Shown: one piece after another, positions 1-64,000 of the stretch
How positions within the stretch are numbered: the stretch's first letter is position 1
Layout of the letters: every line of letters begins with the position of its first letter
Assembly: GCA_020846875.1 (NCBI GenBank)
Contig: JADLDB010000016.1
Location: 1 to 64,000, forward strand
DNA from: Myxococcales bacterium
GTDB taxonomy: Bacteria > Myxococcota > Myxococcia > Myxococcales > Myxococcaceae
DNA: 64,000 bases
Direction: 5' to 3'
The notes under the pieces: model-generated
The model's database searches: none
The model's input: the letters and a program-made list of their open reading frames with translations, nothing else
What the model was told of the DNA's origin: nothing
Program-made: the position numbers and the translations under genes

Positions 1-43
1 CTTCACACGGGAGGGGTCCAAGGTTCGAATCCTTGTGCGCCCA
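1..43 (+). tRNA. tRNA-Val (anticodon CAC), 3' part only
   Basis: The window opens inside this tRNA. From the first base one can read the end of the anticodon arm (C-TT-CAC-AC then GGGAG), a 5-base variable loop, a T arm CAAGG-TTCGAAT-CCTTG and the 3' acceptor strand TGCGCCC with discriminator A. The anticodon CAC at 4-6 decodes GUG valine codons. CCA is not encoded, so a CCA-adding enzyme is needed. The 5' half lies outside the window. Confidence 0.85.
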
Positions 44-51
44 AGCAGACG

Positions 52-87
52 AAAGCCGGGTGTCCCACCGCGGGCCCCGGCTTTTTT
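52..87 (+). terminator. Rho-independent terminator after tRNA-Val
   Basis: AAAGCCGGG (52-60) pairs with CCCGGCTTT (76-84), and the 3' arm runs into a T tract (82-87). It sits 8 bases after the tRNA and before the next start codon, so it most likely ends the tRNA transcript. It is the clearest intrinsic terminator in the window. Confidence 0.8.
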
Positions 88-113
88 CATGCGCCGGCGC
101 TACAGTTCTTTCC

Positions 114-887
114 ATGGCACGGTGGCTCGGCGCGGCGCTGCTGGTGGCTTCGGCCGCCTTCGCCCAGGGCGCCAAGCCCGTCTACACCTGGACCGACGCG
201 GACGGCGTTCAGCACTTCACCGACGATCCCAACGCGGTGCCGAAGAAGGCGAAGGCCCGCACCACCGAAGGCTCGCACGTCAACGTGGTGTCCTCGAAGG
301 CGAGGAAGGACGAGCAGCAGCCCCTGGCCCAGCCGGATCCCGGAGAGGCGCAGTCCGCTGCCGCGCAAGCCCAGGCTGCCGCCGCGCAGGCTCAGGCCGC
401 CGCCGCGCAGGCCCAACTGGTCGCCTCCGCCCAGGCGAAGGAGACGGTGGAGGACGCCTGGCGTCGGCGCTTCCGCGAGGCCCGCGAGAAGGTGCACGAG
501 CTGGAGGATGAGATCGAAGTCGACCGCAAGAAGGTGGAGGAGGTGGACGGCCTGCCGGTCAACGCCGGGTGGACGTGCCCCACGGGCTGGGGCGTGCCGT
601 ACCCTCCGGCGGTGGCCACGCCCTATGCCGTCAGCGGGGGAGGGGTGGCGGTGGGCGGTCAGGTGGCTCCGGGCGTCCGCGTCGGGGCCGCGGTGGGCTC
701 CTCCTACGGCTGGTACTACCCGTCGGTGATCACCACGCCCTGCTGGTACGGCTTCAACCCCGACTACGAGCGGATCCGTGAGCGGCTGGAGCGGAACCGC
801 AAGGGGCTGATCCGCGCGAAGGAGGAGCTGCACGATCTGGAGCGGCGGGCCGCGAACGAGGCTGTTCCGCTGGAGTGGCGCCGCTGA
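114..887 (+). CDS. DUF4124 domain secreted protein with coiled-coil and Gly/Tyr-rich middle
   Basis: 257 aa. A signal peptide (about residues 1-19, ending AFAQG) is followed by the DUF4124 core (TWTDADGVQHFTDDP), a small domain common in envelope proteins of proteobacteria and myxobacteria. Next come three near-identical Ala-Gln-rich repeats, a charged coiled coil, a hydrophobic Gly/Tyr/Pro-rich stretch and a second charged helix to the C-terminus. I chose the ATG at 114 because it gives an intact signal peptide; an upstream frame start at 33 would overlap the tRNA and terminator. The exact function is unknown; an envelope role is inferred. Confidence 0.8.
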   Translation: MARWLGAALLVASAAFAQGAKPVYTWTDADGVQHFTDDPNAVPKKAKARTTEGSHVNVVSSKARKDEQQPLAQPDPGEAQSAAAQAQAAAAQAQAAAAQAQLVASAQAKETVEDAWRRRFREAREKVHELEDEIEVDRKKVEEVDGLPVNAGWTCPTGWGVPYPPAVATPYAVSGGGVAVGGQVAPGVRVGAAVGSSYGWYYPSVITTPCWYGFNPDYERIRERLERNRKGLIRAKEELHDLERRAANEAVPLEWRR

Positions 888-907
888 TAATCACCTGCGC
901 GTCTCGA

Positions 908-981
908 GGCCCCATAGCTCAGTTGGATAGAGCGGCAGTTTCCTAAACTGTAGGTCGCAGGTTCGATTCCTGCTGGGGTCA
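908..981 (+). tRNA. tRNA-Arg (anticodon CCT)
   Basis: Complete cloverleaf. Acceptor GGCCCCA (908-914) pairs with TGGGGTC (974-980), with one G-U pair. The D stem is GCTC/GAGC, the anticodon stem GCAGT/ACTGT with anticodon CCT at 942-944, and the T arm GCAGG-TTCGATT-CCTGC. Discriminator A is at 981 and CCA is not encoded. It reads AGG arginine codons, which are rare in GC-rich genomes. It lies 10 bases ahead of the CCA-adding enzyme gene, so the two are probably co-transcribed. Confidence 0.95.
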
Positions 982-991
982 AGCCACTGCA

Positions 992-2200
992 ATGACGATC
1001 CGCCTCATCGAGGCCGACATTCCACCCGCGGTGCTCGAGGTGGTGAAGGGCCTCCAAGACGCAGGCCACCGCGCCTTCCTCGTCGGGGGCTGCGTGCGCG
1101 ATCTCTTGCGCGCCCAGGTCCCAAAGGACTTCGACGTGGCCACCAGCGCGCGCCCGGACGCGCTGCAGAAGCTGTTCCGGCGCGTCATCCCCACGGGGAT
1201 CGAGCACGGCACCGTCACCGTGGTGCAGCGCGGGGCGCACGTGGAGGTCACCACCTTCCGCGCCGAGGCGGACTACGTCGACGGCCGGCGCCCCTCCCGG
1301 GTGGACTTCCACGAGGACATCGACGCCGATCTCGCCCGCCGCGACTTCACGATGAACGCCATGGCGTGGGATCCGGTGTCCCACCTCCTGGTCGATCCCT
1401 TCGGCGGCCAGGAGGATCTGAAGGCCCGCGTGGTGCGCTGCGTGAGGGATCCGCTGGAGCGCTTCTTCGAGGACGGCCTGCGCCCGCTGCGCGCGGTGCG
1501 CTTCGCCACGGTGCTGGACTTCACCGTCGATCCCGCCACCGAGGCGGCCATCGGCGCGACGCTGTCCGTCTTCCGAAAGGTGGCGCCCGAGCGCGTGCAC
1601 CAGGAGTTCGTCAAGCTCCTCGTGGCTCCCCACGCGCCCATGGGCCTCGAGCTGCTCGCGCGGACGGGCCTGTTGGAGGAGTTCCTCCCGGAGGCGCTGG
1701 GCTCGGACTATGCCGCGGTCGGGAAGGCGCCGAAGGAGGAGGTGCCCCGCCTGGCCGTCCTCCTCTCGCACCGCCTGGACGCTCGCGAGCTGGTGCTGCG
1801 CCTGCGCTTCCCCAACCGCGTGGCCGAGGACGTCGCCCACCTCCTCGAGCACCAGGAACTCCCGGCCCCCACCACGGACGACGCGGGGCTGCGCCGCTGG
1901 CTGTCGCGCGTGGAGGAGCGGCACGCGCTCACCCTCTTCGAGGTGGCCAGGGCGCGAGGGCTGGAGCCGGCCGGAGTGCGGGCGCGCGTGGAGGCGGTGC
2001 TGGCCAGCCGCCCCCCCCTCACCACGAAGGCGCTGGCCCTGGACGGAAAGGCCCTGATGGCCGCGCTGGGCGTGGGGCCGTCGCCTGTGGTGGGGCAAGC
2101 GTCCCGCTACCTCCTCGACGTCGTCCTCGAGGATCCCTCGAAGAACACCCCTGAGGGCCTGGCCGCCGCCCTCAAGGCCTGGAAGCCAGCCGGCGCCTGA
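992..2200 (+). CDS. CCA-adding tRNA nucleotidyltransferase / poly(A) polymerase family
   Basis: 402 aa, class II polymerase-beta superfamily. The nucleotidyltransferase head shows the GG..R-D motif (G32 G33, R36 D37), the metal-binding D46-x-D48, the RRDFTMNA motif and the downstream helical RNA-binding region (EDGLRPLRAVRFA). The family adds CCA to tRNA 3' ends or A tails to RNA, and sequence alone does not separate the two activities. Both tRNAs visible here lack encoded CCA, so a CCA-adding enzyme is required in this organism. The start is 10 bases after tRNA-Arg with no clear Shine-Dalgarno. Confidence 0.88.
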   Translation: MTIRLIEADIPPAVLEVVKGLQDAGHRAFLVGGCVRDLLRAQVPKDFDVATSARPDALQKLFRRVIPTGIEHGTVTVVQRGAHVEVTTFRAEADYVDGRRPSRVDFHEDIDADLARRDFTMNAMAWDPVSHLLVDPFGGQEDLKARVVRCVRDPLERFFEDGLRPLRAVRFATVLDFTVDPATEAAIGATLSVFRKVAPERVHQEFVKLLVAPHAPMGLELLARTGLLEEFLPEALGSDYAAVGKAPKEEVPRLAVLLSHRLDARELVLRLRFPNRVAEDVAHLLEHQELPAPTTDDAGLRRWLSRVEERHALTLFEVARARGLEPAGVRARVEAVLASRPPLTTKALALDGKALMAALGVGPSPVVGQASRYLLDVVLEDPSKNTPEGLAAALKAWKPAGA

Positions 2201-2221
2201 CTGTCGTCATGTCGGCCGTCG

Positions 2222-2419
2222 TTTCCCACAGTCTTTCCCACATCCCCTGAATGCCTCCACCTCCCTCGGAGGAACGTCTTCGAGGGGACTCGGAGAACCC
2301 GCACCACAATACTATGTAAAATCAAGTACTTGGCGCATATGGTCGGGTCGCGTCATGCAGCGGAGCTTCTCGGCCTTCGAGAGGGGCTGACCTCGCGTGG
2401 GCTGTGGAAAAGGTGTGGG
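2222..2419. other. Cluster of DnaA-box-like nonamers around an AT-rich patch
   Basis: Two copies of TTTCCCACA (2222-2230 and 2234-2242) lie 12 bases apart. In inverse orientation, TGTGGAAAA (2403-2411, reverse complement TTTTCCACA, close to the DnaA consensus TTATCCACA) is followed by TGTGGGCTT at 2414. Between them at about 2305-2335 is the most AT-rich stretch of the area. It could be a DnaA-regulated region, a minor DnaA-titration site, or chance. No dnaA, dnaN or rpmH is in the window, so an origin call is not supported. Confidence 0.3.
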
Positions 2420-2456
2420 CTTTCAGGATGGGAGCGGCTGTGGCATCGAGGGGCCC

Positions 2457-3500
2457 ATGCGGGTGGTGGTGGCCATGTCTGGCGGCGTCGACTCCTCGGC
2501 GGCGGCGGCGCTCCTCAAGGAGCAGGGGCACGAGGTGCTGGGGATCACCCTGCGCGTGTGGAGCTACGAGGGCCAGGCGCAGTGCGGCAGCTGCTGCAGC
2601 CCCGACGACATCGACGACGCGCGCCGGGTGGCGGAGAAGCTGGGCATTGCCTTCTACGTCGCCAACGTGGAGGAGCTGTTCAAGGAGCGGGTGGTGTCGC
2701 CCTTCGTCCAGTCGTACCTCGGGGGGCGCACGCCGATCCCCTGCGTGGCGTGCAACCAGGACGTGAAGTTCGGCTTTCTGCTGAAGCGAGCGCGTCAGCT
2801 TGGCGCGAAGCTGGCCACGGGCCACTACGCACGAATCGAGGATGCCGGCGGGCAGCGCTTGCTCCGGCGAGCCACCGACGCGGCGAAGGATCAGTCGTAC
2901 TTCCTCTTCACCCTGGGGCAGGACGAGCTGAGGGATCTGGTGTTTCCCGTGGGCGGCCTCACCAAGGCCGAGGTGCGGGTGATCGCCGAGCGCTACGGGC
3001 TTGGCACTTCGCACAAGCCCGAGAGCATGGAGATCTGCTTCGTCCCCGACGGCGACTACGCGCGCTTCGTGGAGAAGGTGGCGGGCGCGCAGCCGAAGGG
3101 CGACATCGTCACCGCGCAGGGCGAGGTGCTGGGCGCGCACGAGGGCATTCACCGCTACACGGTGGGACAGCGCCGGGGGCTGGTGGCCACGGGGCAGCCG
3201 CTCTACGTCCAGCGGATCGACGCCGACCGGCGCCAGGTGGTGGTGGGGCCGGCTGTGGAGGCGGAGCGCGACGCCTTCCACCTGCTGCGGCCGCACTGGG
3301 TGGACGGCGCCGCGCCGGTGGATCGCCCCGTCCAGGTGAAGATCCGCCACCGTCACCAGGGCGCGGCCGGCAGGGTGCGCCTGGAGGCCAACGGCCACTA
3401 CCGCGTGCTGCTGGACGCGCCGGCGCGGGCAGTGACGCCGGGGCAGGCGGCCGTCGTCTACGACGGCGATCGCGTGCTGGGCGGAGGGTGGATCGCGTGA
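2457..3500 (+). CDS. mnmA: tRNA-specific 2-thiouridylase MnmA
   Basis: 347 aa. MnmA puts sulfur on U34 of tRNA-Lys, Glu and Gln using ATP and a persulfide. The ATP-PPi loop SGGVDSS is at residues 8-14. The conserved PIPCVACN segment carries the catalytic Cys, DQSYFLF follows, then MEICFVPDGDY with the second conserved Cys, and the GQRRGL motif opens the C-terminal beta domain. Length matches the family. I chose the ATG at 2457 because it starts directly on the first beta strand; in-frame codons upstream encode no conserved sequence. The next gene overlaps its stop by four bases. Confidence 0.95.
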   Translation: MRVVVAMSGGVDSSAAAALLKEQGHEVLGITLRVWSYEGQAQCGSCCSPDDIDDARRVAEKLGIAFYVANVEELFKERVVSPFVQSYLGGRTPIPCVACNQDVKFGFLLKRARQLGAKLATGHYARIEDAGGQRLLRRATDAAKDQSYFLFTLGQDELRDLVFPVGGLTKAEVRVIAERYGLGTSHKPESMEICFVPDGDYARFVEKVAGAQPKGDIVTAQGEVLGAHEGIHRYTVGQRRGLVATGQPLYVQRIDADRRQVVVGPAVEAERDAFHLLRPHWVDGAAPVDRPVQVKIRHRHQGAAGRVRLEANGHYRVLLDAPARAVTPGQAAVVYDGDRVLGGGWIA

Positions 3501-4246
3501 GGTGGGCAGCGGTGCTCGCCCTCGTCGTGCTCGCGAGCTGCAAGGAGGCGGCGCCCGTCGCGCCGGTGTGCGGGCTCCACTCCGCGTCCGAGCCGGTGAC
3601 GCTTGAGGGCACGAAGGACCAGGCGCTCTCCGTGGGGGCGCGGCTCAAGCCCGGCGATCGCGTCACCGCGGAAGGGCTGGCGCTGCTGGAGTGCTTCAAG
3701 GGCGCGCTCAAGGTGCTGGACGACGAGACGGTGGTGGTGGGCGAGCTGATGGAGGCGAAGGTGGAGGCGACCACCATTCCGCGCTTTGTCCTGAAGGGCG
3801 GCCAACCGGTGAGAGTGGAGGGGCCGTCCCCCGCGGTGGTGGCCCGCTACAGCGACAACCGCTTCACGCCGAAGAGCGCGCTCGCCGCCAGCGAGCCCAC
3901 CTCCGCGGACTACTTCAAGGCCTTCTTCACCCCCAACGGCATCGAGAACATGCAGGCGGGTCCACGTCCGGAAGGGCCGACGAAGCTGGCGCCTCCTGCC
4001 GCGCGGGCGAAGGTGTCGCGCATCCACGCCGGGGAGCTGGGGCAGGGCGGGGCGGTGCTGGAGGTGGACGACGAGGTCGTCTTCGCCGAGACGGATGATC
4101 TGGCCACCGCGGCGCTGCTGGAGGGCAAGCGCTACGAGCTGGGCCGCACGGTGCGCCTGGTGCTGCCGGACGGCGCTGAGGCGGAGCTGGAGTACGAAGG
4201 GCGGACGTTCGAGCTGGACGGCCCGATGGATCTCCGCCTGCGCTGA
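3497..4246 (+). CDS. Lipoprotein, weakly FecR-like
   Basis: 249 aa starting at GTG 3497, which overlaps the mnmA stop codon (GTGA) and implies translational coupling. The N-terminus RWAAVLALVVLASC is a type II signal peptide with lipobox LASC. A segment around residues 40-95 (KPGDRVTAEGLALLECFKG onward) resembles the FecR-type fold in layout: a threshold-defining PGD followed by strands. The C-terminus is acidic and charged with beta-strand character. No catalytic motif is visible. A GTG at 3488 is an alternative start. Function unknown. Confidence 0.75.
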   Translation: MRWAAVLALVVLASCKEAAPVAPVCGLHSASEPVTLEGTKDQALSVGARLKPGDRVTAEGLALLECFKGALKVLDDETVVVGELMEAKVEATTIPRFVLKGGQPVRVEGPSPAVVARYSDNRFTPKSALAASEPTSADYFKAFFTPNGIENMQAGPRPEGPTKLAPPAARAKVSRIHAGELGQGGAVLEVDDEVVFAETDDLATAALLEGKRYELGRTVRLVLPDGAEAELEYEGRTFELDGPMDLRLR

Positions 4247-4299
4247 GCCGAGGCGCTCGACGGGCGGCGCCCCATTGCGGGTATGCTCGCGGTCCCCGC

Positions 4300-4764
4300 A
4301 TGTCCACCCGCGCGCTCGTCCTCGGCTTCACCGTCGGCCTCAGTGTGTCTGTGAGCTCCTCCTGTGGCCCGGCCCCGCAGCCCTGCGGTCCGTCAAACTG
4401 CCTGGGCTGCTGCGACGAGAACGGCGAGTGCCTGGCGGGCTCGGGCCTGCTGGCGTGTGGCCTGGGGGGCGGTGTGTGCGTGGCCTGTACGGCCAACCAG
4501 GCGTGCCTCGCCGGGGCCTGCGGGCTCATCGACGGGGGGGACTACGACGGCAGCTTCCCTGATCGCCCCGACTCGTCGATCAACTACGACGCGGGCGTGT
4601 ACGACGCGGGGCCGATCCTCGACGCGGGGATGGACGCGGGCGCGGTGGACAGCGGCGCTCCCGACGCCGGACGCCCGGACTCAGGCACGCCGGACGCGGG
4701 GCGGCCCGACGCGGGGAGCAGCGACGCCGGCGGGGCCGACGCCGGGGCGATGGATGCCGGGTAG
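4300..4764 (+). CDS. Secreted cysteine-rich protein with Asp-Ala-Gly repeat tail
   Basis: 154 aa. The signal peptide is followed by one cysteine-rich module of about 45 residues (CGPSNCLGCCDENGEC, then spaced C..C..C pairs), a short linker, and a tail of ten DAG and two DSG triplets. The module matches the five modules of the lipoprotein at 11946-12947 in cysteine spacing. The Cys after VSSS could be lipidated, but the lipobox is poor. Asp-Ala-Gly tails are common in myxobacterial surface proteins and probably act as an extended spacer. Function unknown. Confidence 0.7.
   Translation: MSTRALVLGFTVGLSVSVSSSCGPAPQPCGPSNCLGCCDENGECLAGSGLLACGLGGGVCVACTANQACLAGACGLIDGGDYDGSFPDRPDSSINYDAGVYDAGPILDAGMDAGAVDSGAPDAGRPDSGTPDAGRPDAGSSDAGGADAGAMDAG
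4588..4761 (+). repeat. GACGCGGG-type tandem repeat encoding DAG triplets
   Basis: Imperfect repeats of the nine-base type GACGCSGGx, in frame, encode ten DAG and two DSG units at the C-terminus of the gene at 4300. Unit number may vary between strains by slippage; that is inference. Confidence 0.7.
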
Positions 4765-4903
4765 CCGGACGCAGGCGCGCCGGTCAGCTTCACAGGGCGC
4801 GCCTGACAACTGATCGGGCAGCCTCCCAAAATTGACGGCCGGGCCGATCGCGCTACCGTGGCGGTTCGAGCGCCACAGAGGTGTACGTGGGCGCGGGGAT
4901 CAC

Positions 4904-5650
4904 ATGCGAGACACCCACAAGCTGAAAGAGAAGGTCGAGCTGTCGTTGGACAACCGGCAGCTCGTGAGCATCACCGTGGCGTCGCTGATCGTCCTGGGCG
5001 GCGTCTTCATGCTGGGCGTGGTGGTGGGCAAGAAGCTGGCAGGGGTGACGGTGGCGCAGCAGGAGGCGCCGGATCTCCTCACCCAACTGGACGAGAAGTC
5101 GAAGGCGCTGGAGGACGTGCAGCAGGACGCGTCGCTCACCTTCCAGGACGAGCTGACGAAGAAGTCGCCCACGCTGGTGGCGGGCGCGCCGGTGGTCAAG
5201 CCGGTGCCCGCAGAGCCGGTGAAGCCAGCGGATCCCCCGAAGCCGCCGGAGCGGGATCCAGTCGTCGCCGCCCCAGCGCCGGTGGAGCCTCCTCCCGCCG
5301 TGGCGCTGCCCGAGACGCCGAAGGACGAGGCTGTGCCCACGCGCACGAATGACGCCGGCGCGCTCAAGGAGGCCTTCGGCAAGGTGCAGAAGGCCCCCGA
5401 GACGGCCGCCGACGGCTCCTGGTCGATCCAGCTGGCCGCGTACCAGGATCGCGGCGAGGCGGATCGCTTCGCCGCGGGCCTGCGCGACAAGGGCTACGCC
5501 CCGTACATCGTGGAGGCCGCGATCCCCGGGAAGGGGACGTGGTTCCGCGTGCGGATGGGGCGCTTCGGGACGAAGGACGCGGCGGGCCGCTACCTCGAGG
5601 ACTTCCGGCGCGAGACGCAGATGAGCGCCATCGTCACCCTGGCGAACTGA
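4904..5650 (+). CDS. SPOR domain inner-membrane protein
   Basis: 248 aa. A short basic cytoplasmic N-terminus is followed by one transmembrane helix (about residues 20-40, ending VVVGKKLAG), a Pro/Ala/Val-rich periplasmic linker (about 65-165) and a C-terminal SPOR domain (SWSIQLAAYQDRGEADRFA through WFRVRMGRF). SPOR domains bind glycan strands stripped of stem peptides at division or remodelling sites. The ATG at 4904 was chosen because upstream in-frame codons do not fit a membrane protein start. The layout resembles FtsN/DedD-type proteins, but no specific homologue is claimed. Confidence 0.88.
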   Translation: MRDTHKLKEKVELSLDNRQLVSITVASLIVLGGVFMLGVVVGKKLAGVTVAQQEAPDLLTQLDEKSKALEDVQQDASLTFQDELTKKSPTLVAGAPVVKPVPAEPVKPADPPKPPERDPVVAAPAPVEPPPAVALPETPKDEAVPTRTNDAGALKEAFGKVQKAPETAADGSWSIQLAAYQDRGEADRFAAGLRDKGYAPYIVEAAIPGKGTWFRVRMGRFGTKDAAGRYLEDFRRETQMSAIVTLAN

Positions 5651-5651
5651 C

Positions 5652-6260
5652 TCACGTCTCGGAGTTGGGGTTCTTCGTCCACTTGTCGACGTTGCCGTCG
5701 CCGTCCAGGTCCTCGCCGATGCGATCCACCTGGTCGCCTTCCCAGTACTCCCAGTAGTCCACCTTGCCGTCGCCGTTGGTGTCGCGCTCTTTGCGCACCA
5801 GCTTGCCCTTCTCGTAGTACTTGAACTCGGACGGGCGGCCGGCGGCGGACAGGTCCAGCTCCTTGCGGACGATCACGCCCTTCTCGAAGTAGTTGACCTG
5901 ATCCACCTTGCCGTCGAAGTCGAGGTCCAGCGCCTCGCGGGCCACCTGCTCGCGCTCGTCGTAGTTGCGGCTGATGTCCACCTTGCCGTCCCAGTTGATG
6001 TCCAGCTCCTTGCGGGACACGCGATCGACGTCCTTGCCCTCTTCATTCTTGGCGGTGATGGTGAAGGTCCATACGTCGGCCTTCTTGTCGCCGTTCAAGT
6101 CGAACTCGGTGACCGTCTCGTTGCCGGCCTGCTTCTGGCGGATGCCTTCGGCCAGCACCTCCCCGTTCTCGCCGGGCTCGCCCTGCTCGGCGGACTTCGA
6201 GGTGGAACAGCCCGCAACAGCCAGCGCCAGCGCGGCGACCTGCCAATGTGTCCTGGTCAT
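5652..6260 (-). CDS. Lipoprotein with EF-hand-like calcium loops
   Basis: 202 aa. The ATG at 6260 has a good Shine-Dalgarno (GGAGG, 8 bases upstream). The signal peptide ends in the lipobox AVAGC. The mature part holds five loops of the D-x-[N/D]-x-D-G-K-x-D type (DLNGDKKAD, DINWDGKVD, DLDFDGKVD, DTNGDGKVD, DLDGDGNVD) and one degenerate copy. They alternate with aromatic/charged strands of the type YYEKGKLVRKE, giving a repeat of about 30 residues. Such loops bind Ca2+ in dockerin and EF-hand families. An extracytoplasmic Ca-stabilised scaffold or adhesin is inferred. Confidence 0.8.
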   Translation of the reverse strand: MTRTHWQVAALALAVAGCSTSKSAEQGEPGENGEVLAEGIRQKQAGNETVTEFDLNGDKKADVWTFTITAKNEEGKDVDRVSRKELDINWDGKVDISRNYDEREQVAREALDLDFDGKVDQVNYFEKGVIVRKELDLSAAGRPSEFKYYEKGKLVRKERDTNGDGKVDYWEYWEGDQVDRIGEDLDGDGNVDKWTKNPNSET

Positions 6261-6300
6261 CTTTTTGACCTCCAACCTGGTCGACATAGCGTCACATACG

Positions 6301-6726
6301 TCAATGGCGCGCAAGAAGATCAGCACGACGATCTACATCACGCCGGAGCAGAACGATCTGCTCAAGCTGCTCAACGCCAAGACCAAGGTGCCGGTGGCTG
6401 AGTACATCCGGCAGGGCATCGATCTCGTGTTGGAGAAGTACAGGGACGAGCTCCCGGGGCAGCAGACGTTCGACGGCATCTAGCGTCATTCCGCGCGCGT
6501 CCGCCGGAGAGATCTGCGACAGGTAGCCGTCGAGCACCCACTGCCCGGCGCGACGCGGGGTCGTGACGAAGTCGCCGGTCTGGGCGATCTGGCCCGACTC
6601 GAAGGTGCCGTCGGACAGCAACCCCAGCGCGGTCAACCCCAGGCCGCCCACGGTGCACAGGCCGCACACGCCCGCGGCACTCACGGCGATCCAGAGCAGG
6701 GCACTTCGGCGGCCGGGGGCGCGCAT
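6301..6726 (-). CDS. Putative small membrane-anchored protein (antisense overlap with RHH gene)
   Basis: An open frame of 141 aa from ATG 6726. The first 80 residues look protein-like: a basic N-terminus, one hydrophobic helix (ALLWIAVSAAGVCGLCTVGG onward), then a polar segment (GTFESGQIAQTGDF). The last 60 residues lie entirely antisense to the RHH gene and look like shadow sequence. Either the genes truly overlap tail to tail, or the real product ends earlier through a frameshift. The start codon lies 70 bases from the divergent UXS-like gene. Moderate to low confidence. Confidence 0.4.
   Translation of the reverse strand: MRAPGRRSALLWIAVSAAGVCGLCTVGGLGLTALGLLSDGTFESGQIAQTGDFVTTPRRAGQWVLDGYLSQISPADARGMTLDAVERLLPRELVPVLLQHEIDALPDVLSHRHLGLGVEQLEQIVLLRRDVDRRADLLARH
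6304..6483 (+). CDS. Small ribbon-helix-helix DNA-binding protein
   Basis: 59 aa. MARKKISTTIYITPEQ forms the N-terminal beta ribbon, followed by two helices (NDLLKLLNAKTKVP and VAEYIRQGIDLVLEKYR) typical of MetJ/Arc/CopG-fold regulators. No toxin gene is adjacent, so it may be a stand-alone regulator rather than an antitoxin. It starts 43 bases from the divergent lipoprotein gene start at 6260, so it could regulate that promoter. The Shine-Dalgarno is not obvious. Confidence 0.75.
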   Translation: MARKKISTTIYITPEQNDLLKLLNAKTKVPVAEYIRQGIDLVLEKYRDELPGQQTFDGI

Positions 6727-6796
6727 GGGCTGCAGCAAACCCGCCCTGCCGCCCGAGAGCAACGACGAGGTGCCGGGGCTCTGCTACACGACTGTC

Positions 6797-7747
6797 GTGG
6801 CCACGTTCAGCGGCAAGCGGGTGATGGTCTTCGGCGGCGCGGGTTTCGTGGGCAGCCACCTCTGTGAGCGGCTGCTGGCCGACGGCGCCGCGGGGGTGGT
6901 GGCGGTCGACAACCTCTGCACCGGCGCGGAAGGAAACGTCGCACACCTGGGGAAAGACGCGCGCTTCGAGCTCGTCCGCCACGACGTGACTGAGCCGCTG
7001 GGCCTCCAGGGCCCGGTGGACGTGCTGTTCAACCTGGCGTCCCCCGCCTCGCCGTTTGACTACGCGAAGCTGTGGCTCGAGACGCTGCGGGCCGGCGCCC
7101 TGGGGACGCAGCACGCGCTGGAGTTGGCTGAGAAGACGGGCGCGGTGATGCTGCAGGCGTCCACCTCCGAGGTGTACGGCGATCCGATCGTCCACCCGCA
7201 GGTGGAGAGCTACACCGGCAACGTGGACTGCACCGGCCCGCGGGCCGTGTACGACGAGGCCAAGCGCTACGCCGAGACGTTGGTGATGGGCTTCCACCGA
7301 CACCGGGGCGTGAAGACCCGCATCGCGCGGATCTTCAACACCTACGGCCCGCGGATGCGCCTCCAGGACGGCCGCGTGGTGCCGGCCTTCGTCTCGCAGG
7401 CGCTCAAAGGGCAGGACTTCACCGTCTTCGGCGACGGAAGCCAGACGCGCTGCTTCTGCTACGTCGCGGATCTGGTGGACGGACTGGTGCGGCTGGCGCT
7501 GTCGGACGTCACGGAGCCGGTCAACCTGGGCAACCCCGAGGAGCGGACCATTCGCGAGTTCGCCGAGGCGGTTCGGCGCGCCGTGGGCGGCGGCGGGAAG
7601 ATCGTCACGAAGCCGCTGCCGCAGGGCGATCCGAAAGTGCGCAGGCCCGACATCACGCGGGCGAAGACGCTGCTGGGCTGGGCGCCGAAGGTGGGCCTCG
7701 ACGAGGGGCTCGCGCGGACCATCGAGTACTTCCGCGCCGTGGTGTGA
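6797..7747 (+). CDS. UDP-glucuronate decarboxylase-like NAD-dependent epimerase/dehydratase
   Basis: 316 aa, extended short-chain dehydrogenase. The Rossmann motif GGAGFVGSH lies near the N-terminus. NLASPASPFDY, ASTSEVYGDP, the catalytic YDEAK, RIARIFNTYGPRM and GDGSQTRCFCYV closely follow the UDP-xylose synthase signature, in which UDP-glucuronate is oxidised and decarboxylated to UDP-xylose. Related dTDP-glucose dehydratases differ in the ASTSEVYGDP...HPQ region. It likely supplies a sugar for exopolysaccharide or O-antigen. Start: GTG at 6797; no ATG precedes the Rossmann strand in frame nearby. Confidence 0.85.
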   Translation: MATFSGKRVMVFGGAGFVGSHLCERLLADGAAGVVAVDNLCTGAEGNVAHLGKDARFELVRHDVTEPLGLQGPVDVLFNLASPASPFDYAKLWLETLRAGALGTQHALELAEKTGAVMLQASTSEVYGDPIVHPQVESYTGNVDCTGPRAVYDEAKRYAETLVMGFHRHRGVKTRIARIFNTYGPRMRLQDGRVVPAFVSQALKGQDFTVFGDGSQTRCFCYVADLVDGLVRLALSDVTEPVNLGNPEERTIREFAEAVRRAVGGGGKIVTKPLPQGDPKVRRPDITRAKTLLGWAPKVGLDEGLARTIEYFRAVV

Positions 7748-7762
7748 TCCGCGCAAACACGA

Positions 7763-7796
7763 CGGGCCCGGCGCTCACGGTGGAGAGCCGGGCCCG
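7763..7796. terminator. GC-rich hairpin between convergent genes
   Basis: CGGGCCCGGC (7763-7772) and GCCGGGCCCG (7787-7796) form a perfect 10-bp stem that can extend through CTC/GAG toward the loop. It sits between the 3' ends of the UXS-like gene and lon and would serve both directions. There is no T tract, so termination may need Rho; a role in blocking 3' decay is also possible. Confidence 0.6.
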
Positions 7797-7817
7797 CGGT
7801 GAGGCAGACCGTAACGG

Positions 7818-10265
<2,448 letters not shown>

Positions 10266-10292
10266 GTGGATGAAAAGTCCTTTCAGGGGGTT

Positions 10293-10310
10293 GGGAGGGG
10301 TCGCCCTCCC
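10293..10310. promoter_or_regulatory. Hairpin in the lon leader
   Basis: GGGAGGG (10293-10299), a 4-base loop, then CCCTCCC (10304-10310): a perfect stable stem 27 bases upstream of the lon start codon and within the lon/von Willebrand intergenic region. It may shape the 5' end of the lon mRNA. No CIRCE element or clear sigma-32 promoter was seen. Confidence 0.35.
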
Positions 10311-10449
10311 GCGGATGCTACAGGTGACAGGGTAGCAGCCGAAAACGCGTCGGCAACCGGCAACGACGGGAAAGACGCGATTTTCCACCCGCCGTTCTTC
10401 CGGTGCATGATGGTCCGACAGGCCGCACGACTTCGAGGAACCAACGCCC

Positions 10450-11685
10450 ATGCCCCGCCGCTACCTGCTGGCCCTCGCCGCCCTGGCCGTGGTGTCCAAC
10501 TGCCAGGGCTGCTTCGGCTGCCAGACGCCCGTCGACAACCCCAACTCCACGCTGCCCAGAACGTGCGAGTCCGAGCAGCCGCTGATCGAGCCGCAGAAGC
10601 TCGACATCCTCTTCGTGATCGACAACTCCGGCTCGATGAAGGAAGAGCAGGAAGCCGTCGCCCGAGAACTCACCGCCTTCGTCGATCAGATCAAGCAGGC
10701 AGGCGGCGTGCGCCAGGACTTCCACATCGGGGTGATCACCACCGGCGTGTACCAGCACTCCAGCGTGAACGGGCTGGACTGGTGGCAGGTGTACCCCAAC
10801 GGCGGCCGGCTGCGCCCGGTGCCGGACTTCTACGACGACGGCGGGATCAACTGGGAAACCGACAACGAGCGGATCCTGGTGGGTGATGATCCCGAGGTGG
10901 TGGAGAAGTTCGCCAAGCTGGTCCAGCAGGGCACCTTCGGCTCCGGCCAGGAGACGCCGTTCGAGGCGATCCGCCTGGCGCTCATGTCGCAGCTCACCAC
11001 CACGCCGCTGGACGCCGGCGGCAACGAAGGCTTCATGCGCGACGGCGCCCGGCTCCTGGTGACGGTGCTGACCGACGAAGACGACTGCAGCGAGCTGGCC
11101 CGGCCGAGCGTGGTGGTCGTCTCCGACGATCCCGCGGTGAACGAGTGCACCCGCCAGGCGAACAGCCTGACGCCCGTTCCGGAGTACTTCCGCCTCTTCA
11201 CCCAGGAGCTGAAGAACGGCGACGGCTCGCCGAAGGAAGGCATCTTCGCGGCCATCGCCCCGGTGGGCATCGACACCAAGGCGGCGATGGAGATCGTCGA
11301 CAACGGCAAGGTGAAGAACATCGACTGCCCCACCTCGAACCAGGGCGGCATGCGCATGAGACAGATGGCGGAGCTGTTCGATCCCACCCTGGCCAACCTC
11401 GACTCCATCTGCCGCTCGTCCTTCCGGGAGACGCTGATCGCCATCGCCGAGCTGGCGTCGGTGTCTCAGTTCATCGAGGTGAAGAACGTGCCCGACGAGC
11501 GGATGCTGCAGGTGAACATCACCCGCAAGGACGGCGCGCTGCAGCCGTGCACCATCGCCAACCAGGGCATCGTCTCGTACACCAAGGGCGCGGCAGGGGC
11601 CGCGGCGAAGGTGCGCTTCGGCAACCAGTGCCGCCGCCGCGCGGACGATCAGAAGGTGCAGATCGGCCTGCTCTGCGCGCTCTGA
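10450..11685 (+). CDS. von Willebrand factor A domain lipoprotein
   Basis: 411 aa. The signal peptide has a Cys-rich end (SNCQGCFGC) that fits lipoprotein or disulfide-bonded export. The vWA domain starts at LDILFVIDNSGSM, with the metal site D58-x-S60-x-S62, and continues through VTVLTDEDDCSE. Cysteines are numerous in the rest, consistent with an extracytoplasmic location. vWA domains bind protein ligands through a divalent metal. Related multi-copy vWA lipoproteins occur in myxobacteria. It is transcribed divergently from lon. The ligand is unknown. Confidence 0.85.
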   Translation: MPRRYLLALAALAVVSNCQGCFGCQTPVDNPNSTLPRTCESEQPLIEPQKLDILFVIDNSGSMKEEQEAVARELTAFVDQIKQAGGVRQDFHIGVITTGVYQHSSVNGLDWWQVYPNGGRLRPVPDFYDDGGINWETDNERILVGDDPEVVEKFAKLVQQGTFGSGQETPFEAIRLALMSQLTTTPLDAGGNEGFMRDGARLLVTVLTDEDDCSELARPSVVVVSDDPAVNECTRQANSLTPVPEYFRLFTQELKNGDGSPKEGIFAAIAPVGIDTKAAMEIVDNGKVKNIDCPTSNQGGMRMRQMAELFDPTLANLDSICRSSFRETLIAIAELASVSQFIEVKNVPDERMLQVNITRKDGALQPCTIANQGIVSYTKGAAGAAAKVRFGNQCRRRADDQKVQIGLLCAL

Positions 11686-11820
11686 GGCGCCGATCGGCCG
11701 GCACGGCGCATGCGCGGCAAAGCGCCTGAATTCGATCGGGTTCTTCGCGCGGGTTGATCGGCTGCGATCACGGCGAGCTGGAAAGTTGCGCGATCGATCG
11801 GCCGGGGCACCATGCGCGCC

Positions 11821-11949
11821 ATGGCCAGCTCGACCTTCACGTACTTCTTCATGACCGACGCTCGCGGGACCGACGTGAGCGCCCCCCGCGAGTGGACACA
11901 GCCGAAGGTGAGCGCGTCGCAGACGGTGACGATCGTCTGGAAGCGCTAG
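11821..11949 (+). CDS. Possible 42-residue protein of unknown function
   Basis: A short frame from ATG 11821 (ATG 11812 adds three residues). Its translation starts MASSTFTYFFMTDARGTD and ends TVTIVWKR, with an amphipathic strand-like composition unlike a random GC-rich shadow. It overlaps the stop of the convergent cysteine-rich lipoprotein by four bases. No Shine-Dalgarno is clear and there is no family match, so it is a tentative call. Confidence 0.3.
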   Translation: MASSTFTYFFMTDARGTDVSAPREWTQPKVSASQTVTIVWKR

Positions 11950-12947
11950 ATGCAGATGCCCGAGAGGCAGGCGAGGCTGCAGCTCTGACAGGGTGAGCCG
12001 AGCGCGCCGCAGGCCGACCGCTGATCGCCGGCCTGGCACACGCCCTGGCTGTCGCAGCAGCCGCCGCAGGTGAACGGGTTGCAGGAGCCCGTGGAGCCGC
12101 CGCCGGCCCCGCCGCCGGTGCTGCCTCCCCCCGCGCCTCCCCCGGCCCCGCCACCCGAGCCTCCGCCGGCGCCGCCCGCTGTGCCGCAGGCGCCGCCCAC
12201 GCACTGCTGCGCGCCGCTGCAGGTGACGCAGGCGTTGCCTGAGGCGCCGCAGCGCGAGGCGCTGGGCGAGGTGACGCACACCGTCCCGTCGCAGCAGCCG
12301 TTGCAGTTGGCCGGGCCGCAGGTGGTGGCGGTGACGCACGCGCCGCCCAGGCAGCTCTGGGTGCCGGGGCACATCACGCACGCGCCCCCGTCCACGCCGC
12401 ACGCCTGGTTCTGCGTGCCCGACAGGCAGGCGCCCGTGGCGTCGGTGCAGCCGGGGCACTGGTACGTCTGGCAGGTGAAGCTGCTGCAGGTCTGGCCGGT
12501 GGGGCAGCGCTGGCAGGCGACGCCGCCCGTGCCGCAGGCCGCGAAGAGGTTGCCTCCGCGGCACTGGCCGGTGGCCGCCTCACAGCAGCCGTTGCAGTTG
12601 GCGGGGCTGCAGCCTCCGTCGGTGGGCCCGCCGCCGCCACCACCGCCACCACTGCTTCCCCCGCCCGAGCCGCCGCCCGGCCCACCGCCCAGGCTCGCGG
12701 GCACGCAGCTCCCCTTCACACAACTGTCCGTGCGGGCGCAGCCGAGGCACGCGTTGCCCAGCGCGCCGCAGGCGAACAGCTCGGTGCCCGCCTGGCAGTC
12801 GCCGTTGACGTCGCAGCAGCCCGCGCAGTTGGACTTGAGGCAGGGCAGCGCGGTGGACGTGGGGCCGCACGCCTGGAGCGCGCCGGCGAGGGCGCCGAGA
12901 ACGAGCCCGATGAGGAAGGCGCGGGACACGGAGGTGCGGCCTAGCAC
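11946..12947 (-). CDS. Multi-module cysteine-rich lipoprotein with Gly/Ser linkers
   Basis: 333 aa from a GTG start. The signal peptide ends in ALQAC (lipobox). Five modules of about 45 residues follow, of the pattern C..[NS]C.GCC...G.C..G...ACG..G..C..C.....C.GG.C, with module 3 shortened. Modules are separated by two linkers of GGGSGGG and GGGAGGGS type. The protein at 4300-4764 carries a sixth copy of the module. Cysteine spacing suggests several disulfides or a metal-free knotted fold on the cell surface. No known family is assigned; adhesion or matrix binding is a guess. Confidence 0.8.
   Translation of the reverse strand: MLGRTSVSRAFLIGLVLGALAGALQACGPTSTALPCLKSNCAGCCDVNGDCQAGTELFACGALGNACLGCARTDSCVKGSCVPASLGGGPGGGSGGGSSGGGGGGGGPTDGGCSPANCNGCCEAATGQCRGGNLFAACGTGGVACQRCPTGQTCSSFTCQTYQCPGCTDATGACLSGTQNQACGVDGGACVMCPGTQSCLGGACVTATTCGPANCNGCCDGTVCVTSPSASRCGASGNACVTCSGAQQCVGGACGTAGGAGGGSGGGAGGGAGGGSTGGGAGGGSTGSCNPFTCGGCCDSQGVCQAGDQRSACGALGSPCQSCSLACLSGICI
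12091..12186. repeat. Gly-rich linker repeat (CCGCCGCC type)
   Basis: Imperfect 6- to 9-base GC repeats encode a Gly-Gly-Gly-Ala/Ser linker between modules 4 and 5 of the lipoprotein at 11946-12947. A second, shorter copy encoding SGGGGGGG-like sequence lies at about 12625-12696 between modules 1 and 2. Confidence 0.6.
12625..12696. repeat. Second Gly/Ser linker repeat
   Basis: Runs of GCCGCC and ACC triplets on the plus strand encode Gly-rich linker sequence (GGGPGGGSGGG-like, then a run of Gly) between modules 1 and 2 of the same lipoprotein. Confidence 0.55.
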
Positions 12948-13030
12948 GCGCGGAGGCCTCGGGGGAGGGCTGTCCAGACCCCAGCAGCCAGTGGCCCCGG
13001 AGGGACGGCCTTCGTTAACCTCGAGGGGCC

Positions 13031-13720
13031 GTGACCGTCGCCTTCTTCGATCTCGATCGCACGCTGCTCGCCGTCAACTCCGGCACCCTGTGGGTCCGCC
13101 GGGAGGTCGCGCTGGGCTTTCTGCGCAAGCGCGACGCCCTCCGCGCGGCGCTGTGGCTCGCGCGCTACCAGTTGGGCTTCGCGTCCGCGGAGAAGCTGGT
13201 CGAAGACGCGGTGGCTCAGCTCGCGGGCAGCCCGGCAGAGCCCTTGCGCGAGCGCACGCGCCGCTTCTTCGAGGCCGAGGTGCGACCTACCTACCGCCCG
13301 GGTGGCCGCCAGGCGCTCGAGCACCACCGCCAGCGCGGCGACCGCGTGGTGATGCTCACCTCCTCCACCAACTACCTGGCGGAGCTGGTGGCGGACGAGC
13401 TGGGGCTCGACGAGATCCTCTGCAACACCCTGGAGGTGGGGCCCGACGGGCGCCACACCGGGCGGGTGGTGGGGCGGGTCTGCTTCGGCGCGGGCAAGCT
13501 GCCCTACGCGCAAGACGCGGCGCAGAAGCACGGAGTGGCGCTCGAGGCCTGCACCTTCTACACGGACTCCTTCAGCGATCTCCCGGTGCTGGAGCGGGTG
13601 GGGCGCCCGGTGGCCGTCAACCCCGATCCCCGCCTGCGCAGGCAAGCGGGCCGCCGCGGGTGGACCGTCACCGACTGGGGCGAGCCCCAGGCCGGCGGCG
13701 CGCGAGGGGAAGTCGCCTGA
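13031..13720 (+). CDS. HAD-IB family phosphatase (SerB-like)
   Basis: 229 aa from a GTG start. Motif I is DLDRT with nucleophile D7 and acid D9 near the N-terminus, motif II is the Ser/Thr in MLTSSTNY, and motif III is GK with YTDSFSDLPVL binding Mg2+. This arrangement marks the HAD-IB subfamily (phosphoserine-phosphatase-like and related lipid or small-molecule phosphatases). An aromatic/basic cap region (residues 20-90) is larger than in classical SerB, so the substrate is uncertain. Its 3' end abuts and may overlap the antisense PIN toxin frame. Confidence 0.85.
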   Translation: MTVAFFDLDRTLLAVNSGTLWVRREVALGFLRKRDALRAALWLARYQLGFASAEKLVEDAVAQLAGSPAEPLRERTRRFFEAEVRPTYRPGGRQALEHHRQRGDRVVMLTSSTNYLAELVADELGLDEILCNTLEVGPDGRHTGRVVGRVCFGAGKLPYAQDAAQKHGVALEACTFYTDSFSDLPVLERVGRPVAVNPDPRLRRQAGRRGWTVTDWGEPQAGGARGEVA

Positions 13721-13727
13721 TCGACGC

Positions 13728-14122
13728 GCCCGCCACCACGCGACGGTGCGCAGCCCTTCGACGTTCCGGAAGTCGGAGTCTCGCGACACCAGCTCGCACC
13801 CATGGTGTCGACACAGCGCGGCGATCCACACGTCGTTCTCCGGGAGCGGCCGGCCAAGCCCGCTGAGGCGCTCGCGCACGCGGGCGTAGGTGACGGCGAC
13901 GGCCGCGTCGACGATCAGGATCTGCGAACTCTCGACCAGCTCGGCCAGGAGCCCCTCGAGCTGCTTGCGGTACCGCGAGCGCTGCAGGCCGAAGCGGTAC
14001 TCGCCGATCACGATGGCCGGAAGCGCGAGCCGAGCGGCCCCGGCGAGGACACCGAGGAGCGCCCGCTCTTCGTCGAAGAGCGCCGAGACGGCATTGGTGT
14101 CGAGCGCGAGGTCGCTCACCAC
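13728..14122 (-). CDS. vapC: VapC-type PIN domain toxin, no stop codon at the domain end
   Basis: The frame from 14122 encodes a complete PIN domain of about 131 residues. It carries the acidic residues expected for the Mg2+ RNase site: LALDTNAVS, the Glu in IGEYRFG, the Asp in PENDVWIA, and SRDSDFRNV. VapC toxins cleave tRNA or rRNA. After LRTVAWW the frame has no stop and stays open to 12941, running antisense through the whole HAD gene (393 codons in all). Only the domain-supported part is given here. A lost stop or 3' truncation is likely. The start overlaps the antitoxin gene by 7 bases. Confidence 0.7.
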
Positions 14123-14349
14123 GTCGCCCTGTCGATCTGCGAGAACTCAGCGTTGATCGCGTCCTTCACCGGCCTGGTGTCCAGCTTCCTGGCCTTGCCC
14201 GCAAGTCGCCTCCAGGCCGGCGTCGGGCGGGCGCTGAGCTGTCTTTCGAGCGCCTCGGCGATCAAGTCGCGCATCGAGATGCCGCGGAGCGCGGCAGCAG
14301 CCTTCGTCCGGCGCAGCAGCTCGTCGGGGAGCTCGAGGGTCGTCTTCAC
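14116..14349 (-). CDS. vapB: VapB-type antitoxin
   Basis: 77 aa from a GTG start at 14349. The N-terminus MKTTLELPDELLRRTKAAA with the following RGISMRDLIAEALERQL is a ribbon-helix-helix DNA-binding domain of the VapB type. The C-terminal tail (about residues 42-77) is the part expected to wrap and neutralise the PIN toxin. The overlap with vapC is the usual coupled antitoxin-first order. Confidence 0.75.
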   Translation of the reverse strand: MKTTLELPDELLRRTKAAAALRGISMRDLIAEALERQLSARPTPAWRRLAGKARKLDTRPVKDAINAEFSQIDRATW

Positions 14350-14365
14350 GACTAGTCAGTCAGTC
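14350..14365. promoter_or_regulatory. Possible vapBC operator
   Basis: The palindrome GACTAGTC (14350-14357) lies immediately upstream of the vapB start and is followed by overlapping GTCAGTCAGTC direct repeats. RHH antitoxins commonly bind short palindromes or repeats at this position to autorepress. The site is inferred from location only. Confidence 0.35.
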
Positions 14366-14409
14366 GCCGCTACTCTGGCGACCGCCCCGCCGCATAGAGT
14401 GCGTCCGAC

Positions 14410-16095
14410 ATGACGCACGCTCTGTTGCTCGCCACGCTCCTGACCGCCAAGCCTCCGCCGGATCCCCGCCAGGATCTCCTCGACGCCATGGTGGCCGAGC
14501 TCGATCGCTCGATGAGCGAGCTCAAGCTCAAGGAGAACAAGCCGCCGTACTTCATCGCCTACCAGGTGAAGGACTTCGACTCGCGGGAGGTGGGCGCCCG
14601 CTACGGCGCGCTCTTCCAGGACATCTCCTTCCACGATCGCAAGCTCTTCGTCGACGTGCGGGTGGGCGACTACGGCTTCGACAGCTCGGTCACCGACGAG
14701 CTGGACTTCTCCATCTCGATGAAGGGCACCAGCTACATCCCCCGCAAGCAGGGGCCGATCGACGACTCGCCCACCGCCCTGCGCACCGCGCTCTGGCTGG
14801 TGACGGACGAGAAGTACAAGCAGGCGCTCTTCAACTACCTGAAGAAGAAGGGCGAAGACGTCTACAGCGTCGACGATCCGAAGAAGCCGCCGTCCTTCAC
14901 GAAGGAAGAGCGGGTGATGCAGTTGGGCGTGCGCGCCCCCTTCGCCTTCGATCGCGATCGCTGGGTGAAGCTGTCCCGCGAGCTGTCCGCGCGGCTGTCG
15001 AAGGAGGCGGCCTTCTTCGACTCCGAGGTGCGGATCACCGGCGACAAGGTGCTGCGGCTGCACGTCAACACCGAAGGGACGCGCCTGGTCACCGAGGAGA
15101 CGCTGTACGGCGTGCACGTGCAGGCCTTCACCCGCGCCGCCGACGGGCAGTTGCTCGAGAACTCCCGCGACTGGTACGCGCCCACCGAGGATCGCCTGCC
15201 GGGGGATGCGGTGATCCGCCAGGCGGTGGAGGCGATGGTGAAGGACCTGCTGGCCCTGCGCGCCGCGCCCACCATCGATCCCTACACCGGGCCGGCGCTG
15301 CTCGAGCCCGACGCCGCCGGGGTGCTCTTCCACGAAGCCGTCGGCCACCGCCTCGAGGGCGAGCGCCAGGACAACGACGCCGAAGGGAAGACCTTCCGCG
15401 GGCAGGTGGGCAAGGCGGTGCTGCCGGCCTTCCTGTCGATCGCCGACGATCCCACGCAGCGCGAGCGGGCCGGGGTGCAGCTCAACGGCTACTACCAGTA
15501 CGACGACGAGGCGGTGCCGGCGCAGCGGGCCCTGCTGGTGAAGGACGGCGTGCTCAAGGCGTACATCCTCTCGCGCAGGCCGGTGGAGGGCTTCCTCAAG
15601 TCCAACGGCCACGGCCGCGCGCAGGCCAACCGCAAGCCGATCGCCCGCATGGCCAACCTGATCGTCGAGTCGAAGAAGCAGGTGAGCGACGCAGAGCTCA
15701 AGAAGCTGCTCCTCGACGAGGCGAAGCGGCAGGGCAAGCCCTTCGCGCTGCTGATCCGCGACATCACCGGCGGTACCACCAACACCACGTCCTTCGGCTA
15801 CCAGGCCTTCAAGGGCACGCCGCGCATGGTGTACCGGGTGGACGTGAAGACGGGAAAGGAGACGCTGGTCCGCGGGGTAGAGATCGTCGGCACGCCGCTG
15901 TCCTCCATCAACCGGGTGCTGGCCACCGGGCAGAAGGAAGGCGTCTTCAACGGCTTCTGCGGCGCGGAGAGCGGGATGGTGCCGGTGTCCACCGTGGCGC
16001 CGGCCATCGTGCTGCAGGAGATCGAGCTGCAGCGGGCGCTGGAGGGGAAGGATCGGCCGCCGCTGCTCCCCAGTCCGGCGGCGATCACCAGGTAG
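14410..16095 (+). CDS. Secreted TldD/PmbA family metalloprotease-like protein
   Basis: 561 aa. The zinc site H308-E309-A-V-G-H313 (HExxxH) and a later Cys in NGFCGAESG match the TldD active site. GGTTNTTSFGYQAFKG is the conserved C-terminal TldD region. TldD/PmbA proteins degrade unfolded peptides or process ribosomal peptides. Unusually, a signal-peptide-like start (MTHALLLATLLTA) precedes the domain, and no TldE partner is adjacent. A periplasmic stand-alone member is inferred. The gene converges with the lipoprotein peptidase at 16102. Confidence 0.8.
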   Translation: MTHALLLATLLTAKPPPDPRQDLLDAMVAELDRSMSELKLKENKPPYFIAYQVKDFDSREVGARYGALFQDISFHDRKLFVDVRVGDYGFDSSVTDELDFSISMKGTSYIPRKQGPIDDSPTALRTALWLVTDEKYKQALFNYLKKKGEDVYSVDDPKKPPSFTKEERVMQLGVRAPFAFDRDRWVKLSRELSARLSKEAAFFDSEVRITGDKVLRLHVNTEGTRLVTEETLYGVHVQAFTRAADGQLLENSRDWYAPTEDRLPGDAVIRQAVEAMVKDLLALRAAPTIDPYTGPALLEPDAAGVLFHEAVGHRLEGERQDNDAEGKTFRGQVGKAVLPAFLSIADDPTQRERAGVQLNGYYQYDDEAVPAQRALLVKDGVLKAYILSRRPVEGFLKSNGHGRAQANRKPIARMANLIVESKKQVSDAELKKLLLDEAKRQGKPFALLIRDITGGTTNTTSFGYQAFKGTPRMVYRVDVKTGKETLVRGVEIVGTPLSSINRVLATGQKEGVFNGFCGAESGMVPVSTVAPAIVLQEIELQRALEGKDRPPLLPSPAAITR

Positions 16096-16101
16096 GCGGC
16101 G

Positions 16102-16941
16102 TCAGCGCTCCGGCAGCACGTCGCGCAGCGTCTTCGGCGGGCGCCCCACGGGCCTGGCCCAGTCGCGGAAGCCCTTGAGGCGCAGGTACGTCTCGAAGTC
16201 CTTCTGAAAGAGCCTGGGCGTCAGCCCGACCGCGCCGGTGAAGGCGTCGTGAAACGACTGGCCAGACTTCATGCGCGCCATCAGCGCGGTGACGGCGTCC
16301 TGTCCGTAGCGGCGCACCAGGAAGGCGAAGGCGTGGTGGGCGATGCCGTACACGGGACCCGACCAGGCCTGGGACAGCGCCTCGCCGTCCTTGAAGGCGT
16401 CGAGATCCCGGTGCTGGGCGATCCACGAGGAGGCGTCCTCCAGCGTCGGGTACTTGTCGCCCTGCTTCGCGGTCCACACCGCCATGCCTTCGCGGAACCA
16501 CAGCGGAATGCCGCGCTTGCTCCAGTCGTCGGGCCCGCCGCTCCTCTGGAACATCAGGCAGTGGGTGAGCTCGTGGGTGAGCAGCTCGACCAGCGGCTCC
16601 TGCGCCGGCGCCCAGGTGGACGGCGCCTGGAGCATCACGTCGTCGTAGCGAGCCCAGGCGCGCAGCCAGTCGAAGCCCGGGCGGCGGACGGCGCGCTCCA
16701 GCTCCTCGTGATCGCGCAGGACGTGCACGGTGACGCTCTGCTCGAGGCCGCCCCAGACGCTCAGCGGGGGAGTAGCGGTGGAGAGCGCGCTGGCCACCCG
16801 ATCCACGTCTCGGCCGGCGTCCTCGCGCGAGCGCAGCAGGAAGCGCTGGGCGTCGACGGTGATCGTCCGTTCGCTAGTGAGGGCCGACAGCGGGCTCGTG
16901 CAGCCACAGACGAGGAGGAGGACGAGCCACGGCGCGCGCAT
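16102..16941 (-). CDS. Lipoprotein zinc metallopeptidase (gluzincin, peptidase MA-like)
   Basis: 279 aa. The type II signal peptide has a lipobox ending at C14 (LVCGC). The zinc motif H123-E-L-T-H127 is followed about 25 residues later by WFREGMAVW, whose Glu is the expected third ligand. This is the pattern of peptidase MA-like gluzincins. The C-terminal region has a helical repeat (GLTPRLFQKDFETYL). It likely hydrolyses peptides outside the cytoplasmic membrane. The substrate is unknown. Confidence 0.8.
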   Translation of the reverse strand: MRAPWLVLLLVCGCTSPLSALTSERTITVDAQRFLLRSREDAGRDVDRVASALSTATPPLSVWGGLEQSVTVHVLRDHEELERAVRRPGFDWLRAWARYDDVMLQAPSTWAPAQEPLVELLTHELTHCLMFQRSGGPDDWSKRGIPLWFREGMAVWTAKQGDKYPTLEDASSWIAQHRDLDAFKDGEALSQAWSGPVYGIAHHAFAFLVRRYGQDAVTALMARMKSGQSFHDAFTGAVGLTPRLFQKDFETYLRLKGFRDWARPVGRPPKTLRDVLPER

Positions 16942-16975
16942 CGGACGGCCGATGATCGCCGACCCACGCGGGCTG

Positions 16976-17926
16976 TCACTCTTCTTCAGGCCCGCGGGCC
17001 GCTCCGGCGCTCACTCCCAGGAGGCGCAGGACCAACCGGCCCACGTCGGCCACCGTGCGTGCATCCGCCAGGCTCGCGGGGCCGAAGGACAGCAGCGCCA
17101 CCGGGTTGCGGGTGTGGCTGCGCGTCGACAGGTCCTCCACGTTGCCGTGATCGCTCACCAGCAGCACCTGCGCGTCGGCGGGCCGCGCGGCGATCACCTC
17201 CCGGGCGAAGGCGTCGAAGGTGGCCAGCGCCCGCACCGCCGCCGCTTCGTCCTGCTCGTGCCCCGCCTCGTCGGCCAGGTAGTGCTCGAAGAGCGTGAAG
17301 TCCTGCGCCAGTCCCCAGAAGACCTCCGCGGCCTCCTGCGCGGTGCGCTCCGGCACGTCCAGCCCGCGCTCCCTCGCCCTCCGGCCGTCGATGTCGTGGG
17401 TGAGGCCCTCCCCGCGCCGCGCGTCGTCGAAGGTGCGCAGGGGCACCCGGCCTGCAGCCATCGCCAGGGTGCTGGCCGAGGCCTTGCTCTTCCTCCGGTA
17501 GCGCTCCGGTACCTGGATATCGGGGGTGGAGGAGCCCCGTCGCGGTACGCCTAGCACGTCCAGCCAGGCCGCGGGGTAGGCGTTGGCGAAGGTGGCGCTC
17601 CGGCCGGCCGTGGTGAGGCTTCGGACGATGGACGCCTCGTCGATCAACGCCCGCAGCGCCGGGTTGGGGTACCCCAGCACGTGCCGGCCCAGCAGCCTGG
17701 GCGCCTCGCGCCCCGTGAAGATCGCCGTCTGGTTGGTGGCCGACTGCGGTCGCCCGTCCACGCCGAAGGTCGTGTCCAAGTCCGTCCGCCGGCCGCCGTG
17801 GGGCAGGGGCGCCCCTGCGCCGCCCCCGAACTGCGACAGCAGGAAGTCGCCGCGCGTCAGCGGGTTCACCGCCGGGTCCTTGTTGCCCACGCCCACCCCG
17901 TCGATGAAGAGCAGCGCGACGCGCAT
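16976..17926 (-). CDS. Alkaline-phosphatase-superfamily metalloenzyme (phosphoglycerate-mutase-like)
   Basis: 316 aa from ATG 17926. The start MRVALLFIDGVGVG carries the first metal-binding Asp, and VLLVSDHGNVED holds the Asp-His pair of the C-terminal metal site seen in iPGM, phosphopentomutase and sulfatase-fold enzymes. QSATNQTAIFTG fits the phospho-acceptor Ser/Thr region (SATGQT in cofactor-independent phosphoglycerate mutase-like proteins). The protein is much shorter than iPGM (about 510 aa) and lacks its inserted domain, so the substrate is unknown. The frame opens further up at 17959, but that start would overlap the divergent gene. Confidence 0.75.
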   Translation of the reverse strand: MRVALLFIDGVGVGNKDPAVNPLTRGDFLLSQFGGGAGAPLPHGGRRTDLDTTFGVDGRPQSATNQTAIFTGREAPRLLGRHVLGYPNPALRALIDEASIVRSLTTAGRSATFANAYPAAWLDVLGVPRRGSSTPDIQVPERYRRKSKASASTLAMAAGRVPLRTFDDARRGEGLTHDIDGRRARERGLDVPERTAQEAAEVFWGLAQDFTLFEHYLADEAGHEQDEAAAVRALATFDAFAREVIAARPADAQVLLVSDHGNVEDLSTRSHTRNPVALLSFGPASLADARTVADVGRLVLRLLGVSAGAARGPEEE

Positions 17927-17957
17927 CCGGCTTTGACTGTAACCTCCCGGCCTCTCC

Positions 17958-19037
17958 ATGGCTTTCCACGGCGACCTGTCCAGCTACCCGTTGCCCGATC
18001 TTCTGCAGTGGCTCGATGCGTCGAGAAAGACCGGCGCGCTGGGGCTCACCTGGGACGCCGGCCAGCGGAAGATCTTCCTCCTCACCGGGCAGATCGTCGC
18101 CACCGCGGCGCCCGGGCTGTGGGAGCGTCTGGCGCGGGTGATGGAGCAGGGCGGCGAGGCCCAGGGCGAGCGGGTGCTGGCCATGCTCAAGCGTGGCCAG
18201 GCGACCGAGCCCGCCGTCACCACCGCCGTCCGGCAGATCGCCGAGGAGGATCTGCTCGGCTCCTTCATCGACCTCAACGGCGCGCAGGGCGGTCGCTTCC
18301 ACTGGACCGAGGATCCCGACCGAGGCGAGGACGAGTGGGTGTCGATGGAGCTGCCCCTGCGCCACGTCGTCTTCGAGGCGCTGCGCCGGGTCGACGAGGC
18401 CCACGAGGTCGAGCGCGTCTTCCCGCACGATCACCTCGTGGTGCGGCCGGTGGCCGGCGCGGTGAAGCCGTCGCACGCGCTGGGGCGGGCGGTGCTGCGC
18501 CTGGTGGGCAAGGAGCCCGAGATGACGCTGTCGCGCGTGTGGCTGGCGTTGGGCGTGTCGCGCGGCGTCGTCACCCGCGCGGTGTACGATCTGCTCCGCG
18601 CCGGCCGCGTCTCGGTCGACGGCGCGCGCACGCCTGACTCGGATCCGATCGCGGAGATGCTGGAGAAGGGCGCCGTGCTGCTCCGCGAGCGCCAGTTCGA
18701 CGCCGCCGCCCTGGTCTTCGCCACCCTCATGCAGCGAGATCCGGGCGATCGCCGCGTCCGCGAGTTCGCCCGCATGGTGGAGCGGGAGCACGTCGCCGCC
18801 CTGTACCGGGAGATCGCGCCCGTCACCGTCTTCGACGTCGCCGCCGAGCCCCAGGCGATGACCGCCCTGCGCCCCGACGAGCGGAACCTGGTGGGGCAGC
18901 TCCAGTCGGGGTGGGATCTGTCCGCCGTCGTCCTCGCCAGCCCCCAGCGGGAGCTGGACACGCTCAAGGCGATCCACAAGCTGGTCCGCCAGGGGATCGT
19001 CACGCCGCGCTCCGAGTCCGCCGGCGCGCCGGAGTGA
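17958..19037 (+). CDS. DUF4388 (PATAN) domain protein
   Basis: 359 aa. The N-terminus MAFHGDLSSYPLPDLLQWLDASRKTG followed by a strand-rich segment is the DUF4388/PATAN domain, found widely in Myxococcota and Deinococcus signalling proteins. The middle has winged-helix-like regions (TLSRVWLALGVSRGVVTRAVYDLLRAG). The end has a tetratricopeptide-like segment (RQFDAAALVFATLMQRDPGD) and a second small helical domain. No catalytic motif is seen; a scaffold or signal adaptor is likely. Its stop lies four bases from the stop of the convergent MglA-like GTPase. Confidence 0.8.
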   Translation: MAFHGDLSSYPLPDLLQWLDASRKTGALGLTWDAGQRKIFLLTGQIVATAAPGLWERLARVMEQGGEAQGERVLAMLKRGQATEPAVTTAVRQIAEEDLLGSFIDLNGAQGGRFHWTEDPDRGEDEWVSMELPLRHVVFEALRRVDEAHEVERVFPHDHLVVRPVAGAVKPSHALGRAVLRLVGKEPEMTLSRVWLALGVSRGVVTRAVYDLLRAGRVSVDGARTPDSDPIAEMLEKGAVLLRERQFDAAALVFATLMQRDPGDRRVREFARMVEREHVAALYREIAPVTVFDVAAEPQAMTALRPDERNLVGQLQSGWDLSAVVLASPQRELDTLKAIHKLVRQGIVTPRSESAGAPE

Positions 19038-19041
19038 AGCG

Positions 19042-20106
19042 TCACTGCTGCGGCGTGGGCAGCCCCGCGTGGGTCAAGCGGACGAAGGTCTGCGACACCA
19101 CGTAGAGCGCGAACGCGGCGTCGTCGATCCGCGCGTCTGCCCGGGCCGCGCGGGTCTGCAGCTCCAGCACGTCCCGGCCGTCCAGCCCGAGCAGGTACGA
19201 CTGGCTGCCGATGTTCCCGTCCCCCGCGAAGGCCACGCCCCGCGTCACCACCTCCAGGCAGGCGCGCACGCAGCCGTCGTAGTCACCCTGCGAGAAGGCC
19301 ACCTCCGCGGCGCGGGTGGGATCGATCAGCGCGGCCGGGGCCAGGGCGGCCACGGCTCCGAGCAGGGGCCTGGGAGGCGCTTCCGGCGGGGGCGCGGGCA
19401 GGGAAGGGGACGCCGCGTCGAGGTGCTCCTTGAGCTGCGCCTCGAGCGAGCTCTTCTCGTCCTTCGCCAGCGCCATCGGCTCGGCCACCGGCTGCTTGCG
19501 CGACTTCGGCGACGGCACCACCCGCCGCGCACGCAAGTCGAGGATCACCAGGCGGATCATCGCCTTCATCCCGTCCAGCACGCCCTGGCCGGCGGTGGCC
19601 GACGTCTCGAAGTCGGGCACGCTGCGCGGGTTGAGCGCGGCGCGCATGTGCTCGATCGGCAGCGCGTTGGTCAGGTCGCGCTTGTTGTATTGGATCACCA
19701 GGGGGAAGGACTCCAGCCGCACGCCCTGCTCGGCCAGGTTCTCCTCGAGGTTGGCCATCGACTCACGGTTGGCGTCGTCGGCGCCGGGGTTGGAGTCGGC
19801 CACGAAGATCACCCCGTCGGCGCCCTGCAGCACCAGCTTGCGGGTGGCGTTGTAGAAGACCTGGCCGGGCACGGTGTAGAGCGCCAGCCGCAGGGCGTAC
19901 TCGCCGACGCGCTCCACCCGCACCGGGAGGAAGTCGAAGAAGAGCGTGCGATCCGCCTCGGTGGGCAGGGACATCAGCTCGCCGCGCAGGCTGGGCTTGA
20001 TCGACTCGTAGATGCACTTGAGCGACGTGGTCTTCCCCGACAGGCCGGGGCCGTAGAAGACCAGCTTCGCCGCGACCTCGCGGGCCATCACGTTGACGGT
20101 ACTCAT
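19042..20106 (-). CDS. MglA-type small GTPase with long C-terminal extension
   Basis: 354 aa. The first 195 residues are an MglA-family Ras-like GTPase: P-loop GPGLSGKTT (19-27), switch II TVPGQVFYNATRKLVLQGAD (from about 78), and the guanine-specific NKRD. MglA controls cell polarity and motility reversals in Myxococcus. This protein adds about 150 residues: a charged/Pro-rich linker and a C-terminal domain (AFSQGDYDGCVRACLEVV through SYLLGLDGRDVLEL) not present in canonical MglA. It is the last gene of the purM-purN-flavoprotein operon, joined by a four-base overlap. No MglB-type GAP gene is adjacent. Confidence 0.85.
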   Translation of the reverse strand: MSTVNVMAREVAAKLVFYGPGLSGKTTSLKCIYESIKPSLRGELMSLPTEADRTLFFDFLPVRVERVGEYALRLALYTVPGQVFYNATRKLVLQGADGVIFVADSNPGADDANRESMANLEENLAEQGVRLESFPLVIQYNKRDLTNALPIEHMRAALNPRSVPDFETSATAGQGVLDGMKAMIRLVILDLRARRVVPSPKSRKQPVAEPMALAKDEKSSLEAQLKEHLDAASPSLPAPPPEAPPRPLLGAVAALAPAALIDPTRAAEVAFSQGDYDGCVRACLEVVTRGVAFAGDGNIGSQSYLLGLDGRDVLELQTRAARADARIDDAAFALYVVSQTFVRLTHAGLPTPQQ

Positions 20107-21581
20107 GCGGGCCTCCTCGCCTTGAGCGGGTCAGTCTTCTTGAGCTTCGCCTCGATCTGCTTCACCGCGCGGCCGGCGGCCAGCGCCTCACCTTCGATGC
20201 CCAGGCCCGGCAGCACCTGGCGGTTGGCGAGGAGCAGGTGCTTCCACGGTGACGAGGTGCCCAGCGCCGAGACCCCCAGCCAGGCGTCCTCGGGCACGGT
20301 GAAGATCGGCCAGGGCTCACCGCGCCCCGCCGCCACCGGCCCCGCGTCCAGCCACGGCGTGGACTCCAGCACCGCGTGCTGGCGGGTGAAGGGCAGCAGC
20401 TCGTCGAGCGCGCTCCAGATCGTCCCGATGAAGGCGCGGATCGCCGGCTCGCCTCCTGCGCGCAGCTGGGACGGCGCCGGCACGCCTACCGTCAGCACGC
20501 GGTGCTCGGGGGAGTCGGCGTCCCCCGCGGTGCGCACCGCTGAGACCTGCAGCAGGACGGCGCCCCCGTCGAAGGCCTCGCTCCTCACCAGGGCCAGCTC
20601 GCCCAGCCCCCGCGGCAGCGCCTTCTCGGGCACCACGGCGTTGAGCGTGAAGAGCGCCTTGCTCGAGGGGACGCGCGCCAGCGCCTTGTCGGCCGCCTTC
20701 TGCCGGGCCTCGGGGATCACCTTCGTCAGCACCTCGAGATCGCACGCGGCGACCAGGATCGGCGCCTTGTAGACGGTGTCGGTGCGGGTGAGGCGGACGC
20801 CCGCGGCGAGAGCGCCCTCGAAGGCCAGCAATTGCACGGCCTCGTCGGGGTGCAGCACGTCCGCGCCCAGCTCGCGCGCGCGCTCTTGCAGCAGGGTGAG
20901 CAGCCCCTCTCGGCCGCCGGGGAAGACGGTGGGCGCGGCGAGGAGGTGGCCCAGCGCCCGGGTGCGGGTGAGGGGGCTGCCGTTCGACACCGGGGCGGCC
21001 CACGGCAGCAGGGCGCGCAGGGGCGACGTCTCTTCCAGGGGAGTGTCCTGCGCGAGCCCCTCCACCTTCGCCAGCGCCCGCTTGAAGCGCCATGAGGCGA
21101 AGAAGCCTTCCGGCGGGAGATCCGGGTGGGTGGAGAAGAAGGGATCGCTGGCGGTCGACGCCTCCACGGCCGCGCTCCAGGCGGCGTCGTAGGCCTCGGC
21201 GGCCGGCCCCAGGGCGCGGGTGAGCTCCTTCACCCGGACGGCCTCGTCGGGGCTGCGCTCGAAGCGCCGGCGCGGCTCGATGAGCTGCAGCGGGGGCGCG
21301 CGGAGCTGCCGGTGCACGAGGCTGGTGACGCCCAGCGCCAGCAACTGCTCCTCCAGCAGCGGGATCTCCTTGAGCGGGGGCATGACGAAGGGGGCGTGCG
21401 GGAGCCGCCAGTCCCCGTGCACGTACGGCGCCGACAGCCCGTCGTGAGGCACCAAGAGCACGTGCAGGCCGTGGCGCGCGAGGAGCGCGGTGGTGATCGT
21501 CCCCGCCAGTTGTCCACCGAAGACGATCGCGTCGTAGACGTGGCGCCCGGGCGTCGGGGTGCGCTTCGCGGGAGCCGTCAT
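20103..21581 (-). CDS. FAD/NAD(P)-binding protein, phytoene-desaturase/amine-oxidase-like
   Basis: 492 aa. The N-terminal dinucleotide-binding fold is YDAIVFGGQLAGTITTALLARHGLHVLLV, with a variant GxGxxG (GGQLAG). A substrate domain fills the middle, and a C-terminal FAD-contact-like segment ends GLGIEGEALAAGRAVKQIE. The overall layout resembles phytoene desaturase/amine oxidases, but key motifs are loose, so the reaction is unknown. Four-base overlaps join it to purN upstream and the MglA-like GTPase downstream. Confidence 0.65.
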   Translation of the reverse strand: MTAPAKRTPTPGRHVYDAIVFGGQLAGTITTALLARHGLHVLLVPHDGLSAPYVHGDWRLPHAPFVMPPLKEIPLLEEQLLALGVTSLVHRQLRAPPLQLIEPRRRFERSPDEAVRVKELTRALGPAAEAYDAAWSAAVEASTASDPFFSTHPDLPPEGFFASWRFKRALAKVEGLAQDTPLEETSPLRALLPWAAPVSNGSPLTRTRALGHLLAAPTVFPGGREGLLTLLQERARELGADVLHPDEAVQLLAFEGALAAGVRLTRTDTVYKAPILVAACDLEVLTKVIPEARQKAADKALARVPSSKALFTLNAVVPEKALPRGLGELALVRSEAFDGGAVLLQVSAVRTAGDADSPEHRVLTVGVPAPSQLRAGGEPAIRAFIGTIWSALDELLPFTRQHAVLESTPWLDAGPVAAGRGEPWPIFTVPEDAWLGVSALGTSSPWKHLLLANRQVLPGLGIEGEALAAGRAVKQIEAKLKKTDPLKARRPA

Positions 21582-22192
21582 GCGATCCGCTCCGACAGCA
21601 GCACCTGGCGGCCCGCGAGCTTCGCGCGGCCTTCGGCGACGGCCTTCACCACCGCGGGGAAGAGGCGGTGCTCCTCGGCGTGGATCCGCTCGCCCAGCGA
21701 CGTCTCGTCGTCCGTCGGCAGCACCGGCACGGCGGCCTGCGCGATGATCGGCCCGGTGTCGGTGCCCTCGTCCACGTAGTGCACGGTGCAGCCCGTCACC
21801 TTCACGCCCGCGGCCAGCGCCTGGCGGATCGCGTGCAGCCCGGGGAAGGACGGGAGCAGGGCGGGGTGCAGGTTGATCACCTTCCCGGCGAAGCGCCTGA
21901 GGAAGGTGGTCGTCACCAGCCGCAGGTACCCGGCGAGGCAGACCAGATCGACGCCGTGGCGCGCCAGCTCGCCGGCGACCGCGGAGTCGTAGGCGTCACG
22001 GCTCGGCCAGCGCGAGTGATCCATCAGCACCGCGGCGATCCCCGCGGCCCGCGCGCGCTCCAGCGCCTTCGCGGTGGGGACGTTGCAGATCAGCACCACC
22101 ACCTCCGCGGGCGTGCCGGGGACGTTGAGCGCGTCCACCAGCGCCTGGAAGTTGGAGCCGCTGCCCGAGGCGAGCACCCCCACGCGCATCAT
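21578..22192 (-). CDS. purN: Phosphoribosylglycinamide formyltransferase
   Basis: 204 aa. PurN transfers a formyl group from 10-formyl-THF to GAR in purine synthesis. The N-terminus RVGVLASGSGSNFQAL is the phosphate-binding motif. KVINLHPALLPSFPG contains the catalytic-site His, and VTGCTVHYVDEGTDTGPIIAQ contains the catalytic His/Asp loop. The ATG at 22192 overlaps the purM stop (ATGA), so the two enzymes for consecutive parts of the pathway are translationally coupled. Confidence 0.95.
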   Translation of the reverse strand: MMRVGVLASGSGSNFQALVDALNVPGTPAEVVVLICNVPTAKALERARAAGIAAVLMDHSRWPSRDAYDSAVAGELARHGVDLVCLAGYLRLVTTTFLRRFAGKVINLHPALLPSFPGLHAIRQALAAGVKVTGCTVHYVDEGTDTGPIIAQAAVPVLPTDDETSLGERIHAEEHRLFPAVVKAVAEGRAKLAGRQVLLSERIA

Positions 22193-23223
22193 GACTCGAT
22201 GATCGCCTCCGCCTCGGCGCCCGGCTTGCCGGCCTCGATCTGCCCCACGTCCCAGGCCTCGAGCCCGCGCGCGGCGAGCAGCTTCAGGGCCGGCTGCACG
22301 TGCTCGGGCGCCACGACGATCGTCAGCCCCAGGCCCATGTTGAAGGTGCTGTACATCTCCGCCGGGGCCACCTGCCCCAGCCGCTGCAGCACGTCGAAGA
22401 TCGGCGCCCGCTTCCAGGCCAAAGGCGAGAGCACCGCGCGCGTCCCGTCCGGCAGGCAGCGCGGCACGTTTCCTGGCAGCCCGCTGCCGGTGATGTGCGC
22501 CAGCCCCTTCACCGGCACGGCGTCCTGCAGCGCCAGCACGTCCTTCACGTAGATCCGCGTGGGCTCGAGCAGCGCGTCGCCCAGCGCCAGCCCGTCCACC
22601 TTCGCGGTGAGCTCCAGCCGGTTGTCGGCGAGGATCTTCCGCGCCAGCGAGTAGCCGTTGGAGTGGAGCCCGGTGGAGGCCACGCCGATCACCCGGTCGC
22701 CGGGGACGATGGCCCGTCCGTCGATGATCCTCGAGCGCTCGACGATCCCCACCGCGAAGCCGGCCAGTTCGTACTCGCCGGGAGCGTAGAAGCCGGGCAG
22801 CTCGGCCGTCTCTCCGCCCAGCAGCGTGCAGCCCGCCAGCTCGCAGCCCCTGGCCACGCCGGCGATCACCTTCTCGGCTTGCTCGAGCTCCAGCTTCGAG
22901 GTGGCGAAGTAGTCGAGGAAGAAGAGGGGCTCGGCGCCGCTGGTGAGCACGTCGTTGACGCTCATCGCCACCAGATCGATGCCGACGGTGTCGTGGCGGT
23001 CCATGGCGAAGGCCAGCTTCAGCTTGGTGCCGACGCCGTCGGTGCCGGACACCAGCACCGGCTCTTTGTATTTCCCGGGGGGGATGGCGAAGAGGCCGCC
23101 GAAGCCGCCGACGCCGGAGACGACCTCGGGGCGCTTCGTCCTGACGGCGTGTGGCCTGATTCGCTCGACCAGTGCGTCGCCCGCCTCGAGGTCCACGCCC
23201 GCGTCTTTGTAGGTGGTCGCCAC
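22189..23223 (-). CDS. purM: Phosphoribosylformylglycinamidine cyclo-ligase
   Basis: 344 aa, the expected length. PurM (AIR synthetase) converts FGAM to AIR with ATP. The start TTYKDAGVDLEAGDALVERI, the ATP/Mg segments VSGTDGVGTKLKLA and DLVAMSVNDVLTSGAEPLFFLDY, and GLHSNGYSLAR and HITGSGLPGNVPR are all canonical. I chose the GTG at 23223 because the conserved N-terminus begins one codon later. It opens an operon with purN, a flavoprotein and an MglA-like GTPase, and is divergent from the adenylate cyclase gene. Confidence 0.95.
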   Translation of the reverse strand: MATTYKDAGVDLEAGDALVERIRPHAVRTKRPEVVSGVGGFGGLFAIPPGKYKEPVLVSGTDGVGTKLKLAFAMDRHDTVGIDLVAMSVNDVLTSGAEPLFFLDYFATSKLELEQAEKVIAGVARGCELAGCTLLGGETAELPGFYAPGEYELAGFAVGIVERSRIIDGRAIVPGDRVIGVASTGLHSNGYSLARKILADNRLELTAKVDGLALGDALLEPTRIYVKDVLALQDAVPVKGLAHITGSGLPGNVPRCLPDGTRAVLSPLAWKRAPIFDVLQRLGQVAPAEMYSTFNMGLGLTIVVAPEHVQPALKLLAARGLEAWDVGQIEAGKPGAEAEAIIES

Positions 23224-23316
23224 GGGCCACGGCTTGTACCGCGAGGGGCCCCGTGGGGCCATCGATTGCGACGTGCGCGCTGGGCCTTTGGAAGTAGGCT
23301 CGGCAGCTCCTTCCCG

Positions 23317-25644
23317 ATGCGCGCCTTGATCTTCCGTCGCCGCTACGAGGTGTTCGGCCTGGCGGTGGCGATCCTCTTCGGCGCGCTGCACGGCTGCACG
23401 GCGCGGGCCATCGTGGGGCTGTCGAAGGAAGGCGGCGCGGTGCACCGGGGCATTCAGGCCTTCGAGGCGCGCGTCACCAACATCCTCTTCCGGGTGCGGG
23501 GAGAAGGGCCGGCCAGCCCCGACGTGGTGGTGGTGGAGATCGACGAGAAGGGCGCCCAGCGGTATGGCCTGTGGCCCTGGCCCCGCGACGTGGTGGCGAA
23601 GCTGATCCGCGGACTGGTGGACGCCGACGCGAAGGTGGTGGGGCTGGACATCGCCTTCACGGACGAGGTGGCGGGCAGCGCCCTCGCGCAGGCGTGGCTG
23701 GCGCGCCTCGAGGCCGCGGGGCCGCTGGGTGCGGACCTGGAGGCGCTCAAGGCCGAGCTCCAGGCGGCCGCCAGCCACAGCCCGGACGCGGCGCTGGAGG
23801 AGGCGCTCAAGGCGGGGGGCCCCAGGGTGGTGCAGGGCGTGCTGCCGCTGTCCGAGGGCGATCTCAAGTCGGTGCCTGCGGAGGCGCTGGCCCGGTACCG
23901 GAGAGGCGAGGACGGGGCGCTGATCCGCGAGCTGCCTGGCGCGGTGAAGGGCAGCGTGCTGCCGGTGAAGGTGTCGGAGGTGAGCGGCTGGAACATCGCC
24001 GCGGTGCAGACGCCGCTGCCGCGCTTCGAGGGCCTCGGGAACCGGCTGGGCCACTTCGGCACCGTCACCGACGTGGACGGGACGATCCGCCGCGCAGCGC
24101 CGCTGGCGAGGGTGGGCGATCGCGGCTTCTTCCCGTCGCTCGGCCTCCAGGCGGCGGCGGTGGCCCTGGACGCGACGGTGGAGCCGACGGTCGATCTGAG
24201 TCGGCACGAGCTGGACGGCGTGCGGCTGCGCAGAGCCCAGGGCGCGCCGGTGATCGTCCCCATGCAGGGCGACATGCCCTTCACCCCCATCAACTACCCG
24301 GGCAGCGAGCGCAGCTTCGAGCGCGTCAGCGCCACCGAGGTGCTGGACGGGACGGTCGACCAGGCGCGCCTTCGAGGGAAAGCGGTGCTGGTGGGCGTCA
24401 CCATCACCGGCAGCTCGGGCGATCAGCGCGTGACGCCCTTCAACGAGTTCAGCCCGGGCATCTACACGCACGCGTCCTTCGTCTCGAACGTGCTGCGCGG
24501 CGACTTCCTGACTCGCCCCGGAGGGATGACGGAGCTCGAGGTGCTGGCGCTGGTGGTGCTGGCCCTGGCGGTGACGGTGGGCGTCTCGCGGCTCAAGTCC
24601 TTCAAGGCGAAGGCGGTGGTGATCGCCGGGACCCTCGGCGGGTGGAGCTTTGTCACCTACCTGGCCTTCACGCGGGGCGTGCAGGTGTCCTGGGTGGCGC
24701 CCACGCTGGGGCTGCTGGTGGCGTCCTTCGGGGCGGTCTTCCTGGGCTACCTGTCCGTCGATCGCGAGAAGCTGAAGCTGCGCAGCACCTTCAGCCGCTA
24801 CCTGGGCGAGGACGTCATCGCGCTGGCACTGGAGAACCCCGAGCGGCTCAACCAGGGCGAGAAGCGCGAGATGACGGTGCTGTTCTCCGACATCCGCGGC
24901 TTCACGTCGCTGTCCGAGCGTATGTCGCCCGAGGTGCTCGCCGACTTCATCAACCAGTACCTCTCGCCGATGACGCGGATCGTCTTCGAGGAGAAGGGCA
25001 CCCTGGACAAGTACATCGGCGACGCGCTGATGGCCTTCTGGAACGCGCCGCTGGACCAGGCGGATCACGCGCTGCGGGCCTGCCGCGCCGCGCTGGCCAT
25101 GCTGTCGAAGCTGGACGAGCTCAAGCAGGGCTGGCGCGAGAAGGGCTACCCCGAGCTGGACATCGGCGTGGGGATCAACTCCGGGCCGATGGTGGTGGGC
25201 AACATGGGATCCGACGTGCGCGTCGACTACACGGTGCTGGGCGACGCGGTGAACCTGGCCAGCCGCCTCGAGGGCACCACCAAGCTGTACGACGCGAAGA
25301 TCATCATCAGCCAGTTCACCTTCGCGCAGGTGAAGGGCCGGGTGGTGGCGCGGCGCCTGGGCGCGGTGCGCGTCAAGGGCAAGCAGCAGCCGGTGCAGAT
25401 CTACGAGCTGCGGGCGCTGGGTGAGGCGTCGGCAGAAGAGGCGGAGGTGATCGCCACCTTCGAGGCGGCGCTCGACGCGTGGGCTGCCCAGCGCTTCGAG
25501 GAGGCCGGGAAGGGCTTCGCGGCGGTGCTCGCGAAGTGGCCAAAGGACGCGCCCGCCGCCCGCTACCAGGTGTCGGCCGAGGAGTTCCAGGCGCAGCCGC
25601 CGGGCGCCAACTGGGACGGCGTCATCTCGCTCAAGACCAAGTAG
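23317..25644 (+). CDS. CHASE2 domain class III adenylate/guanylate cyclase
   Basis: 775 aa. An N-terminal membrane anchor is followed by an extracytoplasmic CHASE2 sensor (about residues 45-390, including VVVVEIDEKGAQRYGLWPWPR). Three transmembrane helices follow (about 405-480), then a cytoplasmic class III cyclase domain (about 515-690) with metal-binding Asp in FSDIRGFTSL (D525) and KYIGDALMAFW (D569), and VDYTVLGDAVNLASRLEG. A short helical tail follows. The family makes cAMP from ATP; cGMP cannot be excluded. The next two genes encode a cyclic-nucleotide receptor and a class II phosphodiesterase. Confidence 0.92.
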   Translation: MRALIFRRRYEVFGLAVAILFGALHGCTARAIVGLSKEGGAVHRGIQAFEARVTNILFRVRGEGPASPDVVVVEIDEKGAQRYGLWPWPRDVVAKLIRGLVDADAKVVGLDIAFTDEVAGSALAQAWLARLEAAGPLGADLEALKAELQAAASHSPDAALEEALKAGGPRVVQGVLPLSEGDLKSVPAEALARYRRGEDGALIRELPGAVKGSVLPVKVSEVSGWNIAAVQTPLPRFEGLGNRLGHFGTVTDVDGTIRRAAPLARVGDRGFFPSLGLQAAAVALDATVEPTVDLSRHELDGVRLRRAQGAPVIVPMQGDMPFTPINYPGSERSFERVSATEVLDGTVDQARLRGKAVLVGVTITGSSGDQRVTPFNEFSPGIYTHASFVSNVLRGDFLTRPGGMTELEVLALVVLALAVTVGVSRLKSFKAKAVVIAGTLGGWSFVTYLAFTRGVQVSWVAPTLGLLVASFGAVFLGYLSVDREKLKLRSTFSRYLGEDVIALALENPERLNQGEKREMTVLFSDIRGFTSLSERMSPEVLADFINQYLSPMTRIVFEEKGTLDKYIGDALMAFWNAPLDQADHALRACRAALAMLSKLDELKQGWREKGYPELDIGVGINSGPMVVGNMGSDVRVDYTVLGDAVNLASRLEGTTKLYDAKIIISQFTFAQVKGRVVARRLGAVRVKGKQQPVQIYELRALGEASAEEAEVIATFEAALDAWAAQRFEEAGKGFAAVLAKWPKDAPAARYQVSAEEFQAQPPGANWDGVISLKTK

Positions 25645-25697
25645 GCGATAGTTCAATTGACGCCCCTCAAAACACGGGTGAGAGTCCCCGCACGCAC

Positions 25698-26348
25698 ATG
25701 AGCGCTGAAGACGCCCTGTTCCAGCGGTTCGGCAAGGAATTCAAGCGCGGGACGGTCCTGTTCCGCGAGGGCGAGCCCGGCAAGGAGATGTACGTCCTCC
25801 AGTCGGGGCGGGTGGCGATCAGCAAGAAGGTGCGGGACGTAGAGAAGGTGCTGGCGGTGCTGGGCCCGGGCGAGTTCTTCGGGGAGATGGCGATCATCTC
25901 CAACAAGCCCCGCAACGCCTCGGCCGCCGTAGAAGACGACGCGCGGCTGCTGGTGATCGATCCCAAGACGTTCGAGGCGATGATCCGCGGGAACGCCGAG
26001 ATCGCGGTGCGGATGATCAAGAAGCTGGCCGAGCGCCTGTCCGACGCCGACGCGCAGATCGAGAGCCTGCTGCTCGCGGATCCGAACAGCCGGATCGTCC
26101 ACCACATGCTGCACCTGTGCCAGACGCGCGGGAAGGCGGGCGAGGAGGGGATCGAGATCGACTTCCCGGTGAAGGATCTCCCCCGCGAGCTGGCGGTGGG
26201 GGAGCCGGCGATCCGCTTCATGATCTTCCGGCTGGAGCGATCCGGGCTGATCGACATCTCCGGCGATCGGATCACCGTGCGGGACACGGCGCGCCTCTTC
26301 GACTTCCTGCGCTTCCTCGAGATGAAGTGGAAGTTCGGAGACCTCTAG
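25698..26348 (+). CDS. Crp/Fnr-family transcription regulator with cyclic-nucleotide-binding domain
   Basis: 216 aa. The cyclic-nucleotide-binding domain (about residues 10-125) shows the phosphate-binding cassette GEFFGEMAIISNKPRNASA with its Glu and Arg. A long dimer helix follows, then a C-terminal winged helix (PVKDLPRELAVGEPAIRFMIFRLERSGLI). Unlike Crp, the recognition region is short and acidic, so DNA binding is likely but not certain. Its location directly after a cyclase and before a phosphodiesterase makes cAMP the probable ligand. Start ATG 25698. Confidence 0.88.
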   Translation: MSAEDALFQRFGKEFKRGTVLFREGEPGKEMYVLQSGRVAISKKVRDVEKVLAVLGPGEFFGEMAIISNKPRNASAAVEDDARLLVIDPKTFEAMIRGNAEIAVRMIKKLAERLSDADAQIESLLLADPNSRIVHHMLHLCQTRGKAGEEGIEIDFPVKDLPRELAVGEPAIRFMIFRLERSGLIDISGDRITVRDTARLFDFLRFLEMKWKFGDL

Positions 26349-26352
26349 GCCC

Positions 26353-27108
26353 GTGAAGCTCAAGGTCCTCGGTCCCCACGGCGGTGAGCTGCCCGGGTGC
26401 AGGAGCACCTGCTTCCTGGTGGACGGGCGCCTCTCGCTGGACGCGGGCTCGCTGACCAGCACGCTGCCGCTGGACGAGCTGGTGAAGGTGGACGACATTC
26501 TCCTCACCCACAGCCACTTCGATCACGTGAAGGATCTGCCGCTGATGGCCGACGTGCTGGTGGGGCGGCGCGACAAGCCGGTGACGGTCCACAGCAACAC
26601 CGAGTGCATCGCCACGCTGAAGAAGAACCTCTTCAACAACGTGCTGTGGCCCGATTTCACCGCGATCCCCACCAGGCGCGACCCGGTGTTCAAGCTGAAG
26701 GCCTTCAAGGCGGGCGCCACGGTGAAGGTGGGCGCGTACCAGGTCAAGAGCGTGCCGGTGACGCACCCGGTGGAGTCGTGCGGCTTCGTGATCTCCCACG
26801 GCGGCTCGACCCTGGCGATCAGCGGCGACACCGGCCCCACCGAGAGGTTCTGGAAGGTCCTGAACGGGGTGAAGGAGCTGGAGGTGCTGCTGCTGGAATG
26901 CAGCTTCCCCAACGAGCTGCAGGAGCTGGCGGACATTTCCGGGCACTTCACCCCGCGGACGCTGGAGCAGGAGCTGGAGAAGTTCGATCGGCGGGGCTGC
27001 GAGGTGCTGCTGTACCACCTGAAGCCCGCCTTCGTGGAGCAGCTCAAGCGCGAGGTGCGCCACCTCCCGGTGCACGTGCTGGAGCTGGACGAAGAGTACG
27101 AGTTCTAA
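26353..27108 (+). CDS. Class II 3',5'-cyclic-nucleotide phosphodiesterase (metallo-beta-lactamase fold)
   Basis: 251 aa from a GTG start, four bases after the Crp-like gene. The metal motif H53-S-H55-F-D57-H58 is in LTHSHFDHV, and a second His is in VTHPVESCGFVI. LAISGDTGPTERFW and the C-terminal LLYHLKP supply the remaining ligands. The PDEase II family (yeast PDE1, Vibrio CpdP) hydrolyses cAMP. Metallo-beta-lactamase hydrolases of other specificity share the motif, but the operon context favours cAMP turnover. Confidence 0.85.
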   Translation: MKLKVLGPHGGELPGCRSTCFLVDGRLSLDAGSLTSTLPLDELVKVDDILLTHSHFDHVKDLPLMADVLVGRRDKPVTVHSNTECIATLKKNLFNNVLWPDFTAIPTRRDPVFKLKAFKAGATVKVGAYQVKSVPVTHPVESCGFVISHGGSTLAISGDTGPTERFWKVLNGVKELEVLLLECSFPNELQELADISGHFTPRTLEQELEKFDRRGCEVLLYHLKPAFVEQLKREVRHLPVHVLELDEEYEF

Positions 27109-27141
27109 CCGGCCTCCGCTTCGTGCTAGGGGCGGTGCCCG

Positions 27142-27768
27142 ATGTCAGCGCCGCTCGTCGTCGGAATCGCAGGTGGGACGGCCTCGGGGAAGACTACCGT
27201 GGCCCGGAAGATCCACGAGGCGTTGTCGCCTTCGCGGGTCGCCTTCATCGATCAGGACTCGTACTACCGGGACTTGTCCGCCATACCGCTGCAGGAGCGG
27301 CGCGAGGTGAACTTCGATCACCCCGACGCCTTCGACCAGGATCTGCTGGTGGGTCAGCTCCAGACGCTCAAGACCGGGCAGCCGGTGGAGAAGCCGGTCT
27401 ACGACTTCGTGGACTCGACCCGCACCGCCCGCACCGTGGTGGTCAACCCGGCTGAGATCATCCTGATCGAGGGGATCCTGGTGCTGCACATGGAGGCGGT
27501 GCGCGCCGAGCTGGACGTGCGGATCTTCGTGGAGACCGAAGACGACGTGCGGATCATCCGCAGGCTCACCCGCGACATCAAGGAGCGGGGCCGCGACTTC
27601 GATCACGTGATCCACCAGTACTTTCGGCACGTGCGGCCGATGCACCTGGCCTTCGTGGAGCCGTCCAAGCGCTGGGCGGACATCGTGGTGCCGCACGGGG
27701 GCAACAACGACATCGCCATCGACATGCTGGTGGGCGCGCTGAAAGGGCGCCTGGTGCGCCGGACGTAG
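27142..27768 (+). CDS. udk: Uridine kinase
   Basis: 208 aa. Udk phosphorylates uridine and cytidine in pyrimidine salvage. The P-loop GGTASGKTT (residues 11-19), IDQDSYYRDL, NFDHPDAFDQDLL, and the lid/Arg-rich segment RRLTRDIKERGRD are canonical. It lies 33 bases after the phosphodiesterase gene and may belong to the same transcript; its role in cAMP signalling, if any, is unknown. It converges with vapC, leaving four bases between the stop codons. Confidence 0.95.
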   Translation: MSAPLVVGIAGGTASGKTTVARKIHEALSPSRVAFIDQDSYYRDLSAIPLQERREVNFDHPDAFDQDLLVGQLQTLKTGQPVEKPVYDFVDSTRTARTVVVNPAEIILIEGILVLHMEAVRAELDVRIFVETEDDVRIIRRLTRDIKERGRDFDHVIHQYFRHVRPMHLAFVEPSKRWADIVVPHGGNNDIAIDMLVGALKGRLVRRT

Positions 27769-27772
27769 GGCC

Positions 27773-28165
27773 TCACCAGCGCTCGAGGCGCAGCCCGGGC
27801 ACGCGGCTGAACTCGCGATCATTGCGACTCACCAGCGTGAGATCCTGTGCCAGCGCGGCCGCGGCGATCATCAGATCGTTCGGACCGATCGGCCGGCCGG
27901 CGGCGGTGAGCTGGGCGCGGAGCAATCCGTACTGCTCCGCCGCGCGGTCGTCGAAGGGCAGCGATTGGAGCGCGGCGAAGAAGACCTCGAGGCGGTGGAG
28001 GTTGCCGGCGACCTGTTGGCTGTTCCGGGCTCCGAAGAGGAGCTCGGCACGGACGACGGAGCTCAGGCCCACGTCCTCCGGCTGCGTGTCCAGCCAGGCC
28101 TCGCGGACCCGGCGGTCACCCTTGAGCCAGGCGATGCACACGTCGGTGTCGACCAGGTATTTCAC
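27773..28165 (-). CDS. vapC: VapC-type PIN domain toxin
   Basis: 130 aa, the normal VapC length. Acidic site residues are seen in YLVDTDVCIAWL, the Glu in SSVVRAELLFGA, the Asp in IGPNDLMIAA and SRNDREFSRV. These make the Mg2+-dependent RNase site. It overlaps the antitoxin gene by four bases. Unlike the pair at 14 kb, the frame ends normally. Confidence 0.88.
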   Translation of the reverse strand: MKYLVDTDVCIAWLKGDRRVREAWLDTQPEDVGLSSVVRAELLFGARNSQQVAGNLHRLEVFFAALQSLPFDDRAAEQYGLLRAQLTAAGRPIGPNDLMIAAAALAQDLTLVSRNDREFSRVPGLRLERW

Positions 28166-28386
28166 AGCCGGTCCCGCTCCTCGGGCTCCAGCTCCGGCGG
28201 CTCCTCCAGCCGGCCTTCCCAGGCCCCGAAGGTGGCGCGGAAGTCCTTCGGCCAGCCGGCCTTCCGGCTCTGCCGGCGGGACGCCAGCTCGGTGATGTAG
28301 GCGGAGAAGCTCTTGCCGGCCTTCTTCGCCGCCGCCCGCAGCTCGCGCTCGACGTCATCGGGGAGGTAGATCGTCACCTGGGACAT
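28162..28386 (-). CDS. vapB: VapB-type antitoxin (ribbon-helix-helix)
   Basis: 74 aa. SQVTIYLPDDVERELRAAAKKAGKSFSAYITELASRR is a CopG-type ribbon-helix-helix domain, and the C-terminal charged tail (FGAWEGRLEEPPELEPEERDRL) likely covers the PIN toxin active site. The start codon lies inside an inverted repeat, fitting autoregulation. Confidence 0.85.
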   Translation of the reverse strand: MSQVTIYLPDDVERELRAAAKKAGKSFSAYITELASRRQSRKAGWPKDFRATFGAWEGRLEEPPELEPEERDRL

Positions 28387-28406
28387 AGGTGACTACTATA
28401 TGTCCC
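28380..28406. promoter_or_regulatory. Inverted repeat over the vapB start, likely operator
   Basis: GGGACATA (28380-28387) and TATGTCCC (28399-28406) form a perfect 8-bp inverted repeat with an 11-base spacer. One arm covers the vapB start codon. RHH antitoxin dimers bind such sites and repress their own operon with the toxin as co-repressor. Confidence 0.6.
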
Positions 28407-28426
28407 TCACATACACCGGCTCAACC

Positions 28427-29881
28427 CTACGGCCCGGCGTCTTTCGGCTGCTCCAGCACGTCCCCGAGGATGCTGGGGAACTCCTTGAAGCGGGAGCCGT
28501 CCACCTCGACGATCGCCGGCCTGCTGCCGCGGGCGTAGAAGGTGTCTGGCTTGCCCTTCACCGCGTCGCCGATGGTGAGGCGCGCCAGCTCGCCGTCCGG
28601 CCCCAACACGGAGATGAAGCGGGACTGCGGACCGAGGCCGTACTTCCCCGGATCCTTCGGGTGCTCATCCACGCGCTCGCTTGCTTTCAGCGAGCTCAAG
28701 ACCCACAGCGCGGAGGTCACCTTGTAGATGAGCGCCTTGCCTTCGCGGGGCGCCAGCACCTTCCAGGCCTCCGCGGAGGCGTCGGGCGAGTCCTTGCCCA
28801 CCACCACCTCGCTACCGTCGGCGTTGTGGAAGACGAGCTTCGTGGCCAGCTCCTTCTTGAAGCGGACCAGGGTGCGGTCCTTCAGATCGTTGATGTTGCG
28901 ATCGAGGTCATGGAGCGCCGCCTCGGGCATCTCCGCCAGCAGCGCCCCGTGCTCGTCCTCGCGCAGGCCGTAGAAGGCCTCGGGAGTCCCGCCCTTCGCG
29001 ACGCGGATCCGCACCGCCTTGCCGTCGGCGCGGGTGAAGGTGGCGTCAACCTGGGGCGCGTCCAGCCCGAAGGCCTTGCGGTTCTCCGGTGTGTCCGGCG
29101 GGAACTTCTGGGCCCGCTGCACGAAGAAGGAGCCGAGCACCCCGGTGATCTGCTGGGGGTCGGCCAGCTCGGCCTCGGGCGCGGTGATCGCCCACTGCTT
29201 CTCGGCGTTGCGCTCCAGGGAGTACGCGTTCACCTTCGCCTTCACCTGCACCTTCACCAGGTCCGCCTCGTTCATCGCGAACGGCTGCTTGTCGCGCAGC
29301 TCGAAGGTCGTCTTCGCCAGCGCGTACCGCACGCCGCCCTCCGCCGAGTACACCTGCGGCTGGCCGTCCTTGCGCATGAAGACCGAGCCGTCGAAGGTGT
29401 TCTCGATCCCCCCTTCCAGCTTGACGGTGCGGATCTCGCTGCCGACGCGGGCCTGGGCCTCGACGACGAACACCGGGGTGTCGAGGCCGTACTTCTGGAG
29501 CGTTGCGGGGTCGGGGCTGTCTTCCAGCGTGGCCTTGAACTTCGCGGTCTGCAGTTGGCTGACCAGGGCGTCGAGCACCAGCTTGTCGGCGGCGGCCTGC
29601 ACGGGAGAGACGAGCCGCCAGTCCTTGCCGGGCTCGCGCTCGAGCGTGGTGTTCTCGCCCTTGTAGGCCACGGTCAGCCTCACGAAGTCGGCCGGCGGCG
29701 AGCCCCCGTCGGGCGCCTGCTCACCCGGCCTTTGGGGCGCGAAGAGGCGCGCGTCGTGCTCCTTCTTCTTCGTCTCGGCCGCGTCCTTCTCGTAGACGCC
29801 GTAGTACGCGTAGAGCCCCACGCCGCCGGCCAGCACCAGCAGGACGGCCATCATCATCAGCGTCTTCGCGCTCTGCGTCAT
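28427..29881 (-). CDS. DUF4340 domain membrane-anchored protein
   Basis: 484 aa. One N-terminal transmembrane helix (about residues 8-28) precedes three DUF4340-like repeats with LxREPGKDWRL, SLERNAEKQWAI and ADGKAVRIRV strands, each followed by helix-rich segments. DUF4340 proteins are usually encoded beside GldA-F-G type ABC genes, as here, and are thought to act in the periplasm with that transporter. Last gene of the four-gene operon, 6 bases after gldG. Confidence 0.85.
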   Translation of the reverse strand: MTQSAKTLMMMAVLLVLAGGVGLYAYYGVYEKDAAETKKKEHDARLFAPQRPGEQAPDGGSPPADFVRLTVAYKGENTTLEREPGKDWRLVSPVQAAADKLVLDALVSQLQTAKFKATLEDSPDPATLQKYGLDTPVFVVEAQARVGSEIRTVKLEGGIENTFDGSVFMRKDGQPQVYSAEGGVRYALAKTTFELRDKQPFAMNEADLVKVQVKAKVNAYSLERNAEKQWAITAPEAELADPQQITGVLGSFFVQRAQKFPPDTPENRKAFGLDAPQVDATFTRADGKAVRIRVAKGGTPEAFYGLREDEHGALLAEMPEAALHDLDRNINDLKDRTLVRFKKELATKLVFHNADGSEVVVGKDSPDASAEAWKVLAPREGKALIYKVTSALWVLSSLKASERVDEHPKDPGKYGLGPQSRFISVLGPDGELARLTIGDAVKGKPDTFYARGSRPAIVEVDGSRFKEFPSILGDVLEQPKDAGP

Positions 29882-29887
29882 GCCCTG

Positions 29888-31456
29888 TCACCTCGCGCGG
29901 CGGGTCAGCCAGATGGTGAGGCCCACGCCGATGAGCAGCAGCGGCAGCACGTCCATCGACAGCAGGCGGATGGTGGAGAGCAGGTCCGGGGTGAGATCGA
30001 GCGTGCTGATGTCGCGATCGGGAGGGCGGATGGTGATCTTCTGCGTCTGCATGGTGGCCCAGGCGAGCGAGTTCATCACCAGGTTGCGATCGGGATCGTA
30101 GCCGAAGGCGCCCACCATCAGCTCCGAGTCGCCGAACACCACCAGCCGCGCCTCGTCCGAGCGCTTGTTGGCGACCGACGCCGTGCTGCGGGTGGCCACC
30201 ACGGCGAGCGGCAGCCGGCCCGACTTCTCGCCGGAGTCCAGCACCGGGTTCTCGGCCATCGAGGCCTCGATCCAGGCGCTGTCGCTGGTGGTCACCAGCG
30301 GGGTGGCGGTGACGCCCTCGAGGAGCCCTTGAGTCAGCACGGTGAGGGCGCGCGTGATGGGGAACACCACGTTGGCGCGGCTCTTCTCCAAGAGCCGGGT
30401 GATCTCGTGCTCGCCGAAGAAGGGGGTGATCACGATGTACGGGTTCTCCGGGTTGGTCTTGACGTCGGCCACCAGGCCCGGGTCCACCTGTACGCCGTAG
30501 CTGGCGAGGAGCGCGTCGAGGCCGGGCTCGGCGCCCACCTCGGCGAGGAAGACGAGCCGGCCGCCCTGCGCGAGGAAGTCGCCGACCGCCTTGAGCTCCG
30601 GCTCGGTGAACCTCGAGCGCGCGCCGGCGATCACCAGCGCGGAGGCGTCGCGGGGCACCTCGCCGCGGGTGACCAGGTTGAGGGCTTCGGGGGCGTAGCC
30701 TTCGTCCTGCAGCACGCGCTTCAAGGCCACCAGCGAGGCCAGGGCGGCCTCCTCGCCCGGCGCGGACGGCTCCAGCGGCCACTCGCCGTGCCCTTGGGTG
30801 AAGTACAGCTTCTGCGTACCGACGGTGTTCAGCTTGATGAGGGCGTTGGTCAGCTCCTGCTCGCCGAGCTGCGGGCTGCCCAGGCGGGCGAGGTTGAGCT
30901 GGGTGTGGCTCTCGCCGGGGGTGCCGTCGCCCTTCACCAGCACCGCCGTCGGCTGGCCAGAGCGGACCTGGTACTTGAGGGTGAGATCGGGTGCCTTGCG
31001 GGGATCCTTGTAGTCCCAGCTGAACTTGTCGCTGCGCTCCTGATAGCGCCGGAACAGATCGTCCAGCACCGGGGGGCCACCGCCGCCCTCGATGAAGGCG
31101 ATCACCTTCACCGGCTCCTTGAGCTGCTCGAGGGTGGACTCGGTCTGCGCGGACAGCGAGTAGATCTTCTTGCGCGTCAGATCCCACGTGGGCGCGCGCT
31201 TCGCGGCGACGAAGTTGGCGAACGCCAGCAGCGCGAGCACCGCCAGGGACATGAGCACGGTGGACGTGAAGAAGAACCCACCGGCGGTGATGCCCTTGCG
31301 CCCGGTGTCTTTCAGGAACCACAGAGCGAGCAGCAGCACGCCCAGGCCCAGCTTGGCGAAGAAGACCACCGGCGTCGTCGCTACCAGCAGCGTCAACGGC
31401 GACGAGAGGACCAGCAACAGCCCGATGCCACCTGCGAGTTTGATGAAGGTCTTCAT
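29888..31456 (-). CDS. gldG: GldG-type ABC transporter auxiliary protein
   Basis: 522 aa. Two N-terminal transmembrane regions (about 7-50 and 60-85) precede a large extracytoplasmic part starting WDLTRKKIYSLSAQTESTLEQLKEPVKVIAFIEGG, the GldG/ABC-2 auxiliary signature. A C-terminal transmembrane helix (LLSMDVLPLLLIGVGLTIWL) closes the protein. GldG works with GldA and GldF, known from Bacteroidetes gliding; in proteobacteria the function is unclear. Four bases separate it from the permease gene. Confidence 0.88.
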   Translation of the reverse strand: MKTFIKLAGGIGLLLVLSSPLTLLVATTPVVFFAKLGLGVLLLALWFLKDTGRKGITAGGFFFTSTVLMSLAVLALLAFANFVAAKRAPTWDLTRKKIYSLSAQTESTLEQLKEPVKVIAFIEGGGGPPVLDDLFRRYQERSDKFSWDYKDPRKAPDLTLKYQVRSGQPTAVLVKGDGTPGESHTQLNLARLGSPQLGEQELTNALIKLNTVGTQKLYFTQGHGEWPLEPSAPGEEAALASLVALKRVLQDEGYAPEALNLVTRGEVPRDASALVIAGARSRFTEPELKAVGDFLAQGGRLVFLAEVGAEPGLDALLASYGVQVDPGLVADVKTNPENPYIVITPFFGEHEITRLLEKSRANVVFPITRALTVLTQGLLEGVTATPLVTTSDSAWIEASMAENPVLDSGEKSGRLPLAVVATRSTASVANKRSDEARLVVFGDSELMVGAFGYDPDRNLVMNSLAWATMQTQKITIRPPDRDISTLDLTPDLLSTIRLLSMDVLPLLLIGVGLTIWLTRRAR

Positions 31457-31460
31457 GTCG

Positions 31461-32270
31461 TCACACCCACCTGCGGGCTTCGATGGAGCGGTGCGTGAGG
31501 AAGAGGAAGAAGGCGATCACGCTGGAGAAGAAGATGAGCGGCTTCAAGTCCAGCACGCCCTTCATCAGGTTCTGGAGCTGGGTGTCGAAGGACAGGTACG
31601 CCAGCACCGAGCGCGCCGGCTCGTCGACGCCCGGGGCTACGGCGCGGATCAACATCCAGGTGATCGACACCGCGAAGGTGATCACCGCCGCCACCATCTG
31701 CGACTCGGTGAGCGACGAGATGAACAGGCCGATCGCCATGCAGGTGGCGCCCCACAGCACTAGCGCGAAGTAGCCCAGCAGCACGGTGCTCCACTCCAGC
31801 GCGGTGCCCGACTCCGAGCTCCCGAGGATGCTCAGGATCACCGGGAAGACCAGCGTCACCGACAGCGTGCACACCACGATCCCCACCGCGCCCAGGTACT
31901 TGCCCAGCACGATGTCGATCGTCCGCGTCGGCGTGGTCATGAGCAGCTCGAAGGTCTTCTGCCGACGCTCCTCGGCGAGCAGCCGCATGGAGAGGAACGG
32001 CGCCGCGAAGAGGGTGATCACCAGGATCACGCTGAACAGGTTCAACACCACGCCGTCGGTGAGGTTCCGGAAGGCCTGGTAGTCCGGCGGGAGCTGCGCC
32101 CAGCCATTGGGAGCCTGCCGCGCCACCTCCTGCACCTGCTTGAAGGTGAGCAGCGACGCGATGAAGAAGAACGAGCTGATGAAGGCCATCCCGGTGAACA
32201 CCACCCAGGCCCACGGGGTGGTCAGGTACACCGCGAGTTCTTTCTTCGCGAGCGCGAGGGCTTTTCGCAT
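31461..32270 (-). CDS. gldF: ABC-2 type permease, GldF-like
   Basis: 269 aa with six predicted transmembrane segments. LSMRLLAEERRQKTFELLMTTPTRTIDIVLGKYLGA is the typical ABC-2 coupling region. ATG 32270 has GGAG five bases upstream; a GTG at 32276 overlapping the gldA stop is the alternative. It pairs with the ATPase at 32273-32989. Confidence 0.88.
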   Translation of the reverse strand: MRKALALAKKELAVYLTTPWAWVVFTGMAFISSFFFIASLLTFKQVQEVARQAPNGWAQLPPDYQAFRNLTDGVVLNLFSVILVITLFAAPFLSMRLLAEERRQKTFELLMTTPTRTIDIVLGKYLGAVGIVVCTLSVTLVFPVILSILGSSESGTALEWSTVLLGYFALVLWGATCMAIGLFISSLTESQMVAAVITFAVSITWMLIRAVAPGVDEPARSVLAYLSFDTQLQNLMKGVLDLKPLIFFSSVIAFFLFLTHRSIEARRWV

Positions 32271-32272
32271 GG

Positions 32273-32989
32273 TCACTCCGAGGTCAGCTGGATGAAGGTG
32301 TCTTCGAGGCCCGTCTCTTTGCCCTTCGTCAGGGCCTCCATGGAGTCGTTGGCCACGATCTTCCCGCGGTGGATGATCAGGACGCGCTGACAGATCGCCT
32401 TCACCTCCGAGAGAATGTGCGTCGACAGCACCACGGTGTGTCTTCCGGCGAAGGACTTGATCAGCTCCAGCACCTCCTTGCGCTGGCGCGGGTCGAGGCC
32501 TTCGGTCGGCTCGTCGAGGATGAGGAGCGCCGGGTCTCCCAGGAGCGCCTGCGCGATACCCACCCGCTGCCGGTAGCCCTTCGACAGCGCCGAGGTGAGG
32601 CGATCCAGCTCGCTGGTGATGCCGGTGGCCGTGCTGACGCGCTCGATCTCGGCCCTCACCTGCTTGCCGGGCACCCCCTTGAGCTCCGCGACGAACTTCA
32701 GGTACCCGCGCACCGTCAGCTCCGGGTAGAGCGGCGGCGTCTCCGGCAGGTAGCCGATCTTCCGCTTCGCCTCGAGCGGCTTCTCGAAGATGTCGAAGCC
32801 CGCCACCCGCGCCTTGCCTTCAGTGGCCGGCATGAAGCCGGTGAGGATCTTCATCGTCGTCGACTTGCCCGCGCCGTTGGGCCCGAGGAAGCCGACGATC
32901 GATCCCTCGTCGATGGTGAAGGACAGCGCGTCGATCGCCACGCGATCCCGGTACTTCTTCGTCAGCTTCTCGACCTCGATCATCGCCAT
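32273..32989 (-). CDS. gldA: ABC transporter ATPase, GldA-like
   Basis: 238 aa. Walker [10 protein letters not shown] is at residues 36-44. The Q-loop region [15 protein letters not shown] is followed by a degenerate signature [14 protein letters not shown] and Walker [13 protein letters not shown], then the switch His in LSTHIL. I chose ATG 32989, which has an AAGGAG about nine bases upstream; the frame opens further up without conserved sequence. It leads the operon and is divergent from lysC. Confidence 0.92.
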
Positions 32990-33197
32990 GCGCGCGAAGC
33001 TCCTTCGGGGCAGCCCTGGACAAAGGCGCGCGGATGATAGAGGCCGATCGCTCGAAGTCAACGCGATTCCCAAGCAAATCCCATGGGTTCTGCGCGTGGC
33101 GAAGTCGAGTCAACCGCGCTTGTGCGCCGGCTATTCCCAGCGCCCGCGTTGGCCGTCGCCATGCAGTGGGCTAGATGCGGCGCGGCTCGGAGGACAC

Positions 33198-34352
33198 ATG
33201 TCCCGCATCGTGGTGCAGAAGTTCGGTGGCTCGTCGGTGGCGGACGTCGAGAAGATCAAGAAGGTCGCGGCGAAGGTGAAGGCGCGACGCGACGAGGGCT
33301 GGCAGGTGGTGGTGGTGGTGTCGGCGATGGGGGACACGACGGACGAGCTGCTCGCGCTGGCCAAGAAGGTGAGCCCCAACCCGCCGCGGCGCGAGCTGGA
33401 CATGCTGCTCACCTGCGGGGAGCGGATCTCCATGGCGCTGATGTCGATGGCCCTGCAGGAGCAGGGCGTGGAGGCGATCAGCTTCACCGGCAGCCAGAGC
33501 GGGATCATCACCGACACGGCCCACTCGCAGGCGCGGATCATCGAGGTGAAGCCGGCGCGGATCGAGGAGGAGCTGGGGAAGGGGAAGGTGGTGATCGTCG
33601 CCGGGTACCAGGGCGTGTCGAAGGCGCGCGAGGTGACGACGCTGGGGCGCGGGGGCTCGGACACCTCGGCGGTGGCGCTCGCGGCGGCGCTGAGCGCGGA
33701 CTGTGAGATCTACAGCGACGTCGACGGCGTCTTCACCGCGGATCCGCGGGTGGTGCCCAGCGCGCAGAAGCTGGAGTCGCTCACCCACGAAGAGATGCAG
33801 GAGCTCGCGTCGGCCGGCGCGAAGGTCTTGAACGCCCAGGCCGTGGAGTTCGCCCGCGAGAAGGGGATCGTCATCCACGCGCGCTCGACGCACACCGCGG
33901 GGACGGGCACGGCGATCCAGTCCCGCTCCGGGGGTGGCCGGGTGAAGGGCGTCACCTGCGAGAAGGACGTGTGGGTGCTGGCGGCGTCAGGGGCCCCGGA
34001 CGCGCTGCTGGAGCTGCTCGACGCGCAGGCGGTGAAGGGCCGCAACCTGTTGTTCGACGAGGCGGGCCGCACGCTGGTGGTGGTGCCGACCCAGGATCTG
34101 CACGGGCCCGAGGCGCTCAAGGCGAAGCTGCCGGCGGGCGTGACGGTGCTGGACGGCTGCGCCACGGTGACGTGCGTGGGCACCGGCCTCAACTCGGACT
34201 GGACGGTGGCGCGCAAGGCGCACGCGACGGCGCGGGGCCTCGGCGCCAAGGTGGCCGCCACGTACACCTCGGCGCTGCAGTTGACGCTGGTGGTGGAGCA
34301 CCAGCAGGTGACGGCGCTGACGAAGGCGCTGCACGAGGCGTTGATCGGCTGA
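33198..34352 (+). CDS. lysC: Aspartate kinase
   Basis: 384 aa. Aspartokinase catalyses the first step of the lysine, threonine and methionine pathway. [21 protein letters not shown], the [14 protein letters not shown] motif and the [12 protein letters not shown] loop form the kinase domain (1-240). Two C-terminal ACT domains (about 250-384) would bind the end-product inhibitor. GGAGG lies just upstream of ATG 33198. It is a single-function enzyme without fused homoserine dehydrogenase. Confidence 0.95.
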
Positions 34353-34386
34353 AGCTCTCGAGAAGGGGTCGGCGGTGGCTGGGCCT

Positions 34387-34869
34387 TCAGGAGGCCACCC
34401 GCACCGCGAGCGCCAGGGGCGCGACGGGCTGGCGCGCCGACAACTCCCGGCAGATCGGATCCAGATCATCCACCATGTCGATGGGCAGGCGCAGCACTCT
34501 GAGCAGGGCCACCGCGGTCGTGCCTGCGATGCGAAGGAAGGGTGAGGCGTCCGGGGAGATCTGAAAGGTGGCCTGGGCCACGTACGGCTTCGAGGCCCGG
34601 CCCCACTCGATGAGCCGCTCGCGCGCCTCCACCTCGTAGCGGACACAGCTTCGCCAGTCGTGGACGAAGCGGATCTTCCGGTCCGGCCAGCGGCGGCGCG
34701 CTGCTCCATCGACGGTCTCTACGAGGAAGCGCGCGACCGCCATCGTCATGTCGCCCGGCGTCTGATCGACGACGGCCAAGGCCTCATCGAAGAGCCACAC
34801 GCGCGTCCCCGAGACGGGGTCCACCAGGGAAGGCTGGAAGGGGAAGCGCGGGGACCAGTTCGGCGTCAT
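34387..34869 (-). CDS. Conserved-type hypothetical protein
   Basis: 160 aa, no signal peptide. The sequence is a mixed alpha/beta protein with VWLFDEALAVVDQTPGDMTMAVARFLVETVDG, a central FVHDWRSCVRYEV strand and a C-terminal hydrophobic segment. Composition and codon use look genuine. No family recognised. It lies between lysC and a lipoprotein gene on the opposite strand to lysC. Confidence 0.55.
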   Translation of the reverse strand: MTPNWSPRFPFQPSLVDPVSGTRVWLFDEALAVVDQTPGDMTMAVARFLVETVDGAARRRWPDRKIRFVHDWRSCVRYEVEARERLIEWGRASKPYVAQATFQISPDASPFLRIAGTTAVALLRVLRLPIDMVDDLDPICRELSARQPVAPLALAVRVAS

Positions 34870-34933
34870 GCCGCGCGAGCCTACTCGCTCGGACCCTGGG
34901 TTGACTCCCGCACGCCCGGAGCCATGACGTGGG

Positions 34934-35392
34934 TCAACCGTGTCCTGGGCCGGCGCGCGCGCCGTCGACGACTTCCTGAGCGGCTGGGCAGCCTCCGTCG
35001 CCGGGCGACAGGGTGACGGTGAAGCCGGCGTCGTCGTGAGGCACCAGCCCGAACTTCGCTTCCCGCGAGGGCGCCTCGGCGCACCAGGCGAACTCGTAGA
35101 AGGGAATGCCGTGCGGCAAGAGCGGCCAGATCGTCTCCCACGCCCTCTCTTCCGCCCACGAGGCGACTCCGCCGTCGGCCGTCGACCGCGCCGAAGACTC
35201 GTTGACCCGGGCGTGCGGGAAGCTGAACCGGATCAGCGTCACCTGTGCGTCGAGGATCGCGCCCCCGTCCACGTCCGTCACCGCCACGTCGAGGGCGATC
35301 GTCCTGGCCGCCTTGCGTGGCCAGGGGATGCAGCTCGTCGTCAACCCCGCGACGAGGAGCGCCAGACACGTCGTTCGCACCGCTCCGTTCAC
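34934..35392 (-). CDS. Small lipoprotein of unknown function
   Basis: 152 aa. The type II signal peptide is MNGAVRTTCLALLVAGLTTSC, with the lipobox ending in TTSC. The mature part begins with beta strands (ALDVAVTDVDGGAILDAQVTLIRF), consistent with a transthyretin-like or carboxypeptidase-regulatory-like Ig fold. A Trp- and Pro-rich middle and a Gly-rich tail follow. Ends about 65 bases before the previous hypothetical gene. Function unknown. Confidence 0.65.
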   Translation of the reverse strand: MNGAVRTTCLALLVAGLTTSCIPWPRKAARTIALDVAVTDVDGGAILDAQVTLIRFSFPHARVNESSARSTADGGVASWAEERAWETIWPLLPHGIPFYEFAWCAEAPSREAKFGLVPHDDAGFTVTLSPGDGGCPAAQEVVDGARAGPGHG

Positions 35393-35402
35393 GAGCGTCA
35401 GA

Positions 35403-36530
35403 CTACTCCGCTCCGAGCGCCGCTCTCACCGCGCGTCTCCCGGGGACCGCCGGCGCCCCGCGCGCCAGCACCCGGAGCTTGTCCCACGCCGTCAGTCGCC
35501 CCGCGTAGAAGCGGCCGATCAGCGCGTCGTCGTGCCGGTAGAAGGACTCGAAGATCTTCACGCGCGCCTGCGGATCCGCGCCGCGGAAGAGCATCCGGTT
35601 CAGCATGCGGAAGAAGCCCTGGTCCGCCCAGTGGGCCGCTGCGCGTCGCTCGAGCCACCGGGTCAGCGCCGCCGCAGAGACGTCCTCTTGTGCCGCCAGG
35701 TCCTCCGCCAGCGCGACGGCCAGCGGCACCGAGTAGCCGGTGGTGGCGTGGAACAGGCCGGCGGCGACGCCGATCACCGGGCGCTCGAAGTGAGGCACGG
35801 CTCCCGAGAGGGGGATGGGCAGCGCCGCGGACTCCTCCCGCAGCACCCTCGCCACCGGCCAGCCACGCGTCGCCAGGTACGCGTGGATGCGGCCGCGCAG
35901 CACGGGCAGCTCCAGCGCGGCGTCATCGGAGTAATACGTGTCCTCCACCAGCAGCCGGCGCTCGTCCCAGGGCAGCAGGTAGACGAAGCGGAAGGCGCCG
36001 GGTTGATTGACGCGGCCGTCCATCAAGAGCGGCACTTCGAGGCCGTGGGGCACGCATAACTCCACGTCGAGGCCCAGGAACTTCTGGTAGCCGCACGGCC
36101 AGGTCGGCGCGCGCGAGAAGCCGCGGCCGTCGATCACCGCCTTCGCCTCCAGGCGCTCTCCGGTGGAGAGGGTGACGTGCGTCGCGCCCACGTCGACGGC
36201 CTTCGTCTTCACCCGCAGGCGATCCTTGAGCCGCTCCGCCAGCTTCCAGTGGAGGTCCTCGCTGCGGATCGAGTGGTAGGCCCCGCCGATTCGCCGCGCC
36301 TCGGCTCCCAGCCACACGTCATGGGACGGCCACGACTTCGAGGTCAGCACCCACAGCCACTCCAGCTGGGCCTTCGTCACGTCCGTGCCATGGAAGGACC
36401 AGGTGCGGTTTCCGCCCAGGGTGGGGCCGGCCTCCACCACGGCGAAGGCGAGGTCCGGGCGCGTCTGCAGGAGGCGCCAGGCCAATAAACCATTGGCCAA
36501 TCCGCCACCTACGAGGACCAGATCGATCAC
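35403..36530 (-). CDS. crtY: Lycopene beta-cyclase, CrtY type
   Basis: 375 aa. CrtY cyclises lycopene ends to beta-ionone rings. The N-terminal FAD-binding GGGLANGL motif starts directly at MIDLVLV. RTWSFHGTDV, VIDGRGF, FRFVYLLP and LLVEDTYYSD match the bacterial CrtY family. Myxococcus xanthus instead uses the heterodimeric CrtYc/CrtYd cyclase, so a CrtY here is notable. No other carotenoid gene is in the window. The gene is divergent from the LuxR-type regulator 136 bases away. Confidence 0.9.
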   Translation of the reverse strand: MIDLVLVGGGLANGLLAWRLLQTRPDLAFAVVEAGPTLGGNRTWSFHGTDVTKAQLEWLWVLTSKSWPSHDVWLGAEARRIGGAYHSIRSEDLHWKLAERLKDRLRVKTKAVDVGATHVTLSTGERLEAKAVIDGRGFSRAPTWPCGYQKFLGLDVELCVPHGLEVPLLMDGRVNQPGAFRFVYLLPWDERRLLVEDTYYSDDAALELPVLRGRIHAYLATRGWPVARVLREESAALPIPLSGAVPHFERPVIGVAAGLFHATTGYSVPLAVALAEDLAAQEDVSAAALTRWLERRAAAHWADQGFFRMLNRMLFRGADPQARVKIFESFYRHDDALIGRFYAGRLTAWDKLRVLARGAPAVPGRRAVRAALGAE

Positions 36531-36666
36531 CGGCGCGTCTTAATCGTTCTCTTGGGAAACAACCTGCCCGTTCGGGACATCTAGGGAGTGTGAAGGCGCC
36601 GGAATGACTCCGGTTGCGCGGGCAAATCCGCGTCTTATTTATGGAACGTCTCCCACTGAGGTCGTC

Positions 36667-37305
36667 ATGAAAGGTCTGCCCCCCCAAACCCTGCCGTTGC
36701 GTGTCGTCGTCCAGGGCGATGACGCGTTGATCGAAGCGCTCTCTGCGGACTCCGAGCGGCTGATCCTGAGCCCTGTCGAGACGAGCCTGGAGATCTCCGC
36801 GCGCGTCACGCAGGCCGACGTGGTGGTGGTCGACGTGGCCGCCAACCGGAACGTGGGCCTCGCGGCGATCCAGGATCTCACCTTCGATCGCCCCGTGTTG
36901 GCGCTGATCAGCGCGGGCGGCGCAGGCGAGGCCATGGAGGCCGGGGCCAGCGGGGCGATCCGTCGGGACTCACGCGCCTCGGCGGTGATCGCGGCGATCC
37001 AGGCGGTGCACCAGGGGCTGACCGTGTTCGACGGCGACTACCGGGGCGTGCCGCGGGCCCAGGCGGTCCAGCACGGCGTCTCGACGCCCACGCCCGAGAA
37101 GGCGGGTGGGGTGCTGACGCCGCGTGAGAACGAGGTGCTGACGCTGCTGGCCGAAGGCCTCTCCAACAAGGAGATCGCCGCCAAGCTGGAGATCAGCGAG
37201 CACACCGCCAAGTTCCACGTGAACTCGATCCTCCAGAAGATGAACGCCCAGAAGCGCGTGGAGGCCGTCGTCCGCGCCGCGAAGCTGGGGCTCATCGAGA
37301 TCTGA
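36667..37305 (+). CDS. LuxR-family regulator with a receiver-like N-terminal domain
   Basis: 212 aa from ATG 36667. The C-terminal LuxR helix-turn-helix (GGVLTPRENEVLTLLAEGLSNKEIAAKLEISEHTAKFHVNSIL) is intact. The N-terminal domain resembles a receiver in layout (VVVQGDDALIEAL, then ADVVVVDVAANR, then LALIS). However, the acidic pair is displaced, and the conserved Lys position reads GAIRRDS instead of the usual LKD, so phosphorylation is doubtful. It probably responds to a different signal or acts constitutively. Divergent from crtY. Confidence 0.85.
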   Translation: MKGLPPQTLPLRVVVQGDDALIEALSADSERLILSPVETSLEISARVTQADVVVVDVAANRNVGLAAIQDLTFDRPVLALISAGGAGEAMEAGASGAIRRDSRASAVIAAIQAVHQGLTVFDGDYRGVPRAQAVQHGVSTPTPEKAGGVLTPRENEVLTLLAEGLSNKEIAAKLEISEHTAKFHVNSILQKMNAQKRVEAVVRAAKLGLIEI

Positions 37306-37328
37306 GAGCGCAGCGAGTCCTCTGCTGC

Positions 37329-37344
37329 CTCCCCGAGCGGGGAG
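37329..37344. terminator. Possible intrinsic hairpin after the LuxR-type gene
   Basis: CTCCCCG (37329-37335) and CGGGGAG (37338-37344) form a very stable stem with a minimal loop, 24 bases after the regulator stop. No T tract follows, so Rho may assist. Confidence 0.35.
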
Positions 37345-37441
37345 CGCACCCTGTCGTTCCCAGCCGTTCGCCTGACTTGCCCCGAGCGCCTCGCCCGTAG
37401 CGTTCTCCGTGTCGCACCACCCGCAACCCGGAGACAACCTC

Positions 37442-37728
37442 ATGGCGATCTCAGCCGTCGACCTGTCGGAGCAGTTCAGCGGCATCGTGGAAGGCACCGG
37501 GCAGTCCGTGGTGCGCGTGGAAGGCGGGCGCCGCCGGCCCACCAGCGGAGTGGTGTGGAACGAGAAGCAACTCGTCACCGTGGCCTACGGCCTGCGCGGC
37601 TGATCGGCACCGACGCGTCGACCGATCTGGCGCTGCTCGACGCGGCCGAGGAGGTCACCGTCACCACCTGGACCAGAGGTCAGCGGCGCGCACACCCCGT
37701 CAAGCCTTCGCTCCGGCCGGCCGCGTAA
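37442..37728 (+). pseudogene. Remnant of a trypsin-like S1C serine protease
   Basis: From ATG 37442 the frame reads MAISAVDLSEQFSGIVEGTG and GVVWNEKQLVTVAYGLRG, then stops at 37603. In the next frame from about 37600, IGTDASTDLALLDA continues, with a stop at 37726-37728. Intact S1C/HtrA-type proteases read VTVAH with the catalytic His. Here it is Tyr, the stretch between His and Asp is deleted, and the Ser half is gone. Only the DLALL segment around the catalytic Asp survives. A decayed gene between the LuxR-type regulator and cls. Confidence 0.7.
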
Positions 37729-37738
37729 GGGGAACGCT

Positions 37739-39166
37739 TCACAACTGGGGGGCCAACAGCCGCGCGAAGGACTGGGCGAGGCGGCGGTGGAGCGGCGCCT
37801 TCTCCTCCAGCTTCATCTTGAGCCGGCACTGCTCCTTGTCGGCCTCGAAGAGTTGCACGAGGCGATCCACCACCGGCCCGCCGTAGCACGCGGCGATCAC
37901 CTCGAAGTTCAGCTTCAGGCTGCGGTCGTCGAGGTTGGCGGTGCCGATGATCCCCAGGTCGTCGATCACCGCCGTCTTCGCGTGCAGCATCCGCGGCGCG
38001 TAGAGGTGGATCCGCACCCCCGCGCGCAGGAGCGGATCATGGAAGGACGCGCTGGCCAGGTCCACCATCCTCGAGTCCGTCTTCACCGGCAGCACCACCT
38101 GCACGTCCACGCCCCGCAGCCCCGCCAGGCAGATCGCCGACAGCAGCGCCTCGTTGGGCACGAAGTAGGGGGTGGTCAGCCACACCCGCCGCCGCGCCGC
38201 GCCGATCGCCGCCAGGTACAGCGCTTCGATCGCCCGCGAGGTGTCGTCGGGGCCGGAGGCGACGATCTGCACCAGGTGCGGCGCCTCCTCGCCGGGCGGG
38301 AAGTAGCAGTCCAGCTCCGCGCCGCTCTTGCGTTCCCCGGAGGCGAAGGCCCAGTTCTCGAGGAAGGTGCGCTGCAGCCCCTGCACCGCCTCGCCCACCA
38401 CCTCGAGGTGCGTGTCCCGCCAGGCCTTCTCCCCGCGCGCCTTCGCGGAGTGATCGTCGGTGACGTTGATCCCCCCGGTGAAGCCCACCTTCCCGTCCAC
38501 CACCACGATCTTCCGGTGGGTGCGGAAGTTGAAGATCCGCTGGCCGAGCCGCCCGCTGAAGGCCGGGTTGAAGGGGGCCAACCGCACGCCTGCCGCTCGC
38601 ATCGCCTTGCGCGATCGCCGCGAGAGCGAGGAGCCCACGGCGTCGAAGCACAGCCGCACCTCCACGCCCGCCTTCGCGCGGTCGATCAGCGCGCTGATGA
38701 TCCGCTGCCCGGCCGCGTCGTCCCGGAAGATGTAGTACTCGAGGTGCACGTGGTGCTTCGCCGCGCGGATCGCCGCCTCGAGCGCGTCGTACAGCTCGTC
38801 GCCCTCGCCGAAGACGCGAAGGCTCTGCGCGTGCATCGGCGGCATGCCGTCCAGGCGGCAGGCCAGGCGCATCAGCGGCGCCGCCTCCGGCAGGCGGTGG
38901 GCGTGGGCGATCTCCTCGGTGGTGCGGCCGACCGTCACCCGGGCCTTGAGCAGCTTGCTCTTCTTGCGATCGAGCCGGCGCGGGCCGATCCACAGGTAGA
39001 CCAGGATCCCCACCAGCGGCAGCAGGGCCAGCCCGAAGATCCACGCCAGCGTCGCGGTGGGCGATCGCTTCTCCAGCACGATCCACAGCGCCGCGCCCAC
39101 CACCCACATCAGCTCCAGCACCGGGAGGATCCACTCCCACTCCAGGCTTGCGAGCGCGAGGAGCAC
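37739..39166 (-). CDS. cls: Cardiolipin synthase (phospholipase D superfamily)
   Basis: 475 aa from a GTG start at 39166. Two N-terminal transmembrane helices (about 10-60) are followed by two HKD motifs: HRKIVVVDGKVGFTGGIN and HAKTAVIDDLGIIGTANLDDRS. The enzyme condenses two phosphatidylglycerol molecules at the inner membrane. One base separates its start from the stop of the diguanylate cyclase gene upstream, so they share an operon. Confidence 0.92.
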   Translation of the reverse strand: MLLALASLEWEWILPVLELMWVVGAALWIVLEKRSPTATLAWIFGLALLPLVGILVYLWIGPRRLDRKKSKLLKARVTVGRTTEEIAHAHRLPEAAPLMRLACRLDGMPPMHAQSLRVFGEGDELYDALEAAIRAAKHHVHLEYYIFRDDAAGQRIISALIDRAKAGVEVRLCFDAVGSSLSRRSRKAMRAAGVRLAPFNPAFSGRLGQRIFNFRTHRKIVVVDGKVGFTGGINVTDDHSAKARGEKAWRDTHLEVVGEAVQGLQRTFLENWAFASGERKSGAELDCYFPPGEEAPHLVQIVASGPDDTSRAIEALYLAAIGAARRRVWLTTPYFVPNEALLSAICLAGLRGVDVQVVLPVKTDSRMVDLASASFHDPLLRAGVRIHLYAPRMLHAKTAVIDDLGIIGTANLDDRSLKLNFEVIAACYGGPVVDRLVQLFEADKEQCRLKMKLEEKAPLHRRLAQSFARLLAPQL

Positions 39167-39167
39167 G

Positions 39168-40571
39168 TCAGTCGGGCTTGGGGACCGCGGGCAAGGGTCC
39201 CGTCTGGTGGCGGGTGGCGGGCGTGGCCTCCAGGTTCTTCGACGCCACGTAGATGATGTTCCGCGTGCCCTTCTTGCCCCGGTACATCGCGCGATCGGAG
39301 AAGTCGATCAGCGTGTCCTTGTCCAGCGCGTGCTCCGGGTAGCTGGCGATCCCGATGCAGGTGGTGATGTTCAGGCCGAAGCCCTCGCGCGCGAGGAAGC
39401 GGTGGCTCTCGATCGCCCGCCGCACTCGCTCGGCCACCTTCAGCGCGCCGCCGGAGTCCGTCCCGCGCAGCAGGCACACGTACTCGTCGCCGCCCCAGCG
39501 GCACACCACGTCGTTGTCCCGCACGCAGTTCTTCAGGATCTTCGAGACCTCCACCAGCAGCTTGGATCCCACCACGTGGCCGTGGGTGTCGTTGACCGAC
39601 TTGAAGTAGTCGAGATCGAGGAAGAGCAGGGCGAAGGGCTTCTCCGTCCTGGTGGCGTTCTTGAACTCCTTGTCCAGCACCAACTCCAGGTAGCGGCTGT
39701 TGAAGAGGTGCGTCAGATCGTCCAGGTAGACCAGGTCCTCCACCTCGGCGAAGCGCCCCAGGTTCTTGAGCGCCAGCCCCAGGTGCCGCGCCAGGTACGG
39801 ACAGGCGGCCACGCCTTCCTCGGGAATGTCCCCCTCGAAGTGCAGCAGCACCGCGCCCAGCAGGGTGTCCGCGTCGTAGAGCGGCACCGCGAAGGCCGTC
39901 TCGAAGCCCGAGGCGGGCACCTCCAGCTCCTGGCCGGCGCGATCCAGCCCGTCCACCGCCTTGCGCAGCGGCTCCAGCGCGGCGTTGCGCAGCTTCTCCT
40001 GGGCGCCCTCTTCGACGCCGTAGGTGCCGGCGACGGTCAGCACGCCGTCCTCGCAGGTGGCGATCACCACCGCGTCTGCCCCGCAGGTGGAGTGGAAGGC
40101 CGCGCCCGCCGATTCGATCAACCGCTCGCGATCCAGGGTGAGGGCGATCCGCTGCCCGGCCTCCAGCATGCTGACGTGGCGGCGCAGCTCCTCGTTCTCC
40201 TTGAGCAGGGTGCGCTGGGCGAGCGCCCGGCTGACCGCGTGGGCCAGCACCTCCGGCGCGATGGGCTTGACCAGGTAGTCGGTGGCGCCCGCCTTGATCG
40301 CCCGCACCGCCGGCTCCACCTTGTCCAGCGCGGTGATCACCAGCACCTCGGTGCCGGGCCAGGTCGTCTTGACGTGCTGGAGCAGTTCCATCCCGTCGCT
40401 CTGCGGGAGGATCAGATCCGTCACCAGCAGATCGAAGGGGGCCTTGCCCATCGCCTCGCGCGCCTCCGCGCTGGAGCCGACCGCGCTTACGTCGTGGCCG
40501 GCGCCGGTGAGGAAGTCGCTGTACAGCGCCCGCGCGACCTTCTCATCGTCCACCAGGAGGATGCTCGCCAT
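39168..40571 (-). CDS. Response regulator diguanylate cyclase (REC-GAF-GGDEF)
   Basis: 467 aa. The receiver (1-120) has D8 D9, phospho-acceptor D52 and K in LVKP. A coiled segment leads to a GAF domain (about 150-290). The GGDEF domain has active site GGDEY (360-364) and an intact inhibitory I-site RDND five residues before it. It should make c-di-GMP with feedback inhibition. The frame continues upstream past ATG 40571 without conserved sequence. It is divergent from the double CheW gene, with only 33 bases between starts, so the promoters overlap. Confidence 0.92.
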   Translation of the reverse strand: MASILLVDDEKVARALYSDFLTGAGHDVSAVGSSAEAREAMGKAPFDLLVTDLILPQSDGMELLQHVKTTWPGTEVLVITALDKVEPAVRAIKAGATDYLVKPIAPEVLAHAVSRALAQRTLLKENEELRRHVSMLEAGQRIALTLDRERLIESAGAAFHSTCGADAVVIATCEDGVLTVAGTYGVEEGAQEKLRNAALEPLRKAVDGLDRAGQELEVPASGFETAFAVPLYDADTLLGAVLLHFEGDIPEEGVAACPYLARHLGLALKNLGRFAEVEDLVYLDDLTHLFNSRYLELVLDKEFKNATRTEKPFALLFLDLDYFKSVNDTHGHVVGSKLLVEVSKILKNCVRDNDVVCRWGGDEYVCLLRGTDSGGALKVAERVRRAIESHRFLAREGFGLNITTCIGIASYPEHALDKDTLIDFSDRAMYRGKKGTRNIIYVASKNLEATPATRHQTGPLPAVPKPD

Positions 40572-40604
40572 GACGGCGAAGCGCTTAACAGAGGGCCTGG
40601 AGCC

Positions 40605-41372
40605 GTGCGAGCGTTGTGGGCGGTGACGGCTCCTGCGAACGACCGGCGGCTCTACGTCTTCTTCGAGGCGGGCAAGACGCGCTACGCCATCGAAGCGGTG
40701 GGCGTGTTGGAGGTGGCCCGCCCGCCGGCCGACGCCGACGCCCTGCATGGGAACCTCGCGCTCAAGGATCTCTCGCGCCTGCTGGGAGGCGACGCGGAGG
40801 CGCGGCCGGCCACGGCCCTGGTGCTCGACACCAGCCCCACCCTGGCGGTGCGGGTGCGCACGGTGGAAGGCGTGTTCGACGCGGCGGCCGATCGGCTCCT
40901 GCCGCTCCCACGGCGGATGATCCCCCTGGCCGCCCCGGCGCTGCGGGGGGGCCTCCTGCGCGAAGGCAGGCTGTCCTTCGAGGTGGACACCGACGGCGTG
41001 GCCCGCGGGCTGCCACGCTCCACGCGCCGGCCCGAGCGCACCACCCGCGCGCCCACCGAGGCCTGTCTGGTGTTCGAGTCCGGCACCGAGCGCCTGGCCG
41101 TGCTGCTGTCCCGCGTGCGGCAGGTGGTCCCCGCGGCCGCCGCCTTCAACCCCGCGCCCGGCACCGGGGCCTTCCTCGGCGCGGTCGCCCACGCAGGCAG
41201 CCTCTGCCCCGTCTTCTCCGTGTCGGATACCACCGCACCGGAGCCGTTGATCGTCCTGGCGGAGGCGGGCGGGGAGGTGATCGGCCTTTCGGCGCAGCGG
41301 GCCGATGGGGTGCAGCAGCCGGGGGCGCTGGGCGAGGTCCCGGTGCTCGATCTGGAGCGCATGTTTTCTTGA
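40605..41372 (+). CDS. Protein with two tandem CheW-like domains
   Basis: 255 aa. The first CheW-like region (about 15-120) contains RLYVFFEAGKTRYAIEAVGVLEVARPP, and the second (about 140-250) contains ACLVFESGTERLAVLLSRVRQVVP and ends VLDLERMF. CheW domains link histidine kinases to receptors. No methyl-accepting protein or CheA is adjacent, so it may serve an orphan array or the neighbouring RomR-like regulator. Start GTG 40605; GTG 40623 or TTG 40614 are also possible. Confidence 0.75.
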   Translation: MRALWAVTAPANDRRLYVFFEAGKTRYAIEAVGVLEVARPPADADALHGNLALKDLSRLLGGDAEARPATALVLDTSPTLAVRVRTVEGVFDAAADRLLPLPRRMIPLAAPALRGGLLREGRLSFEVDTDGVARGLPRSTRRPERTTRAPTEACLVFESGTERLAVLLSRVRQVVPAAAAFNPAPGTGAFLGAVAHAGSLCPVFSVSDTTAPEPLIVLAEAGGEVIGLSAQRADGVQQPGALGEVPVLDLERMFS

Positions 41373-41440
41373 GCGCGCTTCTGCCTTGCCCCTAACATGC
41401 CGACGGTTGTCGGTTTCCTCGTGAACGGAAAACAACGGCG

Positions 41441-42571
41441 ATGCCCAAATCAGTGTTGGTGGCGGACGACTCGCTGACCATTCGCAAAGTGATCGGGATG
41501 CTCCTGACCAGCCATGAGGACTTCTCCCTCACCATGGTCGACAACGGGCTCGACGCGTTGGCCCGCGTGCGGGACCTGCGACCGGATCTCGTGCTCGCGG
41601 ACTGCATGATGCCCGGGAAGAGCGGCTACGAGGTGTGCGAGACGATCAAGAACGATCCCTCGACGGCGCACATCCCGGTGATGCTGCTGGCCGGTACCTT
41701 CGAGCCGTTCGATGAAGGGCGCGCGCGCGCGGCGCGGGCCGACGGACACATCTCCAAGCCGTTCGACAGCACCAGCTTCCTCGACAAGGTGAAGGGCCTG
41801 GTGGGGATCGCCACCGGCTCGGCCATGCCTTCGACGGTGGGGCCGGTGTCGACGGCGCCGGTGACGCCGACAGCCAGGCCGGTGGGAGCGCCCGCGGGGA
41901 TGCCGGGGGCTCCAGGTGGCTTCCAGCAGCCGCGGCCGATGCCGGGCATGGCGGGCGCACCAGGCATGGCGCCTCGTCCGATGGGCGCGATCCCCGCGGG
42001 GACTCAGCCGAGCGTGCCGCGTCCGCCGGGGCCGGGCATGCCGGGCGCTCCGGGAATGCCGCCGGGCGGCATGGCGCGGCCGGGGATGCCGCCGGGGGGC
42101 ATGGCTCGTCCGGGCATGCCGCCGGGGCCGGGCATGGCACGCCCGGGGATGCCTCCGGGGCCGGGCATGGGACGACCGGGCATGCCGGGCGCTCCAGGGA
42201 TGCCGCCACGCCCGATGGGCGTACCGGGCATGCCGGGGACGATGCCTCCAGGGCCGGGCATGGCTCGTCCGGGCATGCCTCCGCAGGGCTTCCCTCGGCC
42301 GCCGGGAGCGCCGGGGTTGCCGGGCGTCGGGGCGCCGCCGCGCAGAGATCCCTTCGGGCTGGGTGCGCCGGGGGCTCCACCGCACGCCACCGAGTCCCTG
42401 CGCCTCGACGGCGACGGCGGCGAAGCGGTGCTGCGCGACGCGCTCTCGAAGGCCAGCAGAGAGGTGATCGAGAAGATCGCCTGGGAAGTCGTCCCCCAGC
42501 TCGCCGAGGCGATCATCCGCGAGGAGCTCGAGCGGCTCATCAAGGAGCGCGAGGCCAGGGGCATCGCGTAG
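41441..42571 (+). CDS. RomR-like response regulator with a long Pro-Gly-Met linker
   Basis: 376 aa. The receiver domain (1-120) has D9 D10, phospho-acceptor D54 and K in ISKPF. Residues about 130-320 are a low-complexity linker of PGM, PGP and MPP units. The C-terminus (about 330-376) is a single amphipathic helical region, [39 protein letters not shown]. The order (receiver, Pro-rich linker, Glu-rich helical end) matches RomR, the polarity regulator that recruits MglA in Myxococcus. Assignment as the RomR orthologue is inference. Confidence 0.8.
42000..42330 (+). repeat. Imperfect tandem repeat encoding the PGM linker
   Basis: Repeated units built from GGCATGCC, CCGGGG and GGCATGGC with period near 15-18 and 27-30 bases encode [12 protein letters not shown] and [11 protein letters not shown] units in the RomR-like protein. 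Unit boundaries are irregular. Copy number is a candidate for strain variation. Confidence 0.65.
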
Positions 42572-42674
42572 CCCTGCTTGGCGCCCACAACTTCCTGATT
42601 TTTCGTTGGAATTCGGCGGCTGCTCGGTCAAGAGTGGCCGCCCCATTTCGTCCGTGAGACAGGCGGATTCGCGC

Positions 42675-45600
42675 ATGAGCACCGAGGCCAAGGCCGAGTA
42701 CGAGCCCTATGATCCCACCGCGGTGGAGGCGCGCTGGTACCCGATCTGGAACGAGCGCGGGTACTTCACGGCCGATCCGAAGTCGACGAAGCCCAGCTAC
42801 TGCATCGTCCTGCCGCCGCCCAACGTGACGGGCAGCCTGCACCTCGGCCACGCGCTCACCGCCACCATCCAGGACATCTTGATCCGCTGGAAGCGGATGA
42901 GCGGCTTCAACTGCCTGTGGCTGCCGGGCACGGATCACGCGGGCATCGCCACGCAGATGGTGGTGGAGCGCGAGCTGATGCGCACCGAGAAGAAGACGCG
43001 GCACGATCTCGGGCGCGAGGAGTTCCTCAAGCGCGTGTGGGCCTGGAAGGAGCAGTACGGCAAGCGCATCGGCGAGCAGCACAAGGTGCTCGGCGCCTCG
43101 CTGGACTGGACGCGCGAGCGCTTCACCATGGACGAAGGCCTGTCCGAGGCGGTGAAGGAGGTCTTCCTGCGGCTCCACCAGGAAGGCCTGATCTACCGCG
43201 CGCAGAAGCTGATCAACTGGGATCCGGTGCTGCACACCGCGCTGTCCGATCTCGAGGTGGACAACGAGGAGAAGGACGGCCACCTCTGGCACATCGCGTA
43301 CCCGGTGAAGGACTCCACCGAGCGGCTGGTGGTGGCCACCACGCGCCCGGAGACGATGCTGGGCGACACGGCGGTGGCGGTGCACCCGGAAGATCCCCGC
43401 TACAAGCACCTGATCGGCAAGTCGGTGCTCTTGCCGCTGGTGAGCCGGGAGATCCCGATCATCGGCGACGCGATCCTGGTGAACCCCGAGTTCGGCACCG
43501 GCGTGGTGAAGGTGACGCCCGCGCACGATCACAACGATTACGCCACCGGGCAGCGCAACAACCTGCCGATGATCAACATCTTCGACGCGTCGGCGAGGGT
43601 GAACGAGAACGGCGGGGTGTACGCGGGGCTCGATCGCTTCGAGGCCCGCAAGCGCGTGGTGGCGGACCTGAAGGAGCGCGAGCTGCTGGTGGAAGAGAAG
43701 CCGTACAAGGTGCCGCTGGCGCTCTCGCAGCGCACCGGAGTGCCGGTGGAGCCGCGCCTGTCCTGGCAGTGGTACGTGAAGGTGAAGCCCCTGGCCGACG
43801 CCGCGATCGCCGCGGTGGAGCAGGGCCGGACGAAGTTCGTGCCCGAGACGTGGACCCAGACCTTCTACGGGTGGATGCGGAACATCCACGACTGGTGCGT
43901 GTCGCGGCAGCTCTGGTGGGGCCACCAGATCCCCGCCTGGTACCCGGTGAAGCCCGACGGCACCGTGGACTTCGAGCACGCCACGCCGGTGGTGTCGCGC
44001 ACCAAGCCCGACGGCCAGTACGTGCAGGATCCCGACGTGCTGGACACCTGGTTCAGCTCCGCCCTGTGGCCCTTCTCCACGCTGGGCTGGCCGAACACCG
44101 ACGCGCCGGACTTGAAGGCCTTCTACCCGAACTCGGTGATGGAGACCGGGCACGACATCATCTTCTTCTGGGTGGCGCGGATGATGATGATGGGCCTGCA
44201 CTTCATGGGCGACGTGCCCTTTCGCACCGTCTACCTCCACGCGATGGTGCGCGACGAGAAGGGCGAGAAGATGTCGAAGACGAAGGGGAACGTGATCGAT
44301 CCCCTCGACATCGTGAGGGGCGCGCCCGCGTCCAACCTGCCGGCGGCGGTGCGCAACAAGTTCCCCCAGGGCATGCCGGCCATGGGGGCGGACGCGCTGC
44401 GCTTCACCCTGGCCTCGCTCACCCAGCAGGGCCGCGACATCAAGCTGTCGGTGGAGCGGATCGGCGGCTACAAGCTGTTCTGCAACAAGGTGTGGAACGC
44501 GGCGCGCTTCGCCCTGATGAACCTGGGCGACTACCGCGACGATCCGAAGCTGTTCATCAAGGAGCGCTCGCTGTCCCTGGCGGACCGCTGGATCCTCTCT
44601 CGGCTCAACCGGGCCATCGCCGGCACCTCGACCGCGCTCTCCAACTACAACTTCAGCGAGGCGGCGTCGCTCATCTACCAGTTCCTCTGGGGCGAGTTCT
44701 GCGACTGGTACATCGAGCTGTCCAAGACGTCGCTCTACGGCCAGGACGAGCACGCCAAGACGTCGACCCGCGCGGTGCTGACCTTCTGCCTCGATCACGT
44801 CCTGCGGCTGATGCACCCCTTCATGCCGTTCCTCACCGAGGAGCTCTGGCAGAAGCTGCCGATGACCAGGCCGGTGGCGTCGGTGAGCCTGGCCACCTAC
44901 CCGACGGAGGATCGCCGCCTCGACGATCCCGCCGCCGAGCAGGAGATGAAGCCGGTGATCGAGGCGATCGAAGGCATCCGCAGCATCCGTGGCGAGTCGA
45001 AGCTGAGCCCCGCGCTCAAGGTGCAGGCCCACGTGCAGTCCGCCGACGCCGAGGTGCGCGCGACCCTCGATCGCTGGCGCGCCTACCTCCTGCCGCTCGC
45101 CGGCCTGGAGCGGCTGTCGGTCACCGATCTCGGCTCCAAGCCCCCGCAGTCCGCGGCGGACATTCGCGCGAACATGGAGATCTACGTGCCCCTGGCTGGG
45201 ATCGTCGACCTCGCGGAGGAGCGGGAGCGGATCAAGAAGGAGCTCGAGAAGGCGGAGAAGGAGATCGCCACCATCAACAAGAAGTTCGACAACCCGAACT
45301 ACGCGGCGCGCGCGCCGGCGGAGCTGGTGGAGAAGGACAAGGCGCGGGTGGCGGAGCTCGAGTCGCGGATCCAGAAGCTCGGCGACAACCTGCGCCGCAT
45401 CGCCCCGGTAGAGGTGAAGATCGCCGCGCCCGCCGCCGGCAACGTCAACCTCGAGGAGGAGCTCAAGGAGGAGCTCTCTGCAGTGTCGGTGCCGGCGCCG
45501 GATCAGCAGGTGAAGGAGGCGCTCGACAAGCTGCGCGAGGGCACGAAAGAAGGCCTCACCTCGCGCGATCGGTACGATCTCGGCGTCGCCTACATGAACA

Positions 45601-45848
45601 TGGGCCTGGTGGACGACGCGGTGCGCGAGTTCAACAAGGCGAAGGAAGGCGGAGGCGCCCAGGGGGCAGCCGAGGCCGCCGCCGCTGCGCAGGGGGCTCC
45701 GGAGAAGAAGGGCGCTTCGGCGAAGAAGACGCCCGCGAAGAAGGCCGCTGCGAAGAAGCCCGCGCCCGGCAAGAAGGTGAAGGCCGCGAAGAAGCCCGCG
45801 ACGAAGAAGGGCGCCACGAAGAAGGCGGCCACGAAGAAGAAGCGGTAG
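42675..45848 (+). CDS. valS: Valyl-tRNA synthetase with a Lys-rich C-terminal tail
   Basis: 1057 aa. The class I HIGH motif reads HLGH at 56-59 and KMSKS reads KMSKT at 532-536. The editing insertion and tRNA-binding domain are normal, and the usual C-terminal coiled coil is present (about 845-905). Beyond it lie a linker, a TPR-like helix pair (about 943-1000, including YDLGVAYMNMGLVDDAVREFNKA) and a 48-residue tail from about 1010 with 20 lysines in AKK/TKK units resembling histone H1. Such a tail is not part of standard ValRS. Start ATG 42675. Confidence 0.95.
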   Translation: MSTEAKAEYEPYDPTAVEARWYPIWNERGYFTADPKSTKPSYCIVLPPPNVTGSLHLGHALTATIQDILIRWKRMSGFNCLWLPGTDHAGIATQMVVERELMRTEKKTRHDLGREEFLKRVWAWKEQYGKRIGEQHKVLGASLDWTRERFTMDEGLSEAVKEVFLRLHQEGLIYRAQKLINWDPVLHTALSDLEVDNEEKDGHLWHIAYPVKDSTERLVVATTRPETMLGDTAVAVHPEDPRYKHLIGKSVLLPLVSREIPIIGDAILVNPEFGTGVVKVTPAHDHNDYATGQRNNLPMINIFDASARVNENGGVYAGLDRFEARKRVVADLKERELLVEEKPYKVPLALSQRTGVPVEPRLSWQWYVKVKPLADAAIAAVEQGRTKFVPETWTQTFYGWMRNIHDWCVSRQLWWGHQIPAWYPVKPDGTVDFEHATPVVSRTKPDGQYVQDPDVLDTWFSSALWPFSTLGWPNTDAPDLKAFYPNSVMETGHDIIFFWVARMMMMGLHFMGDVPFRTVYLHAMVRDEKGEKMSKTKGNVIDPLDIVRGAPASNLPAAVRNKFPQGMPAMGADALRFTLASLTQQGRDIKLSVERIGGYKLFCNKVWNAARFALMNLGDYRDDPKLFIKERSLSLADRWILSRLNRAIAGTSTALSNYNFSEAASLIYQFLWGEFCDWYIELSKTSLYGQDEHAKTSTRAVLTFCLDHVLRLMHPFMPFLTEELWQKLPMTRPVASVSLATYPTEDRRLDDPAAEQEMKPVIEAIEGIRSIRGESKLSPALKVQAHVQSADAEVRATLDRWRAYLLPLAGLERLSVTDLGSKPPQSAADIRANMEIYVPLAGIVDLAEERERIKKELEKAEKEIATINKKFDNPNYAARAPAELVEKDKARVAELESRIQKLGDNLRRIAPVEVKIAAPAAGNVNLEEELKEELSAVSVPAPDQQVKEALDKLREGTKEGLTSRDRYDLGVAYMNMGLVDDAVREFNKAKEGGGAQGAAEAAAAAQGAPEKKGASAKKTPAKKAAAKKPAPGKKVKAAKKPATKKGATKKAATKKKR

Positions 45849-45859
45849 AGGACGGCAGA

Positions 45860-46714
45860 GTGAACGATCCCTTCGTCGACCGGTTGATAGACCTCGCGCT
45901 GGACGAGGATCTCGGCGCGGCGGGGGACGTCACCACCCAGGCCCTGGTGCCGGTGGACGCGCACGGCAAGGCGGAGCTCTGGGCGAAGGAGCCGATGGTG
46001 CTGTCCGGCCTCCCGGTCTTCCGGCGCACCTTCGAGCGGGTGGACCCTTCCGTCACGGTGCGCCTCGAGAAGGCCGACGGCGACGAGACGAGCGCGAAGG
46101 AGCGGGTAGCCACGCTGGAAGGCCCGCTGCGATCTCTGCTGATCGGCGAGCGGACGGCGCTCAACCTGGTGCAGCGGCTGTCTGGGATCGCCACCCAGGC
46201 CCGGCAGGCGGCGAAGGCGGTGGCCCAGGTGCCGGGCACGAAGCTCAAGGTGCTGGACACCCGGAAGACGCCCCCGGGGATGCGTGGGCTGGCCAAGCAG
46301 GCGGTGCGGCACGGTGGCGCGCACAACCACCGCTTCGGGCTCTTCGACGGGGTGCTGATCAAGGACAACCACCTCGCCGCGGTGGGCGGCTCGATCGCGA
46401 AGGCGTTGGAGCGGGCGAAGGCCAGATCGCCCCGGCTGGTGAAGATCGAGATCGAGGTGACCACCTTGAAGCAGCTCGAAGAGGCGATCGCCCACGGCGC
46501 GCACCTGGTGTTGTTGGACAACATGAGCGACGAGCTGGTGAGGCAGGCGGTGGCGCTGGCGAAGGGGCGGGTGGAGCTCGAGGTGTCCGGCGGGGTGACG
46601 CTGGCGCGGCTGCCCAGCCTCGCCACCCTGGGCGTGGACTACGTGTCGATGGGGTCGCTCACCCACTCGGCGCGGGCGATGGATCTCTCGCTGGAGATCC
46701 TGAACAGCCCTTGA
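45860..46714 (+). CDS. nadC: Nicotinate-nucleotide pyrophosphorylase (quinolinate phosphoribosyltransferase)
   Basis: 284 aa from a GTG start, 11 bases after valS. NadC makes nicotinate mononucleotide from quinolinate and PRPP. DEDLGAAGDVTTQAL, GERTALNLVQRLSGIAT, LDTRKTPPGMR and GGAHNHRFGLFDGVLIKDNH are family hallmarks. It is most likely co-transcribed with valS. Confidence 0.95.
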   Translation: MNDPFVDRLIDLALDEDLGAAGDVTTQALVPVDAHGKAELWAKEPMVLSGLPVFRRTFERVDPSVTVRLEKADGDETSAKERVATLEGPLRSLLIGERTALNLVQRLSGIATQARQAAKAVAQVPGTKLKVLDTRKTPPGMRGLAKQAVRHGGAHNHRFGLFDGVLIKDNHLAAVGGSIAKALERAKARSPRLVKIEIEVTTLKQLEEAIAHGAHLVLLDNMSDELVRQAVALAKGRVELEVSGGVTLARLPSLATLGVDYVSMGSLTHSARAMDLSLEILNSP

Positions 46715-46731
46715 GCCCCCGGGTGATCACC

Positions 46732-46753
46732 GTCGGCTCGGGGTCAAGCCGAC
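46732..46753 (+). terminator. Possible hairpin after nadC
   Basis: GTCGGCT (46732-46738) and AGCCGAC (46747-46753) form a 7-bp stem 17 bases past the nadC stop. The following sequence is not T-rich, so strength is uncertain. Confidence 0.35.
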
Positions 46754-46861
46754 CACGAAAATCTGAGGGAACCCGTGCAGTTTCGGCAGGCTGCGCCGTA
46801 CCGCGTCCCTGTCATTGTGCGGGCGTACGCGGTGGCGCCACGGATGCAGAGTGTGCGGTCC

Positions 46862-48148
46862 ATGAGCCCTTTGCGAGCCGCCGCCCTGGCCGTCGTCGCT
46901 GTCTTCTCGCTGGTGGCCTGCGGAGGCGAAGCCGACGTGCCTGCGCCAGGCGAACTGGTGAGGTCGTCGAAGGAGCGGATCACCCAGGCAGCGCCGCAGG
47001 CCGATCTGGCCGCGGTGGTGGACGGCGCCACCACCTTCGCCTTCGACGTGTACCGGAAGCTGCCGGCCACCCGGGAGAACACCGCCTTCTCGCCGTACAG
47101 CGTGTCGGTGGCGCTCTCGATGACGTACCCGGGCGCGCGCGGCAGCACGCGGGACGCCTTCGAAGACGTGCTGCACGTGACGATCCCCGAGGATCGCTAC
47201 CACCGGGCGATGAACACCATCGACTCCGCGCTGCGGAGCCGGGGGCAGGGGGCCCAGGGCAAAGACGGCCGGCCCTTCCGGCTGCGGATCAACAACCAGC
47301 TCTTCGGGCAGCTCGATCAGCACTTCGAGACGCCGTTCCTCGACACCCTCTCCGCCGAGTACGGCGCGGGCATGAGGCTGCTCGACTTCCAGAAGAAGCC
47401 GGAGCCCTCGCGGCAGGCGATCAACGACTGGGTGTCCACCAACACCGAGAAGCTGATCCCCGAGTTGCTCGAGGACGGGACGATCACCTCGGACACGGTG
47501 CTCGCTCTGGTCAACACGCTGTACTTCAACGCCGCGTGGAAGACGAAGTTCGATCACGACCAGACGCAGAACGGCGCCTTCACCCGCCGCGACGGCTCCA
47601 CCACCCAGGTGCCGATGATGAGCAAGGAGTCGATGGCGGTGAACTACGGCATGCTGGACGGCGTGGAGGTGCTGGAGCTGCCGTACTCCGGGGACGAGGT
47701 GTCGATGGTGCTGCTGGTGCCGCCGGCCGGGAAGCTGGGCGAATTGGAGCAGTCGCTCGACGGCGGGAAGGTGCGGGCCTTCATCGGAGCGCTCCAGGAG
47801 CGCAACGTGGGCGTGCGGATGCCGAAGTTCGAGGCGCGCGCGCAGGCGGACCTGAAGGACGTCCTCTCGGCGCTGGGCCTCGGCGTGGCCTTCTCAGGCG
47901 ACGCGGATCTCTCCGGGATGACCGGGCAGAAAGAGCTGGCGCTGACCGCGGTCGTGCACGAGGCGGTGGTGAAGACGGACGAGGACGGCACCGAGGCGGC
48001 GGCGGCCACCGCGGTGATCGCCGGGAGGACCTCCATCCCCGAGTACATCGAGGTGGACCGCGCCTTCGTGTACCTGATCCGCGATCGCGCGACGGGGGCG
48101 CTGCTCTTCATCGGCCGCATCGGCGATCCCGGCGCCTCCGGCTCGTGA
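46862..48148 (+). CDS. Secreted serpin-family protease inhibitor (lipoprotein)
   Basis: 428 aa from ATG 46862. The type II signal peptide has lipobox LVAC. The serpin fold is clear: ENTAFSPYSVSVALSMTYPGARG at the N-terminal helices, and LALVNTLYFNAAWKTKFD. The reactive loop hinge HEAVVKTDEDGTEAAAATAV is rich in Ala, as in inhibitory serpins. Aligned to alpha-1-antitrypsin the scissile bond would fall near GRT-S, giving Thr at P1 and Arg at P2, or Arg at P1 with a one-residue shift. Bacterial serpins block host or rival proteases; the target is unknown. Confidence 0.92.
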   Translation: MSPLRAAALAVVAVFSLVACGGEADVPAPGELVRSSKERITQAAPQADLAAVVDGATTFAFDVYRKLPATRENTAFSPYSVSVALSMTYPGARGSTRDAFEDVLHVTIPEDRYHRAMNTIDSALRSRGQGAQGKDGRPFRLRINNQLFGQLDQHFETPFLDTLSAEYGAGMRLLDFQKKPEPSRQAINDWVSTNTEKLIPELLEDGTITSDTVLALVNTLYFNAAWKTKFDHDQTQNGAFTRRDGSTTQVPMMSKESMAVNYGMLDGVEVLELPYSGDEVSMVLLVPPAGKLGELEQSLDGGKVRAFIGALQERNVGVRMPKFEARAQADLKDVLSALGLGVAFSGDADLSGMTGQKELALTAVVHEAVVKTDEDGTEAAAATAVIAGRTSIPEYIEVDRAFVYLIRDRATGALLFIGRIGDPGASGS

Positions 48149-48164
48149 CGAGCCGAAGGCTCCT

Positions 48165-48869
48165 TCAACTGAACGCCTTCACGCCGCACCCCACGTCATA
48201 CTTCGCGAGGCGCTTCCTTCCGCCCGAAGAGTCACGACTGGGCAGGGTGACGAGTTTCCACTCGGGTAGCACCACCGCGGTCAGCCCCCCTCCGAACACC
48301 GCGCCCGTGTCCACGCCCACGGCCCACTCGGTGACGAGCGGCCGGTCCAGGACGGAGTGGCCGAAGATGATCCGCTCCGGGCCCTTCCAGTGGTTGGTCC
48401 AGAAGGCGTAGCCCTGGGGCGCCTTCGACGGCCAGAAGGACTTCGGGTGCGGCGGCTGGATGTGCTGGATGTGCAGCAGGTGGTGATCGAGCTGCTGCTC
48501 GAGCGGCACGCCGGGGAAGGCGCCCGCGTGGACGACGGCGGCGCCGAACTCCGGTAGGCGGATCACCTTCGGCAAGGATGAGAAGTAGCTGTAGTGCCCA
48601 TCCCCCAGCGACTCGCGGGTGCGGAGGTGATCGGGCGACAGCTTCTCTCTGTCTCGGCGGCGCTGGTTCAGGTGCTTCTCTTCGTGGTTGCCCAGCACGC
48701 ACTCGTGCTGCATCGCCAGCTCGACGCACTCTCGGGGCTTCGGGCCCCGGTCGACGAGATCGCCGGCGAAGATGACGCGGTCGCTCGAGGTGACCGCCAG
48801 GCGGGAGAGCAGCTCGACGGCCTCGTCGTGACAGCCGTGGAGATCCCCGATGACGATGGTGCGGCGCAT
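48165..48869 (-). CDS. Metallophosphoesterase (PrpE/ApaH-like Ser/Thr phosphatase family)
   Basis: 234 aa. The two-metal phosphoesterase motifs are IGDLHGC at residues 7-13, GDLVDRGP and GNHEEK, then VVHAGAFPG and IFGHS. This is the PPP-like family containing protein phosphatases and bis(5'-nucleosyl)-tetraphosphatases. The substrate cannot be decided. ATG 48869 is selected because the first motif starts six residues later. Convergent with the serpin gene. Confidence 0.88.
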   Translation of the reverse strand: MRRTIVIGDLHGCHDEAVELLSRLAVTSSDRVIFAGDLVDRGPKPRECVELAMQHECVLGNHEEKHLNQRRRDREKLSPDHLRTRESLGDGHYSYFSSLPKVIRLPEFGAAVVHAGAFPGVPLEQQLDHHLLHIQHIQPPHPKSFWPSKAPQGYAFWTNHWKGPERIIFGHSVLDRPLVTEWAVGVDTGAVFGGGLTAVVLPEWKLVTLPSRDSSGGRKRLAKYDVGCGVKAFS

Positions 48870-49176
48870 GGCCGGGCTCCCTTCCGGGGAGGATGGAGTG
48901 ATTCGAGGCGTTCGGCCAGCGGAAGCACCCGAGTTGAGACGCCGCTGCGGGAGCCTCCGTTTGCGAGGAGGACTTCCCAGACCATGGGGCGCGTCCCGTG
49001 AGGGAGCGCCGAAAGCGTGTAGGGCATCATCGGCCGGGTCCTTCATGGCCGCTGGAGACAGGGACGGTGATCCGCCTCGCATCCTGACCGCTGGGGTTGA
49101 GCGCTTCGAGTTGTCGCGCCCGTTGACACTTCGGGTGGGCACCGGGCTCCGGGGCCGGGGCGACAATTTCGGCACG
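48870..49176. other. Intergenic stretch, nothing identified
   Basis: About 300 bases between the divergent metallophosphoesterase and SGNH hydrolase genes. GC-rich, with no convincing small gene, tRNA or hairpin. A TTGACA at 49123-49128 has no matching -10 element. Confidence 0.5.
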
Positions 49177-49863
49177 ATGACGCTCCTGGTACGCCGCCCC
49201 GTCGCGCCCACGCCTCGGCGGCCGCAGCAGGCGCAGGCCGCCACCGCCACTTCGCGGCCCACGCGCGGCATCCCCGGCAGCGCCCGGGTCGTGGTGATCG
49301 GCGACAGCCACACCGCCGGCGTCTTTGGCGCGTCGCTCAAGGCGCGGCTCGCCTCGCACCTGAAGGGCGGCGGCGGGAAGCTGCAGAGCTTCACCGGCGT
49401 GCCCTCGGCGAGCGTCACTCACTTTCTCCACGGCACCGACACCCGGGCCGGCAGCGCCACCTTCCACACGCCGCGCCTCGCCACGCTGCTCGATCGCCGG
49501 CCGCGACCGACCCACCTCGTCGTCGCGCTCGGCACCAACATGCTCTTCAACTCGAAGGCTGAGAACGCGGCGCAGATCCGCGCGCTCTTGGCCAAGGCGG
49601 ATCACTTCGGCGTGAAGGTGACGTGGGTGGGCCCACCCGACGTGCACGGCTACGGCGGGAACCTGGCCGGCCCTGCTCCCGAGCGGCACTTCTACGAGGC
49701 CCTCCGCGAGGTGAACGCGTCGCGGCGGCTCCGGGGGCTTGGGCCCATGCAGCTCGTCGACTCCCGCCCCTTCACCGAGGAGCACCAGACCCTCGACGGC
49801 GTCCACTTCGGCGGCGCTGTGGCCCGGCGCTGGGCGCGCGGCGTGCTGGGTGCTGCGATCTGA
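49177..49863 (+). CDS. SGNH/GDSL-family hydrolase
   Basis: 228 aa. Block I VVVIGDSHTAGVFG holds the nucleophile Ser, the block III-like region is THLVVALGTNMLF, and TLDGVHFGG supplies the catalytic Asp-His pair. These enzymes are esterases or carbohydrate deacetylases. No clear signal peptide is seen; the first 30 residues are Pro/Ala/Arg-rich. The substrate is unknown. Confidence 0.85.
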   Translation: MTLLVRRPVAPTPRRPQQAQAATATSRPTRGIPGSARVVVIGDSHTAGVFGASLKARLASHLKGGGGKLQSFTGVPSASVTHFLHGTDTRAGSATFHTPRLATLLDRRPRPTHLVVALGTNMLFNSKAENAAQIRALLAKADHFGVKVTWVGPPDVHGYGGNLAGPAPERHFYEALREVNASRRLRGLGPMQLVDSRPFTEEHQTLDGVHFGGAVARRWARGVLGAAI

Positions 49864-49969
49864 CGGCCCCCCAACCCAGCAGGATCTGAAGCGTAGACTT
49901 CGCTCCTGCGCTCGTCAGGAATGACCGCACAGCCCCGTCGGGCAGCGGTATGGTTCCGGGCCTCCGCCC

Positions 49970-50659
49970 ATGCTCACTGACGACGAATTGTTCGCAGAGA
50001 TCTCCCGGCGGAAGGCGCAAGGCCAGGACTACAAGAAGCAGCTTGGCGAGCTCGTCTTCCGCTGGCGCGATGCCGCCACCACCGTCATCCGCCGCGTGCA
50101 AGGAGCCTTCATGAGGGGCTCCCCCGACGACGCCGACGAGATCTTCCAGGACGCCGTGACGAAGTTCATGGCCAAGGGGCTCGATCAGTTCCGCGGGGTG
50201 TCGGAGCAGGTGCCGGGCAAGGCGGCGTCGCCGAAGACGTTCTTCCTGCGGATCGTCAAGCACTGCGCGATCGACCGCTACCGCCGGCAGCGCGAGGAGC
50301 TCGACGAGGGGCCGCGCGACGACGACGAGGACTACGAGCAGCCCCGCCACGAGGCCCAGAAGGCGATGGCCGAGGCGCGCGCGAAGGCGGATCAGGGCGA
50401 AGCGCACGAGGAGTACTGGGCGGCCTGGGAGCGGCTCAAGGAAGAGCACCCCAACGAGGCGGCGGCGTGGGATCTGTACCACCACCAGGACATGGACGAT
50501 CACGCGGAGGTCGCCCGGATCCTCGGGATCACGGTGGTCAACTCGTACAAGCGGGTGAGCCGCGCCCAGGCCTGGCTCAAGCTCTACGTCCTCGAAGCGC
50601 GCAAGCGCGACGAGGCGCCACACGCAGCACCAGCAGACGACGAGGAGAATGAGTCATGA
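49970..50659 (+). CDS. ECF-type RNA polymerase sigma factor
   Basis: 229 aa. The region 2 core, DDADEIFQDAVTKFMAKGLDQF then SPKTFFLRIVKHCAIDRYRRQ, fits sigma-2. After an acidic linker of about 50 residues, AWDLYHHQDMDDHAEVARILGITVVNSYKRVSRAQAWLK is the sigma-4 helix-turn-helix. It lacks a recognisable anti-sigma gene next door; the following gene overlaps it by four bases and is a candidate partner. Confidence 0.75.
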   Translation: MLTDDELFAEISRRKAQGQDYKKQLGELVFRWRDAATTVIRRVQGAFMRGSPDDADEIFQDAVTKFMAKGLDQFRGVSEQVPGKAASPKTFFLRIVKHCAIDRYRRQREELDEGPRDDDEDYEQPRHEAQKAMAEARAKADQGEAHEEYWAAWERLKEEHPNEAAAWDLYHHQDMDDHAEVARILGITVVNSYKRVSRAQAWLKLYVLEARKRDEAPHAAPADDEENES

Positions 50660-51843
50660 TCGCGCCCACCCCAGAGCGGTATTCGGCCCGAGTCGAGGAG
50701 CTCGAGTCGCTTCGTCACGAGCTCGAGGGCGGGAACAGACCAGGCGATCCGGGGCCCCTCGTCGGGCGGGTGCTGGAGGCGGCGGGCGATCTGCTTCGGC
50801 GCACCGAGGCGGTGAAGGCCGAGGGCGGCAACGTCACCGCGGTGCTGTTGCTGATCCCCGAGGCGGCGCTCAAGTCCTGGAGCGACGGGGTGCAGCTCCC
50901 GGAGCTGCGCACGCGGCTGCAGCGCGCAGCCAGTCAGGCGGTGGAGGCGGCGATCCCCGACAGCCCGGAGGAGGGGGAGCAATTGGCCGGCTGGGCGATG
51001 CAGGATCTTCACGCCCGCGACCGCCTCGAGTCCTCCCTGGTGGCTCTGGAGGCCCTGGCGTCGAATGGCCGGGGCGACGCGCGCGTGCTGTTCGAGCGGC
51101 TGCGCCGCGCGGTGGAAGACGTAGACTCGGCCTGTCGACCTTCGGCCCCGGCGTTGTCGGCGCTCAATGGTCGAAGGCGCACAGAGGCTGCCTTGCTGGA
51201 CGTGGCGCACCGCGCTCGCGCCTGGTGGTACGTGGTGCGCAGCGGGATCGAAGACGATGCGCTGGTGCAGGTGTTGGGCGGCGAGGCGAAAGGCCGCCTT
51301 CCTCCGGCCGAGAAGCGCGCCGACGGCGTCGTCACCCGGACGCGCGTGAGGCGAATCTCTTACGACGAGCTGTTTCGCTTCGATCTGGGCCTGGCCACCA
51401 CCGTCGAAGCCGAGGTGCTGAGGCGGCAGGCCGCGGAAGACGCAGAGCTGAAGCGGGTGATGGCCGCGATGGAGGAAGGGGAGCGGGCCATCGAAGAAGT
51501 GACGAAGGACGACGAGCCGCCCCTGCGAAGTGCTCCCGTGCCCCTGCCGGTCGAGCCGCGCAGCAGTGCCCCCGAGGTGGTGGAGGAGCGGACCGAGTTC
51601 AAGGTGCTGGTGTTCCGCACGAAGACGCGTGTCCAGGTGGTGGTTCAACCCCGCCGCACGGACCGCTTCGCGGCGGCCGCCGTCTTCCGATCCGACGAGC
51701 CGGAGCGCGGACTGCCCTCGCGCTCGGGTGAGCTGGGGCACGAATTCGACCTCGGCGCGCCTGAGGACGTCGCCGGGCGCACGGCGCGCGTGGTGGTGAG
51801 GCTGGTGGACGGCCAGACGCACGCCATCGAGGTCAAGCTGTGA
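50656..51843 (+). CDS. Unknown protein translationally coupled to an ECF sigma factor
   Basis: 395 aa. It overlaps the sigma gene by ATGA. There is no signal peptide and no transmembrane segment. The first 330 residues are largely helical and charged; the last 80 (TEFKVLVFRTKTRVQVVVQP through TARVVVRLVDGQTHAIEVKL) look like a beta-sandwich. It is not a recognised anti-sigma factor, and lack of a membrane helix argues against the common ECF anti-sigma type. Function unknown, but coupling suggests it acts with the sigma factor. Confidence 0.7.
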   Translation: MIAPTPERYSARVEELESLRHELEGGNRPGDPGPLVGRVLEAAGDLLRRTEAVKAEGGNVTAVLLLIPEAALKSWSDGVQLPELRTRLQRAASQAVEAAIPDSPEEGEQLAGWAMQDLHARDRLESSLVALEALASNGRGDARVLFERLRRAVEDVDSACRPSAPALSALNGRRRTEAALLDVAHRARAWWYVVRSGIEDDALVQVLGGEAKGRLPPAEKRADGVVTRTRVRRISYDELFRFDLGLATTVEAEVLRRQAAEDAELKRVMAAMEEGERAIEEVTKDDEPPLRSAPVPLPVEPRSSAPEVVEERTEFKVLVFRTKTRVQVVVQPRRTDRFAAAAVFRSDEPERGLPSRSGELGHEFDLGAPEDVAGRTARVVVRLVDGQTHAIEVKL

Positions 51844-52157
51844 GCGGCGTGTGCGTGGTGCTGGTCACCGCGCCGTCGATGGAGAAGGGCGCAGAGATCG
51901 CGCGGACGCTGATCGACGAGTCGCTGATCGCCTGCGCCAACTTGATACCGGGGATCCGCAGCATCTACCGCTGGAAGGGCGAGCTGTGCGACGAGGCGGA
52001 GGTGCTACTGGTGATGAAGACGCGCGGCGAGCGCTTCGCCGCGGTGGAGGCGCGGGTCCGCTCGCTGCACGTGTACGAGGTGCCGGAGATCCTGCGGATG
52101 GACGTGGCGGCCGGGCACCAACCGTACCTCGACTGGGTGCTGGGATCCGTCCGGTGA
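51840..52157 (+). CDS. cutA: Divalent-cation tolerance protein CutA
   Basis: 105 aa from GTG 51840, overlapping the previous stop by four bases. VVLVTAPSMEKGAEIARTLIDESLIACANLIPGIRSIYRWKGEL with the C-terminal EVPEILRMDVAAGHQPYLDWV is typical CutA, a trimeric ferredoxin-like protein linked to metal tolerance. It has the expected length. Part of the sigma-led operon. Confidence 0.92.
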   Translation: MSGVCVVLVTAPSMEKGAEIARTLIDESLIACANLIPGIRSIYRWKGELCDEAEVLLVMKTRGERFAAVEARVRSLHVYEVPEILRMDVAAGHQPYLDWVLGSVR

Positions 52158-52567
52158 GGCGCGCGCTCTTCGTGGTGCTGCTGCTGTCGGCCTGCACTAA
52201 GGACGCGCCGAAGCCGCTCAACCCGCAGCCGCCCTTCACGATGGAGAACGGCGTGGTGGTGCGCACGCTGCGGGCGGGCGACGGTGACGCGGCGAAGAAG
52301 GGCGACAAGATCACCATCCACTTCGTGGGCAGGCTGCTGGACGGCGGTGTGTTCGACAGCTCGCGCGAGCGGGGCGAGCCGATGAAGTTCTGGGTGGGGG
52401 AGGGGCAGGTGGTGGAGGGGCTGGACCAGGCGCTGCTGGGCGTGCGCGAGGGCGAGCTGCGGACGATCACCGTCCCCGCGAAGCTCGGCTACGGGATGGA
52501 GGCGAAGCCGAAGATCCCGGCCAACTCCACGCTGGTCTTCGAGGTGGAGTTGTTGGACGTGCGGTAG
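52154..52567 (+). CDS. FKBP-type peptidyl-prolyl isomerase lipoprotein
   Basis: 137 aa from GTG 52154, overlapping cutA by four bases. The signal peptide RRALFVVLLLSAC has a lipobox. The FKBP domain runs KKGDKITIHFVGRLLDGGVFDSSRERGEPMKFWVGEGQVVEGLDQAL through VFEVELLDV. It helps fold envelope proteins. Last gene of the operon. Confidence 0.92.
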   Translation: MRRALFVVLLLSACTKDAPKPLNPQPPFTMENGVVVRTLRAGDGDAAKKGDKITIHFVGRLLDGGVFDSSRERGEPMKFWVGEGQVVEGLDQALLGVREGELRTITVPAKLGYGMEAKPKIPANSTLVFEVELLDVR

Positions 52568-52576
52568 GCGGAACGA

Positions 52577-53011
52577 TCAGGGCTGGGGGATCCCCTTGTC
52601 TTCGGTGAGATCGTCGGCGAGCGCGCCGTGCGTCTCGGCGCGCACCTCCGCGTGGAAGGCCTCGTACTCGCGCCGCTCCACCTCGGTCATCTGATCGAGC
52701 GCGAAGTTGAGCTGCGCGCGGGCCTTCACCAGCCGCTTCTTCGCCTCGTCCACCTTCCGCTTCACCGCGAGGAACTCCGGGGCCTCCTCGCTGGTGACGC
52801 CGCCGACGCGCAGCTCTTCGAGGCGCCGGTCGCCGTCTGCCTCGATCGTCTCGCACTCGTGGACTTCCTTCGCCGTGGACCAGGCCAGCTTCTGCGCAGC
52901 GGACTTGAGGCGATCGAGGCCCACCTGCAGCGCCTTGCTCTCCAGCGTGTTGCGGGCCTGCGCCTCGAGGTGCTGCATCTTGAGGATCAGCTCGTCGACC
53001 GAGTCGGACAT
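52577..53011 (-). CDS. Coiled-coil protein of unknown function
   Basis: 144 aa from ATG 53011, almost entirely helical with long heptad runs (SVDELILKMQHLEAQARNTLESKALQVGLDRL and FLAVKRKVDEAKKRLVKARAQLNFALDQM). No signal peptide or known motif. Convergent with the FKBP gene and divergent from the AhpD-like gene. Confidence 0.7.
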   Translation of the reverse strand: MSDSVDELILKMQHLEAQARNTLESKALQVGLDRLKSAAQKLAWSTAKEVHECETIEADGDRRLEELRVGGVTSEEAPEFLAVKRKVDEAKKRLVKARAQLNFALDQMTEVERREYEAFHAEVRAETHGALADDLTEDKGIPQP

Positions 53012-53074
53012 GGGCGCAGCGTAACACCGGCGCGAGGCTTCAAAGACGCTCAGGACTTGGGGTATTGAGGGCTC

Positions 53075-53542
53075 ATGCACCAGCGTCTGGACTACAAGGT
53101 CGCCTCGCCCGGCGCGTTCAAGGCGATGCTCGGCGTCGAACAGCAGGTTCACCAGAGCGGGCTGGAGGACTCGCTGCTCGAGCTGATCAAGACGCGCGCT
53201 TCCCAGCTCAACGGCTGCGCCTGGTGCCTGGACATGCACACCAAGGACGCCCGAGCGCGCGGGGAGACGGAGCAGCGCCTGTACCTGCTGTCGTCCTGGC
53301 GTGAGGCGCCGTGCTACAGCGAGCGCGAGCGCGCGGCGCTGGCCTGGACCGAGGCCGTCACGCGGATCGCCGAGGGTGGGGTGCCCGGTGAGCTGTACTC
53401 GGAGGTCCGGCGCCACTTCGACGAGAAGCAGTTGGTCGATCTAACCCTCGCGATCATCGCGATCAACGGCTGGAACCGGATGAACGTCGCCTTCCAGACC
53501 GAGGTCGGCAGCTACGTCAGCCCGCATGGGCCGAAGCGCTGA
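53075..53542 (+). CDS. AhpD-like / carboxymuconolactone decarboxylase family protein
   Basis: 155 aa. The redox-active C48-A-W-C51 with His 55 lies in SQLNGCAWCLDMHTKDAR. This is the alkylhydroperoxidase AhpD core, with the C-terminal helix LTLAIIAINGWNRMNVAF. It likely reduces peroxides or acts in a related thiol pathway. The partner reductase is not visible here. Confidence 0.88.
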   Translation: MHQRLDYKVASPGAFKAMLGVEQQVHQSGLEDSLLELIKTRASQLNGCAWCLDMHTKDARARGETEQRLYLLSSWREAPCYSERERAALAWTEAVTRIAEGGVPGELYSEVRRHFDEKQLVDLTLAIIAINGWNRMNVAFQTEVGSYVSPHGPKR

Positions 53543-53587
53543 GGCGCCGAGTTGAGCCGCGCTGCTCGGGGGAGTACAAAGAGAGCC

Positions 53588-54169
53588 GTGGATGCACCCG
53601 AGCCCCTCGATGCCGAGTTTTCCCGCGCCGCCTTCCTCACCTCCTTCTGCTTCGCGCTCGTCTCGAGCGGCAGCTTGCTCTGTGTCCGGCTGGCGGAGGG
53701 CCACCCTGCCTTCAGTTGGCTCTGCAGCCTGGCGGTGACGGCTGGCGCGCTGCTCGTCGTCGTGGCGGCGAAGACCTCTGGAGTTCGCACGGCGGTGAGG
53801 GTCCGTCGCGCCCCGCTGGTCTGGCGCGCGCACCTGTGGGGGGCCGCGCTGGCCATCGCCCTCGTCCATCTGGCGATCCTGATCGCGCCGGCCGGAGGGC
53901 ACCTCACGGAGCGCCCGGCGCAGGTGGTCAACGACGCCGTCCTGATCGTGGCCACGCTCGGCCTGGTCTGGAGCTTCGTCTTCCGCCCGCAGCTCGTGAG
54001 GTCTGCCCTGCCGCTGCTCTCCTTCGGCGTCCTCGGTGGATACGCCGCGTCGATGGGGAGCTGGCACGTCGATCCCTTCCCGGGCCTCCAGGTCCAGCAC
54101 TTCGTGGTGCGGCAGGTCTTCTCGACGTCGGCGGCCCTGCTCGTCTTCTTCTTCGCGAGCGGAGCGTGA
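53588..54169 (+). CDS. Multi-pass membrane protein of unknown function
   Basis: 193 aa from GTG 53588 (TTG at 53552 possible). Five hydrophobic helices (AFLTSFCFALVSSGSLL, WLCSLAVTAGALLVVVAA, AALAIALVHLAILIA, AVLIVATLGLVWSFV, VFSTSAALLVFFF) span it. No family recognised. The stop overlaps the mgtC-type gene start by four bases, so the two proteins may act together in the membrane. Confidence 0.65.
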   Translation: MDAPEPLDAEFSRAAFLTSFCFALVSSGSLLCVRLAEGHPAFSWLCSLAVTAGALLVVVAAKTSGVRTAVRVRRAPLVWRAHLWGAALAIALVHLAILIAPAGGHLTERPAQVVNDAVLIVATLGLVWSFVFRPQLVRSALPLLSFGVLGGYAASMGSWHVDPFPGLQVQHFVVRQVFSTSAALLVFFFASGA

Positions 54170-54867
54170 GCGCGGCCGTGCTCGCGACGATCCCCTGGGA
54201 GTTGTTGCTTCGGATCGCGGTCGGCACGGTGCTGGGTGGGATCATCGGCTACGAGCGGGACATTCACGGGAGGCCCGCGGGCCTCCGCACCCACATGATC
54301 GTCGGCCTCGCGTCGGCCACCTTCATGGTGGTGTCCACGAATTTCGTCTACCACCAGCACTTCCAGCACGCGGACATGGTCGAGGTCGATGCGTCACGCA
54401 TCGCCGCTTCGATCGTCACGGGCATGGGCTTCCTCGCGGGCGGCGCCATCCTCCGCACGGGTGTCTCGGTGCAGGGGCTCACGACCGCGGCGGCGCTGTG
54501 GCTCGTCGGCGCCATTGGGATGGCCTCCGGGGCGGGGATGTTCGGGGTGGCGATCTTCGTCACCGTGATGGGCGTCATCGCGCTGACCGCCCTGCGGCGC
54601 TTCGAGGACAAGGACTCCCGCACCACGCATCGGCACCGGATCGATCTGGTCCTGGGCGAGGAGGTCTCGACGGCGCAGATCTCGACGAGGCTGCGTGAGC
54701 TGGGCGTGGCGGTCTCGACGGTGAAGCAGGAGCGGAAGCCCGAGAAGAAGACCCAGTCGCTCACGCTCGACGTCCGGGTCCCCGCGGAGGTGGACTTCGA
54801 GACGCTCGTCGGCTCGCTCGGCGCGGACCCTGGAGTGCGTCGCGTGCGCGTGGAGCGCGTGGCGTAG
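54166..54867 (+). CDS. MgtC/SapB family membrane protein
   Basis: 233 aa from GTG 54166. The N-terminal MgtC/SapB domain has LLRIAVGTVLGGIIGYERDIHGRPAGLRTHMIVGLASATFM and IVTGMGFLAGGAI. A cytoplasmic C-terminal ACT-like domain (about 160-233) follows. MgtC proteins affect membrane energetics and Mg2+ limitation responses; they do not transport Mg2+ themselves. Coupled to the upstream membrane protein. Confidence 0.92.
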   Translation: MSAAVLATIPWELLLRIAVGTVLGGIIGYERDIHGRPAGLRTHMIVGLASATFMVVSTNFVYHQHFQHADMVEVDASRIAASIVTGMGFLAGGAILRTGVSVQGLTTAAALWLVGAIGMASGAGMFGVAIFVTVMGVIALTALRRFEDKDSRTTHRHRIDLVLGEEVSTAQISTRLRELGVAVSTVKQERKPEKKTQSLTLDVRVPAEVDFETLVGSLGADPGVRRVRVERVA

Positions 54868-54931
54868 GGGCACCAGAGCGCGCTCAGCCGCCGCCCGTTA
54901 TGGTGCTTTGACTCCGCACCAAAGAGGCGTG

Positions 54932-56386
54932 ATGCGCGCGAAGCAGGACTGGAGAGGTCTTCGGCTCTACACCATCGGCCACTCCACCCGTTCCCTCGAC
55001 GAGCTGATCGCCGCGCTGCGGGCGGCTGGCGTGACGGTCCTCGCCGACATCCGGACCATCCCGCGCTCCCGCCACAACCCGCAGTTCAACCGCGACGCGC
55101 TGCGCAAGGCGCTTCGATCCCGACGGATCCGCTACGTCCACCTCCCGGCGCTCGGCGGCCTGCGCCATGCGCGGCCGGACTCGCCCAACGCCGGGTGGCG
55201 CAACGCGAGCTTTCGCGGCTACGCCGACTACATGCAGACCGAGGAGTTCGCCTCAGGCCTCGACGAGCTGCGCGCGTCCGCGGCGGAGGGCACGGTGGCG
55301 TTGATGTGCGCGGAGGCCGTGCCATGGCGGTGCCACCGGTCGCTCGTCGCCGACGCGTTGACCGCGCGGGGCGCGCACGTCGAGCACCTCACGGGCGCCG
55401 GCCGCCCCAGGCCGCATCGACTCACGCCCTTCGCGCGAGTCGAGGGCGCGCAAGTCACCTACCCGTTCGATCCGTCCGGGAGCGGCCGGCTCGCGACTTC
55501 GGCTCCCTTTCACCTGGAGGCGACGGTGCGCGCGCTGCAGCGTCGCGCGGGGAACCTGGTCGATCTGTGGGAGCAGGGGAGGTACGTGAGGGTGCTCGGG
55601 GCGCGCACCGGCCTCGCGCTCCTGGAGGTGTCGAATCGAGGGACGATCGAGCGCCCCGACGTCCGGTACGCGGTGCTGCGTGGCGCCAGGGCGGGGACGC
55701 ACGAAGCGACGCTGAGGAGGATGCTTGGCCTCGACGTCGATCCCCGGCCTCTCCAGCGCGCCGCGGAGGCGGAGGCCCGTCTGGTGTCCACCGCGCGCGC
55801 GCTGCGCGGCATGCGGCCTCCCAGGTTCGCCGGGCTCTTCGATGCGTTCGCCAGCGTGGTGCCCTTTCAGCAGGTGAGCCTCGACGCCGGTGTGGCGATC
55901 GTCAACCGGCTGGTCGAGCGCTTCGGGCGGATCATCAAGCACGGCGGCCGGACGTTCCACGCCTTCCCCAGCGCCGAGGTGGTGGCGGGGGCGCGGGTCG
56001 ACAGCATCGCCCGCAGCGGCCTGAGCCACCGGAAGGCGGAGACGCTTCGCCGGATCGCGCGCGCCATCAGCACGGGAGAACTCACCGAGTCCCGGCTCGT
56101 CCACCTGGGAAACGAAGAGGCGATCCGCCTGCTGTGCGAGCTGCCCGGCATTGGGCCCTGGACCGCGACGGTGGTGCTGCTGCGAGGGCTGGGGCGGCTC
56201 GACGTCTTTCCTCCGGGGGATGTCGGGGTCGCGCGAGGCCTGGGCGCCTTGCTCCGCTTGCGGCCCGGCGCCTCGCACGAGCGCGCTGTCGAGCGCTTCG
56301 GTGACGTGCGCGGGTACCTGTACTTCCTCTCGCTCGGGGCGTCGCTCCTGGCCCGCGGCCTCGTTCACGCAGCGCCGGCGCCGTGA
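54932..56386 (+). CDS. DUF488 domain fused to AlkA-type 3-methyladenine DNA glycosylase
   Basis: 484 aa. Residues about 12-160 are DUF488: YTIGHSTRSLDEL, DIRTIPRSRHNPQFN, then MCAEAVPWRCHRSLVADAL. A short junction (about 165-195) leads to an AlkA-like glycosylase (about 195-484). This has the helix-hairpin-helix LPGIGPWTA at about 403 and a GDV segment with the candidate catalytic Asp 430. The glycosylase should remove alkylated bases. DUF488 has no established role. I chose ATG 54932, with AGAGG five bases ahead; GTG 54929 and TTG 54908 are alternatives. Confidence 0.88.
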   Translation: MRAKQDWRGLRLYTIGHSTRSLDELIAALRAAGVTVLADIRTIPRSRHNPQFNRDALRKALRSRRIRYVHLPALGGLRHARPDSPNAGWRNASFRGYADYMQTEEFASGLDELRASAAEGTVALMCAEAVPWRCHRSLVADALTARGAHVEHLTGAGRPRPHRLTPFARVEGAQVTYPFDPSGSGRLATSAPFHLEATVRALQRRAGNLVDLWEQGRYVRVLGARTGLALLEVSNRGTIERPDVRYAVLRGARAGTHEATLRRMLGLDVDPRPLQRAAEAEARLVSTARALRGMRPPRFAGLFDAFASVVPFQQVSLDAGVAIVNRLVERFGRIIKHGGRTFHAFPSAEVVAGARVDSIARSGLSHRKAETLRRIARAISTGELTESRLVHLGNEEAIRLLCELPGIGPWTATVVLLRGLGRLDVFPPGDVGVARGLGALLRLRPGASHERAVERFGDVRGYLYFLSLGASLLARGLVHAAPAP

Positions 56387-56393
56387 TCTTCCG

Positions 56394-57206
56394 TCAGGTG
56401 CTCACTCGTCCGGACCTGGGCTCATCCAACACCGCGCGCAGCACGTCCGGGAGGTCGGTCATGATCCCGCCCACGCCGTCGGCGATCGCCTGCCGCATCT
56501 GCGCCGGATCGTCGACCGTCCACACGTTGATCCACTTGCCCTTCGCCGCCGCTGCGCGCGCCAGTTGCGCGTCGAAGACGACCAACCCTTCCCACTCGTA
56601 CGGCAGGTCGAGGACCGTCCACGGGCCCTCGGGGGGCTCCTCGCCGCCCTTCACCGCGAAGACGAACGCCGCCAGTGCGTTGGCCGGGAAGAAGTAACAC
56701 GCGTCGGGCAACACCTTCACCAGCTCCTCGCCGATCCCGTCGTGCTCCGAGCCGATGCACAGCCGATCCAGCTCGTCGGTGCCGCGCACCAGGTCGACGA
56801 AGGGCGCCAGCGCGGCCTCGTCCTTGAGCTCTACGTTGATCTTGAGCCCGGGGAAGGCGGACAGCACGTCGGAGAGCCGTGACAGGCCAATGCCTCTTCC
56901 CCGCAGCGGCGTCCCGGAGCCACCGGCGGGCGTGAAGTGGAAGGCCGCGTCCAGCTTCGAGAGCTCGGCCCAGGGGAGATTCTTGAGCGCCCCGGTGCCA
57001 TTCGTGCAGCGCTCCAGCGTCGCGTCGTGCGCCACCACCACCACGCCGTCCCGCGAGGCATGCACGTCCAGCTCCAGCATGTCGGTGCGATGCACCTTCA
57101 CCGCGTGCTCGAAGGCGTACAGCGTGTTCTCCGGGTAGCGCTTCGCGCCGCCGCGATGACAGATGTGCAGCGGGGCCTCCAGCCCGGAGAAGAAGCGGTG
57201 CCTCAC
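56394..57206 (-). CDS. Glycerophosphodiester phosphodiesterase family protein
   Basis: 270 aa from GTG 57206, overlapping the thiolase stop (GTGA). [23 protein letters not shown] carries the first catalytic His and metal Glu, [28 protein letters not shown] the second His, and VELKDEA another metal residue. It hydrolyses glycerophosphodiesters to glycerol-3-phosphate and an alcohol. No signal peptide is visible; the start [12 protein letters not shown] is immediate. Last gene of the alcohol dehydrogenase-thiolase operon. Confidence 0.9.
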
Positions 57207-58402
57207 GGCGCCTCGAACGTCGCGGCGATGCCCTGGCCCACGCCGATGCACATGGTCGCCAGGCCGCGCTTCGCGCCACGCGCCTTCATCGCGTGCAACA
57301 GCGTGGTGACGATCCGCGCGCCGCTCATCCCGAGGGGATGCCCGAGGGCGATCGCGCCTCCATGGACGTTCACCCGCGAGGGATCGAGCTCCAGCTCCCT
57401 CACGCACGCCAACGACTGCGCCGCGAAGGCCTCGTTCAGCTCGACCAGCTCCACGTGCGGCACCGTCCACCCCGCGCGCGCCAGCGCCTGCTTCGACGCC
57501 GGCACCGGACCGACGCCCATCACCCGCGGGCTGACCCCCGCCGTGCCGCTGGAGACGAAGCGCCCGAGCGGCGCCTTGCCCCACTTCGCCAGCGCCTTCT
57601 CGCTCATCAGCACCACCGCCGACGCGCCGTCGTTGAGCGAGGAGGAGTTGCCCGCCGTCACCGTGCCGCCCTTGCGGAAGGCGGCCTTCAGCGTGGCCAG
57701 CTTCTCCAGCGTGGAGTCCGCCCGCGGCTGCTCGTCCGCGCTCACCACCAGCGGCGGTCCCTTCTTCTGCGGCAGCTCGACCGGCACCACCTCTGCGGCG
57801 AAGGCACCCGCCTGCTGCGCGGCCACCGCTTTCTGGTGGGAGGCGAGCGCGAAGCGATCCTGATCTTCCCGGGCGATCTTCCACTGCTCGGCCACGTTCT
57901 CCGCCGTCTCGCCCATCGCCTCGAGCGGGAAGAGCGCCTCCAGCTTCGCGTTCGGGTAGCGCCAGCCCAGCGCGGTGTCCCACGACTCCAGCTTGCCGCC
58001 CGGGAAGGCCTCGGACGGCTTGGGCGTGGACCACGGCGCGCGCGTCATCGACTCCACGCCGCCGGCCACCACGAGATCCGCTTCGCCGAGGCGGATCTGC
58101 CGCGCCCCCTGGATGATCGCGTCCAGGCCGCTGCCGCACAGGCGATTGACGGTGGCCGCGGGCACCGAGTCGGGCAGCCCCGAGAGCAGGGTCGCCATGC
58201 GCGCCACGTTGCGGTTGTCCTCGCCCGCCTGGTTCGCGCAGCCCAGGTACAGCTCGTCTACCAGCGCCCCCTCGACGCCCGCGCGCGCCAGCACCGCGCG
58301 GATCACCAGCGCCGCGAGATCGTCCGGCCGCACGTCCTTCAGCGCGCCACGGTGCTTGCCGATAGGCGTGCGAACCGCGTCCACCACGAAGCAGGCGCTC
58401 AT
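57203..58402 (-). CDS. Acetyl-CoA C-acyltransferase (thiolase)
   Basis: 399 aa. The active-site nucleophile C89 is in [11 protein letters not shown], the [10 protein letters not shown] motif and [11 protein letters not shown] carry the catalytic His, and the second Cys is in TMCIGVGQG. It thiolyses 3-ketoacyl-CoA in beta-oxidation or condenses acetyl-CoA. The loop reads CIGVGQG where CIGGGQG is usual. It overlaps the zinc dehydrogenase gene and the GDPD gene by four bases each. Confidence 0.93.
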
Positions 58403-59427
58403 GGCGTCAGCACCACGTTCCCGAAGGACTTGCGATCGGTGAGCAGCCCGTGCGCCTCGGCGGCGTGGGACAGCGGCAGCACCCGGTCCATCACCGGCTT
58501 CAGCTTCCCGGCCTCCACCAGCTCGAGGATCCGGAAGAGTTCTCCCTTGCTGCCCATCGTCGATCCCAACAACGAGATCGACTTGTAGAACAGCACCCGC
58601 AGATCGAGCTTCACGTCGGGACCGGTGGTGGCGCCGCACGTCACCAGGCGCCCGCCCTTCGGCAGGCACAGCACCGACTTGTCCCAGGTGCTGGCGCCGA
58701 CGTGCTCGAACACCACGTCCACCAGGCGGCGGCTGGTCAGCTTCTTCACCTCTTCGAGGAAGTCGGCCTGCGCGTAGTTGATGACGTGATCGGCGCCCAG
58801 CGCCTTCGCCTTCTCCAGCTTCTCCGGCGTCGACGCGGTGGCGATCACCTTCGCGCCCGCCAGCTTCGCGATCTGCACCCCGGCGCTGCCGACGCCCGAG
58901 CCCGCCGCGTGGATCAGCACCGTCTCGCCAGGCCGGAGCTGCGCGCGCGTCATCAGCATGTGCCAGGCGGTGAGGAAGGTGAGGGGCAGGCAGGCCGACT
59001 CCTCGAAGGACAGCGCCTTCGGCTTCGGGAGGATGTTCTGCCGCGGCACGCACACGTACTCCGCGTAGCCGCCGCGGACGTGCTCGCCGAGGATCGCGTA
59101 GCTGCGGCACAGCGCGTCTTCGCCCGACAAGCACCTCTCGCACGCGCCGCACGACAGCCCCGGGTTCACCAGCACCTCCAGGCCCGGCTTCAAGTCGCTC
59201 ACCTCCGCGCCCACCGCGTCGATGACGCCCGCAACGTCGCTGCCCAGCACGTGGGGCATTTCCAGCCTGAGCCCCGCCCACCCCTTGCGCACCCAGACGT
59301 CGAGGTGGTTGAGCGCCACCGCCTTCACCTTCACCCGCACCTCTCTCGCGCGGGGCTCGGGCGTCGAAAGTTCCGTCATTTCGAGGACTTCTGGGCCTCC
59401 GTGCTGGCGGAAGGCGATGGCTTTCAT
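58399..59427 (-). CDS. Zinc-binding medium-chain dehydrogenase (quinone oxidoreductase / alcohol dehydrogenase family)
   Basis: 342 aa from ATG 59427 with GGAG 8 bases upstream (GTG 59433 possible). Four structural-zinc cysteines occur in [25 protein letters not shown] and [30 protein letters not shown] form the NAD(P)-binding Rossmann domain. The substrate (alcohol, enoyl or quinone) is not clear; the thiolase downstream suggests acyl-CoA or ketone metabolism. Confidence 0.9.
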
Positions 59428-59543
59428 GGTCACGACTCCGTGCTTGCCGCGTTGGGGTGCCGTCGTGCTATTCGCGTCCGCGACGGCCGGTCGCGCCCGC
59501 TTCTAGAGGCGGTCGCTACGAAAATCTACGGGAGCTTCGAGAC

Positions 59544-60647
59544 ATGATGACGCGTGCAGTGGTGCTGGGTGCAGCGATCGCTTTGGTGGCCTGCGGACCG
59601 GCTCGTCCGACGAATGACGCGGGGCAGGGAGGAGGCACCGGAGGCGGCACTACCGGCGGTGGGTCCGGCGGAGGCTCGGGTGGGGGGACGGGCGGCGGCT
59701 CCGGCGGAGGCTCGGGCGGCGGGAGCGGCGGAGGCACGGGTGGAGGCTCGGGTGGCGGCGGTGGCAGCTCCTTCGCCTGGGACGGCGGCAAGACGATCGA
59801 CGCGGTGAGGGGCGCGCGCTTCTGCCAGGAGAACGTAGAGGTGGACGGCGTGATCGTCACCGCGCTCGAGAACGAGTTTCAGGGAGGGCAGGGGGACTGG
59901 CAGTCGCAGTTCTGGGTGGCCGACCCGAACGATCCGACGATCGGCATGTACGTCGACAAGTTCTACACGGACCTGCCCGGCCCGCACCGCGTCGCGGTGG
60001 GCGACGTGGTCAACCTGAAGGGCTACGTGAAGCACGAGTCGGCGCACAACGATCGCACCGCGTACCGCTTCGTCTTCGGCAGCCAGTTCGGCTGTGGCCC
60101 GATGCTGCAGGGCAAGCTGGAGATCACCGCGGTGAGCGACGCCGGGACTGTCTTCTACAACCCGACGGCCCCTGGCTTCGGCGACGCGATGGGCGGCAGC
60201 GCGCGGCCCGACCCGGAGCTCGGCTCGGCGCTGGTGGAGATCCCCGGCCCGCTGGTGCTGACCGACGCGGCGCCTGAGGCGTTCAAGCGCATCTCCGGGA
60301 GCACCACCGACACCACCGTCTACGGCTTCGAGGTGACGGGCGGGATCCTGGTGAACAACTTCAACACCTACGATCTCCGCCGCAGCGACGGCGGCGTCAC
60401 CCTTCGCTGCGACTGGCGGGCGATCGCGCTCGACGCGGGCACGGGCACGGTCGTCTTCCCCAACGGCATCCGCGGGGTGTGGGACACGTACTCGCACGCA
60501 CCCTGCCGTGACGGCGGCACCAGTTGCAACGACGGCTTCACCCAGCGCGACTCAGGCATCGTCCCGGGCACCAGCAACACGTACACCTACGTGCTGTACC
60601 CGACGAGCTGCGGCGATCTGCAGGGCTACGTGGACGCGGGGCCCTGA
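59544..60647 (+). CDS. Lipoprotein with Gly-Gly-Gly-Ser spacer and a nucleic-acid/OB-like C-terminal domain
   Basis: 367 aa. The type II signal peptide ends IALVAC. About 45 residues of GGGSGGGTGGG repeats follow, then a globular part starting SSFAWDGGKTIDAVRGARFCQENVEVDGVIVTAL. That segment and VAVGDVVNLKGYVKHESA resemble OB-fold domains in extracellular nuclease-like proteins, but no catalytic motif was seen. Disulfide-capable Cys near the end (CRDGGTSCNDG). Surface location inferred. GGAG precedes ATG 59544. Confidence 0.7.
   Translation: MMTRAVVLGAAIALVACGPARPTNDAGQGGGTGGGTTGGGSGGGSGGGTGGGSGGGSGGGSGGGTGGGSGGGGGSSFAWDGGKTIDAVRGARFCQENVEVDGVIVTALENEFQGGQGDWQSQFWVADPNDPTIGMYVDKFYTDLPGPHRVAVGDVVNLKGYVKHESAHNDRTAYRFVFGSQFGCGPMLQGKLEITAVSDAGTVFYNPTAPGFGDAMGGSARPDPELGSALVEIPGPLVLTDAAPEAFKRISGSTTDTTVYGFEVTGGILVNNFNTYDLRRSDGGVTLRCDWRAIALDAGTGTVVFPNGIRGVWDTYSHAPCRDGGTSCNDGFTQRDSGIVPGTSNTYTYVLYPTSCGDLQGYVDAGP
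59628..59771 (+). repeat. Gly/Ser/Thr linker repeat
   Basis: Tandem GGCGGAGGCTCG-type units of about 12-15 bases encode GGGS/GGGT linker sequence in the lipoprotein at 59544. Confidence 0.6.
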
Positions 60648-60653
60648 TCGGCC

Positions 60654-61397
60654 ATGCTGAACGCGACGGTCGACGGCGGCATCGGGCACCTCGAGCTCGA
60701 CCGGCCCGAGGTGCGCAACGCCATCAACCGCGAGCTGTGCGAGGTGATGGGCCGCACGCTGGACGAGTGGGCGGCGCGGGACGACGTGCGGGCGGTGGTG
60801 ATCTCCGGGGCGGGGGGCAAGGCCTTCGCCGCCGGCGCGGACATCGCCGAGTTGAAGGAGCGCACCCACAAGGAGTCCTTCCTCGCCTGGACCCAGCGCC
60901 TCCTGCAGAAGGTGGAGGACTTTCCGCGTCCGACCATCGCGGCCCTCGACGGCTACGCGCTGGGCGGCGGGCTGGAGCTGGCGCTGGCGTGTGATCTCCG
61001 CGTGGCGGCGAAGACGGCGAAGGTGGGCCTGCCCGAGGTGACGCTGGGCATCTACCCGTCGGCGGGGGGCAGCTGGCGGCTCCCGCGGATCGTCGGCCTG
61101 GGCCGCGCGAAGGAGCTCGTCTTCACCGGGCGCATCGTCGCCGCGGAGGAGGCCAGCCGCTGGGGCCTGTTCGAGTCGCTGGTGGAGGCGGACGCGCTGT
61201 CCGAGGCGAAGCGGATCGCCGGCCTCATCGCCGCCAATGCCCCGCTGGCCGTGCAGGTGGCCAAGGTGTCGCTCAATGCGCTGGCCAGGCGCGAGGCCGC
61301 GGCCCCGGTGGAGTGGCTGGGCCAGGCGCTGTTGTTCGACTCCGAAGAGAAGCGCGCGCGGATGACGGCGTTTCTCGAGAAGAAGTCGAAGAAGTAG
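60654..61397 (+). CDS. Enoyl-CoA hydratase/isomerase family protein
   Basis: 247 aa. The crotonase fold is clear: oxyanion-hole segment AGGKAFAAGADIAEL, then ALDGYALGGGLELALACDLRVAA, and catalytic Glu residues in LPEVTLGIYPSAGGSWRLPR and AKELVFTG. It hydrates enoyl-CoA in beta-oxidation. Six bases after the lipoprotein gene, so possibly co-transcribed, although the functions look unrelated. Convergent with the 848-aa lipoprotein gene. Confidence 0.92.
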   Translation: MLNATVDGGIGHLELDRPEVRNAINRELCEVMGRTLDEWAARDDVRAVVISGAGGKAFAAGADIAELKERTHKESFLAWTQRLLQKVEDFPRPTIAALDGYALGGGLELALACDLRVAAKTAKVGLPEVTLGIYPSAGGSWRLPRIVGLGRAKELVFTGRIVAAEEASRWGLFESLVEADALSEAKRIAGLIAANAPLAVQVAKVSLNALARREAAAPVEWLGQALLFDSEEKRARMTAFLEKKSKK

Positions 61398-61401
61398 CGA
61401 C

Positions 61402-63948
61402 TCAAGGCACGCAGTCAGCTCGCAGCAGCTCGTGGCGGCCCTCATTGTCGACGAGGTGAACGCCTTCGGCGTCAGCGTGGAGCTTGCCTGCGGCGAGGGC
61501 CTCGGGCGACGAGGACACGGTGACCGGTGTCCACACCCCGACTTGTGAAGCAGCGTCTGCTTCCAGCCGGAGGACGGCGCCGGCGGTGAGGGCGAAGGTG
61601 TGTCCGCACCGCTCCACCACATCCAGGAGGGTGGAAGCTGCACCGAGCGGCGGAGCGATCCTCGTCCGCGAAGGGAGAGAGAAGACGGAACCGTCTCTGA
61701 GTGCCACGCGGCCGCGCTCGCGGTCGCTCCAAACCAGCGCCGCCTCGGCCAGGCCCAGGTCCAGTTCGTCGGTCTTCCACACTACCCGGTTGTCAGCACG
61801 GAAGCGGAACAACCTCCCGTTGGCGATGAGGTAACCGCCCGCGTAGGACGCCCCTTGTGGACTCTTCGGGAGCGCTACCAGGGAGGTGATGTTCCCCCGG
61901 GACAGCGGAACCACGGCGGGCCGAAGGGTGGGCGCGTCGGCGCGTGCCGCGAGGCGGTCAGTGATGTCCGCTGAGAGGAGCAGGTCCCCGGAGATGCCGA
62001 TGAAGATCGTCCCACCGTCCGGAAGATCGTGCCTGGCTCCCAGCGGGTGACCGGTCGCGCGCCCGGGCCACCGCACCACTATTGGAAAGTCACTGGAGGG
62101 GCTCTGGTTTTGGGCCACGACGTCCCAGGCGAGGGTGTCCGGGAAATAGGGGAGATCCAGGATCACCCAGTCAGGGGCATTCTGAACCGAGCCGAAGTTC
62201 GGGTAGGAGGGACCTGTCGAGAAGAAGCCCGCGCCGGGTTGGAAGGCGAAGACGCTCTCTGAAGCCAGCTCGGGAAGGCCGCTCGTGGGCGGACCGTGCA
62301 GGTTCCCCGCGAAGAGGGGTTCCCGTCCGACCATCATGGTGGGCGCGCTCACCATCAGCGGCGTCGAGAAGGGAAGCAGAAAATCGCGATCGCTCGCCCA
62401 CAGGTGCCCTCGATCGTCTGCGAAGGCGAGGACACGGGGGTTGTTCTTCGACACCTGCATTCCAGGGGCCGAGAACTGCTTCACCTGGGGCCAGTCAGCG
62501 AAGACCAGGCCGTTGCCGCAACGCCGGGTATCGAGCTCCCCGGCTGCGGTCTCGACGACCAGGATGAACCTCGAGGAGTAGCCCCCATCGTCCGGCCCGG
62601 TGGCCTCGATCTGAACCGGGCCGGGGCCAGCGTCCATCACGTAGCACCCGCCCGAGGGGTTGACGAGGCTGTTCGGGAGGAGTTCGCAGCTCCCTGTGTA
62701 GGTCGAAGTCCCCGAGGTGAACAACATGGGCAAGAGACTCCCATCCTCGCTAGCGTGGACGAGCGAAGCCAACGTGCCGTGGAGGTCCTCCTGGCTGAGA
62801 CTGAGGATGCTGGGCGGTGGAGCCCCGAGATCTGTGGGGCAACCGAGGGTGGGGGCATAGACGCCGGTCACGGGGCCCGACCGGTGGACGCGGAACAAGC
62901 CCCTGGTCGTCGCGATGACCACCACCGGATCGACTTGCTGGTCGACATCGCCGAACTCGCTGACGTCATTGATGCCTGCGTCGTACGTGCCGAGCGACGA
63001 GAGGTCTGCCTCCGTCCAGGAGCCACCCTCGAGGCGGGCGAGGTGCGCCTCGTCGAAGGCGAACGCCACGCCGCGATGCAGTCCCTGCTTGAGCTTCGTA
63101 GGAGCGAACGACAGGGACTGCGGACTCGCACCGAGCGCGCCCCCGTCAAAGGACAACGAAAAGAGCCCGCCATCAGAGGCGATGGCCAACGTTGCGTCTC
63201 CGAGGGACAGCAGCGCCACCGGCGAAAGCCCGGGTGGCAGGGCGCCGCGGTCGACGGCACCCCACTGCATAACCGAGCCCGCGTCCTGACAGGTGCGCAG
63301 TCCGCCGGGGAACCAGGAGACGCGAAGGAGCTCATTGCCGACCACGACGTCGGTGGTCCACCCCCAGGCGTCGACTGTCGAGCAGCTCGTGCGGGTCCTG
63401 TGATCCGCGGTGATGGAGAGCAGGCGGGGCCGCTGATTCCAGAGCGGCGCCTCCGAGGAGATCGAAGCGACGGGGATGCCGGCGTTCGGCCGGAGCCCCT
63501 CGGCGGAGGTGTCGAGGCACACGCCGTCGGGTCCGCACCGCCACGCCTGCTCGCAGTCGGAGTCGTCGCGGCAGGTGTACGGCGCCGCGACGCTGGTGTC
63601 GTGGCACACCGACAGCTGGGGATCGCCTGCCGGAACGCCGCAGCGCCAGCCGGGAGCGCAGTCCCCTCCATCGGGCCGGCACGCGACGGCCTGGGCGTCG
63701 TCGAGGGAGTAGCAGACGCCCTGCGCGCCACAGTGCCACCCGTAGCAGTCCGCCTGGTCGCGGCAGGCCCACGCGCCGGGCTGGTTGGGAAGGCAGCGAT
63801 CCTCCACGCCGCAGTGCCACTCGCCGGGACACTCGGCGGAGCTGCCGCCGTCGCGGTGACACGGGTAGTAGGCGCCGGGCAGCGTGTCGAGCCGCGTGCA
63901 GCTCACCGCCAGGCCAAGGCAGAACGAGACGACCAGCGCGCGCTTCAC
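61402..63948 (-). CDS. Large cysteine-repeat lipoprotein of unknown function
   Basis: 848 aa from GTG 63948, which overlaps a preceding partial gene (GTGA). The signal peptide ends LAVSC. The first 130 residues carry four cysteine repeats (WHCG then C; CRDQADCYGWHCGAQGVC; CRPDGGDCAPGWRCG; CRDDSDCEQAWRCGPDGVC). The remaining 700 residues are beta-rich with repeated short strands (LALADDRG, SDREFLLPF, ALRDGSVF), consistent with a beta-propeller or similar surface domain. Most likely outer-membrane or surface anchored; ligand unknown. Confidence 0.78.
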   Translation of the reverse strand: MKRALVVSFCLGLAVSCTRLDTLPGAYYPCHRDGGSSAECPGEWHCGVEDRCLPNQPGAWACRDQADCYGWHCGAQGVCYSLDDAQAVACRPDGGDCAPGWRCGVPAGDPQLSVCHDTSVAAPYTCRDDSDCEQAWRCGPDGVCLDTSAEGLRPNAGIPVASISSEAPLWNQRPRLLSITADHRTRTSCSTVDAWGWTTDVVVGNELLRVSWFPGGLRTCQDAGSVMQWGAVDRGALPPGLSPVALLSLGDATLAIASDGGLFSLSFDGGALGASPQSLSFAPTKLKQGLHRGVAFAFDEAHLARLEGGSWTEADLSSLGTYDAGINDVSEFGDVDQQVDPVVVIATTRGLFRVHRSGPVTGVYAPTLGCPTDLGAPPPSILSLSQEDLHGTLASLVHASEDGSLLPMLFTSGTSTYTGSCELLPNSLVNPSGGCYVMDAGPGPVQIEATGPDDGGYSSRFILVVETAAGELDTRRCGNGLVFADWPQVKQFSAPGMQVSKNNPRVLAFADDRGHLWASDRDFLLPFSTPLMVSAPTMMVGREPLFAGNLHGPPTSGLPELASESVFAFQPGAGFFSTGPSYPNFGSVQNAPDWVILDLPYFPDTLAWDVVAQNQSPSSDFPIVVRWPGRATGHPLGARHDLPDGGTIFIGISGDLLLSADITDRLAARADAPTLRPAVVPLSRGNITSLVALPKSPQGASYAGGYLIANGRLFRFRADNRVVWKTDELDLGLAEAALVWSDRERGRVALRDGSVFSLPSRTRIAPPLGAASTLLDVVERCGHTFALTAGAVLRLEADAASQVGVWTPVTVSSSPEALAAGKLHADAEGVHLVDNEGRHELLRADCVP

Positions 63949-64000
63949 GGGAACACCCCCACGATCCCCAGCCCACCTGGCGCGGGGACGAGAGCGAGCC
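63945..64000 (-). CDS. C-terminal fragment of an upstream gene
   Basis: The last 17 codons before a TGA at plus 63945-63947 read LALVPAPGGLGIVGVFP. They overlap the GTG start of the 848-aa lipoprotein gene by four bases. The rest lies outside the window. Called only because the coupling and hydrophobic end look genuine. Confidence 0.4.
   Translation of the reverse strand, partial: LALVPAPGGLGIVGVFP

Follow-up and report, generated by a model that had tools for sequence, protein, structure and literature searches.

Members of the DUF488 family (PF04343) occur in bacteria, archaea and phages; the family has no known function, and its proteins are normally stand-alone and about 170-200 aa long. 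In 2023, Burroughs and Aravind reportedly placed DUF488 in the rhodanese-phosphatase superfamily. For the AlkA-type DNA glycosylases, a catalytic role of Asp238 in AlkA has been described, and the A. fulgidus enzyme (AfAlkA) excises 1-methyladenine and 3-methylcytosine too (PMC4437013). In the window, by which we mean the whole 64,000-nucleotide stretch of Myxococcales bacterium DNA that was analysed, a DUF488 domain departs from the family norm in being fused to a glycosylase. The glycosylase is ordinary in type; its partner domain is unusual and conserved. The recurrent linkage of DUF488 to two unrelated superfamilies of DNA glycosylases gives a specific hypothesis that is cheap to test, namely that DUF488 deals with the products of monofunctional glycosylases. 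Our literature search returned no paper that mentions both DUF488 and a glycosylase; Burroughs and Aravind (2023), which lay outside that search, may describe part of the linkage.

Architecture of the fused gene

The features of the locus that are discussed below are as follows.

53075..53542, + strand: AhpD-like carboxymuconolactone decarboxylase (CMD) gene (Pfam CMD, E 2.8e-22)
54932..56386, + strand: fused gene for DUF488 and an AlkA-type DNA glycosylase, one intact open reading frame of 484 codons
54962..55471, + strand: DUF488 domain, residues about 11-180 (Pfam match 54995-55360, residues 22-143, E 6e-37)
55307..55339, + strand: putative active-site loop CAEAVPWRCHR (C126, E128, C134, H135, R136), strand-loop-helix in models
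55487..55825, + strand: AlkA_N domain, residues 186-298 (Pfam E 8.6e-8)
55865..56281, + strand: HhH-GPD glycosylase core, residues 312-450 (Pfam E 1.7e-11)
56144..56167, + strand: helix-hairpin-helix PGIGPWTA with Trp410, the Trp invariant in 22 family members
56219..56221, + strand: catalytic Asp430, equivalent of AlkA D238 (invariant column D247 of alignment A4)

The reading frame opens with an ATG at 54932, preceded a few bases 5' by AGAGG and with an in-frame TTG at 54908, and runs on the + strand without internal stops to the stop at 56386. Its product has a two-domain architecture, made up of three Pfam matches that all lie above their gathering cut-offs, and AlphaFold2 gave a confident two-domain model of the whole fusion (mean pLDDT 94.5, pTM 0.78). 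A preceding sequence-only reading had described the DUF488 N-terminus as intact and the glycosylase as keeping its helix-hairpin-helix and Asp. Both descriptions held: YTIGHST, DIRTIPRSR and MCAEAVPWRCHR are all present, and so are LPGIGPWTA and the Asp within FPPGDVG.

The N-terminal half scores 127.4 bits against PF04343 (gathering cut-off 22.2), a better match than that to DUF488-N3a (PF22751), where its 26.5 bits fall just under the cut-off of 27. In alignments of 44-47 DUF488 domains (A3/A5) a set of G, H, R, S, P, CAE and CHR residues is invariant, and the fused copies retain every one of them. A profile search returned no solved DUF488 structure, and the fold was considered from a domain-only AlphaFold2 model (pLDDT 92.7, pTM 0.88). 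In the models, C126 terminates the strand formed by residues 122-126, and the putative active-site loop sits between this beta strand and a helix. The closest folds are phosphatases of the PTP type (laforin, KAP, Sulfolobus PTP, PRL and TpbA), with Z of 7-8.6; diphthine synthase and tetrapyrrole methylases are matched in the same range, and a Z of about 8 can reflect a common arrangement or arise by chance. A Foldseek search with the DUF488 model gave no match at E below 0.001. The PTP and methylase matches fit an assignment to the rhodanese-phosphatase superfamily, and the modelled fold is probably PTP/rhodanese-like. DUF488 differs in the loop, where it has CAE..P..CHR and lacks the CX5R that true phosphatases carry.

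For the C-terminal half, the HhH-GPD match (44.9 bits against a gathering cut-off of 26.2) and the AlkA_N match (32.8 against 26) cover a glycosylase whose best PDB matches, by both sequence and fold, are A. fulgidus AlkA (2jhj/2jhn), followed by MBOgg1, E. coli AlkA (1mpg) and OGG1. Likeness to AlkA and AfAlkA extends over the whole glycosylase half, comprising AlkA_N and HhH-GPD, the catalytic Asp and the Trp in the helix-hairpin-helix. The fusion differs from these enzymes in its additional N-terminal DUF488, in its sequence, which is 27% identical to that of AfAlkA when the folds are aligned, and in its score against the NCBIfam AlkA equivalog NF007641 (62.3 bits, under the cut-off of 229); going by these profiles, the half is AlkA-type and is not assigned as an AlkA orthologue. 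OGG1 is alike in the fold of this half, but the score against the Ogg family TIGR00588 is far under its cut-off (51.4 against 397.85 bits) and the fusion has a Trp and not the lyase Lys. Asp430 and the glycines of the helix-hairpin-helix are invariant in the 22 aligned family members, as is Trp410, which stands where bifunctional relatives such as Nth and Ogg have their lyase Lys. Since Trp occupies this position, the glycosylase is predicted to be monofunctional and to leave abasic sites, as UDGs do. Its substrates are probably alkylated or deaminated bases.

Recurrence and inheritance of the fusion

The same fused frame is present at 17 loci, the window included. The other 16 comprise L003-L015, which were found by tblastn with each half over related loci and derive from Nannocystis genomes, from Myxococcales, Deltaproteobacteria and Proteobacteria MAGs and from one MAG labelled Planctomycetaceae, and three genomes of a single genus in the window's own family, Myxococcaceae, all of which carry the fusion (G199, G200 and G202). 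One fused locus is on a complete chromosome, that of a Nannocystis (NZ_CP114040). Locus L083 (genome G056) also carries the fused gene, but since the trees show both of its domains to be identical with L011's, it was left out of the count. The fused gene of the MAG labelled Planctomycetaceae (L009) groups with Myxococcota-type copies, a placement that reflects transfer, mislabelling or contamination.

Within two genera dN/dS is below 1 for both halves, mostly 0.2-0.45, although for DUF488 the ratio is sometimes as high as 0.7-0.8 when closely related Nannocystis strains are compared, with few changes underlying it. These ratios indicate that purifying selection acts on both halves. The two parts are inherited together. 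Fused copies group together in the DUF488 tree and require a single change of state, on a branch without support; the split pairs of L021 and L089 lie within this group or next to it. Given the position of those pairs, a single origin of the fusion from an adjacent gene pair is most likely. Among the host's relatives included in the comparison, most are without this glycosylase family and many carry DUF488 as a stand-alone gene. Around the fused loci no conserved repair genes (ligase, Ku or AP endonuclease) were found; the neighbours are unrelated, which led us to reject the idea that the fused genes sit in a base-excision operon.

DUF488 genes beside glycosylase genes

The sequence-only reading had pointed to separate adjacent genes as a place to look, and such pairs do exist: archaea, Nitrospirota, Chloroflexota, Syntrophaceae and other groups have them, and both gene orders occur. 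DUF488 precedes the AlkA-type glycosylase gene in a Thermomicrobiales genome (L021) and, with a GTGA overlap, in a genome of the window's own order (L089). The glycosylase gene comes first in archaea (L034, L051, L161 and, in Methanoperedenaceae, L043) and in bacteria, namely Nitrospiraceae (L036), Syntrophaceae (L038), an Actinobacteria MAG (L041) and Chloroflexota (L139 and L188). Four of these glycosylase-first pairs (L034, L036, L041 and L043) share an ATGA overlap, which suggests translational coupling. On three Acidithiobacillus plasmids the gene order is DUF488-CMD-glycosylase. The glycosylase tree has two clades, one holding the fused, DUF488-first and lone genes and the other the glycosylase-first pairs; as the two arrangements fall in separate clades, the linkage spans two deep clades of the glycosylase.

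DUF488 is also found beside glycosylases of the UDG superfamily. On a Sphingobium plasmid, a UDG-family gene stops 10 bp ahead of DUF488. A UDG gene flanks DUF488 at L055, L056, L062 and L116, and Pfam UDG matches account for 6 of the 146 neighbours of stand-alone DUF488 genes. Two of eight Pseudomonadota loci, a sample not chosen for linkage, likewise have a UDG beside DUF488 (L153 and L154). Judged by its supported branches, the DUF488 tree requires at least three origins of this linkage. L070 was dropped as a UDG neighbour, its open reading frame having no Pfam UDG match. Where scored, the DUF488-linked UDGs (L153, L154, L055, L056, L062 and L116) lie far under the family-4 UDG and UdgX cut-offs, and the DUF488-adjacent subfamily looks uncharacterised.

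Of 201 Chloroflexota genomes, 17 carry the AlkA-type glycosylase, 30 carry DUF488 and 10 carry both; Fisher's test gives a p of 1.2e-5, and of 4.8e-5 minus the seed genome, values that overstate the strength of the association given the kinship of the genomes. In six of these ten, going by the listed positions, the two genes are no more than about 5.3 kb apart. In 297 Desulfobacterota genomes co-occurrence was not significant (p 0.31 minus the seed). When 61 DUF488 loci were taken without regard to linkage, an immediate glycosylase neighbour was seen at four, twice a UDG and twice an HhH-GPD protein; most DUF488 genes are in other contexts and lack such a neighbour. Eight genomes have a lone AlkA-type glycosylase gene; a DUF488 of this type is encoded elsewhere in four of them and is absent from the other four. 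Neither DUF488 nor the glycosylase needs the other half in every organism. The commonest neighbour of the stand-alone DUF488 genes at L024-L082 is a TfoX N-terminal domain (7 of 146 neighbours), and in a second sample the commonest immediate neighbour is the DNA primase large subunit (6 of 143 neighbours), at archaeal DUF488 loci among L161-L184.

Taken together, these gene arrangements give good support to a functional tie of DUF488 to the glycosylases of base excision. The sequence-only reading had drawn this link from the fusion, and that part of its claim stands, with the split operons in both orders and the UDG neighbours supporting it more strongly than the fusion does. Its further claim, which makes either nucleic-acid damage or the glycosylase itself the target of DUF488, goes beyond these observations and is a reasonable inference.

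Candidate roles for the DUF488 half

We consider the fusion to be best explained as a two-domain base-excision-repair enzyme. The glycosylase half would remove a damaged base, probably an alkylated or deaminated one, by monofunctional excision that leaves an abasic site, and DUF488, as a Cys-dependent enzyme of phosphatase/rhodanese type, would then act either on this site or on a DNA end of sugar-phosphate type derived from it, so that the fusion would couple excision to the next step. DUF488 is placed after excision mainly because its AlkA-type and UDG partners differ in fold and substrate and share the abasic site as their product. The proposed chemistry is drawn from the fold, the invariant residues and this shared product. 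We give a probability of about 0.4 to the reading that DUF488 is a Cys-dependent enzyme acting on the shared product and coupled to excision. Rather more doubtful is the wider proposal that DUF488 of this clade represents a new class of Cys-dependent enzyme (or a covalent shield) that acts on abasic sites or DNA ends and serves two unrelated superfamilies of monofunctional glycosylases, being here fused to one of them. Should DUF488 indeed process the products of monofunctional glycosylases, base excision repair in many prokaryotes would gain a step or enzyme so far unrecognised.

DUF488 could instead be a non-catalytic or regulatory accessory that recruits or tunes the glycosylase, through DNA binding or through redox or ligand sensing by its Cys pair. 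The invariant C126 and C134 could form a redox or metal site, and a regulator, fused or adjacent, would yield both gene orders just as well. Against this, the invariant residues cluster in a loop whose strand-loop-helix geometry is enzyme-like, and an allosteric partner specific to one protein would hardly be expected beside glycosylases of two unrelated folds; we regard an accessory role as fairly unlikely.

A further alternative is suggested by the CMD gene. In the window this gene is on the same strand as the fusion and 1.4 kb upstream of it, separated from it by an unannotated open reading frame and an MgtC-family gene; the genome has no further copy at E<=1e-30. Close homologues abut the AlkA-type glycosylase gene in Chloroflexota (L132, L133, L137, L142 and L148), and one lies between DUF488 and the glycosylase gene in the Acidithiobacillus plasmids; L112 is also among the loci with CMD near the glycosylase. 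These arrangements make CMD a possible third partner of DUF488 and the glycosylase. They would also be expected from a shared stress regulon, wherein DUF488 and the peroxidase-like CMD protein act on small molecules or proteins during alkyl or oxidative stress and the glycosylase is merely co-expressed. However, co-expression alone hardly explains a covalent fusion, and no CMD gene was found near the other fused loci within flanks of up to 5 kb, for which reason its proximity in the window may be chance. A regulon of this kind is an unlikely explanation overall.

DNA-end processing in conflict systems has reportedly been predicted for the DUF488 clade, and an anti-phage role can be envisaged in which the glycosylase attacks modified bases in phage DNA and DUF488 processes the ends. 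The resemblance of DUF488 to the PADLOC candidate families PDC-M45/M19 and the patchy distribution are consistent with such a role. At the fused loci themselves, no defence family recurs among 59 neighbours and the PADLOC matches are single, generic proteins such as kinases and sigma-54 activators; a defence island around these loci was rejected for want of a recurrent defence-gene neighbourhood. No relative of the fusion was found in the viral contigs searched, and phages hold only distant DUF488 proteins. We consider the anti-phage role highly improbable.

Lastly, a frameshift or assembly join of two genes, which the sequence-only reading had named as grounds for its own dismissal, is ruled out by the same frame at 16 other loci from independent assemblies, and with dN/dS below 1 in both halves the probability of an artefact or a neutral fusion is negligible.

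Two minor observations concern the window and its genome. A second, more distant HhH glycosylase is encoded in the same genome (G000), on contig 55. In the window, a short inverted repeat, TGGTGC-N9-GCACCA, lies at 54901-54921 between the MgtC-family gene and the fusion; it is possibly an operator or a terminator, or a chance occurrence.
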